From positions 1 to 41,965 of the IMG/VR virus record IMGVR_UViG_3300048912_000069: 41,965 bases of DNA; one strand, written 5' to 3'. The translations under genes and the position numbers were made by a program. The notes beneath the pieces were generated by a model, which searched no databases, was not told where the DNA came from, and saw only the letters and a program-made list of their open reading frames with translations. The stretch comes from a virus. Below are positions 1-41,965 of the stretch, one piece after another (positions within the stretch are counted from its first letter, which is position 1; every line of letters begins with the position of its first letter).

Positions 1-34
1 TGACGGGATCGAGCGCACTCCCGCCCTGGCGTAC
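1..34. repeat. Left terminal sequence, near-identical to right end
   Basis: Bases 1-34 match 41932-41965 with mismatches only at positions 18 (C versus A) and 32 (T versus G). Both copies lie in the same minus-strand frame and encode VRQGG-S/I-ALDPV. Most simply this is the overlap of a circular or circularly permuted genome. The two mismatches would be strain variation or contig-end error. Confidence 0.6.
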
Positions 35-712
35 ATTGATCGGGGAAATGTAATTCTGCTTATTGATGCTTCCGAGAAGCGCCTGAGCCGTGGCGATATC
101 GCCACGCGCCATGGCCTGCTGCGCTTGAGCAACCATCTTCGCCATATCAACCGGAGCATGCGAAGCGATAAGCTGCTTCGTGAACTCCTCCGGGTTCATG
201 GTGTAATCGCTGTAATCCTTCACCGGATCGCCACTAAGACTCATCGGATAGGACTGGGGAGCCGTTGGTTGCGGTGAGGGCCGCGGCTGCGCAGGGGGGC
301 CAGATTGAGGCGGCGTGGCCTGAGGCAGATTGCCATTATCCTCCACACCACCCGAGCCATAGGCGCCGCGATTGTCATCGCCGGGAACATTGCTCACATT
401 GTCGGTCGGGGACTGACCGCCAATACCGAACATGCGGCCAATTATCTGACCCTGCTTCGTGGAAAGGTCTACTTGCTGGTCCTGCGTCTTCTTATAGATG
501 CTCTTCGCAGCAAGAGCCTCCGCCAGCTTCGCCGCGCCTTGCGTCCAGGAGGTTCGGCCACGTGCTGTGCCAGAATCCTGAAGGCTTTGCTGCTGGAGCG
601 CCTGGGCGAGCGCCTGTTGGCGCTGGATCGCCTGTTGCTGAACGGCAAGAGCCGCAGACCCGGCAGGATCGAACGGATTGACGAAGCTGACGGGCTGGAT
701 GTTGCCGGCCAT
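1..712 (-). CDS. Internal virion protein, N-terminal part (runs off left end)
   Basis: Open frame of 237 codons from ATG at 710-712, with no stop before position 1. It starts in a TGATG overlap with the stop of the upstream gene. The N-terminal 60 residues are Gln/Ala-rich helix; a Pro/Gly/Gln-rich linker follows, then helical sequence with KDYSDYTMNPEEF. The last visible residues are VRQGGSALDPV. The gene entering from the right end begins VRQGGIALDPVTHEV, so the two pieces are most likely one protein of about 545 residues split by the cut in a circular genome. Its place between tail-tube genes and the giant virion protein suggests an internal or ejection protein; no family function is recognised. 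Confidence 0.8.
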   Translation of the reverse strand, partial: MAGNIQPVSFVNPFDPAGSAALAVQQQAIQRQQALAQALQQQSLQDSGTARGRTSWTQGAAKLAEALAAKSIYKKTQDQQVDLSTKQGQIIGRMFGIGGQSPTDNVSNVPGDDNRGAYGSGGVEDNGNLPQATPPQSGPPAQPRPSPQPTAPQSYPMSLSGDPVKDYSDYTMNPEEFTKQLIASHAPVDMAKMVAQAQQAMARGDIATAQALLGSINKQNYISPINVRQGGSALDPV

Positions 713-2106
713 CACGCCACCTGCCCGTAATCTACAAGAAGGTATCCGCTGTGGGTGCGAAGCACCGCTTCGGGCTTAATGCGCAGAACGTCTTGCGCCA
801 TGACCCCTATATGGCGCCGCGCTCGATCCCAAATATACGAGTATTCGAACACCGGCAGGCCAAGGACATCCGTTTTGCCGATGCGGCGGATATCGCTCTT
901 CAATCTGCGATCGGAAGCCATGATCGCGGCCGATCCGATCGAGAACAGCCCGTTCATGAAATTGTTGTAATTGTCCTGGTTCATCTGAGCGGATTTGTAG
1001 ACATTGCCAGCCACATCCGTCTGACCGGCCTGTGACTGCGGCACGGGTTGGAATTGTGGATTTTGAATCTGAGTGGATGCGCGGAGCGCGTTCAGTTCGT
1101 TCAGCGGAATATCGCGGAGAGCGGACTGCTCCTGCAAACCTTGCGCACGCGCAGCATTGTCCGCTTGGTTGGCGGACTGCGCTTGTGCAAAGGCCTGCGC
1201 CTCCGCAGCATTCCCGAACTGACCCGAAGAAATGGCCTGATCGTAGGCTTGCTGTTGCGCTTGGTTTGCAAAAGCGGCTTGAGCGGCATTCTGGCCGAAC
1301 CGTTGCTGCTGCGCTTGGTTGGCGAAATTGCCCGCCGCCTGAGTTTCGCCGACCGACTGCTGGCGCGCGGCAAGGCTGTTGCCGAACAGGTTCTGTTGCT
1401 CTTGGTTTCCGGCACCGATCGCGCTGAAGAGCGCTTGATTATAGGCGTCGTTTTTGGCCTGATCGAATTGGGTCTGAGCCTTGCCATAGGCCCCAGACCC
1501 GAACTGAACCCCCATGTTTGCCAGCTTGGCGTCCTGCTGATTCTGGGCGTTGGTCCATTGCGGATTGAGCCGGGACGTGGCTTGGGCATATTCCGCAGCC
1601 TGCGTTCTCAGGTTGGCCGCATTGAAGTCATCAACCCCGTACAGACCAGGGGCGTGCGAGAAATCCAATCCGGTTTGGATCGGGCCGCCGCCAGAAAAAC
1701 CGCTCTGAACACCCGGAACCCCTGAAATACTCGTCTGGACTTGGCCCGGTGAAGCGCCGCCGTGGAGCGCCGGAAGACCCGATGTGTCGATCGGGCTCTT
1801 GAGCGCTGAGCCTGCCTGGTCGGCAATGCCGAACCCCAAGTTTGAAAGCTGCTCATTTTGCTTGAGCTGGTTCGTGAGCTGCGCCTGCGCGTCAGGCGCC
1901 AGCGTGACATCTTGGCGATAATGGGGGGCGCCCGAAGCATCCGTGCCGACGTTGCTATAAACCGAGTTTCCGAACGGCGTGTATTGATCGACGCGGTTGA
2001 GCGCCGCATTATACTGCGCGGTCTGCTGGTTGCTCTGAGTTTGAGCCTGCGCCGTCTGATAAGGATCGGGCGTGCTAGGTTGGTCTTTTCCGAAAAGGTC
2101 GCCCAT
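712..2106 (-). CDS. Virion protein with C-terminal S74-type chaperone domain
   Basis: 464 residues. The middle (about 170-330) is Gln/Asn/Ala-rich helix with a repeated FANQAQQQ segment. The C-terminal 67 residues resemble the Peptidase_S74 intramolecular chaperone of tail fibres: SDRRLKSDI, GLPVFEYSY, GVMAQDVL, PEAV, GYLLVDY. In known members this domain trimerises the protein and may cleave itself at the Ser-Asp (here S398-D399). It lies next to internal virion genes rather than the tail fibre, as in many related podovirus genomes where such genes are called tail fibre domain proteins. The stop overlaps the next start (TGATG at 710-714). The domain is seen; the role as fibre or ejection protein is inferred. 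Confidence 0.8.
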   Translation of the reverse strand: MGDLFGKDQPSTPDPYQTAQAQTQSNQQTAQYNAALNRVDQYTPFGNSVYSNVGTDASGAPHYRQDVTLAPDAQAQLTNQLKQNEQLSNLGFGIADQAGSALKSPIDTSGLPALHGGASPGQVQTSISGVPGVQSGFSGGGPIQTGLDFSHAPGLYGVDDFNAANLRTQAAEYAQATSRLNPQWTNAQNQQDAKLANMGVQFGSGAYGKAQTQFDQAKNDAYNQALFSAIGAGNQEQQNLFGNSLAARQQSVGETQAAGNFANQAQQQRFGQNAAQAAFANQAQQQAYDQAISSGQFGNAAEAQAFAQAQSANQADNAARAQGLQEQSALRDIPLNELNALRASTQIQNPQFQPVPQSQAGQTDVAGNVYKSAQMNQDNYNNFMNGLFSIGSAAIMASDRRLKSDIRRIGKTDVLGLPVFEYSYIWDRARRHIGVMAQDVLRIKPEAVLRTHSGYLLVDYGQVA

Positions 2107-2145
2107 TTTCCACCGTCTGCTGAGTGTGCAGATGGTGGAGCGCGC

Positions 2146-2685
2146 TTAGGCGTTGGCTTCCATCGAATGGGTGGAACTATATTCGATTTCATTCGTCGGC
2201 GCAACAGGGTGCCGAAGCCATTTCTCGGCTTCCTCCCGCAGCATTCCCATGACGATACTATCTTCATCGCCGTAACCGCGCCGGATCACTCCTTCGACGC
2301 GGAAACCAAGCTTCGTGTTGAAATTGATCGCCGCATTATTTGAAGCGGCCGATATCGCGGTGATGCGCTGCAATCCGAGCTGTTCGAATGGATAGCCGAG
2401 AAAGACGCGCAGGGCTCCCCTTGTCGCCCATCTTGGATGCTCTGAGGCAATGGCCACTTCCGCCGATCGATAACGCTTGTTGACCCCTAACACCGCCATG
2501 GCGGCGAGGATTTTGCCATCTTCCCCAACAGCAATGACCTGTGCCTGCCCTTTGCGCTCGTCGCTCATATGCGGTATGCGGGAAGCAATCCAATCGAACA
2601 AACGTTCGTCGTTGGCCACAATCACCCGATTACTGTTCGGGATGGGCTCGACAATCAATAGACACCGCCCCGGCTCTGCTCCCAT
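2146..2685 (-). CDS. GNAT-family N-acetyltransferase
   Basis: 179 residues with a GNAT fold. The acetyl-CoA motif A region is RWATRGALRVFLGYPFEQLG, followed by a motif B-like stretch with SNNAAINFNTKLGF and a terminal R-GYGDEDSIVMGML segment. GNAT proteins transfer acetyl groups to amines; the phage substrate is unknown. The gene sits among virion genes and overlaps the tail protein by 31 nt. An alternative TTG start at 2658 would give a tight TTGA overlap and a start MIVEPIPN, which looks equally natural. Such GNAT genes are common beside podovirus head-tail genes. Confidence 0.8.
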   Translation of the reverse strand: MGAEPGRCLLIVEPIPNSNRVIVANDERLFDWIASRIPHMSDERKGQAQVIAVGEDGKILAAMAVLGVNKRYRSAEVAIASEHPRWATRGALRVFLGYPFEQLGLQRITAISAASNNAAINFNTKLGFRVEGVIRRGYGDEDSIVMGMLREEAEKWLRHPVAPTNEIEYSSTHSMEANA

Positions 2686-4454
2686 GCAAAGTCAGTGCTC
2701 GACCACTCCACCGAAATACTCTTGGTCACCGCTTTCATGCGGATCGTGGCGGAAAAACCAATCCCACCCAGCCACAGCCAATCCTTGGTCGTCATGAACG
2801 GAAAGGCCCAAGGGGTCGAGTTCCACGGGCTTGTGTTCCACGGAGGAGAGGACGTTCCGCTAGAAAGCGTGGGGGTTGATGTTGGGTCGGACGTTGAGAA
2901 ATCGACGGACAGGCCAACTGACGGGTTGAAGGCCCCATTGACGGTGACGATCGGGCGCACGGTTGAAAACAGCTTTTCCAGGCCCGGTGCGCCAAAATAG
3001 CTATAGGCTGGCATCACATCGGTTTTGATCGCCGCGCCATTATCGTCGTTGCCCGTCTCGGCTTTGTATACCGCAGTGGGGCCTCCGAAATAAGGATTGT
3101 CCCCAAACAGAGCGAGGCAGCGCGCGGGCAAATTGACGTAGCGGCACCAGGCATTCGTGATCGTGTTCATCACGAATTGAACGGTGTTGCTGTCTGTCAC
3201 CCCGGGAGCGTTGCAGAAAATCTTGTTGCCCAGAGGATAGAGTAGAATCTGCCAACCGAACACACCTTTGTTCAATTCGATCAAACTATTGATCGTGTTG
3301 GTGATCTTGAAGCTGATCGCATCGCTCTGGCTCTGGCGATTGGTGAAGGCGGCCTTCGAGATGGGAACAAGGCCGTCTTCGCATATCAGGATCGTATCGG
3401 TACCAACCCTGGCCCAGAAGCGCTGTCCCACGGGTTTGCCGATGCGGAAATTACCGACCAGCGTGAATGATCCTGCCGTATCGGGATCAATGCCCTGATA
3501 AAGGACGACCTCGCCTTCCGAAGAGACGAATGCGGCATAATCGGTGGTTCCCAATTCGGACGCGACAGTCCAGGCAACCATTCCCTGCAGAGATCCCCCA
3601 AGGACGTATAGTGAACTCAGATCGATCGCGCTCGCGGTACCGGCGATGGAATTGACCGGCAGATACCAAACTCGAAAACTATTTGCCTCCGTGAACCACA
3701 GGCGACGAGCATAGACCTGCACATCCTTGAACAGGGATGGATTGACGCTGTTGCCGCTGATATCCGTGCCCGTGATCGACGGGCCATAAGTGTAAGACCC
3801 GACCGGGGAGGCATTCGATCCAGGGTTTGACGCCATCGTATAGGTGAAAGTGTTGGCGCCCGTCACGGTGATCGGCTTGGCAGTGACGTTATAGGCCGAA
3901 GGGGTTGCCCCGGTGACCGTGACCGTCCGGCCCGTCGCCAGGCCATGCGCGGTAGCGGTCGTGACCGTGGCAGTCGTCCCGGAAAAGGTGATGCTGGAGA
4001 TAGTTGCCCCAACCCCTGTATCGATCGGGGTCCAGGTCGTTCCGTCATAGAGGCGCGGTTTATCCACCCCGTTCACGGCATAGAGGAATTGCCCTCCAGG
4101 CGTGCCGAAATTGACGAATTGCCAGCGGGCATTCGTGAGCCCTGAAACCACCGCGGCGCCTACGACCCCTGTGCTGGTGGCATCGTAAAACGCCGTTCCC
4201 GAGGCCGCGAACATCTTCTTGGTTGTCGCGGACTGATAGGTCAGCAGGCTTTCAACCGGATTGGCGAACCCTGTTACCCAAGCGGCATAGCCTTTGCGGA
4301 TAGAGACGCTGGTCGTCCCCGGAACCCAATTGTCCATGATCACGGCATCTGTCGGCTTCATGGCAGCGATGGAATCCCGCGCGTTCAATCCCCCCACAGG
4401 GGCGGGAATTGAGCCGGTTCGGATACGGGAGGCGCGGGCGGCGACGTGCATCAC
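2655..4454 (-). CDS. Tail tube / nozzle-like protein (tubular B-like)
   Basis: About 599 residues. The N-terminus PAPVGGLNARDSIAAMKPTDA followed by DNWVPG is the hallmark of a podovirus tail protein family related to T7 gp12 and P22 gp10. A Thr/Val/Gly-rich insert (about 165-225) looks like a beta domain. The first codon is GTG at 4454 or, more likely, ATG at 4451 in a TGATG overlap with the previous stop. It should form the distal tail tube, attached to the adaptor encoded just upstream. Confidence 0.85.
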   Translation of the reverse strand: MMHVAARASRIRTGSIPAPVGGLNARDSIAAMKPTDAVIMDNWVPGTTSVSIRKGYAAWVTGFANPVESLLTYQSATTKKMFAASGTAFYDATSTGVVGAAVVSGLTNARWQFVNFGTPGGQFLYAVNGVDKPRLYDGTTWTPIDTGVGATISSITFSGTTATVTTATAHGLATGRTVTVTGATPSAYNVTAKPITVTGANTFTYTMASNPGSNASPVGSYTYGPSITGTDISGNSVNPSLFKDVQVYARRLWFTEANSFRVWYLPVNSIAGTASAIDLSSLYVLGGSLQGMVAWTVASELGTTDYAAFVSSEGEVVLYQGIDPDTAGSFTLVGNFRIGKPVGQRFWARVGTDTILICEDGLVPISKAAFTNRQSQSDAISFKITNTINSLIELNKGVFGWQILLYPLGNKIFCNAPGVTDSNTVQFVMNTITNAWCRYVNLPARCLALFGDNPYFGGPTAVYKAETGNDDNGAAIKTDVMPAYSYFGAPGLEKLFSTVRPIVTVNGAFNPSVGLSVDFSTSDPTSTPTLSSGTSSPPWNTSPWNSTPWAFPFMTTKDWLWLGGIGFSATIRMKAVTKSISVEWSSTDFAWEQSRGGVY

Positions 4455-5188
4455 ACACGACCGGGGAAGTTGCCGTCACCGGTCTGGCTGTATCCGTCTC
4501 CCAAAAAGTTGCCGTACTGCGTATCGGACGTGTTCATCGCCAGCGTGCGACCGCCGAACGACCGGGCGCGCTCGCGATCCACGCAAGCCTGCCACGCCGC
4601 TTTCTCTTCGGAATAATCCATCCGCTTCGCAGCGAGCCAGCGCCACTTCACACCCAAGACCATCACATCGTCTGGCAATAGGAACGTGTCGGTATCGGCG
4701 AGCCATTGGCTTTGGGGCGTTCCCGAGGCAGACTGGCACCAATTGTTCGAGAAATATTCGATGACGACCGTCTGGCCGTTATAGGTGCTGTCCGGGACCG
4801 GATCGAAATAGATCTTCCCATCCATGATCCGGTAACGCTGATACGGGAATATGTTGATATATCCCGATTTCAGCGCCTGCCATTCCTGCGCGGTCAATGG
4901 GCCGTTGACGGGCCAGCGCTGGGACGTGTTCCAGATCGTGCTTGGCTGATAGCGGTTGTAATCGGTCGGGAAATCGTAAGCCGCCTGACCCGATGCCATG
5001 ATCAGCGTCTGTACCCCATTGAGCTGCGACCAGCTTCCTTCGTCAGACGCCCTTTCCCGACCCTCGCGATTGGCGAGGGCGAGGAGCTGGCGCGCCTGCT
5101 GATCGGTGGATGTGACGATCGCGGAAGGCTGGGGAATGCCAACCTCCGCGCAAACCGCCTGCATCAGCCCAAGAAGCGTGTCGCCCAC
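4451..5188 (-). CDS. Tail adaptor protein (tubular A / gp4-like)
   Basis: 245 residues, GTG start at 5188. The helical N-terminus MGDTLLGLMQAVCAEVGI and the region SDQQARQLLALANREGRE are typical of podovirus head-to-tail adaptors. These bind under the portal and connect it to the tail tube. The C-terminal part holds FLLPDDVMVLGVKWRWLAAKR and an ERARSFGGR element. It lies directly before the tail-tube gene with a 4-nt overlap, the conserved order for this pair. Family assignment is from sequence style and position. Confidence 0.8.
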   Translation of the reverse strand: MGDTLLGLMQAVCAEVGIPQPSAIVTSTDQQARQLLALANREGRERASDEGSWSQLNGVQTLIMASGQAAYDFPTDYNRYQPSTIWNTSQRWPVNGPLTAQEWQALKSGYINIFPYQRYRIMDGKIYFDPVPDSTYNGQTVVIEYFSNNWCQSASGTPQSQWLADTDTFLLPDDVMVLGVKWRWLAAKRMDYSEEKAAWQACVDRERARSFGGRTLAMNTSDTQYGNFLGDGYSQTGDGNFPGRV

Positions 5189-5190
5189 AA

Positions 5191-5559
5191 TCAGGCGCTC
5201 AGCATGGCCCCGAACAGCGTCGGCGACAGCATGACGAACTGCGCCCCCTTATTCGCGGCCACGGAGAATCCCGCATTGGTCGAGCCGTTGTTGATGGCGG
5301 CACCGCTGGTCGGATAGACCAGAAGGGTGTTCGCCCCATTGTTGAACACGCGAAAATAGTCACCCGGCTGCATATAGCTCGGGGCGATACAGCCGGTGCC
5401 CGAAGCTACAGTCGTGAACTGGCTGTTCGTTGCGGACAGCGCCAGCGCGTCTGCCTGCGTGGAGCCGGTCGCGGTAAGACCCGCATTTGCGCCACCAATA
5501 ATGGCGCTAGCCTGCGCTGCCGGAGTGCCGGAGCCCATCGCGTTCTGCTTGAAAGTCAT
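5191..5559 (-). CDS. Small beta-rich virion protein
   Basis: 122 residues, rich in Ala, Gly, Thr and Ser. The second half, GDYFRVFNNGANTLLVYP followed by SGAAINNG, is a short beta domain seen in many phage structural genes. It starts in an ATGA overlap with the upstream gene. It may decorate the head or connector; no experimentally defined homologue is recognised. A similar small gene lies at 11741-12034. Confidence 0.6.
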   Translation of the reverse strand: MTFKQNAMGSGTPAAQASAIIGGANAGLTATGSTQADALALSATNSQFTTVASGTGCIAPSYMQPGDYFRVFNNGANTLLVYPTSGAAINNGSTNAGFSVAANKGAQFVMLSPTLFGAMLSA

Positions 5560-6212
5560 GCTTCTTCCCTTCTTGGACGGCCGGGGCCGCGTTTGACGGG
5601 CTCTTCACCCTCGGGGGAAATCGAGGCGCGCAACTCAGCAATCTGCCGCTGCATCTCCGCCATTTCCTCGGCGTGCTTCGCCTCAAGCTTGTTGACGAAC
5701 GACGCGTCCTTGGCCTGGTCGAGGAATGCGATCGCCGCATCGCGCAGGGCACGACCGCCATGCCCAAGGCCGTTCAAGGCGGTGTCCGACACTTCCGATA
5801 GCTGCTCGACGGTATAGATGTTCAGGGCATTGAATTCCTGAACCTGCTGCTTGTTGAGCTTTGCCCATTCGGTCAGCGGCATGCCTTCCTGAATGGCCTT
5901 CTGGCCCTGCTTGTACGCGGCCCATTGAGCAGGCCAGCGCGCACTATCAGCGGGAATACCCAATGCGCTGGTTTCTTCCGGCGTCAGACGCGCCAGACGA
6001 TCCACGACCTTGGTTTTGTCGCCAGGGGTGTAGATCTTCACCATGATCTTGGTGTCATAGTGCGGCTTGCCGAGCTGCTGGCTCTTGAACTCGTTGTAGA
6101 TCGGCTCGTCTCGAAACTCGACGTAAAGCCCCTTATCGCTGCCATAGGATACGGAGCGAACGTCTCCGTTGCCCTGCACTTCGCCCTGCGCGAATTCCGG
6201 AATATCCAACAT
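5556..6212 (-). CDS. Conserved phage protein with coiled coil and AT-hook-like tail
   Basis: 218 residues after a strong GGAGGA site. The N-terminal 70 residues are a small beta domain (VYSYGSDKG-like region, KPHYDTKIMVKIYTPGD). Residues about 120-165 (LNIYTVEQLSEVSDTALNGLG) look like a helix-hairpin-helix fold. Next comes a coiled coil (about 168-200), and the C-terminus is KRGPGRPRREEA. The RGPGRPR core matches an AT-hook, a minor-groove DNA-binding motif. Its place between capsid and tail genes suggests a virion or assembly role, perhaps with DNA contact. Function is not known. Confidence 0.7.
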   Translation of the reverse strand: MLDIPEFAQGEVQGNGDVRSVSYGSDKGLYVEFRDEPIYNEFKSQQLGKPHYDTKIMVKIYTPGDKTKVVDRLARLTPEETSALGIPADSARWPAQWAAYKQGQKAIQEGMPLTEWAKLNKQQVQEFNALNIYTVEQLSEVSDTALNGLGHGGRALRDAAIAFLDQAKDASFVNKLEAKHAEEMAEMQRQIAELRASISPEGEEPVKRGPGRPRREEA

Positions 6213-6245
6213 CGAAAATCCTCCGGGGGATATCGGGGGAATGTC

Positions 6246-6276
6246 CCGACCAGCACTCCCCCGAGATACTGGTCGG
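6246..6276 (-). terminator. Stem-loop between head genes
   Basis: A perfect 8-bp inverted repeat (CCGACCAG at 6246-6253 and CTGGTCGG at 6269-6276) with a 15-nt loop. The stem extends by two pairs past one mismatch. It lies in the 78-nt gap between two structural genes. There is no U tract, so it may be a partial terminator or an mRNA processing or stability element rather than a strong terminator. Confidence 0.35.
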
Positions 6277-6290
6277 AACTCTCAGGCTGA

Positions 6291-6872
6291 TTAGGTGATC
6301 GCGCCTTGCGCAAACGGCCGGTTGATCTGGACCACCGCCTGCGTGGACGAGAGCGCCACGGCGGCATTGCCCTGACCAACGGTCTGGGACACAGCCGTCG
6401 CGAACACCGCGTTCAGCACCTGCTTGCCCGCCACACCGGTGGGCGAAACGACGCCGGAAGCCTGCCAATAGACAGGATTGCCAGCGGCTGGTGTGCCCTG
6501 AACCGTCGCGATTGCGTTGCCCTGGATCTGGAACCATCCGAACTGGCCCACAGTGCCGGAGGAAACCGCAACCACCAGCGGGCGGCCGGTATTGGCGGTG
6601 CCAGCCCAAGCCGTCGCATTGTCGATCAAGATGCCACCCGAAATGGAGGGAGTGACTTCGCACCATGTGCCCGCAGCGATCGTGCCGCTGAAGCGCATGT
6701 ACTGGAATTCACCGCCGCCAAGGTTCGGATCGTAACCTACGACCGTCTGGAGGTAGAAGTTCTGACGGCCGGAACCGGTGCCCGCAGTCAGGTTGAGATA
6801 GCCAGGTCCGGCATTGTCGACCACAGAAAGATCGACTTCGCCGAAGAGCTGGTTGACGGATACAAAAGCCAT
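6291..6872 (-). CDS. Probable capsid decoration / head protein
   Basis: 193 residues, predicted all-beta, with a strong GGGAGG site before the ATG. Features include GEFQYMRFSGTIAAGTWCEVT, a GRPLVVAVSSGTVGQFGWFQ segment and an INRPFAQGAIT ending. It immediately follows the major capsid gene, the usual place for a capsid-stabilising or decoration protein. The family is a recurring phage structural one, but the decoration role is inferred from position and fold. Confidence 0.65.
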   Translation of the reverse strand: MAFVSVNQLFGEVDLSVVDNAGPGYLNLTAGTGSGRQNFYLQTVVGYDPNLGGGEFQYMRFSGTIAAGTWCEVTPSISGGILIDNATAWAGTANTGRPLVVAVSSGTVGQFGWFQIQGNAIATVQGTPAAGNPVYWQASGVVSPTGVAGKQVLNAVFATAVSQTVGQGNAAVALSSTQAVVQINRPFAQGAIT

Positions 6873-6887
6873 TGCCGTGATCCTCCC

Positions 6888-7880
6888 TTAGGCCGTGAGC
6901 AAGCCCTGGAGCGAAGCGTTGGACAGGGTCATATTCCCCGCCCACACGATCAGCTTGACCATGGCATCCTGATTGACGGATTCGCGCTCACCACCGAGAG
7001 CCTCGAAGTTCCGGCCCGCTGCCGGGCGGAAATAGATGTAATCGGTGTTGAGGAAGTACATCGAGTTGACCGGGCAGCCGCCGCCGACACCGCCATCGAA
7101 CACAACGTCGGCCGTCTCGTACTTCAGCGACGGCTCAAGGGTCTTGCTCGACCCATCAGCGTTGCCGATGCGCTGGATCGCCTGAAGGCTCTCCCAATAG
7201 AGGCGGTAATAGTTGTTGTCCGCGACGATCAGGTCCGGCTTGTCGGTCGCGCGCTTCAGCTGGAGCCACAAGCGGTTCATGTACGACGTGATATTCGCCG
7301 AAGTCGCCGCTGCGCCGCCATTGGTGGCGGAGCTGAACACCTTGTTGCGGAAGAACGAGCCGACCGTGGTCGAGCGATCGATGCCGCCAACAGTCCCCGT
7401 GGTGGGGGTGGACGAAACCAGCAGCTGCAAGCCGCCGATCTGGCGGCCACCATCAGCGGTACCATCCGAATAGCAATCGAGCGCGATGTTGTTCATGATC
7501 GTCTTCTCGGCATTCGAGATGCGCGAGGTGAGCAGATCGATGATCGCGGCTTCACCCGAATTCTGGATCATCTCCAGACCGGAGATCGAGACGGCAACCG
7601 CCGCCTGCGCGTAATTGTACTCAGCCGAGGTGAACACGTCGCTGGGCGAGATATTCAGGGCTTCATAGCCCGAATAACGCTTGTACGTGCCGTTTTCGGC
7701 ATACTCCATTTCCTGGACGATGGTCCGACCGCCGTTGACGGTCTTCCGCTTGCCCTTCCGCTCAAGGCGGTGAAGGAGTTCGTTGTTCTTCGAAACGTTG
7801 TCCGCCAGCTTGCCGGTGCGGCTGCGCAGCGTGGTCGTCACGATTTCGTTCATCGTGGACGAAGGATTGACGAGTCCCAT
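6888..7880 (-). CDS. Major capsid protein
   Basis: 330 residues, a normal length for a podovirus coat protein of the HK97 fold. The N-terminal arm starts GLVNPSSTMNEIVTTTLRSR and is followed by KGKRKTVNGGRTIVQEMEY (E-loop-like). A long helix near 85-130 carries SGLEMIQNSGEAAIIDLLTSR. The end YFRPAAGRNFEALGGERESVNQDAMV and VWAGNMTLSNAS is typical of this coat family. It lies directly downstream of the scaffold gene. It forms the icosahedral shell around the DNA. Confidence 0.9.
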   Translation of the reverse strand: MGLVNPSSTMNEIVTTTLRSRTGKLADNVSKNNELLHRLERKGKRKTVNGGRTIVQEMEYAENGTYKRYSGYEALNISPSDVFTSAEYNYAQAAVAVSISGLEMIQNSGEAAIIDLLTSRISNAEKTIMNNIALDCYSDGTADGGRQIGGLQLLVSSTPTTGTVGGIDRSTTVGSFFRNKVFSSATNGGAAATSANITSYMNRLWLQLKRATDKPDLIVADNNYYRLYWESLQAIQRIGNADGSSKTLEPSLKYETADVVFDGGVGGGCPVNSMYFLNTDYIYFRPAAGRNFEALGGERESVNQDAMVKLIVWAGNMTLSNASLQGLLTA

Positions 7881-7894
7881 GGCCTAAATGCCCC

Positions 7895-8977
7895 TTATGC
7901 TCGACCTGCGTGGAGCATGAGGGCCGCACGCACGTCATCTTCGACGGAGTTGGAAGATCCGTTAGCAGGGGGTGGCACGGCGGAGCCCGGTGCGCCCGTA
8001 ACTGACGGACTAGCTCTGCGGGCGGCTCTTGCCCTTTCGGCAGCCTCCGCAGTTCGCTTCCTATCCTCGGCCTCGCGTTGGGCGGTGAGGTGAAGGGCTC
8101 GGGTTTCAGGATTGGCCCAAACCGCTTTGTCGTAAGCCTCCTGAAGACTTCCAGCTAAGCCATTCTGGAGAAGGACCGACATTTCCTGCCGGACATTCTC
8201 GAAATAAGCATGCGCCGGGTCTGCAGCGAAGGCCTCAATCGACTGCTCGATTTGAGATTCTTCCGTTTCCCTAGCGGCCTTACTAGCATTGTTCAGCTCC
8301 ATTTCCAAGCGCGCAATTCGCTGGAGCGCCGTTTCGACATTCGGATCGATCGGAGCGGGCTGTGGTACGGGCTGGCTGGGGTCGAATTGCACCCCATAAT
8401 CCTGAGCCAGTTTTAGGAACATTTGCCGCTTTTGCTCAGGCGTGCCGGTGCGCAACGTCGCATCACCCTTGAGCAGATATGTGATTGCCTGCGCGGGTTC
8501 AGCGCCAAGCGATCGGATCAGGTTTTCGAAGGGCTGGACGATGCCCTTCATCTGTTTGCCGAAATTGCGGTCCTCATCGAAGCGCGTGACGGCCTGGTGG
8601 GCTTCGCGCTCGCGCTCAACGATGGCCTGGCGCACCTCAACCGGAAGCTCGCCCCACTTTTCCTTGATGGCGGCTTTGGTGTATGTCGGAGCCAGCCCGT
8701 AGGGGTCTGGCCTGACCGCGTCCGCATCTCCCGCCTGATCAGCGGTTGCGGGCGCAGCGGCCTGATCAGCCTCTACGGGCGCCTCATCCGTTTTGGCCTT
8801 AAACCGACCATGTTCGTCACGCTCTCGACCAGATGGAGCTTCCGCCTCTTCGGAAGGCGTTTCTGCCTGCGGCTCGGGATCGGCCGGCGTCTCTTCATTC
8901 GCGGCAGCAAAGGCCGAACGAAGCGTTTCCTCTAAGGTCTCTTCAACCTCGGGGGTTTCGTCGGGGGAGGCGTTCAC
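7895..8977 (-). CDS. Capsid scaffold protein
   Basis: 360 residues, GTG start at 8977 with 4-nt overlap. The first 95 residues are acidic and disordered (Glu/Pro/Ala), with RDEHGRFKAKTDE. The middle is helical (AAIKEKWGELPVEVRQAIVERE), and residues about 255-335 form a long charged coiled coil. This plan, and the place between portal and coat genes, match phage scaffolding proteins that guide procapsid assembly and leave before or during packaging. Confidence 0.8.
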   Translation of the reverse strand: MNASPDETPEVEETLEETLRSAFAAANEETPADPEPQAETPSEEAEAPSGRERDEHGRFKAKTDEAPVEADQAAAPATADQAGDADAVRPDPYGLAPTYTKAAIKEKWGELPVEVRQAIVEREREAHQAVTRFDEDRNFGKQMKGIVQPFENLIRSLGAEPAQAITYLLKGDATLRTGTPEQKRQMFLKLAQDYGVQFDPSQPVPQPAPIDPNVETALQRIARLEMELNNASKAARETEESQIEQSIEAFAADPAHAYFENVRQEMSVLLQNGLAGSLQEAYDKAVWANPETRALHLTAQREAEDRKRTAEAAERARAARRASPSVTGAPGSAVPPPANGSSNSVEDDVRAALMLHAGRA

Positions 8978-9309
8978 GCGCGAATTCCTTTCTCATCCAT
9001 GACGCGCTTGATGGTGCGTCCGATTTCCCTGCGGTCGGGTTCTGGTTTCTGGCGGGGCTTTGGCATCTCGTTGCCAAGCTCGACGTAATCGTTGCGCTTC
9101 AGGAACTCGCGATGCTGCGACCGCGAGGTGATGACCGGAGCTTTCCCGGTTGCAATGTCAGCCGCTACGGCCTTATACGGAACCAAATCCGGGATGATCA
9201 GCGGTGTGAGGCGGATCGGAACGAACGCCTGCTTTTCGGCCCAAGCCCTATCGGCCTCCGGCGTACCGTCCTGAAAACCCCAAGCGCGAAGCCATTCCTC
9301 GCGGGTCAT
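8974..9309 (-). CDS. Conserved phage protein of the portal-scaffold interval
   Basis: 111 residues. Recognisable segments are IPDLVPYKAVAADIATGKAP and SRSQHREFLKRNDYVELGNE, a conserved phage motif with unknown function. The basic C-terminus ends KRVMDEKGIRA. It overlaps both neighbours by 4 nt, so it is translated with portal and scaffold. A part in procapsid assembly is likely only by context. Confidence 0.7.
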   Translation of the reverse strand: MTREEWLRAWGFQDGTPEADRAWAEKQAFVPIRLTPLIIPDLVPYKAVAADIATGKAPVITSRSQHREFLKRNDYVELGNEMPKPRQKPEPDRREIGRTIKRVMDEKGIRA

Positions 9310-9524
9310 GGCGCAACATCCTGTGTATCATCTGGCGGTGGCGCCCTGGTATCGTCTGGCGGGATAGAGGCACCGGAAAGCTGCGCGCGATATGTGACCA
9401 GCTTCCACATGCCGGCATCGTCGTTCATGTCGATTTCCAGGTCTGAAACGGAAACGCTGATGTCGTGCGCGGCAAGGGTTGCGCGCCATTGATCCCGCCG
9501 AGCTTGGATCGGATCGGTGCTCAT
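9306..9524 (-). CDS. Small hypothetical protein downstream of portal
   Basis: 72 residues, ATGA overlap with the portal stop and a 4-nt overlap with the next gene. The first 45 residues could be helical and acidic; the end is Pro/Asp-rich (PPDDTRAPPPDDTQ), with PPDDT appearing twice. No family recognised. The strict overlaps on both sides and an AGGGG ribosome site make it a real gene. Confidence 0.65.
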   Translation of the reverse strand: MSTDPIQARRDQWRATLAAHDISVSVSDLEIDMNDDAGMWKLVTYRAQLSGASIPPDDTRAPPPDDTQDVAP

Positions 9525-11740
9525 TCTTTTGCCCCTTGGGCTGCGGCGGTTTCCTGCGCGGCGCTTAGCGTGGCATCAGCGGCAATCTCGGCCACTTCCA
9601 CCTTTGTCTTGGCGTCCAGCAGCGCCTTAAAGCGCTCTAGGGTGGCATCCAGCATGGCTTTCGCCTGATCCTGCTGTGCTTGCATCTGCATCTTGGCGCG
9701 CTCGTTCGCCTGATCGATGTGGGCCTGGAACATGGCCATCTGCTGTTCACGTTGGGCTTTGTCCGCTTCGGTGCGGGCATCGATCTGAGCTTGCATCTGC
9801 TTGAGCTGCAGTTCGGCCGCAGAGCGCTGTTGATCCATTTGTTGCTGTTGCTGCGCGATCTGACCCTGTTGCTGGACCTTGAGCATTTCAGGATCAGGCT
9901 TGGGCGGCGGCGGGTTCTGAGCCATCTTGGCGAGCTTTTCGGTGAGCGTGTCGATCGCGCCCTGAAGATCTCGGCTGATCGGCCAGCGGCGGCATGCCCA
10001 GGACAGCATTTCTCCGAGAAACAGCGCCACGTCGGGATTGCCGGCCGCCTGTTCGGCTTGTTGCAGGAAGCCACCAATCGCCTGCACGAACTGGGTTGCC
10101 GCTTCCTGCTCCTGCTGCTGATCGGCGGCGATCGTACTGTCCGTCTCGATCGAGATGCGGAAACAGCGATCTGGATTGTCCTGCAGGAGAGCGTATATCT
10201 GTTCCCATGAAGGCTGAGACAGACGCTCCTGAATCTCGGGTGGCAGGGTTGATTGCGGCGACGATGCGCCAGCAACCTGCGGAGCTTGCGGTGCGGGTTG
10301 CCCCGGCTGTGGCATTGCGGCGCCTTGCGCAGCCTGCATCGCCGTCTGCTGCTGCAACTGAGACTTCTCAGCATCCGTAAATAGCTGCAGCCCCGAAACC
10401 CGCTTGATCGTATCCAGCGTGAAATGACGGGCGATGATATTACCCATGATCTCAATGGTGTTGCGGGCAAGGCGCTGCATCTCGCGCTGCTTTTCGGACA
10501 GCCGCAGATTGATGAAGTTCGACTTGATCTGCTGCGCCGTCGCGGTCTCGGACGCCTTCGTATCGCCCCGGATCAGATCCGATAGACCGGTGACCTGATA
10601 CAGGTCGCTCAGGACCTTATCGCGCGTCTCATAGAGAATGAGCAGGGTCTGCGCGATTTCCTGCATCGGCAGGAGTTCTACAGCACCCTTCAGGCCACCC
10701 TTTTCCGCCATCGCGGCCCAGCTATCGACCGGGAGCAGCTTATTCTCGACGCCTTCGCTCAACAGCCGTTCAAGCGCGGGAACGGATGCATCATAAACAC
10801 CCGCCGCTTTGACCGCCTTCTGCATCAGCCCGATGCGATTGGTCAGATCGTCAAGTTCCTGCGCCTGGTCCTGATATTCGGCATAATCCGGCACCGGAAT
10901 GAGGCTGTCATTGGACAGCGTGGCGAACATCGGCTCAGAGCACGGGAAGAACTTATCGAGCTGGAGCGGGTCCTCCCGAACGTCCAGGAATTTCGGCCAA
11001 GCCTTTGAAATCCAATAGGCTTTTCGGGTATTCTTGTCCCAAATCTCGCAGATCGAGGCCTTCTTGCCGTCGTCGGTGGCAAGCTCTTTCAGCTCCTTGT
11101 CCTGGTAATCGAGCGGGATCTGGTTCCAGTCCTGGAACTTGCGGTCGCGCATCTGCTCCCGGGTCAGATAGACCCAGCGCCAGACGCAGAACACCTCTTC
11201 CCACGTCCGCGCGACGTTATGCCCGAAGTCCTTCCAATGGACATAATCGGGCATCACCTCTTCATAGGCGATTTCCTCCAGCGGCTCATCGTCACCGGGC
11301 TCCATGTCATCGGTGACCTGAGCCGGCTCAGCCTGGCGGAACGTGGGCACATAGCGCACCCATGCAACGCCCCTGCCGACGAGCAGATAATCGTTGCGGG
11401 CCTGGCGCATGACCGATCCGAATGGGGTCGTGTGCAGGAAATAGTTGATCGTGCGCTCAAGGGCATCCGAAGCGAGGCGCCCAACGGGATCCTTGTCCAG
11501 AAACCTGCGCTCAACCTCCGCTTTCGGAGTCTGCGCGAACATCGCAGGCTTCAGGTTCTCGACGTTCGACCAGAGGATATTATATTTCAGGCGGTTGGCC
11601 TGACTATCCGATCGCTTGTCGAGATAGCGGTCAATGATCCTCTTTCCGCGACGAACCCACGTCGCGGAGGCCTTATCGTACTGCTGGATCAGCGCACGAT
11701 AATAGGCCGTCTCACCGCCCTGGATGAGTTCATCGGCCAC
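9521..11740 (-). CDS. Portal protein
   Basis: 739 residues, GTG start at 11740 behind GGAGAGGG. N-terminal motifs DRYLDKRSDSQANRLKYNIL and WSNVENLKPAMFAQTPKAEV are typical of P22-like portals, as is the long helical region YQVTGLSDLIRGDTKASETA with QIKSNFINLRLSEKQREMQR. The C-terminal 180 residues are very Gln-rich with a long coiled coil, like the barrel extension of large podovirus portals. It forms the dodecameric ring through which DNA is packaged and ejected, and is placed correctly after terminase. Confidence 0.92.
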   Translation of the reverse strand: MADELIQGGETAYYRALIQQYDKASATWVRRGKRIIDRYLDKRSDSQANRLKYNILWSNVENLKPAMFAQTPKAEVERRFLDKDPVGRLASDALERTINYFLHTTPFGSVMRQARNDYLLVGRGVAWVRYVPTFRQAEPAQVTDDMEPGDDEPLEEIAYEEVMPDYVHWKDFGHNVARTWEEVFCVWRWVYLTREQMRDRKFQDWNQIPLDYQDKELKELATDDGKKASICEIWDKNTRKAYWISKAWPKFLDVREDPLQLDKFFPCSEPMFATLSNDSLIPVPDYAEYQDQAQELDDLTNRIGLMQKAVKAAGVYDASVPALERLLSEGVENKLLPVDSWAAMAEKGGLKGAVELLPMQEIAQTLLILYETRDKVLSDLYQVTGLSDLIRGDTKASETATAQQIKSNFINLRLSEKQREMQRLARNTIEIMGNIIARHFTLDTIKRVSGLQLFTDAEKSQLQQQTAMQAAQGAAMPQPGQPAPQAPQVAGASSPQSTLPPEIQERLSQPSWEQIYALLQDNPDRCFRISIETDSTIAADQQQEQEAATQFVQAIGGFLQQAEQAAGNPDVALFLGEMLSWACRRWPISRDLQGAIDTLTEKLAKMAQNPPPPKPDPEMLKVQQQGQIAQQQQQMDQQRSAAELQLKQMQAQIDARTEADKAQREQQMAMFQAHIDQANERAKMQMQAQQDQAKAMLDATLERFKALLDAKTKVEVAEIAADATLSAAQETAAAQGAKE

Positions 11741-12034
11741 TTACTGACCCTCTCCGGGCTGAACATAAAATGTCCCGGTGCCACCAGGGCAGATCACGGC
11801 AACATTGTCCGCATAGCCCTTCTGGACCGCGAAACGATCACCCGGAGCGATCATGCAATCCGTGGCAACGGCAGTTTGCGCGCCAAGGCCGAAACGGAAA
11901 AACATAACCGTCGTGCCAGCATTGTAGATATACATTGCCGAGACGGCGGCCTGAGGCGTCGTGAGCGCCTGATTGGCCGACGTTGCGCTTGCGGACATAG
12001 CGTAGGACGATCCGCACGGGGTAAACTGCATCAT
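11741..12034 (-). CDS. Small beta-rich protein between terminase and portal
   Basis: 97 residues. The stop of terminase and two tandem ATGs form TGATGATG, with GGAGAG six bases upstream. The sequence is beta-rich (AVSAMYIYNAGTTVMFFRFG, APGDRFAVQKGYADNVAVIC) and resembles the small protein at 5191-5559 in plan. It may be a minor head or connector protein. Function unknown. Confidence 0.65.
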   Translation of the reverse strand: MMQFTPCGSSYAMSASATSANQALTTPQAAVSAMYIYNAGTTVMFFRFGLGAQTAVATDCMIAPGDRFAVQKGYADNVAVICPGGTGTFYVQPGEGQ

Positions 12035-13407
12035 CAGTATCTCTCCACTTTCGCGGGGGAGTTTTTGGGCCAGAACAGCTCATTTGCTGTGATGTCGGGG
12101 AAGAAGCGGGGCTCGGGCTTTTTCGGCTCTCCGGCCATTTCTCGCCATGCAACCGCGAGCATGCGAAAGGCGTCCGAGCCGTGGGATGCCCAATTATGGA
12201 GCGGCTTGTCCTTGAAGACGCGCTTATCCGGGTCCCACTCGCGCTGATATTGACGCAGGCATTCGATGCCGTCCGCCGTGTTCACCTCGTCAAAATAGAC
12301 GCGCGGGAACATCTTGCGGGCGGCCTGAATACCATCCTGCACTGAAAGGTTGGGCACGATCTTGCACTTGATCCCAAGCGCCCAAAGCTGCTCGACCGTC
12401 GATTTTCCCGATGCTGCAAACGTCTTGGGTACCGCATCCCACGGCAGCCAGTGTTCGCCATAGCCATAGGGCTTTCCGTGAACGACAGCGGCGATGGATT
12501 CCGGCGATTGTCCGGCTGCGGAATAATAATCGATCAGGGCGATTTCGCCGCGATTGATCTGCGCGAACCAGATTACAAGATCGTCGGTGTAACCGATGTC
12601 CCAGAAGGTGTGGACCGGCAGGACCGGATCGTATGGGACATCCGTAATGCGCCCTTGCTCAAGAGCGAGACGCATCTCACGCCCATAATAGGCGCCTAGG
12701 ATGGCCGCATCCCAATCGCACAGATATTCCTGGCGGAAGAGAGCGTCACCCTCCTCTACGCCGTAATCATCCTGATAAGCCTTGCGCTCAGCTGCGATCG
12801 TCTCGTCAGAAAGAGCGCCGGTGTCGAATACCGTAAGCCGCTGAGCGAAAGCGGTCGGATCTGCCATCGCAGCCGTATAGGTCTTGAACGCATGGTTCTT
12901 GCCGCGTGGCGTGGTGATGTAGAGCTGCCAGCCGCTATTCTCGGCCAGGATCGGGCGGAGATAGGCGCGAGCGGCAGGATTGGCCAAAGCCCATTCCGAG
13001 GCCGTCACACCAGCAGGAGGAGAACCAACCAGGCTGTTGAAATTGTCGCTGCCGACAACCTGCCACGTCGATCCCACCTTAAACTTGATGAGCATCTCGT
13101 TTTCGCGGGTGGTCTCTCGCAGTTCATGCGGAAAGCACTCGTCAATTCGGCGCTTTCCCGTGTGCGGGTTGATTGCCTCCCAAATCGCCTTCCTGGCCTG
13201 AGAAGCCATCGGCAGCATGTGCCAATAGGTTGCTGGGCGTTGGTGAGCCGCGATTGCCGCCCAATGCAGGCAGAGTTCGTCCTTGCCCGCGCGACGATGC
13301 CAGATCAGCTCGGCATGCTTTCCGCCGCGCTCCATGTAGCGCCATGCTGGCATTTGGTAATCGCGGGGGTGCCAGCCGTTATGGGGGAGACGGATAACGG
13401 CGCCCAT
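12034..13407 (-). CDS. terL: Terminase large subunit
   Basis: 457 residues. The packaging ATPase has a deviant Walker A, HRRAGKDE (37-44), and the segment VTASEWALAN (134-143) at the place of the Walker B acidic pair. The C-terminal RNase H-like nuclease shows the metal-binding acids in TFWDIGYTDDLVIWF (D270), IDYYSA (D293) and ASHGSDAFRMLAV. It cuts concatemers and drives DNA into the procapsid through the portal. It overlaps the small subunit (TGATG) and the following small gene. Confidence 0.95.
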   Translation of the reverse strand: MGAVIRLPHNGWHPRDYQMPAWRYMERGGKHAELIWHRRAGKDELCLHWAAIAAHQRPATYWHMLPMASQARKAIWEAINPHTGKRRIDECFPHELRETTRENEMLIKFKVGSTWQVVGSDNFNSLVGSPPAGVTASEWALANPAARAYLRPILAENSGWQLYITTPRGKNHAFKTYTAAMADPTAFAQRLTVFDTGALSDETIAAERKAYQDDYGVEEGDALFRQEYLCDWDAAILGAYYGREMRLALEQGRITDVPYDPVLPVHTFWDIGYTDDLVIWFAQINRGEIALIDYYSAAGQSPESIAAVVHGKPYGYGEHWLPWDAVPKTFAASGKSTVEQLWALGIKCKIVPNLSVQDGIQAARKMFPRVYFDEVNTADGIECLRQYQREWDPDKRVFKDKPLHNWASHGSDAFRMLAVAWREMAGEPKKPEPRFFPDITANELFWPKNSPAKVERY

Positions 13408-13820
13408 CAGTCTGACAGCCTGACTATTTGGACGCTAACGCCACCAGAATGCTCAATGTCCTGCTTATCTCGCCAATCCTCGGCACCAGCATTCTTGAGC
13501 GCGAAAATGGTCGATGTGACGACCGGGCCAACGTCGGCGCTCAACAGGCGGCGCTCAAGGAAAAGCTGCCGTTTTACTTGGGCGAGCTTTACAGTGTCCG
13601 CAAAATCTGGATGGCGCTCGACCCATTCATAGACGCGCTGGCGGTGAATTCCGATATCTGCGGCGGCGGCTGCCAGCGAAAGACCGCTCGCCATCAGGTT
13701 GAGGATCTCCTCTCCCATCGCTGGATTGAAGTCTGTCGGCCTGCCGCGCCCAGCACGAAAGCCCGGATCAGCTTGGCTGTCCAGGCTCCCTTGGTGCTTA
13801 TCCTGCGCCCCCCCGGGCAT
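13407..13820 (-). CDS. terS: Terminase small subunit
   Basis: 137 residues. A helix-turn-helix lies at about residues 45-70 (SGLSLAAAAADIGIHRQRVY), followed by EWVERHPDFADTVKLAQ and a helical oligomerisation region. This is the common plan of small terminases, which recognise the packaging site. It sits directly upstream of the large subunit with a 1-nt overlap. No ribosome site is obvious, and a start further in is possible. The packaging site itself was not recognised. Confidence 0.85.
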   Translation of the reverse strand: MPGGAQDKHQGSLDSQADPGFRAGRGRPTDFNPAMGEEILNLMASGLSLAAAAADIGIHRQRVYEWVERHPDFADTVKLAQVKRQLFLERRLLSADVGPVVTSTIFALKNAGAEDWRDKQDIEHSGGVSVQIVRLSD

Positions 13821-13823
13821 GGA

Positions 13824-14063
13824 TTAAGCGGTCGGCTGAACGGCGTTGTGATAGGCCGTCACAGCAGCATCGAGATTGTCGGCAAGCTGCGACAGGGCAG
13901 CGTCATTGTTCGGGTTGTTCTGTGCGGCCGTGGTCGCGGCGTTGAGCGCGTCGACGGCGGAATTGACCGATGCGGTGATGCGATCGAGGGCTGCGGACAT
14001 GATGTTTACTCCTGCGAGAAACAGGAGCGCGGCGATCATGACGATGATGGTTTCCGCGCTCAT
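13824..14063 (-). CDS. Small membrane protein with N-terminal anchor
   Basis: 79 residues from the ATG at 14063. The start MSAETIIVMIAALLFLAGVN is one membrane helix; the rest is an Ala/Asn-rich amphipathic helix likely outside or inside the inner membrane. An in-frame start at 14126 would add 21 residues that overlap the preceding gene. It lies just before the terminase genes. It could modulate lysis or be a membrane moron; nothing in the sequence decides this. Confidence 0.55.
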   Translation of the reverse strand: MSAETIIVMIAALLFLAGVNIMSAALDRITASVNSAVDALNAATTAAQNNPNNDAALSQLADNLDAAVTAYHNAVQPTA

Positions 14064-14076
14064 GGCGGATGACCAG

Positions 14077-14271
14077 TTACACCAACGAAATAGCTTCCGG
14101 CATATGACAAAATTCATGCCGCGCATTTTTTTTCAGGACCCGAAACACCGTGCGAATGGGCGCGTGAAGTTCGCGCGCAATGCGTGATTTGTTCACCCGC
14201 TCACCTGCTGAATGCATATCCCAAGCCATGCTGCGAATGCGTTGCGCCTGAATGGCTGGCCGTCCCCGCAT
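14077..14271 (-). CDS. Small helix-turn-helix protein
   Basis: 64 residues starting MRGRPAIQAQRIRSM. The segment VNKSRIARELHAPIRTVFRV fits a helix-turn-helix, so DNA binding is likely. Start choice: ATG at 14271 overlaps the previous stop (TGATG), with GGGAGG five bases upstream. The neighbouring ATG at 14274 is only two bases from that site. It could regulate the packaging genes downstream; this is inference. Confidence 0.6.
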   Translation of the reverse strand: MRGRPAIQAQRIRSMAWDMHSAGERVNKSRIARELHAPIRTVFRVLKKNARHEFCHMPEAISLV

Positions 14272-14366
14272 CATCGCCTCCCTTCGAAAAACCGCACCAG
14301 ATCCCGTCCAATCGTCCATCCCGCACCCCTGGCTATGGCGCGGAGGAAGGTTCGCAGCAGGTCCAT
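14271..14366 (-). CDS. 31-residue amphipathic peptide gene
   Basis: A 31-codon frame, MDLLRTFLRAIARGAGWTIG then RDLVRFFEGRR, behind a strong GGGGAGGGG site. It ends in a TGATG overlap with the helix-turn-helix gene, and its last codons provide that gene's ribosome site. The peptide is basic and amphipathic and could associate with membrane. Evidence is translational: good site, coupling, no overlap with another gene. Confidence 0.5.
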   Translation of the reverse strand: MDLLRTFLRAIARGAGWTIGRDLVRFFEGRR

Positions 14367-14397
14367 CACCCCTCCCCAAAATCCCGGTTCATGCGGC

Positions 14398-14682
14398 TCA
14401 GTAACCCTTGGCGCGATCCATCGCGTAACCTTGGCCGACGATGCTGCCGGCCGTGTTGAGCTGTTGAGCGGCAGCGAGCTTCGCTTGCTCATCGTGCATG
14501 TCGATCGCGTTGAACTCGGCGCCGTTAAGCGCGTCCGTAATCAGGCTGGACGCGCTTTCCAGGCTATCCGCAAAGGCCCTCGTCGCGGGCAGACGATAGC
14601 GGCTGCCGTAACCATCGATTACCACGACGAAGCCGTTCGAAAGCGTGGTCAGGTTGATGCTGAAATTCTCAATCTTCGCCAT
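14398..14682 (-). CDS. Hypothetical early protein after RepA-like ATPase
   Basis: 94 residues from ATG at 14682 in a TGATG overlap with the replication gene's stop. The N-terminal half is a small beta domain (IENFSINLTTLSNGFVVVID) and the rest is helical and Ala-rich. No family recognised. Coupling suggests it works with, or is dosed by, the replication protein. Confidence 0.65.
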   Translation of the reverse strand: MAKIENFSINLTTLSNGFVVVIDGYGSRYRLPATRAFADSLESASSLITDALNGAEFNAIDMHDEQAKLAAAQQLNTAGSIVGQGYAMDRAKGY

Positions 14683-16247
14683 CACTCGTCTCCTTTTCCA
14701 AAATCCCGGTTGAGCACTGGGTTATCCATCCAGTCCAAATCTGGTTCGCGATCGGGCACCAAGTCTGGCTCCGGTTCGGGCCATGGTGCCTCATCCATCC
14801 AGTCCGGCGGCCCGGCCTCAAAGCCGGCGCCGTCGGTTATATCCGTAGGATATAGGGGGGTCGCCGGACGGACGCCGGTTTGTTTGTTTTCAATGACTTG
14901 CGCATGGGGTCGCCGGGGGTCACCGGAGGGGGTTACCGGAGGGGTCACCGGGCCAGAGGTCACCGGGGGTTGCCGGACTGCATTTCCGTTATATTCCTGA
15001 GACTTAGGTGTATGGTCACCGTGGGTCACCGGGGGGTTGCCGGATTTTGGGGTCACCGGGTCCGAAATGGCTCGGATTCCGACCTTCCAATGGTACGACG
15101 CATCGCGCCAAAGCTGGGCGTCGAGTTCGATCCAACCCAGGTGCAGGACGCGCTCAAATGCCGCTTCGAAGGCCCGCAATTTCATGCCCCCGGCTTCCGG
15201 CATACGGGCGAAAATCGACCCGAAATAATTGATGCCCTTGATGTGGCTGACGGCGCGTTTCTTGGCCGTCGCAGCGGCGAGGCAGCGCATGAAGCGGGCG
15301 TTTTCTTCGGCGTCTTGGGTCACCTGCGCGATGGTGCGGCGGTCCTCTTCAGGTAGCGCATCGCGCAGCACGAACGCGCCCTTGTGCCACATGAATTCGA
15401 GGTCGCCGCCGCGCTGGGCATAGTTCGCCTTTTCCCGGCGCATGACGCGATAATCGGGGTTCTCGGGCACGCCGGCATCGTTGACCGGGATTTCCATGAA
15501 CAGGCGACTGCGGACCTGATTTTCCCAAGCCGTGGATCCGCTATAGCTGTCGCCGGCCTTATTCGGGTGCCCGACGATCACGACTGCGCCGTCGATCGCG
15601 ATGGCGAGGCGGTTGCAGAGATTGATGAAGGCGGCGACCTGGTGCCGGTCATTCTCGTTTCCGGTGAACAGGTGCGCGGTGTTGTCGAGCACGAGGAATC
15701 GAATTCCGAGCTCGCGGCAGGCTTCCACGATCTGTTCGAACCGCGGCGCGGTGCGCATGCGGCCGTCCTGATCGAACGTCGCGAGCTCGTTGCCCATTTC
15801 GCCCTGCAGGGACAGCAAATGCAGCCTGCCCGACAGATGCGCCAGCGGCACGTTCAGCGCCTCGCAAATGGCTTTCTGGCGGCGGTGGAGCTCGTCCGCA
15901 TCGTCCTCGCAGGTGACGTAGAGCGCGGGCGCCTGCATCGTCTCGATGCCCAGGAACGGCAGGCCCATGGCAACGCATGTGCATTGCTGCTGCGATACAA
16001 GCGACTTGCCCGCCGCACCCTTGCCGGTCAGCAACGTGGCCTGGCGGTCTGGGATATAATCCTGAACCTTCCAATGGCGCTCAGGCGCGTCGGTGTCTGC
16101 CCATCCAGCCGGATCGATCAGGTTGAGCGGCGGAAGCGGCTCGCGCGTCGTGGGGTCCGGCTCGGGCGGAATCTCATCCATCCATGACGGGGGCTCATCC
16201 CGGATGGGATAAACGTTCCAGAGGTCATCATCGTTAGCCACGGGCAT
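14682..16247 (-). CDS. RepA-like AAA ATPase / replicative helicase candidate
   Basis: 521 residues from the ATG at 16247, chosen because GGGGGTGG precedes it; the in-frame start at 16292 lies 45 bases deeper in the previous gene. Walker A GKGAAGKS is at 75-82 and Walker B FLVLDN at about 184-189. VIVGHPNKAGDSYSGSTAW is a sensor region of the RepA/RecA-like hexameric helicases. Residues about 396-463 are a Pro/Val/Thr linker whose DNA forms the repeat array described separately. Short Trp-Met-Asp motifs occur near both ends (SWMDE, DWMDE, DWMDN). It probably unwinds the phage origin. Confidence 0.8.
   Translation of the reverse strand: MPVANDDDLWNVYPIRDEPPSWMDEIPPEPDPTTREPLPPLNLIDPAGWADTDAPERHWKVQDYIPDRQATLLTGKGAAGKSLVSQQQCTCVAMGLPFLGIETMQAPALYVTCEDDADELHRRQKAICEALNVPLAHLSGRLHLLSLQGEMGNELATFDQDGRMRTAPRFEQIVEACRELGIRFLVLDNTAHLFTGNENDRHQVAAFINLCNRLAIAIDGAVVIVGHPNKAGDSYSGSTAWENQVRSRLFMEIPVNDAGVPENPDYRVMRREKANYAQRGGDLEFMWHKGAFVLRDALPEEDRRTIAQVTQDAEENARFMRCLAAATAKKRAVSHIKGINYFGSIFARMPEAGGMKLRAFEAAFERVLHLGWIELDAQLWRDASYHWKVGIRAISDPVTPKSGNPPVTHGDHTPKSQEYNGNAVRQPPVTSGPVTPPVTPSGDPRRPHAQVIENKQTGVRPATPLYPTDITDGAGFEAGPPDWMDEAPWPEPEPDLVPDREPDLDWMDNPVLNRDFGKGDE
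14838..14854. repeat. 7-bp inverted repeat next to iteron array
   Basis: TATATCC and GGATATA separated by GTA form a perfect short palindrome in an AT-rich patch five bases before the first repeat of the array. It may be an origin accessory site or simply chance. Confidence 0.35.
14859..15059. repeat. Candidate origin iterons inside the replication gene
   Basis: Eleven copies of GGTYRCCGG (the eighth ends in T) start at 14859, 14908, 14918, 14931, 14943, 14958, 14968, 15014, 15024, 15035 and 15051. Six adjacent copies are 10-12 or 13 bases apart, close to one helical turn. The copies fall in all three coding frames of the overlapping protein, so a protein repeat alone does not explain them. 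An AT-richer stretch (14977-15012) splits the array. Lambda-type phages keep origin repeats within the initiator gene, so an origin is the best guess. Confidence 0.6.
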
Positions 16248-16578
16248 CACCACCCCCGCGCTTACTGGCAGCCTCGATCGCGGACGCGGCATCGAGCAGC
16301 GCCCGAACGGCTATGTGCATCTGGAACAGCCTCTTGGTGGGCAGGTTGGCGAGCGCGTAGATCGTCGCCAGGCGCGATGCTTGTTCGAGCGTCGGCGCGG
16401 CATCGGCGGAACAGCGCATCAGGCCGATCGTCGCGCGGTCGCGGAACGCCATCAGGTCGCAGCGCAGGGTAAGCTTGACGCCGGTTTCGTCGGGATAGTG
16501 CGCGAGCACGGCCGTGGCATATTCCGGCTCGTTTGGGGTCGGCGCCAGGGCGGCAGCGAAAGTCGTATGCGCGTTCAC
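16234..16578 (-). CDS. Hypothetical protein upstream of RepA-like gene
   Basis: 114 residues with GTG start (GTGA overlap with the nuclease stop). The N-terminal half contains PDETGVKLTLRCDLMAFRDR, and the C-terminal half is a helical Ala-rich domain ending AIEAASKRGGGDARG. No family recognised. The gene's 3' end holds the ribosome site of the ATPase gene. Confidence 0.65.
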   Translation of the reverse strand: MNAHTTFAAALAPTPNEPEYATAVLAHYPDETGVKLTLRCDLMAFRDRATIGLMRCSADAAPTLEQASRLATIYALANLPTKRLFQMHIAVRALLDAASAIEAASKRGGGDARG

Positions 16579-17006
16579 GCCCGCACCCCCCCAACCGGCG
16601 CCCCAATCGCGCGCAGCCAGCGCATCGCACCCATCGGCGTGCGACAGACGGCGACATGATGGTCCTGCCGCTTCAGCCGGTTTAGGAACGCGACCTGGTT
16701 ATCGCGCGGCATCGACTTGCCGTCTTTCATCTCAACGAAAGCGACGCCGCCCGCCCAGGTGATGACCAGATCGGCCGCGCCATAGACGGCACCCTCGCGA
16801 TGCTGGCGCAGCTTGGCGGATTCGGAGCGCGCGGCATTCGGGACGGCGAACACGACGCAGCGGCTGTGCTTGCGCAGGACATTCACCAGCGCGGACTGCC
16901 GGGTGACTTCCGCGGTCGCGTCCTTGTCCTTCGGCTCGACCCATATCCCCGGATCCAGCGTTTCGCGCAGCGGCTCGTCGGCCGGGAGGTGGGCGAAGGC
17001 GTTCAT
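16575..17006 (-). CDS. VRR-NUC domain nuclease
   Basis: 143 residues from ATG at 17006 (ATGA overlap). The core is a PD-(D/E)XK fold: REGAVYGAADLVITW, then VAFVEMKDGK, then a Gln in RDNQVAF, and an end VAVCRTPMGAMRWLRAIGAP. These are the Asp, Glu-x-Lys and Gln of VRR-NUC nucleases, which cut branched or flap DNA. It lies beside the replication ATPase, as such phage nucleases often do, so a role in replication or recombination intermediates is likely. Confidence 0.85.
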   Translation of the reverse strand: MNAFAHLPADEPLRETLDPGIWVEPKDKDATAEVTRQSALVNVLRKHSRCVVFAVPNAARSESAKLRQHREGAVYGAADLVITWAGGVAFVEMKDGKSMPRDNQVAFLNRLKRQDHHVAVCRTPMGAMRWLRAIGAPVGGVRA

Positions 17007-17227
17007 TGAGCCGCCGCCTGCTTCTCGAGAAACCGCCGCCTCGTATGCTGCGCGGCCAAAAGCGTGCATTCGAGCTCGCGAGGCTTGACCCGATAGCGAT
17101 GAATCAGCGCGTCCACCGTCGCGGCAAACAGCCTGTCATCCGGCATGTTCGCCAGATCGACCTTCAGGCGCACCATCGCTTCGGCGCAGGTCTGGACCTT
17201 GGTCCCGTATCCCCCGGCGCGGCGCAT
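17003..17227 (-). CDS. Hypothetical protein
   Basis: 74 residues, starting one base after the previous TAG stop. Mainly helical and basic: MPDDRLFAATVDALIHRYRV followed by KPRELECTLLAAQHTRRRFL. The second part could bind nucleic acid. No family recognised. Confidence 0.65.
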   Translation of the reverse strand: MRRAGGYGTKVQTCAEAMVRLKVDLANMPDDRLFAATVDALIHRYRVKPRELECTLLAAQHTRRRFLEKQAAAQ

Positions 17228-17542
17228 CTAGGCGGCTTTCGGGCACAGATGCAGGCGCGCAGCCTCTTCAAGGCTGATGCCGTTCGCGTTGGCCGTTCGC
17301 GCGAACATGGCGATGATCCGCTCGCGCAGGGCATTGCTGCCAACGGCCGCACCCATGCGCATATCGTATCCGGCCTCTTTCTGGCCGGCGCCCTTGCCGT
17401 CGCTCGACTTGCCAGCTGCGTGGAGCCCGCAACGCGCATTGCAGAAGCGGCGTGCTTCCCAGCGCTCATCTGTGATCCGGTTGGGTCCAGTCGGGCGCAG
17501 ATACTCTTCGCCGCAGCCTTCGCAGATTTTCTTGTAGCTCAC
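17228..17542 (-). CDS. Zinc-ribbon protein
   Basis: 104 residues from a GTG start at 17542 (GTGA overlap). The N-terminus has CEGC and, 26 residues later, CNARC, likely one zinc site with about 25 residues between pairs. The C-terminal half (ALRERIIAMFARTANANGIS) is helical and could be a second DNA-binding element. An open frame reaches 17905, but upstream of 17542 it is antisense-like noise and duplicates another gene's span. Probably a small DNA-binding or HNH-remnant protein. Confidence 0.65.
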   Translation of the reverse strand: MSYKKICEGCGEEYLRPTGPNRITDERWEARRFCNARCGLHAAGKSSDGKGAGQKEAGYDMRMGAAVGSNALRERIIAMFARTANANGISLEEAARLHLCPKAA

Positions 17543-17805
17543 AGCCCCAACTCCCGCCGAAGCTGCGCCGCCTTCGTCTCGATCAGATCCCGCTCCTGCG
17601 CGATCTGGCAGCGGCGGGCATGCGAACCGCGGCGCGATGCGGCCTGATTGCGCGCGAGGACGCCGGCTAGGTCTTTGGCCTGGCGCTCCCAATGGATGGC
17701 CCAGCCCCGTAGCCGACGGTTCTCGCGCAACGTGCGGAGCCAGCCCCAGCATGCGGCGATGCCGAGCACGGCGGTGGTGTAGGTGATGGCGGCGTAGACG
17801 ATCAT
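17539..17805 (-). CDS. Small membrane-anchored coiled-coil protein
   Basis: 88 residues. One membrane helix at 1-23 (MIVYAAITYTTAVLGIAACW) is followed by a basic helical region that ends QERDLIETKAAQLRRELGL. It overlaps both neighbours by 4 nt. The plan resembles phage accessory membrane proteins; function unknown. Confidence 0.6.
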   Translation of the reverse strand: MIVYAAITYTTAVLGIAACWGWLRTLRENRRLRGWAIHWERQAKDLAGVLARNQAASRRGSHARRCQIAQERDLIETKAAQLRRELGL

Positions 17806-18278
17806 GCCGCCTCTCCCTTCTTGATCCGGTCGATCCGCTGCAGCAGCGTCCCGATTGCGTCGAAGGCGGCGAGCAGGTCGGGTTCGGCGTCCAGCAGCTC
17901 GTCACGATGCAGGGAGCGACCGGCAGGCGATCGCTCGTCAGTTGCCAAGACCAGCTTGTGAACCGCTCCGGTCATCGCCGGCAGTGCGTCGCTGTCGCAT
18001 TTCGCCTCGACAGGAACTGATCGGCGGCCGAAGTGAGCGAGCGCCTTGTCGAGCGCGTGCGGGTCGCGGGCGAGCAGGTTGAGCGCCGTCGACAGCTTGA
18101 GCGTGGTTTCCTTGTCCCGCGCACGGCGGATCGTCTTTTCGTCGCAGCCAACATCCAGGCCGACGCGCGAAGGGCCGTCATCGGCACACATCGCGATTAA
18201 CGAGGGCGCGATCAGATCGCGGGCATCGTTGTCCGTCAGTAACGAAACGGACGGGCAGACATTGTTGCGGTGCATCAT
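17802..18278 (-). CDS. Putative early regulatory protein
   Basis: 158 residues. Residues about 25-60 include PSRVGLDVGCDEKTIRRARD, a plausible helix-turn-helix, followed by a helical region with a LLARDPHALDKALAHFG segment. Start is ATG 18278 or the next ATG, in overlap with the upstream stop. Position in the leftward early operon, three genes after cro, would fit a CII-like or replication-control protein, but no family is recognised. Confidence 0.6.
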   Translation of the reverse strand: MMHRNNVCPSVSLLTDNDARDLIAPSLIAMCADDGPSRVGLDVGCDEKTIRRARDKETTLKLSTALNLLARDPHALDKALAHFGRRSVPVEAKCDSDALPAMTGAVHKLVLATDERSPAGRSLHRDELLDAEPDLLAAFDAIGTLLQRIDRIKKGEAA

Positions 18279-18502
18279 TTAGAGGCGGTCCCGTGATGAA
18301 AAAGCTGTCCGCCCTCGACCGCGCCGTGCATGTCGGCCTCTTGGTTCGCACCGTGGCGATCCGCGCCACCGCGCTTGCGAAGGCTCGCGAGGAGGTCGAA
18401 GGGCGCGCAGACGAGCCATGCGAGGCCAGTGACCAGCGCGAGGAAGGCCATGCCGGATTGACCGGGCGTGGGATCGTCGATTGCGGCATCCCATTCAGTC
18501 AT
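18275..18502 (-). CDS. Small early membrane protein
   Basis: 75 residues. A hydrophobic segment at 17-40 (GMAFLALVTGLAWLVCAPFD) is likely membrane-spanning; the tail is hydrophilic and His-rich. It overlaps neighbours by 4 nt on each side. No family recognised. Confidence 0.55.
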   Translation of the reverse strand: MTEWDAAIDDPTPGQSGMAFLALVTGLAWLVCAPFDLLASLRKRGGADRHGANQEADMHGAVEGGQLFHHGTASK

Positions 18503-18762
18503 CGGGACACCACCGGGAATTCGCCCGCCGCCGGAGGCTTAGACACAGCGGCGGGCTCGCAGCGGGGGGACGTGCTGCGATGGTGATTGCGAAGGGCGAT
18601 GTCCGCCCATTTGTTATCGGGATCGCGGCGGATCACCTGTGCGATCTTGGCGCGCACCAACTCGGCGAACGGTTCCTGCGTCGCGCGACGGATGCGAATG
18701 ACGCCGCAGTCCTGAAGGCTACGCTGCGCGCGGATCGCGGCTGCGGAAAGTCCCCCCGGCAT
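18499..18762 (-). CDS. Hypothetical early protein after Cro
   Basis: 87 residues from ATG at 18762, two bases after the cro stop. It has basic helical sequence (AAAIRAQRSLQDCGVIRIRR) and FAELVRAKIAQVIRRDPDNK. A much longer frame to 19257 is open but would run through the cro gene and immunity region, so the short form is preferred. It ends in an ATGA overlap with the next gene. Confidence 0.6.
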   Translation of the reverse strand: MPGGLSAAAIRAQRSLQDCGVIRIRRATQEPFAELVRAKIAQVIRRDPDNKWADIALRNHHRSTSPRCEPAAVSKPPAAGEFPVVSR

Positions 18763-18764
18763 GG

Positions 18765-18932
18765 TCAGGCTGCTGCCTTGAGCCGAAGAGCCTCCAGCGC
18801 GAGCTTGGTCCTGTTGTCGAGTTCCATCTCCCCAGTCTCGAACCGGGAAATGGTGGCCTGCGTGACACCCAGCCGTTCGGCTAGCTCGGTTTGCGTGAGG
18901 CCAAGGGCCTTGCGGGTCTCTTTGACGTCCAT
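18765..18932 (-). CDS. Cro-like repressor, probably leaderless mRNA
   Basis: 55 residues, a minimal HTH_XRE domain: MDVKETRKALGLTQTELAER with recognition helix region VTQATISRFETGE. It is the first gene of the leftward arm and divergent from the CI gene. Start choice: an in-frame start at 18968 lies upstream of the predicted transcription start, whereas ATG 18932 is seven bases from the -10 box, so the message would begin at or next to its start codon. It should bind the same operators as CI and tip the phage to lytic growth. Confidence 0.8.
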   Translation of the reverse strand: MDVKETRKALGLTQTELAERLGVTQATISRFETGEMELDNRTKLALEALRLKAAA

Positions 18933-18939
18933 GCGCTGT

Positions 18940-18968
18940 TGTATATGCGCATGCGTATAACGTGACAA
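18940..18968 (-). promoter_or_regulatory. Leftward early promoter (cro promoter)
   Basis: Reading leftward: -35 TTGTCA (18968-18963), a 17-base spacer, -10 TATACA (18945-18940). The predicted start is about 18933, at the cro ATG. The operator at 18944-18959 sits in the spacer, so a bound repressor would exclude RNA polymerase. Confidence 0.6.
18944..18959. promoter_or_regulatory. Operator OR1-like
   Basis: TATGCGCATGCGTATA, with a perfect inner palindrome CGCATGCG and TAT/ATA arms. It is the best match to the shared operator and overlaps the leftward early promoter. Confidence 0.65.
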
Positions 18969-18975
18969 GTGCCAT

Positions 18976-18991
18976 TATGCGCAGGCGTGTT
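18976..18991. promoter_or_regulatory. Operator OR2-like
   Basis: TATGCGCAGGCGTGTT matches OR1 at 13 of 16 bases. It is centred 32 bases (about three helical turns) from OR1, so co-operative binding from one face of the DNA is possible. It lies between the divergent promoters' start points and the CI start. Confidence 0.5.
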
Positions 18992-19024
18992 GGACCGCGC
19001 CCCTGGTCGGCGTACGCGCCCGAT

Positions 19025-19681
19025 ATGCCTGACCTCGCGCAGAAGATCAGAGCCATCCGGCTCGACCGGCAGATGAACCAAACTGAGTTTGGCGAGTTGC
19101 TTGGCGTCACCCAAGCGTCTGTTTCGCGTTGGGAAAAAGGCTCGATGCCAGACCCGCCGTTGCTGGCCCGCCTGGCCGAGATGGCTGGAGAAGACATCCG
19201 CCAGTTCCTTGGCGGCGAGTCGGACGTCTCCTTTGTGCCATCCTCAAGCCGGTTCATGGTGAGAGGCGCCGTTGCGGCGGGTGTGTGGGTGGAAGCATAC
19301 GAGTGGCCAGAGGAGCAGTGGGAGCCCTATACAGGCGGTGACCATGTGCGCGCGGAAGCTGGGCGCCGGTTTGGCCTGAAGGTCGAGGGCGACAGCATGA
19401 ACGAGGTGTATCCGCACGGGACCATCCTCGATTGCATCTCAACCCTGGACGGCGTGGTGGCCCATTCGGGCCAACGCGTTGTGGTTGTTCGTGAACGATC
19501 GGACGGCAAGCTTGAGGCTACCGTGAAGGAATATCTGCGCGACCAGGCCGGCAAAGAGTGGCTGGTGCCACGATCGACGAACCCGGCATTTCAGGTTCCG
19601 TTTTCTATGGATGATCCCGGGCCGGAGGTCGTTGACATTCGGATCATCGGCTTAGTGGTTGGCTCCTACCGCCCCGAATAG
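19025..19681 (+). CDS. CI-like repressor, S24/LexA-type self-cleaving
   Basis: 218 residues from ATG 19025. HTH_XRE at 5-45 (MNQTEFGELLGVTQASVSRW). The C-terminal S24 peptidase has a cleavage site A85-G86 (GAVAAGVWV), catalytic S124 in GDSMNEV and catalytic K168 in ATVKEYL. Such repressors hold lysogeny and cleave themselves when RecA filaments form after DNA damage. Frames reach back to 18962 and 18977, but those starts lie on the operators, and the HTH normally begins near the N-terminus. A weak promoter with TATAAC (18956-18961) could transcribe it. Confidence 0.9.
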   Translation: MPDLAQKIRAIRLDRQMNQTEFGELLGVTQASVSRWEKGSMPDPPLLARLAEMAGEDIRQFLGGESDVSFVPSSSRFMVRGAVAAGVWVEAYEWPEEQWEPYTGGDHVRAEAGRRFGLKVEGDSMNEVYPHGTILDCISTLDGVVAHSGQRVVVVRERSDGKLEATVKEYLRDQAGKEWLVPRSTNPAFQVPFSMDDPGPEVVDIRIIGLVVGSYRPE

Positions 19682-19692
19682 CCGCGCATAAA

Positions 19693-19740
19693 AATACGCC
19701 AACGCATAAAATAGCGCTTGCGTTTATACGTATGCGCATA
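19693..19740. promoter_or_regulatory. Operator cluster OL-like (three sites)
   Basis: Three sites related to the OR1 16-mer: 19725-19740 (reverse strand, 15 of 16), 19693-19708 (reverse strand, 12 of 16) and 19711-19726 (forward, 11 of 16). They fill the first half of the intergenic region downstream of the CI gene and should control the rightward arm. Confidence 0.6.
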
Positions 19741-19746
19741 TAGACA
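19718..19746 (+). promoter_or_regulatory. Rightward early promoter candidate
   Basis: TTGCGT (19718-19723), 17-base spacer, TAGACA (19741-19746). The match to consensus is modest, but the geometry copies the cro promoter: the best OL operator (19725-19740) fills the spacer. The first gene starts at 19794 behind GGGAGTGA. Confidence 0.45.
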
Positions 19747-19793
19747 CACTCCCACAGCGCGGATGGCCACGCCACCGCGAATGGGAGTGAACG

Positions 19794-19988
19794 ATGGCGA
19801 CGCAGCCGAATTGGAAGCCTGACGCAGCCGAGGCGCAGTTCCTTGGCCAGCTTCTCGCGATCGACAGTGGACTTGCTGATATTGCGCGCGGACAGCTCGC
19901 GAAGGGCATTCCGCTGCGAGAGGTGGTTGCCGCATTCAAGGCCGCCACCGATATTGCCCGTTTCGTTCGCGAAGGGGCGTCCAAGTGA
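19794..19988 (+). CDS. First gene of rightward arm, hypothetical
   Basis: 64 residues with a strong GGGAGTGA site. Helical: WKPDAAEAQFLGQLLAID, then GIPLREVVAAFKAATDIARF. No family recognised. As the first gene behind the OL-type promoter it may be an early takeover or regulatory protein. Confidence 0.7.
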   Translation: MATQPNWKPDAAEAQFLGQLLAIDSGLADIARGQLAKGIPLREVVAAFKAATDIARFVREGASK

Positions 19989-20470
19989 CCCCCGTCAAAC
20001 TCAAGCAGGGCTGGAACGTTCAAAAGGGAAGGATTGGCTTTCAACCCGTCCCGATTGCGCAGCGCATCGCCGAGCGAACGCGCACCAATGGTGATTGCAT
20101 CGAATGGGTTGGCCCCCTTGAAAAGGGGTATGCCAGAATTTGGGTGAATGGTCGGGGCGTCCCAGTCCACCGCGTCTCTTATGAAATGGCAAACGGGCCA
20201 ATTCCTCAAGGGATGGTGATTGATCACCTTTGTCGTAATAGGGCATGCATCAATCCGGCGCATCTAGAGCCCGTAACCCCCTCAGAAAACACTCGACGGG
20301 GAAACTCTTTCTCTGCGGTCAACGCGCGGAAGACAGAGTGCATCTATGGGCATCCGCTCTCGGGCGACAACATCGTTGTGCGCAATGGTCAAAGGATCTG
20401 CCGGACCTGCGCTCGTAAACACAACTTGGCGCATAAGGCTCGGCGGCGGGCAGAAGGGAGGGTAGCATGA
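19985..20470 (+). CDS. HNH endonuclease
   Basis: 161 residues, GTG start in a GTGA overlap. The HNH_3-type core is VHRVSYEMANGPIPQGMVID directly followed by HLCRNRACINPAHLEPV, with the His-Asn-His metal site and ENTRRG behind it. A C-terminal pair of Cys motifs (ECIYGHPL, CRTCARKHNLAH) could bind zinc. These are usually free-standing homing-type nucleases. Its base composition looks less GC-rich than the flanking genes, which fits recent arrival. Confidence 0.88.
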   Translation: MTPVKLKQGWNVQKGRIGFQPVPIAQRIAERTRTNGDCIEWVGPLEKGYARIWVNGRGVPVHRVSYEMANGPIPQGMVIDHLCRNRACINPAHLEPVTPSENTRRGNSFSAVNARKTECIYGHPLSGDNIVVRNGQRICRTCARKHNLAHKARRRAEGRVA

Positions 20471-20808
20471 ACGCCCGCCAACTCGCCGCCCAATGGCGCG
20501 CCAATCCCTCGGACCGTCTCCGGATCGAGCGGGAGATTGCCGTCTCTGGTCGCTGGTCCGAGTTCCGCTTTGCAGACGGCCAGCTTGTCGCCCGCATGAC
20601 GCCGGAAATCCGCGAGAAGATCACGAACAGCGGCGGCGGTGCCTTCATGGGCACGTCTGCGGATCGCCGCTTCTGGGCTGAAATGAAGGAGCCTGGGATC
20701 GTGGCCGCGGCTGGGGCGGGCATTCGCTCAGCCTCCTTCGACGGCGAACTCATCAACCACACCGAGGCGAACAAGCTTCGGGGGCTGGGGCGGAGGATTG
20801 CAGCATGA
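20467..20808 (+). CDS. Hypothetical protein
   Basis: 113 residues, ATGA overlap. Starts MNARQLAAQWRANPSDRLRI; the middle holds GGGAFMGTSADRRFWAEMKE. Mostly helical with basic patches. No family recognised. Confidence 0.65.
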   Translation: MNARQLAAQWRANPSDRLRIEREIAVSGRWSEFRFADGQLVARMTPEIREKITNSGGGAFMGTSADRRFWAEMKEPGIVAAAGAGIRSASFDGELINHTEANKLRGLGRRIAA

Positions 20809-21101
20809 GCGCGTCTTTCACTCCGGGGCCATGGCAAGTGTCAGGTGTCCGCCACAGCGGCGATCTGAAGATTGGCCGGGACGCACGCCTTCACGCTGTT
20901 GGTCCTGATGGCGATGCCGTCGCGATGGTCTTCTACGACATGAAGACCGGAAGGGGTCTAAAGGATGCCCGCCTGATCGCCGCCGCTCCTGATCTGCTGG
21001 AGGCCGCTGGACTCGCGTTCTGCCTGATGGACGCTTCGGAATATCCGGAGTGCGTTCGCAAGCTCAAGGATGCCATCGCCCGCGCCACAGGTGCAGCATG
21101 A
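20805..21101 (+). CDS. Conserved phage early protein (TPGPW/AAAPDLL type)
   Basis: 98 residues. It begins SFTPGPWQVSG and contains DARLIAAAPDLLEAAG, a combination seen in many small phage early proteins of unknown function. The fold is probably a short beta sheet plus helices. ATGA overlaps on both sides. Confidence 0.7.
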   Translation: MSASFTPGPWQVSGVRHSGDLKIGRDARLHAVGPDGDAVAMVFYDMKTGRGLKDARLIAAAPDLLEAAGLAFCLMDASEYPECVRKLKDAIARATGAA

Positions 21102-21337
21102 GCCTGTCCCTAAGCCAACTGATCATCGCGTGCGGTGACGACAAGGTTCAGTTCCAGAACTTGGACCAGTGCGCCACGGCGATCGACTACAGCGCCAAGA
21201 ACGGTTGGCGGATCACGTTCGGAACAGAAATGCCGATTGGCATGGGTAGCGGCACCGAAAAGCTCGGGCTCGTCGTCTGGCTGGATCGTGATCAGGTCGC
21301 TGACGCCATCGCAAAGGCCAAGGCAGGTGCAGCATGA
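21098..21337 (+). CDS. Small early protein
   Basis: 79 residues from ATG 21098 in an ATGA overlap; an open frame upstream to 21050 is ignored. Sequence MSLSLSQLIIACGDDKVQFQ and later LGLVVWLDRDQVADAIAKAK. No family recognised. Confidence 0.65.
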   Translation: MSLSLSQLIIACGDDKVQFQNLDQCATAIDYSAKNGWRITFGTEMPIGMGSGTEKLGLVVWLDRDQVADAIAKAKAGAA

Positions 21338-21543
21338 GCGCAGCAGAAACCTATCGCGGCTGGGAAATTCACTTCGAATACCCGCCGATCCCCGTTCGGG
21401 ATTTCGACTGGCAGGCGAGCCACAAGGACTACGACGGCGCGCCGGATGCCAACGATAACCGGCTTGTCCATGGCTCAACGCTGGAAGCCGTGAAGGCCGA
21501 AATTGACGCCTGGATCGAAGAGCATTCGGAGGATCAACGATGA
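21334..21543 (+). CDS. Small early protein with YRGWEIHFEYPPIP motif
   Basis: 69 residues, ATGA overlap. The sequence YRGWEIHFEYPPIPVRDFDW and DAWIEEHSED resembles small phage proteins of unknown function that share an early Trp and a helical end predicted to fold as one beta-beta-alpha unit. Confidence 0.65.
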   Translation: MSAAETYRGWEIHFEYPPIPVRDFDWQASHKDYDGAPDANDNRLVHGSTLEAVKAEIDAWIEEHSEDQR

Positions 21544-21719
21544 ATGCGCTCACCTTAGTGTCACCGGTCCCCGGCGCTCTCGAAGCCGCCCGTAGGCTGT
21601 CTGACTTCTACGATCGCATGATCGAAGAACGGGCAGAGATCGAGGCCCATGTCGCCGAAATGGAGCGCCGATGGGCGCGCAACCGCATCCTCTATTTTCA
21701 AAGAAAGGACCAACAGTGA
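21540..21719 (+). CDS. 59-residue coiled-coil protein
   Basis: 59 codons from ATG 21540 (ATGA overlap) to TGA 21717-21719. The sequence starts MNALTLVSPVPGALEAARRL and continues as a charged helix (EERAEIEAHVAEMERRWARN). The next gene starts GTG at 21716, so it is coupled at both ends. No family recognised. Confidence 0.65.
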   Translation: MNALTLVSPVPGALEAARRLSDFYDRMIEERAEIEAHVAEMERRWARNRILYFQRKDQQ

Positions 21720-22090
21720 ACTACAAATCTATCAAGCTGCCCAGCGAGGCTCCGTTTCCAATCGAGATGATCAAGCACGACAATTCGATCAAGGCGGTCG
21801 TCATCAACGGCTTGCGGATCGAGGGCGATTACGGCCTCAAGGTCATGATCGAGCAGCCTTTCGAAGAGGTGTCTCGCCACCGCGTTACTGCGACGATCGA
21901 AGGTTTCGGCTCCAAGGTTCTCTATTTCGATAGCCGTTACGAAGGCGAAGACGAGGTTGCCGCGCTGGAGGCGGCCGGGGCCAAGATCGTGCGCGAGGAC
22001 GTGAAGGCCCTGATCGACGCGAGCGGCGCCATCGTGGGTGATGCTGGAAAGCCGGCTTCAGCCATCACTTCATCTGATTTGCCCTTCTAG
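21716..22090 (+). CDS. Hypothetical early protein
   Basis: 124 residues, GTG start at 21716 with GAAAGGA nine bases upstream. The first 75 residues look like a small beta domain (KAVVINGLRIEGDYGLKVMI); the end has SGAIVGDAG and finishes SSDLPF. The acidic-hydrophobic SDLPF end recalls the tip of SSB proteins, but no OB fold is evident. Function unknown. Confidence 0.65.
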   Translation: MNYKSIKLPSEAPFPIEMIKHDNSIKAVVINGLRIEGDYGLKVMIEQPFEEVSRHRVTATIEGFGSKVLYFDSRYEGEDEVAALEAAGAKIVREDVKALIDASGAIVGDAGKPASAITSSDLPF

Positions 22091-22118
22091 GCGCGCAACC
22101 GGGAAAGGAGCGCGAACG

Positions 22119-22301
22119 ATGCGTAATCTCGACTGGCGCGACATCAGTGTCGCCCGCACCCAAGCGATGCGCGATCTGGATGCGTATGCGTGGGCACCGC
22201 GCGCCGCGAACGGCACGGCGACCTTCCTCGCGAAGCTGACGATCTACGGCCTGACGCCGATTTGTCTGCTGGCATTCATCGTGACGAGGCTGGGGCTGTG
22301 A
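22119..22301 (+). CDS. Small membrane protein
   Basis: 60 residues from ATG 22119 behind GGGAAAGGAG. A C-terminal membrane segment (LTIYGLTPICLLAFIVTRLG) follows a basic helical region. Overlaps the exonuclease gene start (GTGA). Function unknown. Confidence 0.6.
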   Translation: MRNLDWRDISVARTQAMRDLDAYAWAPRAANGTATFLAKLTIYGLTPICLLAFIVTRLGL

Positions 22302-23194
22302 ACGCGCCCGTCCGCATAGAAACCGACGCCGAGTTCCGCGCGCGCGTGGTCGGGGCGTCCGAGGTTGCCGCTCTGTTCGGGCTGTCGCCTTGGTTGACCG
22401 AATACGAACTCTATCAGCGCAAGGTCGGCAAGATCGCCACGCCAGCATTCAACGAGGTGGTGGACGGCGTTCCGGTCAACGAGCGCGCCTTCTGGGGCGT
22501 GAAGCTGGAGCCACTGATCATCGAAGGAGCGTGCGAGCGCTGGGGCTATCAGCCCTGCGACGAGCCGCACCGGCTGGACAATGGCGCCGGATTGGGCGGC
22601 CATCCCGACCGCATCGTCATGTGTCCGGAGCGCGGCCGCGGCGTGCTAGAAGCCAAGATGGTCGATTGGCTGGAGGTCAAGAAGTGGGGCGACGAGCCGC
22701 CGCTGAATTACCTTCTGCAGAACATGTCATATCAGGGCCTCGCGGGCTGCGTCTGGGGCGACATGATCGTGCTGGTCGGCGGCAACGAGCTGCGCCGGTT
22801 CCAATACGATTTCCGGCCCAAGCTCTACGCAGAGATCGAACAGCGCGTCGCCACCTTCTGGGATCGCGTGCGCCGCAAGGACGCGCCGAAGCCGGATTAT
22901 ACCCGCGACGGGGCTGTCATCGCGGAAGTCTATAGCGGCGGGGCTGGGCTCACCAACCTCACGCACTGGAACCGAGGCGTCGTCCTGGCCGCCGAATATC
23001 TGGAGGCGAAGGAACGCGAGAAGGCCGCTCAGGCCGACGCCGAGGCCGCAAAGGCCGAGTTGCTGGAACGCATGGGCGACCATGACGCGGCGACGCTGGA
23101 AGGCTTCTACATCTCCGCGTCGATGGTGAAGGGCTCGACCTACACGGTCACCCGCAAGCCCTATCGTCGCTTCACCGTGAAGGAAGCGGCATGA
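22298..23194 (+). CDS. YqaJ-type recombination exonuclease
   Basis: 298 residues, GTG start at 22298. It has the lambda-exonuclease-like PD-(D/E)XK core of the YqaJ family: GASEVAALFGLSPWLTEYEL, LEPLIIE, GGHPDRIV (D104) and GVLEAKMVDW (E118, K120), then YLLQNMSYQGLAG. Members degrade one strand of a DNA end to expose a tail for an annealing protein. A long Ala/Glu/Lys helix near 235-265 precedes a basic end. It is followed by a DnaQ-type exonuclease and a putative annealing protein. Confidence 0.85.
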   Translation: MNAPVRIETDAEFRARVVGASEVAALFGLSPWLTEYELYQRKVGKIATPAFNEVVDGVPVNERAFWGVKLEPLIIEGACERWGYQPCDEPHRLDNGAGLGGHPDRIVMCPERGRGVLEAKMVDWLEVKKWGDEPPLNYLLQNMSYQGLAGCVWGDMIVLVGGNELRRFQYDFRPKLYAEIEQRVATFWDRVRRKDAPKPDYTRDGAVIAEVYSGGAGLTNLTHWNRGVVLAAEYLEAKEREKAAQADAEAAKAELLERMGDHDAATLEGFYISASMVKGSTYTVTRKPYRRFTVKEAA

Positions 23195-23892
23195 CGATAA
23201 TCCGCGTCATCGACTTTGAGACGACCGGGACAGAGCCTCCCGAGGCTGAGGTCTGCGAGGTGGGGATCTGCGATCTTCACCTTGAGGATAAGCGGATTGA
23301 TGAGCCCCGCTCCTGGCTGTGCGGCGTCTCCAAAATGCCGCCAGAGGTGCGGGCCGTCCACCATATCGCGCTAGCCGAGTGCGATGGCTGCCCGCCGTTT
23401 CACATCGATGTGATGATGGCGACCTCGGAACCGATCGGCGCGGTCGCAGCGCACAATGCCGAGTTCGAGACGAAGTTCTTCACTTCGCCGCTGCCGGTTA
23501 TCTGCACCTACAAGGCCGCATTGCGTGCCTGGCCCGACGCTCCGGCGCACAACAACGGCGCGCTGCGCTATTGGCTTGAGGATCAGGGGCTGATCGCGCC
23601 TGACCATGCAATGACGCAGCCGGCCCATCGCGCCGGCCCAGATGCTTACACTACGGCACACATCCTGCTCGCGCTCTTCAACGCTGGTCACACCGGCCGT
23701 GAGATGATCGCCTGGACCAAGGAGCCGAAGCTCCTGCCGACATGCCCGATCGGCGCAGAATGGCGCGGCAAGAAGTGGGCGGACATCGATGCGGGCTTCC
23801 TCCGCTGGATGACCAACAACGCAACCATGGAATCGGATCTGAAATGGAACGCGCAGCGGGAATTGGACCGCCGCGCCAGCAAGGGAAACTGA
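23191..23892 (+). CDS. DnaQ-type 3'-5' exonuclease with DUF3820-like end
   Basis: 233 residues. DEDDh exonuclease motifs: VIDFETTG (D8, E10), VAAHNAEFETKFF, and HRAGPDAYTTAHIL. The C-terminal stretch PIGAEWRGKKWADIDAGFLRW resembles the small DUF3820 unit found fused to such exonucleases. It probably trims 3' ends of DNA (or RNA). It overlaps the YqaJ gene by 4 nt, suggesting the two enzymes work on the same ends with opposite polarity. Confidence 0.82.
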   Translation: MTIIRVIDFETTGTEPPEAEVCEVGICDLHLEDKRIDEPRSWLCGVSKMPPEVRAVHHIALAECDGCPPFHIDVMMATSEPIGAVAAHNAEFETKFFTSPLPVICTYKAALRAWPDAPAHNNGALRYWLEDQGLIAPDHAMTQPAHRAGPDAYTTAHILLALFNAGHTGREMIAWTKEPKLLPTCPIGAEWRGKKWADIDAGFLRWMTNNATMESDLKWNAQRELDRRASKGN

Positions 23893-23893
23893 T

Positions 23894-24976
23894 ATGGCTA
23901 CCGCTATCGCCGAACGCCCTCGTACCGCCGCCGACATTCTCGGATCGGCCGCGCAAGCCCGTGGCGTGGGCAAGTCTCAGGCCACCACGATCGAGCAGTC
24001 GCGCGCAATTGCCGAGGTGCAGGCCGCTGTCGTCGTCGCGATGCAGAACCCGCGCGACAAGGCGCGGGCGCTCAACGAGGCGCTGGAATCCTGCCGCACC
24101 CGCGAGGTCGCCGAAAACGCCTTCTTCAAGTTCCCGCGCGGCGGGCAGTCGGTCAGCGGCGAGACGATCCACCTCGCCCGCGAACTGGCGCGCTGCTGGG
24201 GCAACATCGATTACAAGATCGCCGAGCTGAGCCGGGACGATGAAGCCGGCGCATCGGAAATGATGGCAATCGCATGGGATCTGGAGACGAATGCACGCTC
24301 CAGCCTGACCTTCATCGTGCCGCATCTGCGGGACAAGAAGGGCGGCGCGGAACGGCTGACCGATGTCCGCGACATCTACGAGAACAACGCCAACATGGGC
24401 GCACGGCGGCTGCGCGAGTGCATCTTCGCGGTGCTGCCGAAATATCTCGTCCAGGCGGCGGCCGACGAATGCCGCAACACGCTGGAGACACGCAACGCGG
24501 AAGTGCCTCTGCCGAAGCGCATTGCCGACGCCTTGAGCGCCTTCGCCAAGCTCGGGATCGACAAGAGCCGGATCGAAGCGAAGCTGGGCTCAACGTCCAA
24601 GTTCACCGCGGTCGATCTGGCGAACCTCCAGATCAGCTACCAGAGCATCCGCCGCAACGAGATCAGCGCCGAGGATGAATTTCCCCGGATCGAAGGTGCG
24701 CCAGCGGGCACGAAGCTGGATGCGCTGGAGGAAGCGATCGAGGCCAGCAAGGAAGGCCCCGCCGACTCCCAGCGCGGCGAACAGCACACCGCCACCGAAG
24801 CCGAAGACGCCCGCGTGGAGGAATTCCTCGGGCACCTGTCGCGCAAGGTCACTGTCATTGATCTGAACAGCCTCGGCTCAGACTGGAAGGACGAGATCGC
24901 CGGCTGGTCGGAAGAGAACCGGGCTCGTGTCGCCCAGGCCCAAGCGGATCGGGTCGCCCAAATCAAAGCCGCCTGA
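23894..24976 (+). CDS. Putative single-strand annealing / recombination protein
   Basis: 360 residues. A conserved phage family with SRAIAEVQAAVVVAMQNPRD, FKFPRGGQSVSGETIHLARE, LARCWGNIDYKI, WDLETNARSSLTFIVPHLRD and NMGARRLRECIFAVLP. It is often next to YqaJ exonucleases, and proteins of this type are commonly annotated RecT-like, but the sequence does not show a textbook RecT motif. By position it is the likely annealing partner of the exonuclease. The C-terminal 90 residues are acidic and helical, perhaps an interaction tail. Confidence 0.6.
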   Translation: MATAIAERPRTAADILGSAAQARGVGKSQATTIEQSRAIAEVQAAVVVAMQNPRDKARALNEALESCRTREVAENAFFKFPRGGQSVSGETIHLARELARCWGNIDYKIAELSRDDEAGASEMMAIAWDLETNARSSLTFIVPHLRDKKGGAERLTDVRDIYENNANMGARRLRECIFAVLPKYLVQAAADECRNTLETRNAEVPLPKRIADALSAFAKLGIDKSRIEAKLGSTSKFTAVDLANLQISYQSIRRNEISAEDEFPRIEGAPAGTKLDALEEAIEASKEGPADSQRGEQHTATEAEDARVEEFLGHLSRKVTVIDLNSLGSDWKDEIAGWSEENRARVAQAQADRVAQIKAA

Positions 24977-25003
24977 CCCGCGCGCCCTGAGGAAGGATGG
25001 GGA

Positions 25004-25516
25004 ATGAATATCCAATATGCTGGCCTTGATGAAATGCAGGCGTGGGCACGCGCCCGCATGCAGCGCCTTCCCGATTTCGTAATTGGCGACCCTGACCGGC
25101 CGTACATGCGCCGCTGGTGGATCGTGCCGCGCAACGAAGGCTGCAACGTCTATCTGCACGAAATCCTTCGCAGCGATGACGATCGCGCCGGACATGACCA
25201 CCCTTGGGCGAACACGTCGTTCGTGATCGAGGGCGGCTATGACGAGGTGATCTATCAGCGCGAGAGGCCATGGGAGGAATCCCACACGGTCGCCCGGCAG
25301 GCTGGCGACTGCGTTACCCGCGAGGCGACCGATACGCATCGCCTTATCGTCCCCGAGGGCGGGCGCTGCATCTCGCTTTTCATGACCGGGCCTAAGGTGC
25401 GGGAATGGGGCTTCTGGTGCCCCAATGGCGAGCGGTTCGTCCACTGGCGCGACTTCACTGCTGGCGCGAACGGCGAAGTGGTCGGACGCGGCTGTGAACA
25501 GGACCAGCCCGCATGA
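25004..25516 (+). CDS. Cupin-fold phage protein
   Basis: 170 residues behind GGAAGGATGGGGA. YLHEILRSDDDRAGHDHPWA then SFVIEGGYDEVIY gives the first cupin motif (His-x-His with a later Glu). ATDTHRLIVPEGGRCISLFM gives the second His-containing strand pair. A metal-binding beta barrel is likely. The end, GFWCPNGERFVHWRDF, is a conserved phage motif. Known cupins range from isomerases to oxygenases; no reaction can be assigned here. Confidence 0.7.
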   Translation: MNIQYAGLDEMQAWARARMQRLPDFVIGDPDRPYMRRWWIVPRNEGCNVYLHEILRSDDDRAGHDHPWANTSFVIEGGYDEVIYQRERPWEESHTVARQAGDCVTREATDTHRLIVPEGGRCISLFMTGPKVREWGFWCPNGERFVHWRDFTAGANGEVVGRGCEQDQPA

Positions 25517-25764
25517 CCGACCTGGAAAAGCTGGAAAAGCCTGCTGATCGAGCCACCGAAATAGCGCGGGGTCTGAGCGAGGCTCAGAGGCGGTGGATAT
25601 TGGCTGCCGAGCCAAACCCACGTCTTGGCGGGGAATTGGCAACATACCCGCCGTCTTCCACCTGCCGCGTGCTGCACAGGATGGGCCTTTGGCTTTGGTG
25701 CGGAATGCTCACCGAAGCCGGCCTCGCCCTCCGCCAACACCTTCTGGAGCAGCAACATGGATAA
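25513..25764 (+). CDS. Small hypothetical protein, winged-helix-like
   Basis: 83 residues, ATGA overlap. GLSEAQRRWILAAEPNPRLG, then a short strand, and GMLTEAGLALRQHLLEQQ. The pattern Leu-x-x-x-Gln, then Leu-Thr-x-x-Gly, occurs in small phage proteins that may be compact winged helices. Function unknown. Confidence 0.6.
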   Translation: MTDLEKLEKPADRATEIARGLSEAQRRWILAAEPNPRLGGELATYPPSSTCRVLHRMGLWLWCGMLTEAGLALRQHLLEQQHG

Positions 25765-26545
25765 GCCGAGCCAACGTGCGGTCGAGCTCTTAGCGGCAGA
25801 ATATGAGCGAGCCCGCCAGCCGGAGGCGGCTCAGGTCATCCGCGTCTGCACTGATAAACTCGATTGGGACGATCGGGCTGCCCTTCGCGCCATTGACGCC
25901 GCCCTATCCGAACGCACCCTGGAAACAGGGGAGGCGGGAACGGCGCGCGAAATAGCGGGCCTCGAATTAACAGAGGACGGGCTGTCGCTGCGGACACCTT
26001 ACGATGGTGACGTTGATGGCGATGGGCGACACGTTGTCGTGGGCGGCGAGATTATTGCGACTTTTGAGGATAGCGATCTTGGCGAGCGGGTGCGTGACTT
26101 CCTGATCGAAGCTGCACGAAGCGCCTCCACCACCATCGCTCCATCCACCGCACAGGCTGATGTGCGTGAGGCGGTGGCGCGGATTAGAGAGGCGGTAAAC
26201 CAGCGCGAGGCCGGCTTTCAACGCGACCTAACCAGGCACCGCTTTGGCGATTACAAGCCGGACCGGTCAAACGCGATGCTGCGAGACATCGGCTTGGTCG
26301 ACCTTGAAGCCGTTCTGACTGTTGCGGAAGTCGCCCTCGCATCCTCCACGGCGGACGGGTGGAGGCCGACCGAAAGCTGTCCGATGTGGCAAGTCGCGAT
26401 CGTTACTGACGGCGAGCGCGCAGCGGTGGCACAGCGTGCAGAAAACGATTTCGGCATGCCTTACTGGGCAATCGACCCGGAAGATGGCCTCGAATGGGAG
26501 CCGACGCTTTGGAGTCCTATCCCCCAAGAGCGAACAGGGGAATAG
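25757..26545 (+). CDS. Hypothetical protein with C-terminal WRPTESCPMWQVAIV domain
   Basis: 262 residues from ATG 25757, overlapping the previous gene by 8 nt. The N-terminal 45 residues are helical; the middle is acidic beta-like sequence (DGDVDGDGRHVVVGGEIIAT). The last 70 residues carry WRPTESCPMWQVAIVTDGER and W-IDPEDGLEWEPTLWSPIP, which resemble a small DUF551-like domain in phage accessory proteins. Function unknown. Confidence 0.6.
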   Translation: MDKPSQRAVELLAAEYERARQPEAAQVIRVCTDKLDWDDRAALRAIDAALSERTLETGEAGTAREIAGLELTEDGLSLRTPYDGDVDGDGRHVVVGGEIIATFEDSDLGERVRDFLIEAARSASTTIAPSTAQADVREAVARIREAVNQREAGFQRDLTRHRFGDYKPDRSNAMLRDIGLVDLEAVLTVAEVALASSTADGWRPTESCPMWQVAIVTDGERAAVAQRAENDFGMPYWAIDPEDGLEWEPTLWSPIPQERTGE

Positions 26546-26547
26546 CC

Positions 26548-26754
26548 ATGTCGAGTGACCTTATTGCGCTTGCTGAGCGGTGCGAGGCTGCGGCGGCATC
26601 ATGTGATCGACGCGCGCTGGCTCTGTTGGAGAGTGCAGCAAAGAACATCACCTGTGATCGCGAGGTCATCCCACTCTGCAAAATGGCCATGGAGCTTTTG
26701 GATATGTCAGCCTCGCTCCGCGCCCGCGCCCACGGAGGCAGCCATGGGGAGTGA
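26548..26754 (+). CDS. Small helical protein
   Basis: 68 residues from ATG 26548 behind AGGGGAAT. Sequence SSDLIALAERCEAAAASCDR with later CDREVIPLCKMAMELLDMSA; all helical with three Cys. Short helical phage proteins with a similar LAERCEAA start are common. Function unknown. Confidence 0.6.
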   Translation: MSSDLIALAERCEAAAASCDRRALALLESAAKNITCDREVIPLCKMAMELLDMSASLRARAHGGSHGE

Positions 26755-27109
26755 GATCGAACTGCGTGCCGCTCTGCGCCAGGTCATTATCAATGCAGGC
26801 GGTGCGGCAAGCGAAGGCGTTAGCGACGAGTTTCTGATGCTTGCACCTGAGGAGGTGCGGCTGCTTCACGCAAAGTGGCGCACCCAATTCACCCGCATCA
26901 AAGAGCTGGAGGAGGCGCTACGGCAGGCGGGCGACATCTTCCAAGTGGCGATCGAGCAAGGCTATCCCCAGCCGGAAAAGACCTGTGAGCACGGCAAATT
27001 TAGCTGGGAAGATTGCGTCGCCTGCTACGACGAGTTCCTGATTGAAAAGGTCGCAGAGGTTCGCGCTCTCGCCTTCCAGCTTCTCCCCACAGACAGTGGG
27101 AGGGGTTGA
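26744..27109 (+). CDS. Hypothetical protein
   Basis: 121 residues from ATG 26744, an 11-nt overlap with the gene before. Helical: ELRAALRQVIINAGGAASEG, a coiled-coil-like TRIKELEEALRQAG, and C-x-H, C-x-x-C motifs (KTCEHGKFSWEDCVAC) that may bind a metal. Function unknown. Confidence 0.6.
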   Translation: MGSEIELRAALRQVIINAGGAASEGVSDEFLMLAPEEVRLLHAKWRTQFTRIKELEEALRQAGDIFQVAIEQGYPQPEKTCEHGKFSWEDCVACYDEFLIEKVAEVRALAFQLLPTDSGRG

Positions 27110-27111
27110 GC

Positions 27112-27441
27112 ATGGGCTACTTCCCGAACATTACCGCATGGGAGTGCTGGGCGGCCGACAATTGCTTCAAGTGCGCCCATTGGCCGAAGGACGATGACGC
27201 GCCCGCTTGCCCCGTCGAGATGGCGCACATGCTCTACAACTATCAGTTCTGCGACGAGAAGGACGAGCCCGGAAAGGTCATCCTTGATCTGCTGATCCCG
27301 AACACCAAGGACGGGCTGGGCTGTCAGAAGTGCGCCATGTTCCAACCGCGCAATGGCCTCACCGAAAAGCATCTACGCGACTGGGCGAAATACAAGGCCA
27401 TCATGGCTGAGGCGGCCCCGTCAGACAACGGAGGGCGGTAG
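27112..27441 (+). CDS. Cys-rich conserved phage protein
   Basis: 109 residues from ATG 27112, two codons after an in-frame TTG. NITAWECWAADNCFKCAHWP gives a CxxxxxxCxxC cluster, with further Cys in APACPVEM and GLGCQKCAMF. This looks like a zinc-binding unit. Such proteins with WECW and CxxCAHW are recurrent in phage early regions without known role. Confidence 0.65.
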   Translation: MGYFPNITAWECWAADNCFKCAHWPKDDDAPACPVEMAHMLYNYQFCDEKDEPGKVILDLLIPNTKDGLGCQKCAMFQPRNGLTEKHLRDWAKYKAIMAEAAPSDNGGR

Positions 27442-27444
27442 GCC

Positions 27445-27747
27445 ATGGGTGTGCCAGTCGAGCGCTTGCCCGGTGTTTCGATCCGCGGGCGGTGGGGCCG
27501 CTTGCTCTCCGAAGACGATGCCGCCGAATATCTCGGCATCAGCCGCACGACGCTGCGAGATCAGGACATCGTAGCCAAGCGGCTTGGCCGGCGCGTGCTT
27601 TATGACATCCGCGACCTTGACCGCTTTGTCGACCGGATGGCGACCGCATCGGGGGCACCGGAGCCGATGGAGGGGCCTGACCCAGCGGCGGCGGCCGACG
27701 AGGAGGCCCGTTTCTTCGAGCGGAGGCGCAAGCGTGGCAAAAACTGA
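27445..27747 (+). CDS. AlpA/MerR-type DNA-binding protein, excisionase candidate
   Basis: 100 residues. Winged-helix core at about 20-65: LLSEDDAAEYLGISRTTLRD, then RVLYDIRDLDRFVDRM. This is the helix-turn-helix class of phage excisionases and AlpA regulators. It ends inside the start of the integrase gene (14-nt overlap), the usual partner arrangement, so it probably directs excision and may also regulate integrase translation. The C-terminal 35 residues are acidic then strongly basic. Confidence 0.75.
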   Translation: MGVPVERLPGVSIRGRWGRLLSEDDAAEYLGISRTTLRDQDIVAKRLGRRVLYDIRDLDRFVDRMATASGAPEPMEGPDPAAAADEEARFFERRRKRGKN

Positions 27748-28789
27748 CCTCGCCTTCACCTATATCGCGAAGGGAAAATACTGGCGGTTTCGGCATAAGA
27801 TCGTCGGCGACGTTGCCCTGCCGCACGATCCGAAGGTGCATTGGAGCCAGCAGCCGCACCAGGCCGCGTTCGCCGCCAGATATGCCGAGCTGCTCGCGAT
27901 GGTCGAATCCGGAAAAGCACGCGCCGCGCCAAGCAAGAAATCGTTCCGCTGGCTGATCAAGGCCTACCAGGAGAGCGAGGAGTTTAAGGCGCTCTCGGAT
28001 GCGACGCAGACCGATTACGTCCGGACGCTGCGCCTGCTCGACGAGGAGCTAGGCGACGTTCAGTTCGCGCTCGCAACGCGCGCCATGCTCAAGGCCGTCC
28101 GCGACGATTACGCCAAGACGACCCGCAAGGCGCACAAGATCAAGCAGATGCTCTCCCGGCTCTATAGCTGGGCAGGGGAGGAGGATCTGGTCCCGGTCGG
28201 CTTCAACCCGGCCGCCGACATCAAACGGCTGAAGCGCAAGGGCGGCGATAAGGAGATTGTCGTCTGGTCCGATGCAGAGGTGTCGATGTTCCTCGCCGCC
28301 TGCCCGGACCATATCCGAACGCCGGTCCTGATCGCGCTCTACACCGGCCAGCGCCGCGAGGACGTGGTCAGCATGACGTGGCAGCAGTTCCAGGGCGATA
28401 TCGTCCGCGTGCGCCAGAGCAAGACGCACGCGCTGCTCGACATCGCCTGCCACAGCGAATTGCGCCGGCACCTGGAATCACTGCCCAAGCGCGGCGTCGT
28501 CATCTGCACGACGCGCGCGGGCAAGGCCTTCACTGTGAACGGTCTCAGCCAGAACCTCCGCACCGCCGTGGCCAAGGTCAAGGGCATGCCGAACAACCGA
28601 TCGATCCACGGTCTGCGCTACGCGGCGGGCTCACGGATGGAGGAGGCGGGCTGCACCGTCGCGGAGATCGAATCCGTGCTCGGGCACGAAACCTTCAAGA
28701 TGGCGCTCAAATATGCCTCGCAGCGGCTGCGCGCCAAGGCTGCAGTCGAGAAGATGGAAGCCAAGGAAAGTTCGCACGATGCAGCCTAA
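27734..28789 (+). CDS. int: Tyrosine integrase
   Basis: 351 residues, GTG start at 27734. N-terminal arm-binding and core-binding domains (about 1-165) are followed by the catalytic domain with R207 (YTGQRRED), K230 (VRQSKTH), H292 and R295 (SIHGLRY), H318 (VLGHET) and nucleophile Y327 (ALKYASQ). All catalytic residues are present. It recombines attP with a bacterial attB, here probably a tRNA-Cys gene. The attP repeats begin inside the last codons of this gene. Confidence 0.93.
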   Translation: MAKTDLAFTYIAKGKYWRFRHKIVGDVALPHDPKVHWSQQPHQAAFAARYAELLAMVESGKARAAPSKKSFRWLIKAYQESEEFKALSDATQTDYVRTLRLLDEELGDVQFALATRAMLKAVRDDYAKTTRKAHKIKQMLSRLYSWAGEEDLVPVGFNPAADIKRLKRKGGDKEIVVWSDAEVSMFLAACPDHIRTPVLIALYTGQRREDVVSMTWQQFQGDIVRVRQSKTHALLDIACHSELRRHLESLPKRGVVICTTRAGKAFTVNGLSQNLRTAVAKVKGMPNNRSIHGLRYAAGSRMEEAGCTVAEIESVLGHETFKMALKYASQRLRAKAAVEKMEAKESSHDAA

Positions 28790-28858
28790 CACCATGATAT
28801 CTCACGGACGGAACGGAGGCCGAACGTCGCGAACAATCGCGCTCTTCCGGGAAAATTG

Positions 28859-28900
28859 GAGGATTTGCAGTCCTCTGCGTAACCACTCCGCCATCGGGCC
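28859..28900 (-). other. tRNA-Cys(GCA) 5' half in attP core
   Basis: Reading leftward from 28900: acceptor strand GGCCCGA, TG, a D arm with GCGGAGTGGTTACGC, and a complete anticodon arm with stem GAGGA/TCCTC and loop CTGCAAA (anticodon GCA). No variable loop or T arm follows, so it is not a functional tRNA by itself. It should be the segment shared with the host tRNA gene. Carrying the 5' rather than the 3' half is unusual. Confidence 0.65.
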
Positions 28901-28908
28901 GCGTGGCG

Positions 28909-28937
28909 CAAATGCGTGCTTTTTTGAGCCCCGTCAA
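28909..28937 (-). promoter_or_regulatory. Promoter-like sequence upstream of tRNA half
   Basis: Leftward TTGACG (28937-28932), 17-base spacer, CATTTG (28914-28909), placing a start near 28901-28903, at the tRNA 5' end. It would let the phage-derived 5' half be transcribed after integration. The -10 match is weak. Confidence 0.4.
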
Positions 28938-29053
28938 CGGGAGTTCGCAGTCGATTTCGGAAAGTTCGCACTGTTCCTGATTCGGTCTCGCCGATCCGTC
29001 GGCGAAATCTGCGCCGCCTTTTCAGGATTGGCTAACCGGGGAGGGTTGCCCGC

Positions 29054-29788
29054 ATGACCCGCGTCGAACAGATCGGGCGCGCTACGCTGTACCTTGGGGA
29101 CTGTCTGGAGGTGCTAGCCAGCATCGAAACTGTTGATCAAGTCATCACCGATCCGCCCTATGAGCAGCTGATGCACGACCTGCATGCGTCGGTGAAGCTT
29201 AGGCGGAATGATGGCGGGTCGGAGCGCAAAGAACTTGGCTTTGCGGGTATCGACGAAATTCGCCCCGCCTTTGTCCAGCACGTCAAGCGGATCAACCGAG
29301 GTTGGCTCCTCGCGTTCTGCAACGTGGAAGGCGTCTGGCATTGGCGATCGGCGCTGATAGACGGTGGCCTGAAGTTCAAGACGACCTGCATCTGGGTAAA
29401 GCCCGATGCGACGCCGAAGCTTAACGGGCAAGGTCCGGCGCTCGCCTACGAATGCATCACGACGACATGGTGCGGCGCCGGTCATGCGCGCTGGAACGGC
29501 GGCGGCAAGCGGGGCGTGTTCACTTATCCGACGAACAATCCCGATCGCACCGGTTTACACCCAACGGAAAAGCCGGTCCGCCTCATGCGGGAGCTGGTCC
29601 ACCTGTTTTCGGACTCCGGCCAAGTTGTGCTGGACCCATTCATGGGCAGTGGCACCACGGGTGTTGCTGCCGTCCAACTGGGGCGCGACTTCATCGGCAT
29701 CGAGCGCGAGCCCAAGTATTTCGACATGGCCTGCAAGCGGATCGAGGACGCACAGCGCCAGGGCAATCTCTTCGGAGCCGCAGCATGA
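29054..29788 (+). CDS. DNA adenine methyltransferase (beta class)
   Basis: 244 residues. Motif IV DPPY (VITDPPYEQL) comes before motif I (LDPFMGSGTTG), the beta-class order, with GLHPTEKPVRLMRELV between them. DPPY favours N6-adenine over N4-cytosine methylation. No restriction enzyme partner is adjacent, so it is probably a solitary phage enzyme that protects phage DNA or alters host gene expression. It is the first gene after attP, and would lie at one end of the integrated prophage. Confidence 0.88.
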   Translation: MTRVEQIGRATLYLGDCLEVLASIETVDQVITDPPYEQLMHDLHASVKLRRNDGGSERKELGFAGIDEIRPAFVQHVKRINRGWLLAFCNVEGVWHWRSALIDGGLKFKTTCIWVKPDATPKLNGQGPALAYECITTTWCGAGHARWNGGGKRGVFTYPTNNPDRTGLHPTEKPVRLMRELVHLFSDSGQVVLDPFMGSGTTGVAAVQLGRDFIGIEREPKYFDMACKRIEDAQRQGNLFGAAA

Positions 29789-29823
29789 TCTCCCCCTCCC
29801 ATCGCGGCGGGGTGGCGCTGTGA
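29785..29823 (+). CDS. 12-codon bridging frame
   Basis: ATG ATC ... TGA encodes MISPSHRGGVAL. Its ATG overlaps the methyltransferase stop (ATGA), and its stop overlaps the GTG of the next gene (GTGA). It may only carry ribosomes from one gene to the next, since the gap would otherwise break the chain of coupling. Confidence 0.35.
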   Translation: MISPSHRGGVAL

Positions 29824-30470
29824 GCGGGCCTATCGCAGCGCTCTATGTCGAGACGGGCGGTTCGTATTGGAACCTGCCCGGCGTGGACCCATGGGATCAG
29901 GAGCGAGACGCCCGCCTATATGGTGGCCCGCATCCGGTGGTTGCGCATCCGCCTTGCCAGCGCTGGGGAAAGCTGTGGGCCGGGCAGCCGTTGTTCATCA
30001 AGCAGACGGGCATCCGCAAGGTCAAGGGCGACGATGGAGGCTGCTTCAAGGCCGCTCTGGAGGCGGTCCGCAAATGGGGGGGCGTGATCGAGCATCCGTG
30101 GGGCAGCCATGCCTGGGCGCATTTCGGGCTCAACAAGCCCTCGCGCAAAGGTGGCTGGATCGTCGCTGACTTCCATGGAGGCTGGACCTGCTGCGTCGAA
30201 CAGGGGCGCTATGGCCATTATGCACGCAAGCCGACGCTGCTCTATGCGGTTGGCGTGGATCTGCCCGAGCTGGAGTGGGGCGAGAGCGAGGCACGTCTGG
30301 ACCCGGAAGTGGTAGCGCGCATGGGGCTCAAGCGGGCGAAGCGGCTGGGGGAAGTCGGCGCGCGCGGCGGCGGAACGGACAGCAGCCCGCGCATCGGCAC
30401 TCCAGAGCCCTTCCGCAATCTGCTGATCGACATGGCTCGATCGGTCTATTCGCAAAGGCAGGCAGCATGA
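29820..30470 (+). CDS. Unknown protein with C5-methylase-like PPC motif
   Basis: 216 residues from GTG 29820. It has VAHPPCQRWGKLW and VIEHPWGSHAWAHFGL, which echo motifs IV (PPCQ) and VI of cytosine-5 methyltransferases, and later GWTCCVEQGRYGHYARKPTL. No clear AdoMet-binding glycine motif is seen near the N-terminus. Related phage proteins are annotated as hypothetical or as DNA methylase-like. It may modify or recognise bases together with the adenine methylase upstream. An open frame reaches back to 29406 but overlaps that gene out of frame. Confidence 0.55.
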   Translation: MSGPIAALYVETGGSYWNLPGVDPWDQERDARLYGGPHPVVAHPPCQRWGKLWAGQPLFIKQTGIRKVKGDDGGCFKAALEAVRKWGGVIEHPWGSHAWAHFGLNKPSRKGGWIVADFHGGWTCCVEQGRYGHYARKPTLLYAVGVDLPELEWGESEARLDPEVVARMGLKRAKRLGEVGARGGGTDSSPRIGTPEPFRNLLIDMARSVYSQRQAA

Positions 30471-30583
30471 CGCCCGCGCTCCCCTTTGCGCTGGGTGGCG
30501 TATGGAAATTCGCGCGAACGCTCCGCGCGCATGCCCTGCTTTTCTGGGGCGTATCCGAGCGGACAATGGAGATGTTGAAATGA
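30467..30583 (+). CDS. 38-residue basic peptide gene
   Basis: 38 codons from ATG 30467, coupled by ATGA overlaps to genes on both sides. MTPALPFALGGVWKFARTLR then AHALLFWGVSERTMEMLK: amphipathic, perhaps membrane-associated. No family recognised; the overlaps are the evidence. Confidence 0.5.
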   Translation: MTPALPFALGGVWKFARTLRAHALLFWGVSERTMEMLK

Positions 30584-30903
30584 AAACCACGGCGATGACA
30601 CTCGCCTGGGCCGGGGGATTTGTCGGCTTCGTGCTGCTGATCATCGGCCTGAATTGGGTCGGCCTGTTCGCGGGTCGCCCGATGGCGAAATACCAGACGG
30701 AGACCGACAAGCAGGTGTATGACACCTCGCGGCAATATCAGCAGGGCACGCAGCTCGATCTATCCCGCTACTGCGCGCAGTATCATGCCGCCACGGGTGC
30801 CGCGAAGACCGCGGTCGCCGGCCTGATCCGCGACACTGCGGCGACCTATACGGGCCCGCTCACGCCGAACAACCAGGCGTGCCTTCAGGAGATCGGACAA
30901 TGA
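30580..30903 (+). CDS. Single-span membrane protein
   Basis: 107 residues from ATG 30580. A membrane helix at 9-32 (AWAGGFVGFVLLIIGLNWVG) precedes a soluble domain with RPMAKYQTETDKQVYDTSRQ and YQQGTQLDLSRYCAQY. This pattern recurs in phages and is found beside the lipoprotein type encoded next. Likely anchored in the inner membrane with the domain in the periplasm. Function unknown. Confidence 0.65.
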   Translation: MKTTAMTLAWAGGFVGFVLLIIGLNWVGLFAGRPMAKYQTETDKQVYDTSRQYQQGTQLDLSRYCAQYHAATGAAKTAVAGLIRDTAATYTGPLTPNNQACLQEIGQ

Positions 30904-31487
30904 ACCCGCGCCTCATTCTCGCGCCGATCGCGGCTGCCTTGCTGCTGTCGGCGTGCGGTCCCGAGCACCAATCGGCCGACACGCGTCAATCGGTAGCCCA
31001 GGCCCAAGCGCTCGATAATGCCGATCGGCAAATTGGGATGCCTCGCATCGTCAACTTCACGCAGCGCAAGCTACTGAAGAATGCCTACGAGGACATGGAC
31101 CAAACGATCCTGACTTGGGTATATACGCAGGGTCTTGACGGCCGGTTCGTCTGCATGGGTCAGGCGCTTGGGTATGGCGTTCCCGGTGGAACGCAGTTCA
31201 CAGCCGGGCATCGGCCAGCGCGCTACGAGGACACCTACGTTCCCAACGGAACACTCCTCGACCAGGCAGAGCCGAATGGATTGTTCGTCCCCGGAAGCGC
31301 CGACGCCACGATCGTGGATCTGATCGATCCAGAAACGGGGCAGGCGCACACAGCGCTGATTGAGCCGAAGGTGGTGACGATTCCGTTCAAGCTGCCGGCG
31401 AGCGTCGTGTCCGTCCCGTGCCCTGCCGCCGTCGATCCGACCAAGGTCAAGGACGTGCAGGAGAAGTCCACGCACGAACAGCGGTGA
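30900..31487 (+). CDS. Phage lipoprotein
   Basis: 195 residues from ATG 30900. A lipoprotein signal (RLILAPIAAALLLSACGPE) with lipobox LSAC predicts lipidation at Cys19. The mature domain has RIVNFTQRKLLKNAYEDMDQ, GRFVCMGQALGYGVPGGTQF, QAEPNGLFVPGSADATIVDL and EPKVVTIPFKLP, a recurrent phage family. It overlaps the membrane-protein gene by 4 nt, suggesting a joint role in the envelope, perhaps superinfection exclusion. That role is inference. Confidence 0.7.
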   Translation: MNPRLILAPIAAALLLSACGPEHQSADTRQSVAQAQALDNADRQIGMPRIVNFTQRKLLKNAYEDMDQTILTWVYTQGLDGRFVCMGQALGYGVPGGTQFTAGHRPARYEDTYVPNGTLLDQAEPNGLFVPGSADATIVDLIDPETGQAHTALIEPKVVTIPFKLPASVVSVPCPAAVDPTKVKDVQEKSTHEQR

Positions 31488-31493
31488 CATCAT

Positions 31494-31514
31494 GGCCGGG
31501 GTGCGATCCCGGCC
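31494..31514 (+). terminator. GC-rich hairpin after lipoprotein gene
   Basis: GGCCGGG (31494-31500) and CCCGGCC (31508-31514) form a 7-bp stem with a 7-base loop. There is no U tract. It lies in a 72-base gap that ends with a strong ribosome site, so it may end or weaken transcription of the lipoprotein pair. Confidence 0.4.
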
Positions 31515-31559
31515 GCCGCCTAACCGCTGCGTTACCGTGTGAGATACAGGAGGGAAGGG

Positions 31560-31991
31560 ATGGAGAAGGATGGGGTTTCTTGGGTCGGCCAGAAGCACAA
31601 ATTCGGCTGCATGGCGGCGACTGCTGCGATGATCCTCGGCCTCGACTATGAGGCTGGCTGCCACGTCATCACGCGCCATCCGGAATCGCTTGATCATGGC
31701 GGAAACAGCTATTTCGTGCTCGACTCCCAACTGGCGGAGCGCGGATATGCAATTGCTCGCAAATACGCCGTCATGCAACCGGGCAACGTCAAGCGATCCA
31801 CTTGGCCGTGCGGACCTTGGGCGAAGATTCACTGGTGTGAGGTGATGACCTCGGATGACGCTACCACGTCGCATGCCGTCGTGATGCTTTCGGATGGGAC
31901 CGTCCTTGACCCTGCAACGCCAGAGCCGCGTAGATTGACTGATTACCCGAAGGTCAATTTCGTCGCTGCGGTCACGCGCATTCCCGCCTAA
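31560..31991 (+). CDS. C39-like cysteine peptidase-fold protein
   Basis: 143 residues from ATG 31560 behind AGGAGGGAAGGG. The N-terminal GQKHKFGCMAATAAMILGLD places a Cys at the start of a helix. TTSHAVVMLSDGTVLDPATP supplies the His and Asp of a papain-like (C39/NlpC-type) triad. Small proteins of this type are found in phages with unknown substrates. It could act in the host cytoplasm or as an inactive fold. Confidence 0.6.
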   Translation: MEKDGVSWVGQKHKFGCMAATAAMILGLDYEAGCHVITRHPESLDHGGNSYFVLDSQLAERGYAIARKYAVMQPGNVKRSTWPCGPWAKIHWCEVMTSDDATTSHAVVMLSDGTVLDPATPEPRRLTDYPKVNFVAAVTRIPA

Positions 31992-32017
31992 CCCACAGGC
32001 CGAAGGAGGGCCGGAGA

Positions 32018-32182
32018 ATGAGTGAACCGAGCGATGCGCAGATGAAGGAGATCGAGCGACGCCTCGCGTTGGCTGAACAGCACGCGAAAGCTGCGGCTGT
32101 TTTTTCTCTGGCCTGCCTTATGGCGGCCCGCTCAAAGCCAAAGCGGAAGAGCCTGGGCGACCGCCTGTGGGACATGCTCTAA
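32018..32182 (+). CDS. 54-residue helical protein
   Basis: 54 codons behind a strong AAGGAGGG site. MSEPSDAQMKEIERRLALAE starts a coiled coil, followed by a short hydrophobic stretch AAAVFSLACLMAA and a basic end KPKRKSLGDRLWDML. It may be a small membrane-associated protein. No family recognised. Confidence 0.55.
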   Translation: MSEPSDAQMKEIERRLALAEQHAKAAAVFSLACLMAARSKPKRKSLGDRLWDML

Positions 32183-32221
32183 CCCCACCCCCTAACCCCT
32201 TTCCGACCACAGGAGATCACT

Positions 32222-32491
32222 ATGGGGAAGTATGAGGAATTGGTGGCCAAGGCGCAGATCGCGATCCAGGTTGCCGATACGCGCGCGCTGGAAAATGGCG
32301 AAAAATGGCATACTGTTGATTATCGCGGACTCGCCCAAGCCGCCGTCTCCGCTGTCCTTGCGGGGCTGAAAGACACGTCTCCCGAGTATCTACGCGCTTT
32401 GGAAGCGGAGGGAGTTAGCTTCGCGACCTACAATCGGGTTATGGAAGCCATGCCCTCAGCATTCGAACCCGGTACAGGAGGTGAGGGGTGA
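32222..32491 (+). CDS. Hypothetical protein
   Basis: 89 residues behind AGGAGA. Helical N-terminus (YEELVAKAQIAIQVADTRAL) and a helical second half; no family recognised. It overlaps the next gene by 4 nt. Confidence 0.6.
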   Translation: MGKYEELVAKAQIAIQVADTRALENGEKWHTVDYRGLAQAAVSAVLAGLKDTSPEYLRALEAEGVSFATYNRVMEAMPSAFEPGTGGEG

Positions 32492-32817
32492 GCGAGATCG
32501 AAGACAAATGCGCGCCACCACTAGCCAAGGCGAAGTGGTATGGAGACAGCGGTGTGCTTCCCACCGGAGCCGACGTTGACGTTCTGGCTGTCGATGTGGC
32601 GGGACGGGCAAGCCGTCATTTTGGCATGGAGAGTGGCGTACCCGCTCGCGTCGCCTGCTGGATCCTCTGGTGGCCTCAAGAGGCAGATCATGCCAGCTTC
32701 CGATCATGTGATCTTGCCGACCTTGAGTTGAGCGACGATGATTTCGACCGTCTGTCCTCTCCGCCTCTCCCCCTCCACCGCTACACCGATGCGACAGAGA
32801 GGTTTGCGGGAGAGTGA
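32488..32817 (+). CDS. Hypothetical protein
   Basis: 109 residues with a GTG start (GTGAG overlap). DDDFDRLSSPPLPLHRYTDA is the most notable segment, with a Trp-rich part VACWILWWPQEADH before it. No family recognised. Positions 32818-32887 after it hold no gene that can be supported. Confidence 0.55.
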   Translation: MSEIEDKCAPPLAKAKWYGDSGVLPTGADVDVLAVDVAGRASRHFGMESGVPARVACWILWWPQEADHASFRSCDLADLELSDDDFDRLSSPPLPLHRYTDATERFAGE

Positions 32818-32887
32818 TCCATTCCGGATACGATGACCCGTTGTTCCGTAGCGTCAAGGCGTGTAAATCCCAGATGGGGGAGATGCT

Positions 32888-33040
32888 ATGAAGCAACAGG
32901 CATTCGCGGCGGGTGAGTCCGCAGTTGATGGGGTGGTAAGCGAGAAGAAGCCCAATGTTCTGGTCCGGTGGTGGCGCGCCTACATGGCGATCGTGCGCTC
33001 GCCAGCCACCGAAGACGACAAGATGCAGGGGCGGACCTAG
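32888..33040 (+). CDS. 50-residue basic protein at convergence point
   Basis: 50 codons behind GGGGGAGAT. MKQQAFAAGESAVDGVVSEK then NVLVRWWRAYMAIVRSPATE. Its TAG stop shares the palindrome CTAG with the stop of the opposing tail-spike gene. The small size makes it uncertain, but ribosome site and frame are good. Confidence 0.5.
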   Translation: MKQQAFAAGESAVDGVVSEKKPNVLVRWWRAYMAIVRSPATEDDKMQGRT

Positions 33041-34764
33041 ATCTTACCGATGCCCCACTGAGCGATCTTGATGGTGAAGTCGATTGTCCCAGCGTCAACA
33101 GGGACGCTTAGGCGAGTATTGATGCTTGAAATGCCAGTCGTCTGCATCCCTGCATCTGTCTTGAGCGGCTGAGTCCAGCGCTGCATGTATCCGTAACTGG
33201 CGTCGAGATATTCATTGAAATATCGGGTCTGGCCTCCAGTGGCGGCCTGTCCCTGCTGATCGATGATGGTATAATTGTACGTATTGCCCGTCGTCAGCAC
33301 ATAGAGTTCCAAGGAACACCCTTGGACGGGCGATCCAAGCGCGGCGGAGAAGGCCATTTCCGCCGTCGCCTCCAGCGTGTCCGTCCCCCATGTCACACCG
33401 GTTCCTCCGGTCTTTGTCTGGAGCACCCTTACGGTGGAAGTAGCCGCGATCGTTCCGGTGACATGGAGGACAAGGGCAGTGGCACCGGTCGGGCACACCT
33501 CGGTGCTGGCGGCAACGGACAAGCCAGCAGGCCCGGAAACCGTTGTGTTGGACGGGATTGTACCGGAAGCAAGCGTCATGCCTGAGACGGTTCCGCTCGT
33601 TCCGCTCAGCATTGGATTGGGGTTGAGGTAGCTCGACACTGTGCCAGAGGTCGGCAGCGCAAGGTTCGTTACCGCTGGCAGGAGGGTATTGACCTTGTTG
33701 GCGATCACCTGGGCGGCCGCCTTGCCCATGGGGGGCATCGGGTGCAGGCCGTCGTAAAGAAGGCCGCGAAGGTTGAGATAGTTGGTGCCGGAGCTGACAT
33801 CTAGAATAGTGGAATCGTGGAAGGTATCCACCACGACGACGTGCGGGTTGGCGTTGACATCACCGCTCGCATAGTCGAACGTCTTGACCCACGTTGCATA
33901 GGCTTCGAAGGTAGACACGCCAGTAAAGGCGTTTTGGCTTCCACCGGTTTTATTGATACCGCGAGGCCATTCGTTCTCTATGATGAGCGTCTTGGGCTGG
34001 CCATTGTAGAGGGGTGCGCCGGCAGCCGGATTGGTCAGATAGTTGATGAGTGTCTGAAGAGCCGTCCGACCCGTTCCACCAACACCTAGAGCCGTAGAGC
34101 CGTCGTTTGTACCACCGAGAAGCACGACGATCGCGGCAGGGCTGGCAGCAGCGTAATCCATGCCTTTCGTAGCCACGGCTCGCGGGATGGCGACGAACTG
34201 TTCCAACGTCTCGCCCGTGATGCCGTAGTTCATGTTGCCGTAGACGCGGATTCGGTTCTGGGTGAAGTCGTTGATCCAGCCATCTACCGTTGTCGCGGAA
34301 GTGGTCTGCGTGACACCAGTTCCAGAACCCAGAGTTCCGGAGGATGAGCCGCCTTGATTGGTTCGGCTGTCTCCGTAGAATATTGCATCGTTGTTGAAAG
34401 GTTGCACGAATGTGGCGACCGGCGTCGCCGACTGCACATTCGACTGCGCGCCTTCGCCCACCGCATTCACCGCACTGATGGCATAATAATAGGTCGTGCC
34501 GTTGGTGAGGCCGGTATCGGTATAGGGCGATCCGGACATAATCGTGCCGACCAAGGATAGCGACCCAGCAGACGTGCCGCGATAGAGCTTGTGGCTGGTG
34601 ATCGAAGCGCCGCCGTCGGCGCCATCCGTCCATGGGATCGTGATCTGGCCGCTACCAGCCGTCAGGGCTCCAAGTGTAGGGGCTGCGGGCACGGTTGCGC
34701 CACCCCCACTGCTCAGCGCCGTGCTGGACAAGGCGAACGTCGGAAGGCCCAAACTCATGCCCAT
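33037..34764 (-). CDS. Tail spike with FN3 and SGNH hydrolase domains
   Basis: 575 residues. A fibronectin type III domain spans about 26-117 (SHKLYRGTSAGSL, NGTTYYYAISAVNAVGEG). An SGNH/GDSL esterase domain follows, with nucleophile S133 in YGDSRTNQ, GGTND at 217-221 and the D338-H341 pair in DGLHPMPP. The C-terminal 200 residues are beta-rich and probably trimerise or bind sugar. It may deacylate surface polysaccharide while binding the host. It is the last gene of the leftward arm, after lysis. Confidence 0.82.
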   Translation of the reverse strand: MGMSLGLPTFALSSTALSSGGGATVPAAPTLGALTAGSGQITIPWTDGADGGASITSHKLYRGTSAGSLSLVGTIMSGSPYTDTGLTNGTTYYYAISAVNAVGEGAQSNVQSATPVATFVQPFNNDAIFYGDSRTNQGGSSSGTLGSGTGVTQTTSATTVDGWINDFTQNRIRVYGNMNYGITGETLEQFVAIPRAVATKGMDYAAASPAAIVVLLGGTNDGSTALGVGGTGRTALQTLINYLTNPAAGAPLYNGQPKTLIIENEWPRGINKTGGSQNAFTGVSTFEAYATWVKTFDYASGDVNANPHVVVVDTFHDSTILDVSSGTNYLNLRGLLYDGLHPMPPMGKAAAQVIANKVNTLLPAVTNLALPTSGTVSSYLNPNPMLSGTSGTVSGMTLASGTIPSNTTVSGPAGLSVAASTEVCPTGATALVLHVTGTIAATSTVRVLQTKTGGTGVTWGTDTLEATAEMAFSAALGSPVQGCSLELYVLTTGNTYNYTIIDQQGQAATGGQTRYFNEYLDASYGYMQRWTQPLKTDAGMQTTGISSINTRLSVPVDAGTIDFTIKIAQWGIGKI

Positions 34765-34766
34765 AT

Positions 34767-35057
34767 TCAGTTACCTTCAATCTTGGTGCAGGCGTCGAGC
34801 AGAGGCTGCGCGTGATCGCCGTAGCTGAGCCATTCCTGAAGCTTGGCGAGCAGCATTGCCTCGCCCTGCCGCGCGTCGGCCGGCTTGGGGCCAAGTGCTG
34901 TTGGCAGCGTCGGTTTCTTGTCGGTTGGAACGCACGGGACCGGATGGTCGATGGTGACCTTCTCGTATTGGACGTTGGGGACGCCCTGATCTCCAGCCAC
35001 GCAGCCACCGGGGAGCATGACCGAGACCACCGCGAGGGCGAGAAGGCGACGGATCAT
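34767..35057 (-). CDS. Outer-membrane spanin candidate (Rz1-like lipoprotein)
   Basis: 96 residues from ATG 35057. Signal peptide MIRRLLALAVVSVMLPGGC with lipobox ending in Cys19, then Pro-rich sequence (HPVPCVPTDKKPTLPTALGP) and a helical end. Length and plan fit an o-spanin that pairs with the coiled-coil i-spanin two genes upstream to fuse the membranes at lysis. An open frame back to 35156 is ignored because the signal peptide begins at 35057. Confidence 0.7.
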   Translation of the reverse strand: MIRRLLALAVVSVMLPGGCVAGDQGVPNVQYEKVTIDHPVPCVPTDKKPTLPTALGPKPADARQGEAMLLAKLQEWLSYGDHAQPLLDACTKIEGN

Positions 35058-35224
35058 GACCGGCTCAACACAAAGCTGATCAGCGCGAACCGCGCGACGA
35101 AATAGGGCCACAGAAGAAGCCATGCGATCCGACGCGCGAACGAGGTTGAGCGCCACGAGCCGGAGCCGACAGAGAGGCCGGCATTGAACCCAGCGCCAAT
35201 GAGGTATGCGAGTAGATAGTTCAT
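35054..35224 (-). CDS. 56-residue membrane protein between spanins
   Basis: 56 codons, ATG at 35224 in an ATGA overlap with the i-spanin stop, ending in an ATGA overlap with the o-spanin. Two hydrophobic segments (NYLLAYLIGAGFNAGL and IAWLLLWPYFVARFALISFV) flank a Ser/Arg-rich turn. It could be a holin or antiholin part, or a lysis regulator. Confidence 0.6.
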   Translation of the reverse strand: MNYLLAYLIGAGFNAGLSVGSGSWRSTSFARRIAWLLLWPYFVARFALISFVLSRS

Positions 35225-35691
35225 TTCCAAGCGTCCTTCACTTCAGGCAAGCTGTCGCAAGGTGTCCCCTCCACCGGCCGCGCGGCAGCGGCTTTCAGGG
35301 TTGAAATCTCCGCGCGCCGAGACACATCGCGCTTGTCGGCTTCGGCGATCAGCTTTCGAGCATTCGATAGCGCTGCGTTTTGTGCTGCGACCTGAGACCG
35401 GATCGATGCCGATTGGGCGCGGAGCACGGAATCGGCGCCTGAGAGCACGTCTCGTGCATGGGTCATGCGCGCCTTGGCCTGAGCCATCTTGCCGTCGTAT
35501 CGAGCGGCGATCTCCGCCTTTCCGGCCATATAACCGCGATGGTGGATGTAGAGACCGACGCCGAGCACCGCGACGATCGCCAGCAGATAAGGTATGAGAG
35601 GCTTGAGCTTTTCGAGCAGCCCAAGCGCCACACCGGAGCCTGGAACGGCCGCATCAGCGGCGCGGCGGAAGAGCCAGCCACCGATGCTCAT
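35221..35691 (-). CDS. Inner-membrane spanin candidate (Rz-like)
   Basis: 156 residues from ATG 35691. One membrane helix at about 30-50 (LIPYLLAIVAVLGVGLYIHH) followed by a long periplasmic coiled coil (about 58-140). This is the i-spanin plan. It overlaps the holin candidate by 4 nt. An upstream open frame to 35844 runs inside that gene and is ignored. Confidence 0.72.
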   Translation of the reverse strand: MSIGGWLFRRAADAAVPGSGVALGLLEKLKPLIPYLLAIVAVLGVGLYIHHRGYMAGKAEIAARYDGKMAQAKARMTHARDVLSGADSVLRAQSASIRSQVAAQNAALSNARKLIAEADKRDVSRRAEISTLKAAAARPVEGTPCDSLPEVKDAWK

Positions 35692-35954
35692 GGCTGGGCT
35701 CCCGTGCTGATCTGGCGGGCCGTCGCGTCGTCCTTGCCCTTCTTGCCGATGCTGACGATTGTCGGCGCCAAGGCCACGATCAGGCCGGCATAGGCGAGGC
35801 AATAGGCGGTGATGTCGTATTGCTGCCCACGATGCATCGCCCACGCCATGAAAACGGGCGGCGTCGTGAAGGCCATGAAGCCGCCATAGACGAGCAGCGT
35901 GCGGCCAGTTTCATACTCGCCCGCCGCGTTCTTAAGGATGTCTCGGATGCTCAT
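35688..35954 (-). CDS. Holin candidate, two membrane helices
   Basis: 88 residues from ATG 35954. Membrane helices at about 20-41 (LLVYGGFMAFTTPPVFMAWA) and 48-68 (ITAYCLAYAGLIVALAPTIV), then a charged tail KKGKDDATARQ. Position directly after the amidase and before the spanin genes is typical of a holin that releases the endolysin. Confidence 0.65.
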   Translation of the reverse strand: MSIRDILKNAAGEYETGRTLLVYGGFMAFTTPPVFMAWAMHRGQQYDITAYCLAYAGLIVALAPTIVSIGKKGKDDATARQISTGAQP

Positions 35955-36388
35955 GCCGCCAGAGCCCCCGCTGCGCGCAGCCATGCCTTCACGTCGAAGC
36001 TCGGGCAGGCCTTGGCGACGCCGGGCCAATCGCGATGCCCCTGAACAATGATTCCGGGGTATTTGGATTGATATTCCCGCACCAAGCGCAGAAGCGTGGC
36101 CGTCTGAGCTGCCGTGCGCGTGTCCTGCGGTGCCTTATTGTCCGCATCGACGCCGCCGACATAGCAAACGCCGATATTTCCGGTGTTGTGACCGCCGACG
36201 TGGGCACCCTTCACCGTGTCCAGCAGCGTCTGGACTGCATTGCCGTCAAGCTCGATCACCCAATGATAGCTGGTCTGCCCGAACCGCGCCTGATCCCATT
36301 GGGAAATGGTCTCTGCCTTCACGTCCCGGCCTGCCGGCGTCGCGGCACAGTGGATCGTGAGATTGGTGATTGGTCCTAGAGCCGTCAT
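35951..36388 (-). CDS. N-acetylmuramoyl-L-alanine amidase (endolysin)
   Basis: 145 residues, one Amidase_2 domain. Zinc ligands are His in TIHCAATP, His in GAHVGGHN or the later VQGHRDW, and Cys in AKACPSFD; the core HNTGNIGVCYVGG is characteristic of T7-lysozyme-like amidases. It cuts the bond between muramic acid and L-alanine in peptidoglycan. No signal peptide, so a holin is needed. It overlaps neighbours by 4 nt. Confidence 0.9.
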   Translation of the reverse strand: MTALGPITNLTIHCAATPAGRDVKAETISQWDQARFGQTSYHWVIELDGNAVQTLLDTVKGAHVGGHNTGNIGVCYVGGVDADNKAPQDTRTAAQTATLLRLVREYQSKYPGIIVQGHRDWPGVAKACPSFDVKAWLRAAGALAA

Positions 36389-36675
36389 GGGTGTGTCCCT
36401 CCCGCGCCGCCCCCGACTAGGATCAGTTTAGCCAATCCGATCAGGAGCGCTCCGAATGTGGTGACGATGAAAGAGGCTCCGGCGAAGAAGCCGAGCCCCC
36501 TTGCTTTGTCGTTTCCAAGGTTATTGATCTTGTCGTTGATGAGCGTGAACGACTGCTGCAACCCGACTAGATCGTGTTTAATTGTGCGAATGTCGGCCTT
36601 CATTTCGCCAACATCGCGCGCGACACCAAGATCGTATTCGTCCACTTGGCGCGGTCCTCTTGCTGGCGGGCTCAT
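36385..36675 (-). CDS. Coiled coil plus membrane-helix protein, lysis cassette
   Basis: 96 residues from ATG 36675. An N-terminal helical region (VGEMKADIRTIKHDLVGLQQ) forms a coiled coil; a membrane helix lies at about 66-90 (GFFAGASFIVTTFGALLIGL). A second holin or antiholin, or an anchor for the endolysin, are possible. An upstream open frame to 36768 overlaps the 35-residue gene and is ignored. Confidence 0.62.
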   Translation of the reverse strand: MSPPARGPRQVDEYDLGVARDVGEMKADIRTIKHDLVGLQQSFTLINDKINNLGNDKARGLGFFAGASFIVTTFGALLIGLAKLILVGGGAGGTHP

Positions 36676-36779
36676 GCGTAATTCCCTGCGAGTGCATCGG
36701 GCATCCAGGTGATGATCGCCCAGAAGATGAAGCACACCGCTCCAATGAGCAGGATCGAGACTGTCCACGGGGACGACAT
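36672..36779 (-). CDS. 35-residue single-span membrane peptide
   Basis: 35 codons. MSSPWTVSILLIGAVCFIFW then AIITWMPDALAGNYA: one membrane helix. The start forms a TGATG overlap with the upstream stop, the end an ATGA overlap with the next gene. Such tiny spans can act as pinholins or antiholins; no proof here. Confidence 0.5.
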   Translation of the reverse strand: MSSPWTVSILLIGAVCFIFWAIITWMPDALAGNYA

Positions 36780-37168
36780 CAGCTGTCTCGCCTCACTGAC
36801 ATGCCGGCAAACTGCCCGAAGTCGCCGTACAGATCGCAGGACATTCCGCTGTTGAGATCGGTTACGATCGCACTGGCATTGCCGGCACCCACGTCACCGA
36901 TATTGAGACCAGACCAATTCACGGTCGTCTCGCCGGAGCTCACGCTGGTGAACGCCACATTCGGGTGCGTTCCGGTCCAATACATCGAAAAGCCGTAAGG
37001 CCCCCCAGAGCCCCCAGAGCCAGTGCAGTGGAAGTGTCCTGATGTGGTCCCAGAGGAACTGGAAACAATCTCAGGAGCCGATCCAACCCAACTTATAGTT
37101 CCAGTGACGGGAGGAAGCGGCGCGCTGGCCTGTCCCATGACCGACGCGGCGCAAAGAACCCCGCTCAT
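36779..37168 (-). CDS. Small beta-rich protein after tail fibre
   Basis: 129 residues, ATGA overlap with the tail fibre stop. The N-terminal 16 residues could be a short signal peptide (VLCAASVMGQASAP); the rest is Ser/Gly/Thr-rich beta sequence with two Cys (HCTGSG, MSCDLYG). It may be a fibre accessory or a secreted Ig-like protein. No family recognised. Confidence 0.55.
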   Translation of the reverse strand: MSGVLCAASVMGQASAPLPPVTGTISWVGSAPEIVSSSSGTTSGHFHCTGSGGSGGPYGFSMYWTGTHPNVAFTSVSSGETTVNWSGLNIGDVGAGNASAIVTDLNSGMSCDLYGDFGQFAGMSVRRDS

Positions 37169-37842
37169 GTCAGGTCACCCGCGCAGAACCAAAGATCGGT
37201 CGTGCTCGACCGCCGAAGCATTGCCTGGCCATATGCCTTGAGCGTGCGCGATCCGGTGTTCGTGGTGCCCGTCTGCCGGAGCGTCACGCCGGTACCGGGC
37301 GTGATCGTCTTGGTTGCACCCGCCGTCTCTTGCAGGATGATCGTGTCGCCAGGGGTAAAGGCTACGCTGCTGTTCGGGGGGATGGTGATCGAGCCTCCGG
37401 ATCCCACCTCAAGGCAACAAGCCGCATCACCGAGGACAAGCGTGTAGGATGTCGTGATCGCGGATGGGACCGGGATGCCGCGGAACCCGATCGCGCGCTG
37501 CGCCGGAGAGGCTCGGCCGTCGCTGATGGTGGTTCCGGCCACAAGGCCGCCCGTGATCGTCACGGCGCCGGTAACCGCAAGCGTGCCAGCGATGGTGCCG
37601 TTCCCGGAGAAGGAGAAGCTCACGCCGGACAGCGCATTGACGCCGGTCAGGTTCTGATTGCCCCACGGGATCGACGCGGTCGGCGGGCTCTGCCCGTCGC
37701 GCGTGATGCAGTTCGTAAGCCCTGCGGCGAAACCATCATCCTCCGTATCGAACCGGGATGCTGTTATATTGATCGCGCTCGCGGCATCGTTCTGCCAGTT
37801 ATAGCTGCGCACGAAAGTGCCGGAGCCATTGAAAGAGCCCAT
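37165..37842 (-). CDS. Tail fibre / head-binding protein
   Basis: 225 residues. ITASRFDTEDDGFAAGLTNC, ITRDGQSPPTASIPWGNQNL and TGVNALS form the conserved N-terminal module of many alphaproteobacterial phage fibres. It is followed by beta repeats (GTIAGTLAVTGAVTITGGLV) and a small domain IPPNSSVAFTPGDTIILQE with the end LKAYGQAMLRRSSTTDLWFC. The fibre is short, and the larger SGNH spike beyond the lysis genes may supply receptor binding. Confidence 0.75.
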   Translation of the reverse strand: MGSFNGSGTFVRSYNWQNDAASAINITASRFDTEDDGFAAGLTNCITRDGQSPPTASIPWGNQNLTGVNALSGVSFSFSGNGTIAGTLAVTGAVTITGGLVAGTTISDGRASPAQRAIGFRGIPVPSAITTSYTLVLGDAACCLEVGSGGSITIPPNSSVAFTPGDTIILQETAGATKTITPGTGVTLRQTGTTNTGSRTLKAYGQAMLRRSSTTDLWFCAGDLT

Positions 37843-40800
37843 TATCGTTTACCTCCGGCGACTGCGGCGCCAGTGACCGCGAGGCGCCTGCTGATTTGAT
37901 TGGCTTTCGATCTGCGCGCGATCAGCGTGGCCATCTTGGCTGCGCGCACCCGTTCCGCCGCGCGAGCCTTGGCAGGGGTCATGCTCTCGGTTAGAGCCTT
38001 GGCGAGTTGCTGGGCCTTCCCATGCTCAGTCACGGCCTCAACAATCTTGCTTCCGCCTTCTGTGGCGATGTTGCCCCCGAGATGGCCCGTCACAAGGCTG
38101 ACGCCGTGCGCGCCCAGTTTGAGCGCAGTCTTGACCTTGCCTGATTTTTTGCCCTGCGATTGAAGTGCCTTGGCGAGCGCGGATGCCGTGTTCGATGTGT
38201 TATTCGTCCCCGGCACGGCCTCGTTCAGGTGGATGGCCGCACGACCCGTGGTCGCAATATCGGAGAGCTCGGCCGGCGAGAATAGAGCGTTCAGCTTCGT
38301 GGTGCCAACTCGGTTTAATTCGGCGAAGAACTGCTTTCCGTTGAGCATCGCATTGCCGAGCCTGTCAGTCGCGTTGTTCGTGGCGCGCTCATAGGCCCGC
38401 TGGAGGATGGATGCCTTCAGTCGGTTGATGGCAGCCGTATCGCCGTTGGCCTTGAGCTGGTTAACGACCTGAACGAAGGGCTTGTCAGCCGTCGATCCGA
38501 TGAAACCTTCTGCCTTACGCCAGTTATCGCCGTTGACGAAGTTGCCCTGGGCATCGCGCTTGATCAGCGAGGCGATACCTTCTGGGTTGTCGTATTTCGC
38601 GGCCCACGCCTTATGGGCAGCGCGGGCAGCCTTGTAGGCAGGTCCAGCCTCAGTGCTATCGAGCGCGGCGTCGAGGGAGGCTTTAAGGCGGCTGACATGC
38701 CCGTTGATGCCGCTGCCCATGGGGTCGTAAGCATCGTTGATGGCCTGCCGCAGCTTTTCAGCCTGCTCCAGCGTGATCTTATTCGTATCACCTGCATAGG
38801 CGTCCAGCAGTCCGGACACGCCAGAACGCAGTGATTTTACCCCCTCTATTGTGGGGTTCGCCATCTCGGGATTGTCGAGCGCGCGACGAAAGCCCGTCAC
38901 ATCGATATAGCCGCTCCCACGCTTTAGGGGCGGCGCATCCGGGATGGTCGGCTTTTCTGGAGGTGGAATTTCCCTGATAGGAGGCGCGCCACCCCCCTGG
39001 ATCAGGCGAGCCCGTTTGGCTGCGTTGGCCTCTTCAATAGCCGCCTGAGCTGCCTCGTAGTTGGCGCGAAGCTGGTCGGCGATCTTCTTGTGAGCGCTCA
39101 GAGATACATTGTCTCGCGCGTCTGTAGCAGACGTGCTTTGAGCGGCCTCCTCGTCTGCCGCCTTATATAGCTCAGACACCTTAGCTTTTTCGGCGTCGCT
39201 CGCCTTGGCAAGGCTCGTCGCTGCCGTCTCGGCCGCTTCTCCCTGCGCAGGAACGCCCCCAAGGTCCTGGACCATGCCTTGAACGCGATTGACCACCGCC
39301 GCATTGTTCTGCGCGATCTGCGAGGACAAAGCGCGGCCCTCGGGCGTGGCCTGCTTGGCCCCTTCCCATACCGCCGATTGATCCTCGGGATTGCGGGTCA
39401 CATTGGCGATCGTCGGCTTGGCGCCAACGGCTGTAATTTCGGCCTCACGTACCGCTTGGTCGAGCGGGACACCCTGTTGCGTCAGGCGATCGACATGCGC
39501 CGCAACATCGGGCGCGAGATTGGGATTGGCCTCGAGCCCGGAATTAGAGCCGCGCGAGCCGAGAGCGGCGCGCATTTCGTCGGACGTTGCACTTTTGGGT
39601 GGCGCGGGCTTGGGCGCTTCGGGTGTTCCGCCATCAATGTTGACGGTCCAATGGCCTTGCGCATCACGGAAGCCCAGCACATTGCCAGCGCCGTCGATCT
39701 GAACGTCGGTTGCGCCGGCCGGAAGTTGGCTAGCCTTGCGGATCGTCTGTGCCGTCACGGCTGCCTGAGCGGCATCGGGCGCCTCAACGCCAGCTGCTTC
39801 GCGGATCGCGCCCGCTATGGATTTCGCCTTGCTCGATACGGCGCCTGCGACTTTGAGGGCCGGGGGGATCAGGATATCGCCGGCAGCGCCCACCATAGGC
39901 GCGAACGCGGCACCATAGGCCATGTTCTGGCCCATATCCTTACCATGAGAACTAACAGCACCAGCGGCTGCTCCCTGCCCAGCCATATCGCCGTATCGGG
40001 CGACAAGTCGCGCGATCTTTCCAGCGTCACCAGCCTCAGCCAATGCGGTGAGCGGTTTGATCTCGGCAACCGGTACGGTTGCCGCGAACTCGCCTAGCGC
40101 TTTGTTTCCCTGGAAGCCCTCCGAAGTGGGGTCAGAGCTGAGGGGCGTGAAGCCGCGTCCGATGAAATCACCGGCAGTCCGGAAGGCGTGTCCGGTATCG
40201 TTGGCGCCGAGTTTTTCAGAGAGATAGCCGCCCAGGTTGAGGGCTGCCGCAGGTATCTGCGCCACTCCGGTGAGAAATCCCGCGCTGTGGTCGAGCGTCG
40301 TGTCATAAACACTCCGATTATGGGCAAGCGCATCAAGGCTTGGCGAAAAGAGTGTCGCAACCTTCCCAAAGGCATTAAGCGTGTCGCCGGTTGCCGTTCC
40401 AGCGATGTCTTCCAGCGACCGAGATGGCGTGCTGGATCCCCCAGCAGATTGTAGATCCACAGGGCGTACGCCACCGGGAGAGACCCCAGCACCGCCGCTG
40501 ATAGGAGAATTCCCAGAAGATTGAGAAGGTGGCGACCCACCCCCCTTTGTAGCACCGTCGAGCGCGGCAAGGAAGGGATCGGGAGCCGCTGGCTGTTGTG
40601 GAGTAGCAGCCGGAGAGGGAGCGGGAGCGACGCCGCCCTGTTCGGTTGGAACGATGACCGCCTGAAGAGCCTGATTGATACGCGGATCATTGGGATTGAT
40701 CTGATCGTCAGGACCGACGCCAAGGCTCTGCGATACGCGCGCGATATAAGCGTCCGTGTCGTTGTTGTCGGAAGGCGGCGCGTATTTGCCGATCAGCCCG

Positions 40801-41036
40801 CGTACGGTGTTGATGCCATGCAAATTGGCTTGATTGGCGAGATTGATCGAAAGCGCACGCTGGCCATTTTCGGGTGTGTCGAACTGAACGAAGCCATTCG
40901 GATCGACGCCGGTCATTCCCTGCCACCGCGACTTACCGTCCCAGCGGAGGTTCCCGGGATTGTTGTTGCGCACAGCAGGAGGCGCGGCCGGGGGTTTTCC
41001 GCCCCCGAGCGCATCAAGAAACGGATCGTCGCTCAT
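37842..41036 (-). CDS. Large internal virion protein with lytic-like N-terminus
   Basis: 1064 residues from ATG 41036 (ATGA overlap). Residues about 20-135 hold VRNNNPGNLRWDGKSRWQGM, FVQFDTPENGQRALSINLAN and DAYIARVSQSLGVGPDD, a domain found in virion proteins related to PRD1 P5-like and transglycosylase-like modules. A DPFL-x-AL motif appears twice, at residue 4 and near 150. The rest is Ala-rich helix with a small hydrophobic stretch near 360-400. The plan fits a podovirus ejection protein that crosses the envelope with the DNA. Confidence 0.7.
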   Translation of the reverse strand: MSDDPFLDALGGGKPPAAPPAVRNNNPGNLRWDGKSRWQGMTGVDPNGFVQFDTPENGQRALSINLANQANLHGINTVRGLIGKYAPPSDNNDTDAYIARVSQSLGVGPDDQINPNDPRINQALQAVIVPTEQGGVAPAPSPAATPQQPAAPDPFLAALDGATKGGGSPPSQSSGNSPISGGAGVSPGGVRPVDLQSAGGSSTPSRSLEDIAGTATGDTLNAFGKVATLFSPSLDALAHNRSVYDTTLDHSAGFLTGVAQIPAAALNLGGYLSEKLGANDTGHAFRTAGDFIGRGFTPLSSDPTSEGFQGNKALGEFAATVPVAEIKPLTALAEAGDAGKIARLVARYGDMAGQGAAAGAVSSHGKDMGQNMAYGAAFAPMVGAAGDILIPPALKVAGAVSSKAKSIAGAIREAAGVEAPDAAQAAVTAQTIRKASQLPAGATDVQIDGAGNVLGFRDAQGHWTVNIDGGTPEAPKPAPPKSATSDEMRAALGSRGSNSGLEANPNLAPDVAAHVDRLTQQGVPLDQAVREAEITAVGAKPTIANVTRNPEDQSAVWEGAKQATPEGRALSSQIAQNNAAVVNRVQGMVQDLGGVPAQGEAAETAATSLAKASDAEKAKVSELYKAADEEAAQSTSATDARDNVSLSAHKKIADQLRANYEAAQAAIEEANAAKRARLIQGGGAPPIREIPPPEKPTIPDAPPLKRGSGYIDVTGFRRALDNPEMANPTIEGVKSLRSGVSGLLDAYAGDTNKITLEQAEKLRQAINDAYDPMGSGINGHVSRLKASLDAALDSTEAGPAYKAARAAHKAWAAKYDNPEGIASLIKRDAQGNFVNGDNWRKAEGFIGSTADKPFVQVVNQLKANGDTAAINRLKASILQRAYERATNNATDRLGNAMLNGKQFFAELNRVGTTKLNALFSPAELSDIATTGRAAIHLNEAVPGTNNTSNTASALAKALQSQGKKSGKVKTALKLGAHGVSLVTGHLGGNIATEGGSKIVEAVTEHGKAQQLAKALTESMTPAKARAAERVRAAKMATLIARRSKANQISRRLAVTGAAVAGGKR

Positions 41037-41965
41037 TGGGGAATGGCCCCCATCTGCTTGAGCGCGATATATTGATCGCGGATTTTCGCGCGCTGGTCGG
41101 CAGGAAGGCTCTTCGCCCAAGCCCCGAAGGCCTGAGGACCTTGCGACATATGCGTGTAAATCTGCGGATTATAGGTTTTATTCCAAAGCGCCGAGAATTG
41201 GGAAAAACCCTCTGGATGTTGCTGCGAATAGACCGATGCTGCCTGTGCGCGCCCGATCTTGGCGTTCTCGAAGCCGATCATCTGCGGGATGATCTGGCGC
41301 AGAGCCTGAGGCGTCATCTCGCCATTGGGCGTGGCGTGGATCGACAATTCCACGCGCTTGTCGGAACCGGAGAGACCAAGTTCGGAAGCGTAGCGCGAGC
41401 TGACCTGTGCGCCCCATTTGTCGAGTTCCTGGCGGCTCGAAATGCCCGCTGGATTGATCTGCGCGAATTGCGGCGCAATCGTATTCCAGTGCCCGAGGAA
41501 ATTGGTCAGCCTGGCAGAGCCAGGGCCGGTCTTCAGGCCTTGGTCGATAATTCCGGACATCTGGTTGAGGCCGTAAATCCGGTTTTGTGCGTCCGACCCG
41601 GCTTCCGCCACATCATGGAAAGCCTTGGCCGATTGCTGACCGAGTTCATTCGCAGCAGGCGTGAAACCCGTAGGCGGACCAGCCGCATAAGGCTGCGATG
41701 AACCTCCGGGCTGACCACCTCCAGGCGCGCCCGCGTTCAGCACGGTGGACGCGGGAACCTTGATCATCTGGTGGGACGCGGAGTCCCAGACATCGACCAA
41801 ATCCCCAGCCTTCGAATTACGAAGGGCATTGTCCGATCCGGCAATGGTATGCATCCCGACCGGTTGGCCGCCTTGGTAATCCACCGCCGAGCCTGTGGGT
41901 GCCTGAGCACTCTGAAAAATCACTTCATGAGTGACGGGATCGAGCGCAATCCCGCCCTGGCGGAC
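41033..41965 (-). CDS. Internal virion protein, C-terminal part (enters at right end)
   Basis: 310 codons with no start in the window. It begins VRQGGIALDPVTHEVIFQSA and continues with beta sequence (GMHTIAGSDNALRNSKAGDL), then a helical region of about 200 residues ending QYIALKQMGAIPQ. The first 11 codons overlap the end of the gene at 1-712, so together they make one protein of about 545 residues. The 4-nt overlap with the giant virion gene fits an ejection-protein operon. Confidence 0.8.
   Translation of the reverse strand, partial: VRQGGIALDPVTHEVIFQSAQAPTGSAVDYQGGQPVGMHTIAGSDNALRNSKAGDLVDVWDSASHQMIKVPASTVLNAGAPGGGQPGGSSQPYAAGPPTGFTPAANELGQQSAKAFHDVAEAGSDAQNRIYGLNQMSGIIDQGLKTGPGSARLTNFLGHWNTIAPQFAQINPAGISSRQELDKWGAQVSSRYASELGLSGSDKRVELSIHATPNGEMTPQALRQIIPQMIGFENAKIGRAQAASVYSQQHPEGFSQFSALWNKTYNPQIYTHMSQGPQAFGAWAKSLPADQRAKIRDQYIALKQMGAIPQ
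41932..41965. repeat. Right terminal copy of the end sequence
   Basis: Near-identical to 1-34 (32 of 34 bases). Removing one copy gives a circle of about 41,931 bases with the split virion gene restored in frame. Confidence 0.6.

Follow-up and report, generated by a model that had tools for sequence, protein, structure and literature searches.

A predicted iteron origin within the 3′-terminal part of the RepA-type helicase-initiator gene of a sphingomonad phage

We analysed a 41,965-base IMG/VR virus record (the window) that carries, on its minus strand, a gene previously described as RepA-like. This description is borne out by the match of its product to the RepA/AAA_25 helicase family (Table 1). 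The best PDB match of the protein is RSF1010 RepA, by profile (E 4e-24) and also by fold (Foldseek). In an AlphaFold2 model based on 115 aligned sequences, the helicase core and a winged-helix domain (wHTH, residues ~315-408) are confident, the latter with helices at residues 315-343, 357-363 and 372-384 and a beta-hairpin wing at 388-408. Over residues 411-536, model confidence declines, first to about 60 and further on to values below 50; this is a proline-rich tail whose coding DNA contains the repeat array described below, and the earlier view of this segment as a disordered linker agrees with the model. The window helicase has no match to the O family in Pfam or PHROGs, and no primase was found fused to it or among the window genes scanned. 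A short PPxWMDEAPP-like motif lies near both ends of the helicase (window residues ~34-46 and ~494-508) and also in relatives L013, L016 and L033; it could be a protein-interaction peptide. Elsewhere, the window encodes a repressor-like protein, a YqaJ-type recombinase, an integrase and an N6/N4 DNA methylase, all on the plus strand, and because of these genes the phage looks temperate and equipped with its own methylase.

Table 1. Features of the helicase gene, the adjoining DNA module and other genes in the window.
Feature	Position	Strand	Evidence
RepA-type helicase-initiator gene (P0001), 536 aa	14682..16292	-	AAA_25, E 1.7e-35
RecA-fold helicase core, residues 54-248	15549..16133	-	Pfam AAA_25; pLDDT mostly >90
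Winged-helix domain (wHTH), residues 315-408, proposed iteron reader	15069..15350	-	AlphaFold2 model; co-variation with repeats
Disordered tail, residues 412-536, encoded by proposed origin DNA	14682..15059	-	Low pLDDT
Iteron array, 10 exact GGTYRCCGG and 2 one-mismatch copies	14859..15059	+	Motif count; codon-resampled null
IHF-like box CAAGTCATTGAAA (YAAN4TTGAWW, relaxed form)	14888..14900	-	Motif match
Hairpin 1, 7-bp stem, loop TAC (-)/GTA (+)	14838..14854	both	Exact palindrome; conserved in relatives
Hairpin 2, GC-rich stem with bulge	14808..14832	both	Folding; recurs in relatives
Repressor-like gene	18962..19681	+	Reading of the translation
YqaJ-type recombinase gene	22190..23194	+	
Integrase gene	27584..28789	+	
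N6/N4 DNA methylase gene	29054..29788	+	

The array had been reported with eleven copies of GGTYRCCGG; the array stands, while the count becomes ten exact matches, every one on the plus strand, or twelve when two plus-strand copies with one mismatch are included (14870, GGACGCCGG; 15014, GGTCACCGT). The spacing, put earlier at 10-13 bases for many copies, is 10-16 bp inside clusters, and the array is interrupted twice, by 38 and by 46 bp. The whole 42 kb holds 14 exact matches, 10 of them concentrated within 201 bp, compared with ~2 on average and never more than 6 in 100 shuffles of the window. The exact copies in the array occupy all three codon phases (5/3/2), as the initial annotation had noticed. 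When synonymous codons were resampled with the protein unchanged, at most 7 copies appeared (mean 3.8) versus the 10 present, and this shortfall indicates that the peptide is not the explanation of the repeat.

Scanning viral contigs with the window helicase as a single protein returned no relative, and a profile was required. Two profile scans of IMG/VR provided 80 loci each (in one case, 80 viral relatives taken of 400 found), and a profile scan of GTDB genomes provided another 80, where most matches are in Sphingomonadales, with some in Rhodospirillales and others. Removal of near-copies by k-mer similarity alone left 185 modules from source collections that overlap. Within the 420 bp past the helicase match, 123 of these 185 exceed every one of 40 shuffles in repeats, and at least five repeat copies are present in 117, versus 3 of 185 control stretches from the same genes. 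About one third of the 185 have no array according to our repeat caller, which looks for 9-mers, allows one mismatch and may overlook degenerate arrays; many distant loci have no recognisable array or hairpin. A strict set of 114 non-redundant array loci, the window among them, was retained.

Across modules, the commonest start-to-start distance is 11 bp, echoed at 22-23, 34-35 and 44-45 bp, and copies are strongly biased in strand (772 on one versus 46 on the other). The repeat unit itself varies by lineage and includes TGCACCGACCC, TGCGCCAACCC, CCGATGACC, CCGGAAACC, CCCGAACAC and TGCGGGACGGT, among others. An IMG/VR scan for a literal triple of CCGGYRACC yielded 62 stretches, of which none encodes a relative of the helicase and many are simply tandem repeats or peptide repeats, indicating that the spelling is clade-specific and that the conserved thing is the array. 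The suggested check, whether copies persist as the linker protein diverges, comes out negative for the GGTYRCCGG spelling and positive for a phased direct-repeat array in the same slot. As for the opposite case, in which the PVT peptide pattern would be kept without the DNA repeat, relatives keep neither PVT nor the GGTYRCCGG spelling, yet they keep the array.

The position of the array relative to the open reading frame differs among the 114 loci: it lies inside the ORF in 56, runs across the stop codon in 24 and, in 34, is found past the gene, entirely in non-coding DNA. Each of the 56 embedded arrays draws on several frames, 44 of them on three, and 51 of the 56 do better than their codon-resampled nulls. 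The wholly non-coding arrays in about a third of loci show that it is the DNA, rather than the encoded protein, that is under selection, in line with what had been suggested from the window's repeats. We regard this as decisive: the module exists as DNA, and whether a reading frame runs through it is incidental. Alternatively, the repeats could belong to the protein, as a low-complexity Pro/Thr linker of which the DNA repeat is a by-product, and the proline-rich, disordered tail speaks for this; we rejected this reading, to which we give next to no credence, because the multi-frame use, the codon-resampling nulls and the 34 non-coding arrays contradict it. A FastTree tree was built from 85 helicase-wHTH sequences, in which the most identical relative of the window is L093 from Sphingobium sp. 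YR768 (72%). Its well-supported branches require the embedded state to have changed at least 12 times. Our best reading of these roughly 12 tree changes is that the ORF end has moved over the module repeatedly.

Several loci deserve separate mention. In Wolbachia phage WO (L010), a six-copy AGTTGGCAA array sits at and just past the end of a RepA-like gene (4218 onward), and the arrangement may extend to this phage. A human faecal phage contig encoding a relative (L009, MT837765.1) stops at the apparent start of a CCCCAAACG-like array, in its last 40 bases; the contig break is perhaps due to the repeats. Twelve records of about 10-14 kb carry the helicase with a terminase nearby (L019, L035, L038, L185, L188, L189, L191, L199, L204, L208, L209 and L211), several of them from isolate genomes. 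These may be Sphingomonadales phage satellites or mere fragments.

Besides repeats, the modules share a box and two hairpins. The box, YAAN4TTGAWW, is found in 38 of 114 modules versus 0-1 loci in shuffles and controls, and shows a strand bias (coding strand in 38 loci versus 5). We take it to approximate the IHF consensus (WATCAANNNNTTR on the opposite strand). Its middle four bases are preferentially GTCA, and the window copy fits the relaxed form only. Hairpin 1 is the 7-bp palindrome noted before, and in the window it is exact (TATATCC-GTA-GGATATA on the plus strand). It had been listed, together with AT-rich patches, as flanking or splitting the array; it is AT-rich here, but it is more than a flank, being a conserved hairpin with GC-rich arms in many relatives. 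We recognised it in 84 of the 114 array loci, the other 30 being without it. Perfect hairpins with arms of at least 6 and loops of 3-4 number 116 in the 114 modules, versus 15 and 23 in two control sets, and 66 of the 116 have the loops TAC, TAAA or TATA, which are absent among the loops listed for controls.

The stem of hairpin 1 covaries. In the TAC class, both sides vary at all seven pairs, with a covariation score of 0.784 versus 0.200 when shuffled and at most 0.275 when slid; the inner three pairs had a part in selecting this class, the outer four had none. Over all loop classes, 80% of outer stem cells are Watson-Crick, versus 17-28% in the few control candidates. Hairpin 2 follows directly behind hairpin 1. 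In the window its stability relative to shuffles is modest and it is weak taken alone, but it recurs in relatives. We asked whether the hairpins might be RNA elements, a terminator or mRNA structure apart from any origin. Hairpin 2 does resemble a terminator stem and is followed by a T-run in L017 and L172, but the T-run is absent in most loci, and a terminator in embedded cases would truncate the helicase mRNA. Moreover, mismatches in hairpin 1 include 8 G-T and 16 A-C, and because G-T pairs are no commoner than A-C, a DNA rather than an RNA structure is favoured; Rfam returned no match. We therefore consider an RNA role unlikely.

The spelling of the repeats co-varies with the wHTH domain of the helicase protein. 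With helicase identity held fixed, repeat similarity correlates with wHTH identity at a partial rho of 0.319, where the largest of 500 permutations reached 0.101, although these permutations treat kin sequences as exchangeable and somewhat overstate the certainty; with wHTH held fixed, the correlation with helicase identity is 0.091. Individual pairs illustrate this: the window and L093 share 80% identity in the helicase and 55% in the wHTH, with repeats 0.57 alike; L093 and L176 share 65% and 71%, respectively, with repeats 0.92 alike. Physical linkage between wHTH and array may inflate this correlation. The strongest wHTH column for repeat co-variation is S399 at the wing tip, followed by W402, F361 and G353. 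These patterns provide evolutionary support for the proposed binding of the array DNA by the RepA-like protein, since repeat spelling tracks its wHTH.

Two other roles for the array must be weighed against this co-variation. Terminase-subunit-bound repeats together with an IHF site are the layout of lambda cosB, and the array could be a packaging (cos/pac) site of this kind: in the window, TerS and TerL lie ~1 kb past the array, and 41 of the 114 loci have a TerL-like ORF downstream, frequently no more than 1 kb away. Yet repeat similarity is not tied to TerL, the only terminase subunit compared (rho 0.015; partial -0.03), while the wHTH correlation persists at 0.377 with TerL and helicase both held fixed. 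In L026, L029, L194 and L196, it is an SSB gene that lies downstream (228-518 bp). Because the repeat spelling ignores TerL while the wHTH signal persists, we judge a packaging site very unlikely. Alternatively, the same wHTH could read the array as an autoregulatory, copy-control or partition site rather than as a replication start. Plasmid iterons are also used in copy control, and the co-variation would suit any site read by the wHTH. Such a site is nevertheless quite unlikely in our estimation: the array is at the 3′ end of the gene, distant from the promoter, a single array per locus with conserved hairpins is what an origin would be expected to look like, and the known precedents at such a position are origins (PMC7581432, PMC6092414).

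We consider it likely that this temperate sphingomonad phage carries an iteron replication origin, and that this origin overlaps the 3′-terminal coding sequence of the initiator that acts on it. Arrays in the same slot, multi-frame use, helical phasing, wHTH co-variation, a covarying hairpin and known precedents together argue for this reading. In the mechanism that we propose from comparative sequence data, wHTH domains would bind the helically phased iterons, perhaps assisted by an IHF-type bend in the middle of the array, and would thereby place a RepA-type hexameric helicase ring at an adjoining region of strand opening. The two hairpins beyond the array would act in single-stranded or extruded form and would most likely mark the start of priming, the weakest step, which leans on RSF1010. 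Binding, melting, the IHF role, priming and the origin activity of the module are all predictions of this kind. GC skew of the window gives no origin signal.

The relatives vary in how they might prime. Upstream of a common helicase core, Pfam finds a Prim-Pol domain in L019 and L044 and a DnaG-type Zn-finger/Toprim in L026; L009 has a weak Toprim match, and L013 and the window are without an N-terminal primase domain. A Toprim regular expression had matched almost none of the relatives before Pfam revealed these differing types. Hairpin loop class shows no pattern with primase type, in a typing that is incomplete and left 37 ORFs as 'other'. We put at about even the chance that these loci represent a large, apparently undescribed class of phage replicon, found for the most part in Sphingomonadales. 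In such a class, a RepA-type helicase-wHTH initiator would travel with a cis module of iterons, IHF-like box, covarying hairpin with a near-fixed loop (TAC/TAAA/TATA) and GC-rich hairpin, with a sliding ORF end, wHTH and repeat specificities that co-evolve in matched pairs, and hairpins that serve as structure-specific initiation sites for interchangeable primases (Prim-Pol, DnaG-type or host). No account of such a module was found in the open literature searched, a search outside which most subscription papers fall.

These results supply a predicted origin for a large, poorly studied group of phages and prophages (114 non-redundant loci). They also offer a natural experiment, in that lineages differ in whether the same predicted origin is translated. 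Because a wing-tip residue and the repeat change in pairs, initiator-origin specificity is open to swap tests, and the hairpin with its near-fixed loop represents a DNA structure conserved at a predicted phage origin.

The helicase-initiators of SaPI, PICI and SCCmec elements are among the closest known systems. SaPI Rep reads iterons immediately 3′ of its own gene, and the SaPI, PICI and SCCmec Cch2 helicase-initiators belong to the DUF927 or D5/Primase_Cterm families (PMC7581432); in PICI origins, an AT-rich region is flanked by two sets of iterons (PMC6092414). As in SaPI/PICI rep-ori and SCCmec Cch2, a C-terminal domain of the helicase-initiator is predicted here to read iterons at the end of, or directly 3′ of, its gene, and a primase is fused in some members. 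In contrast, the window protein is of the RepA/AAA_25 family, one array is followed by hairpins rather than two sets flanking an AT-rich region, and the array often lies within the ORF. In this last respect the locus resembles lambda, whose origin lies within the O gene (PMC6022878), since the predicted origin is inside the gene of its proposed reader. However, O is not a helicase and recruits a separate one, whereas the window protein is itself a helicase with no detected relation to O, and here the ORF end shifts over the module, leaving it coding or non-coding by lineage.

RSF1010, whose oriV system comprises RepA, RepB' and RepC, shares with the window a RepA-family hexameric helicase and provides the closest solved helicase. 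Its iterons are read by a separate protein, RepC, whereas the reader is apparently fused to the helicase here. The RSF1010 primase recognises a hairpin, ssiA, as its initiation site (PMC4434180). The one-chain layout of phage P4 alpha would be matched by those relatives that have a Prim-Pol or DnaG-type domain at the N terminus. The P4 protein combines primase, helicase and origin binding in a single chain; it differs in having an SF3-type rather than a RepA-type helicase and in having ori and crr outside the gene. Because helicase family, single array, self-helicase initiator and hairpins differ, our best reading is that the module functions like SaPI/PICI rep-ori and lambda ori-in-O yet is a member of neither.
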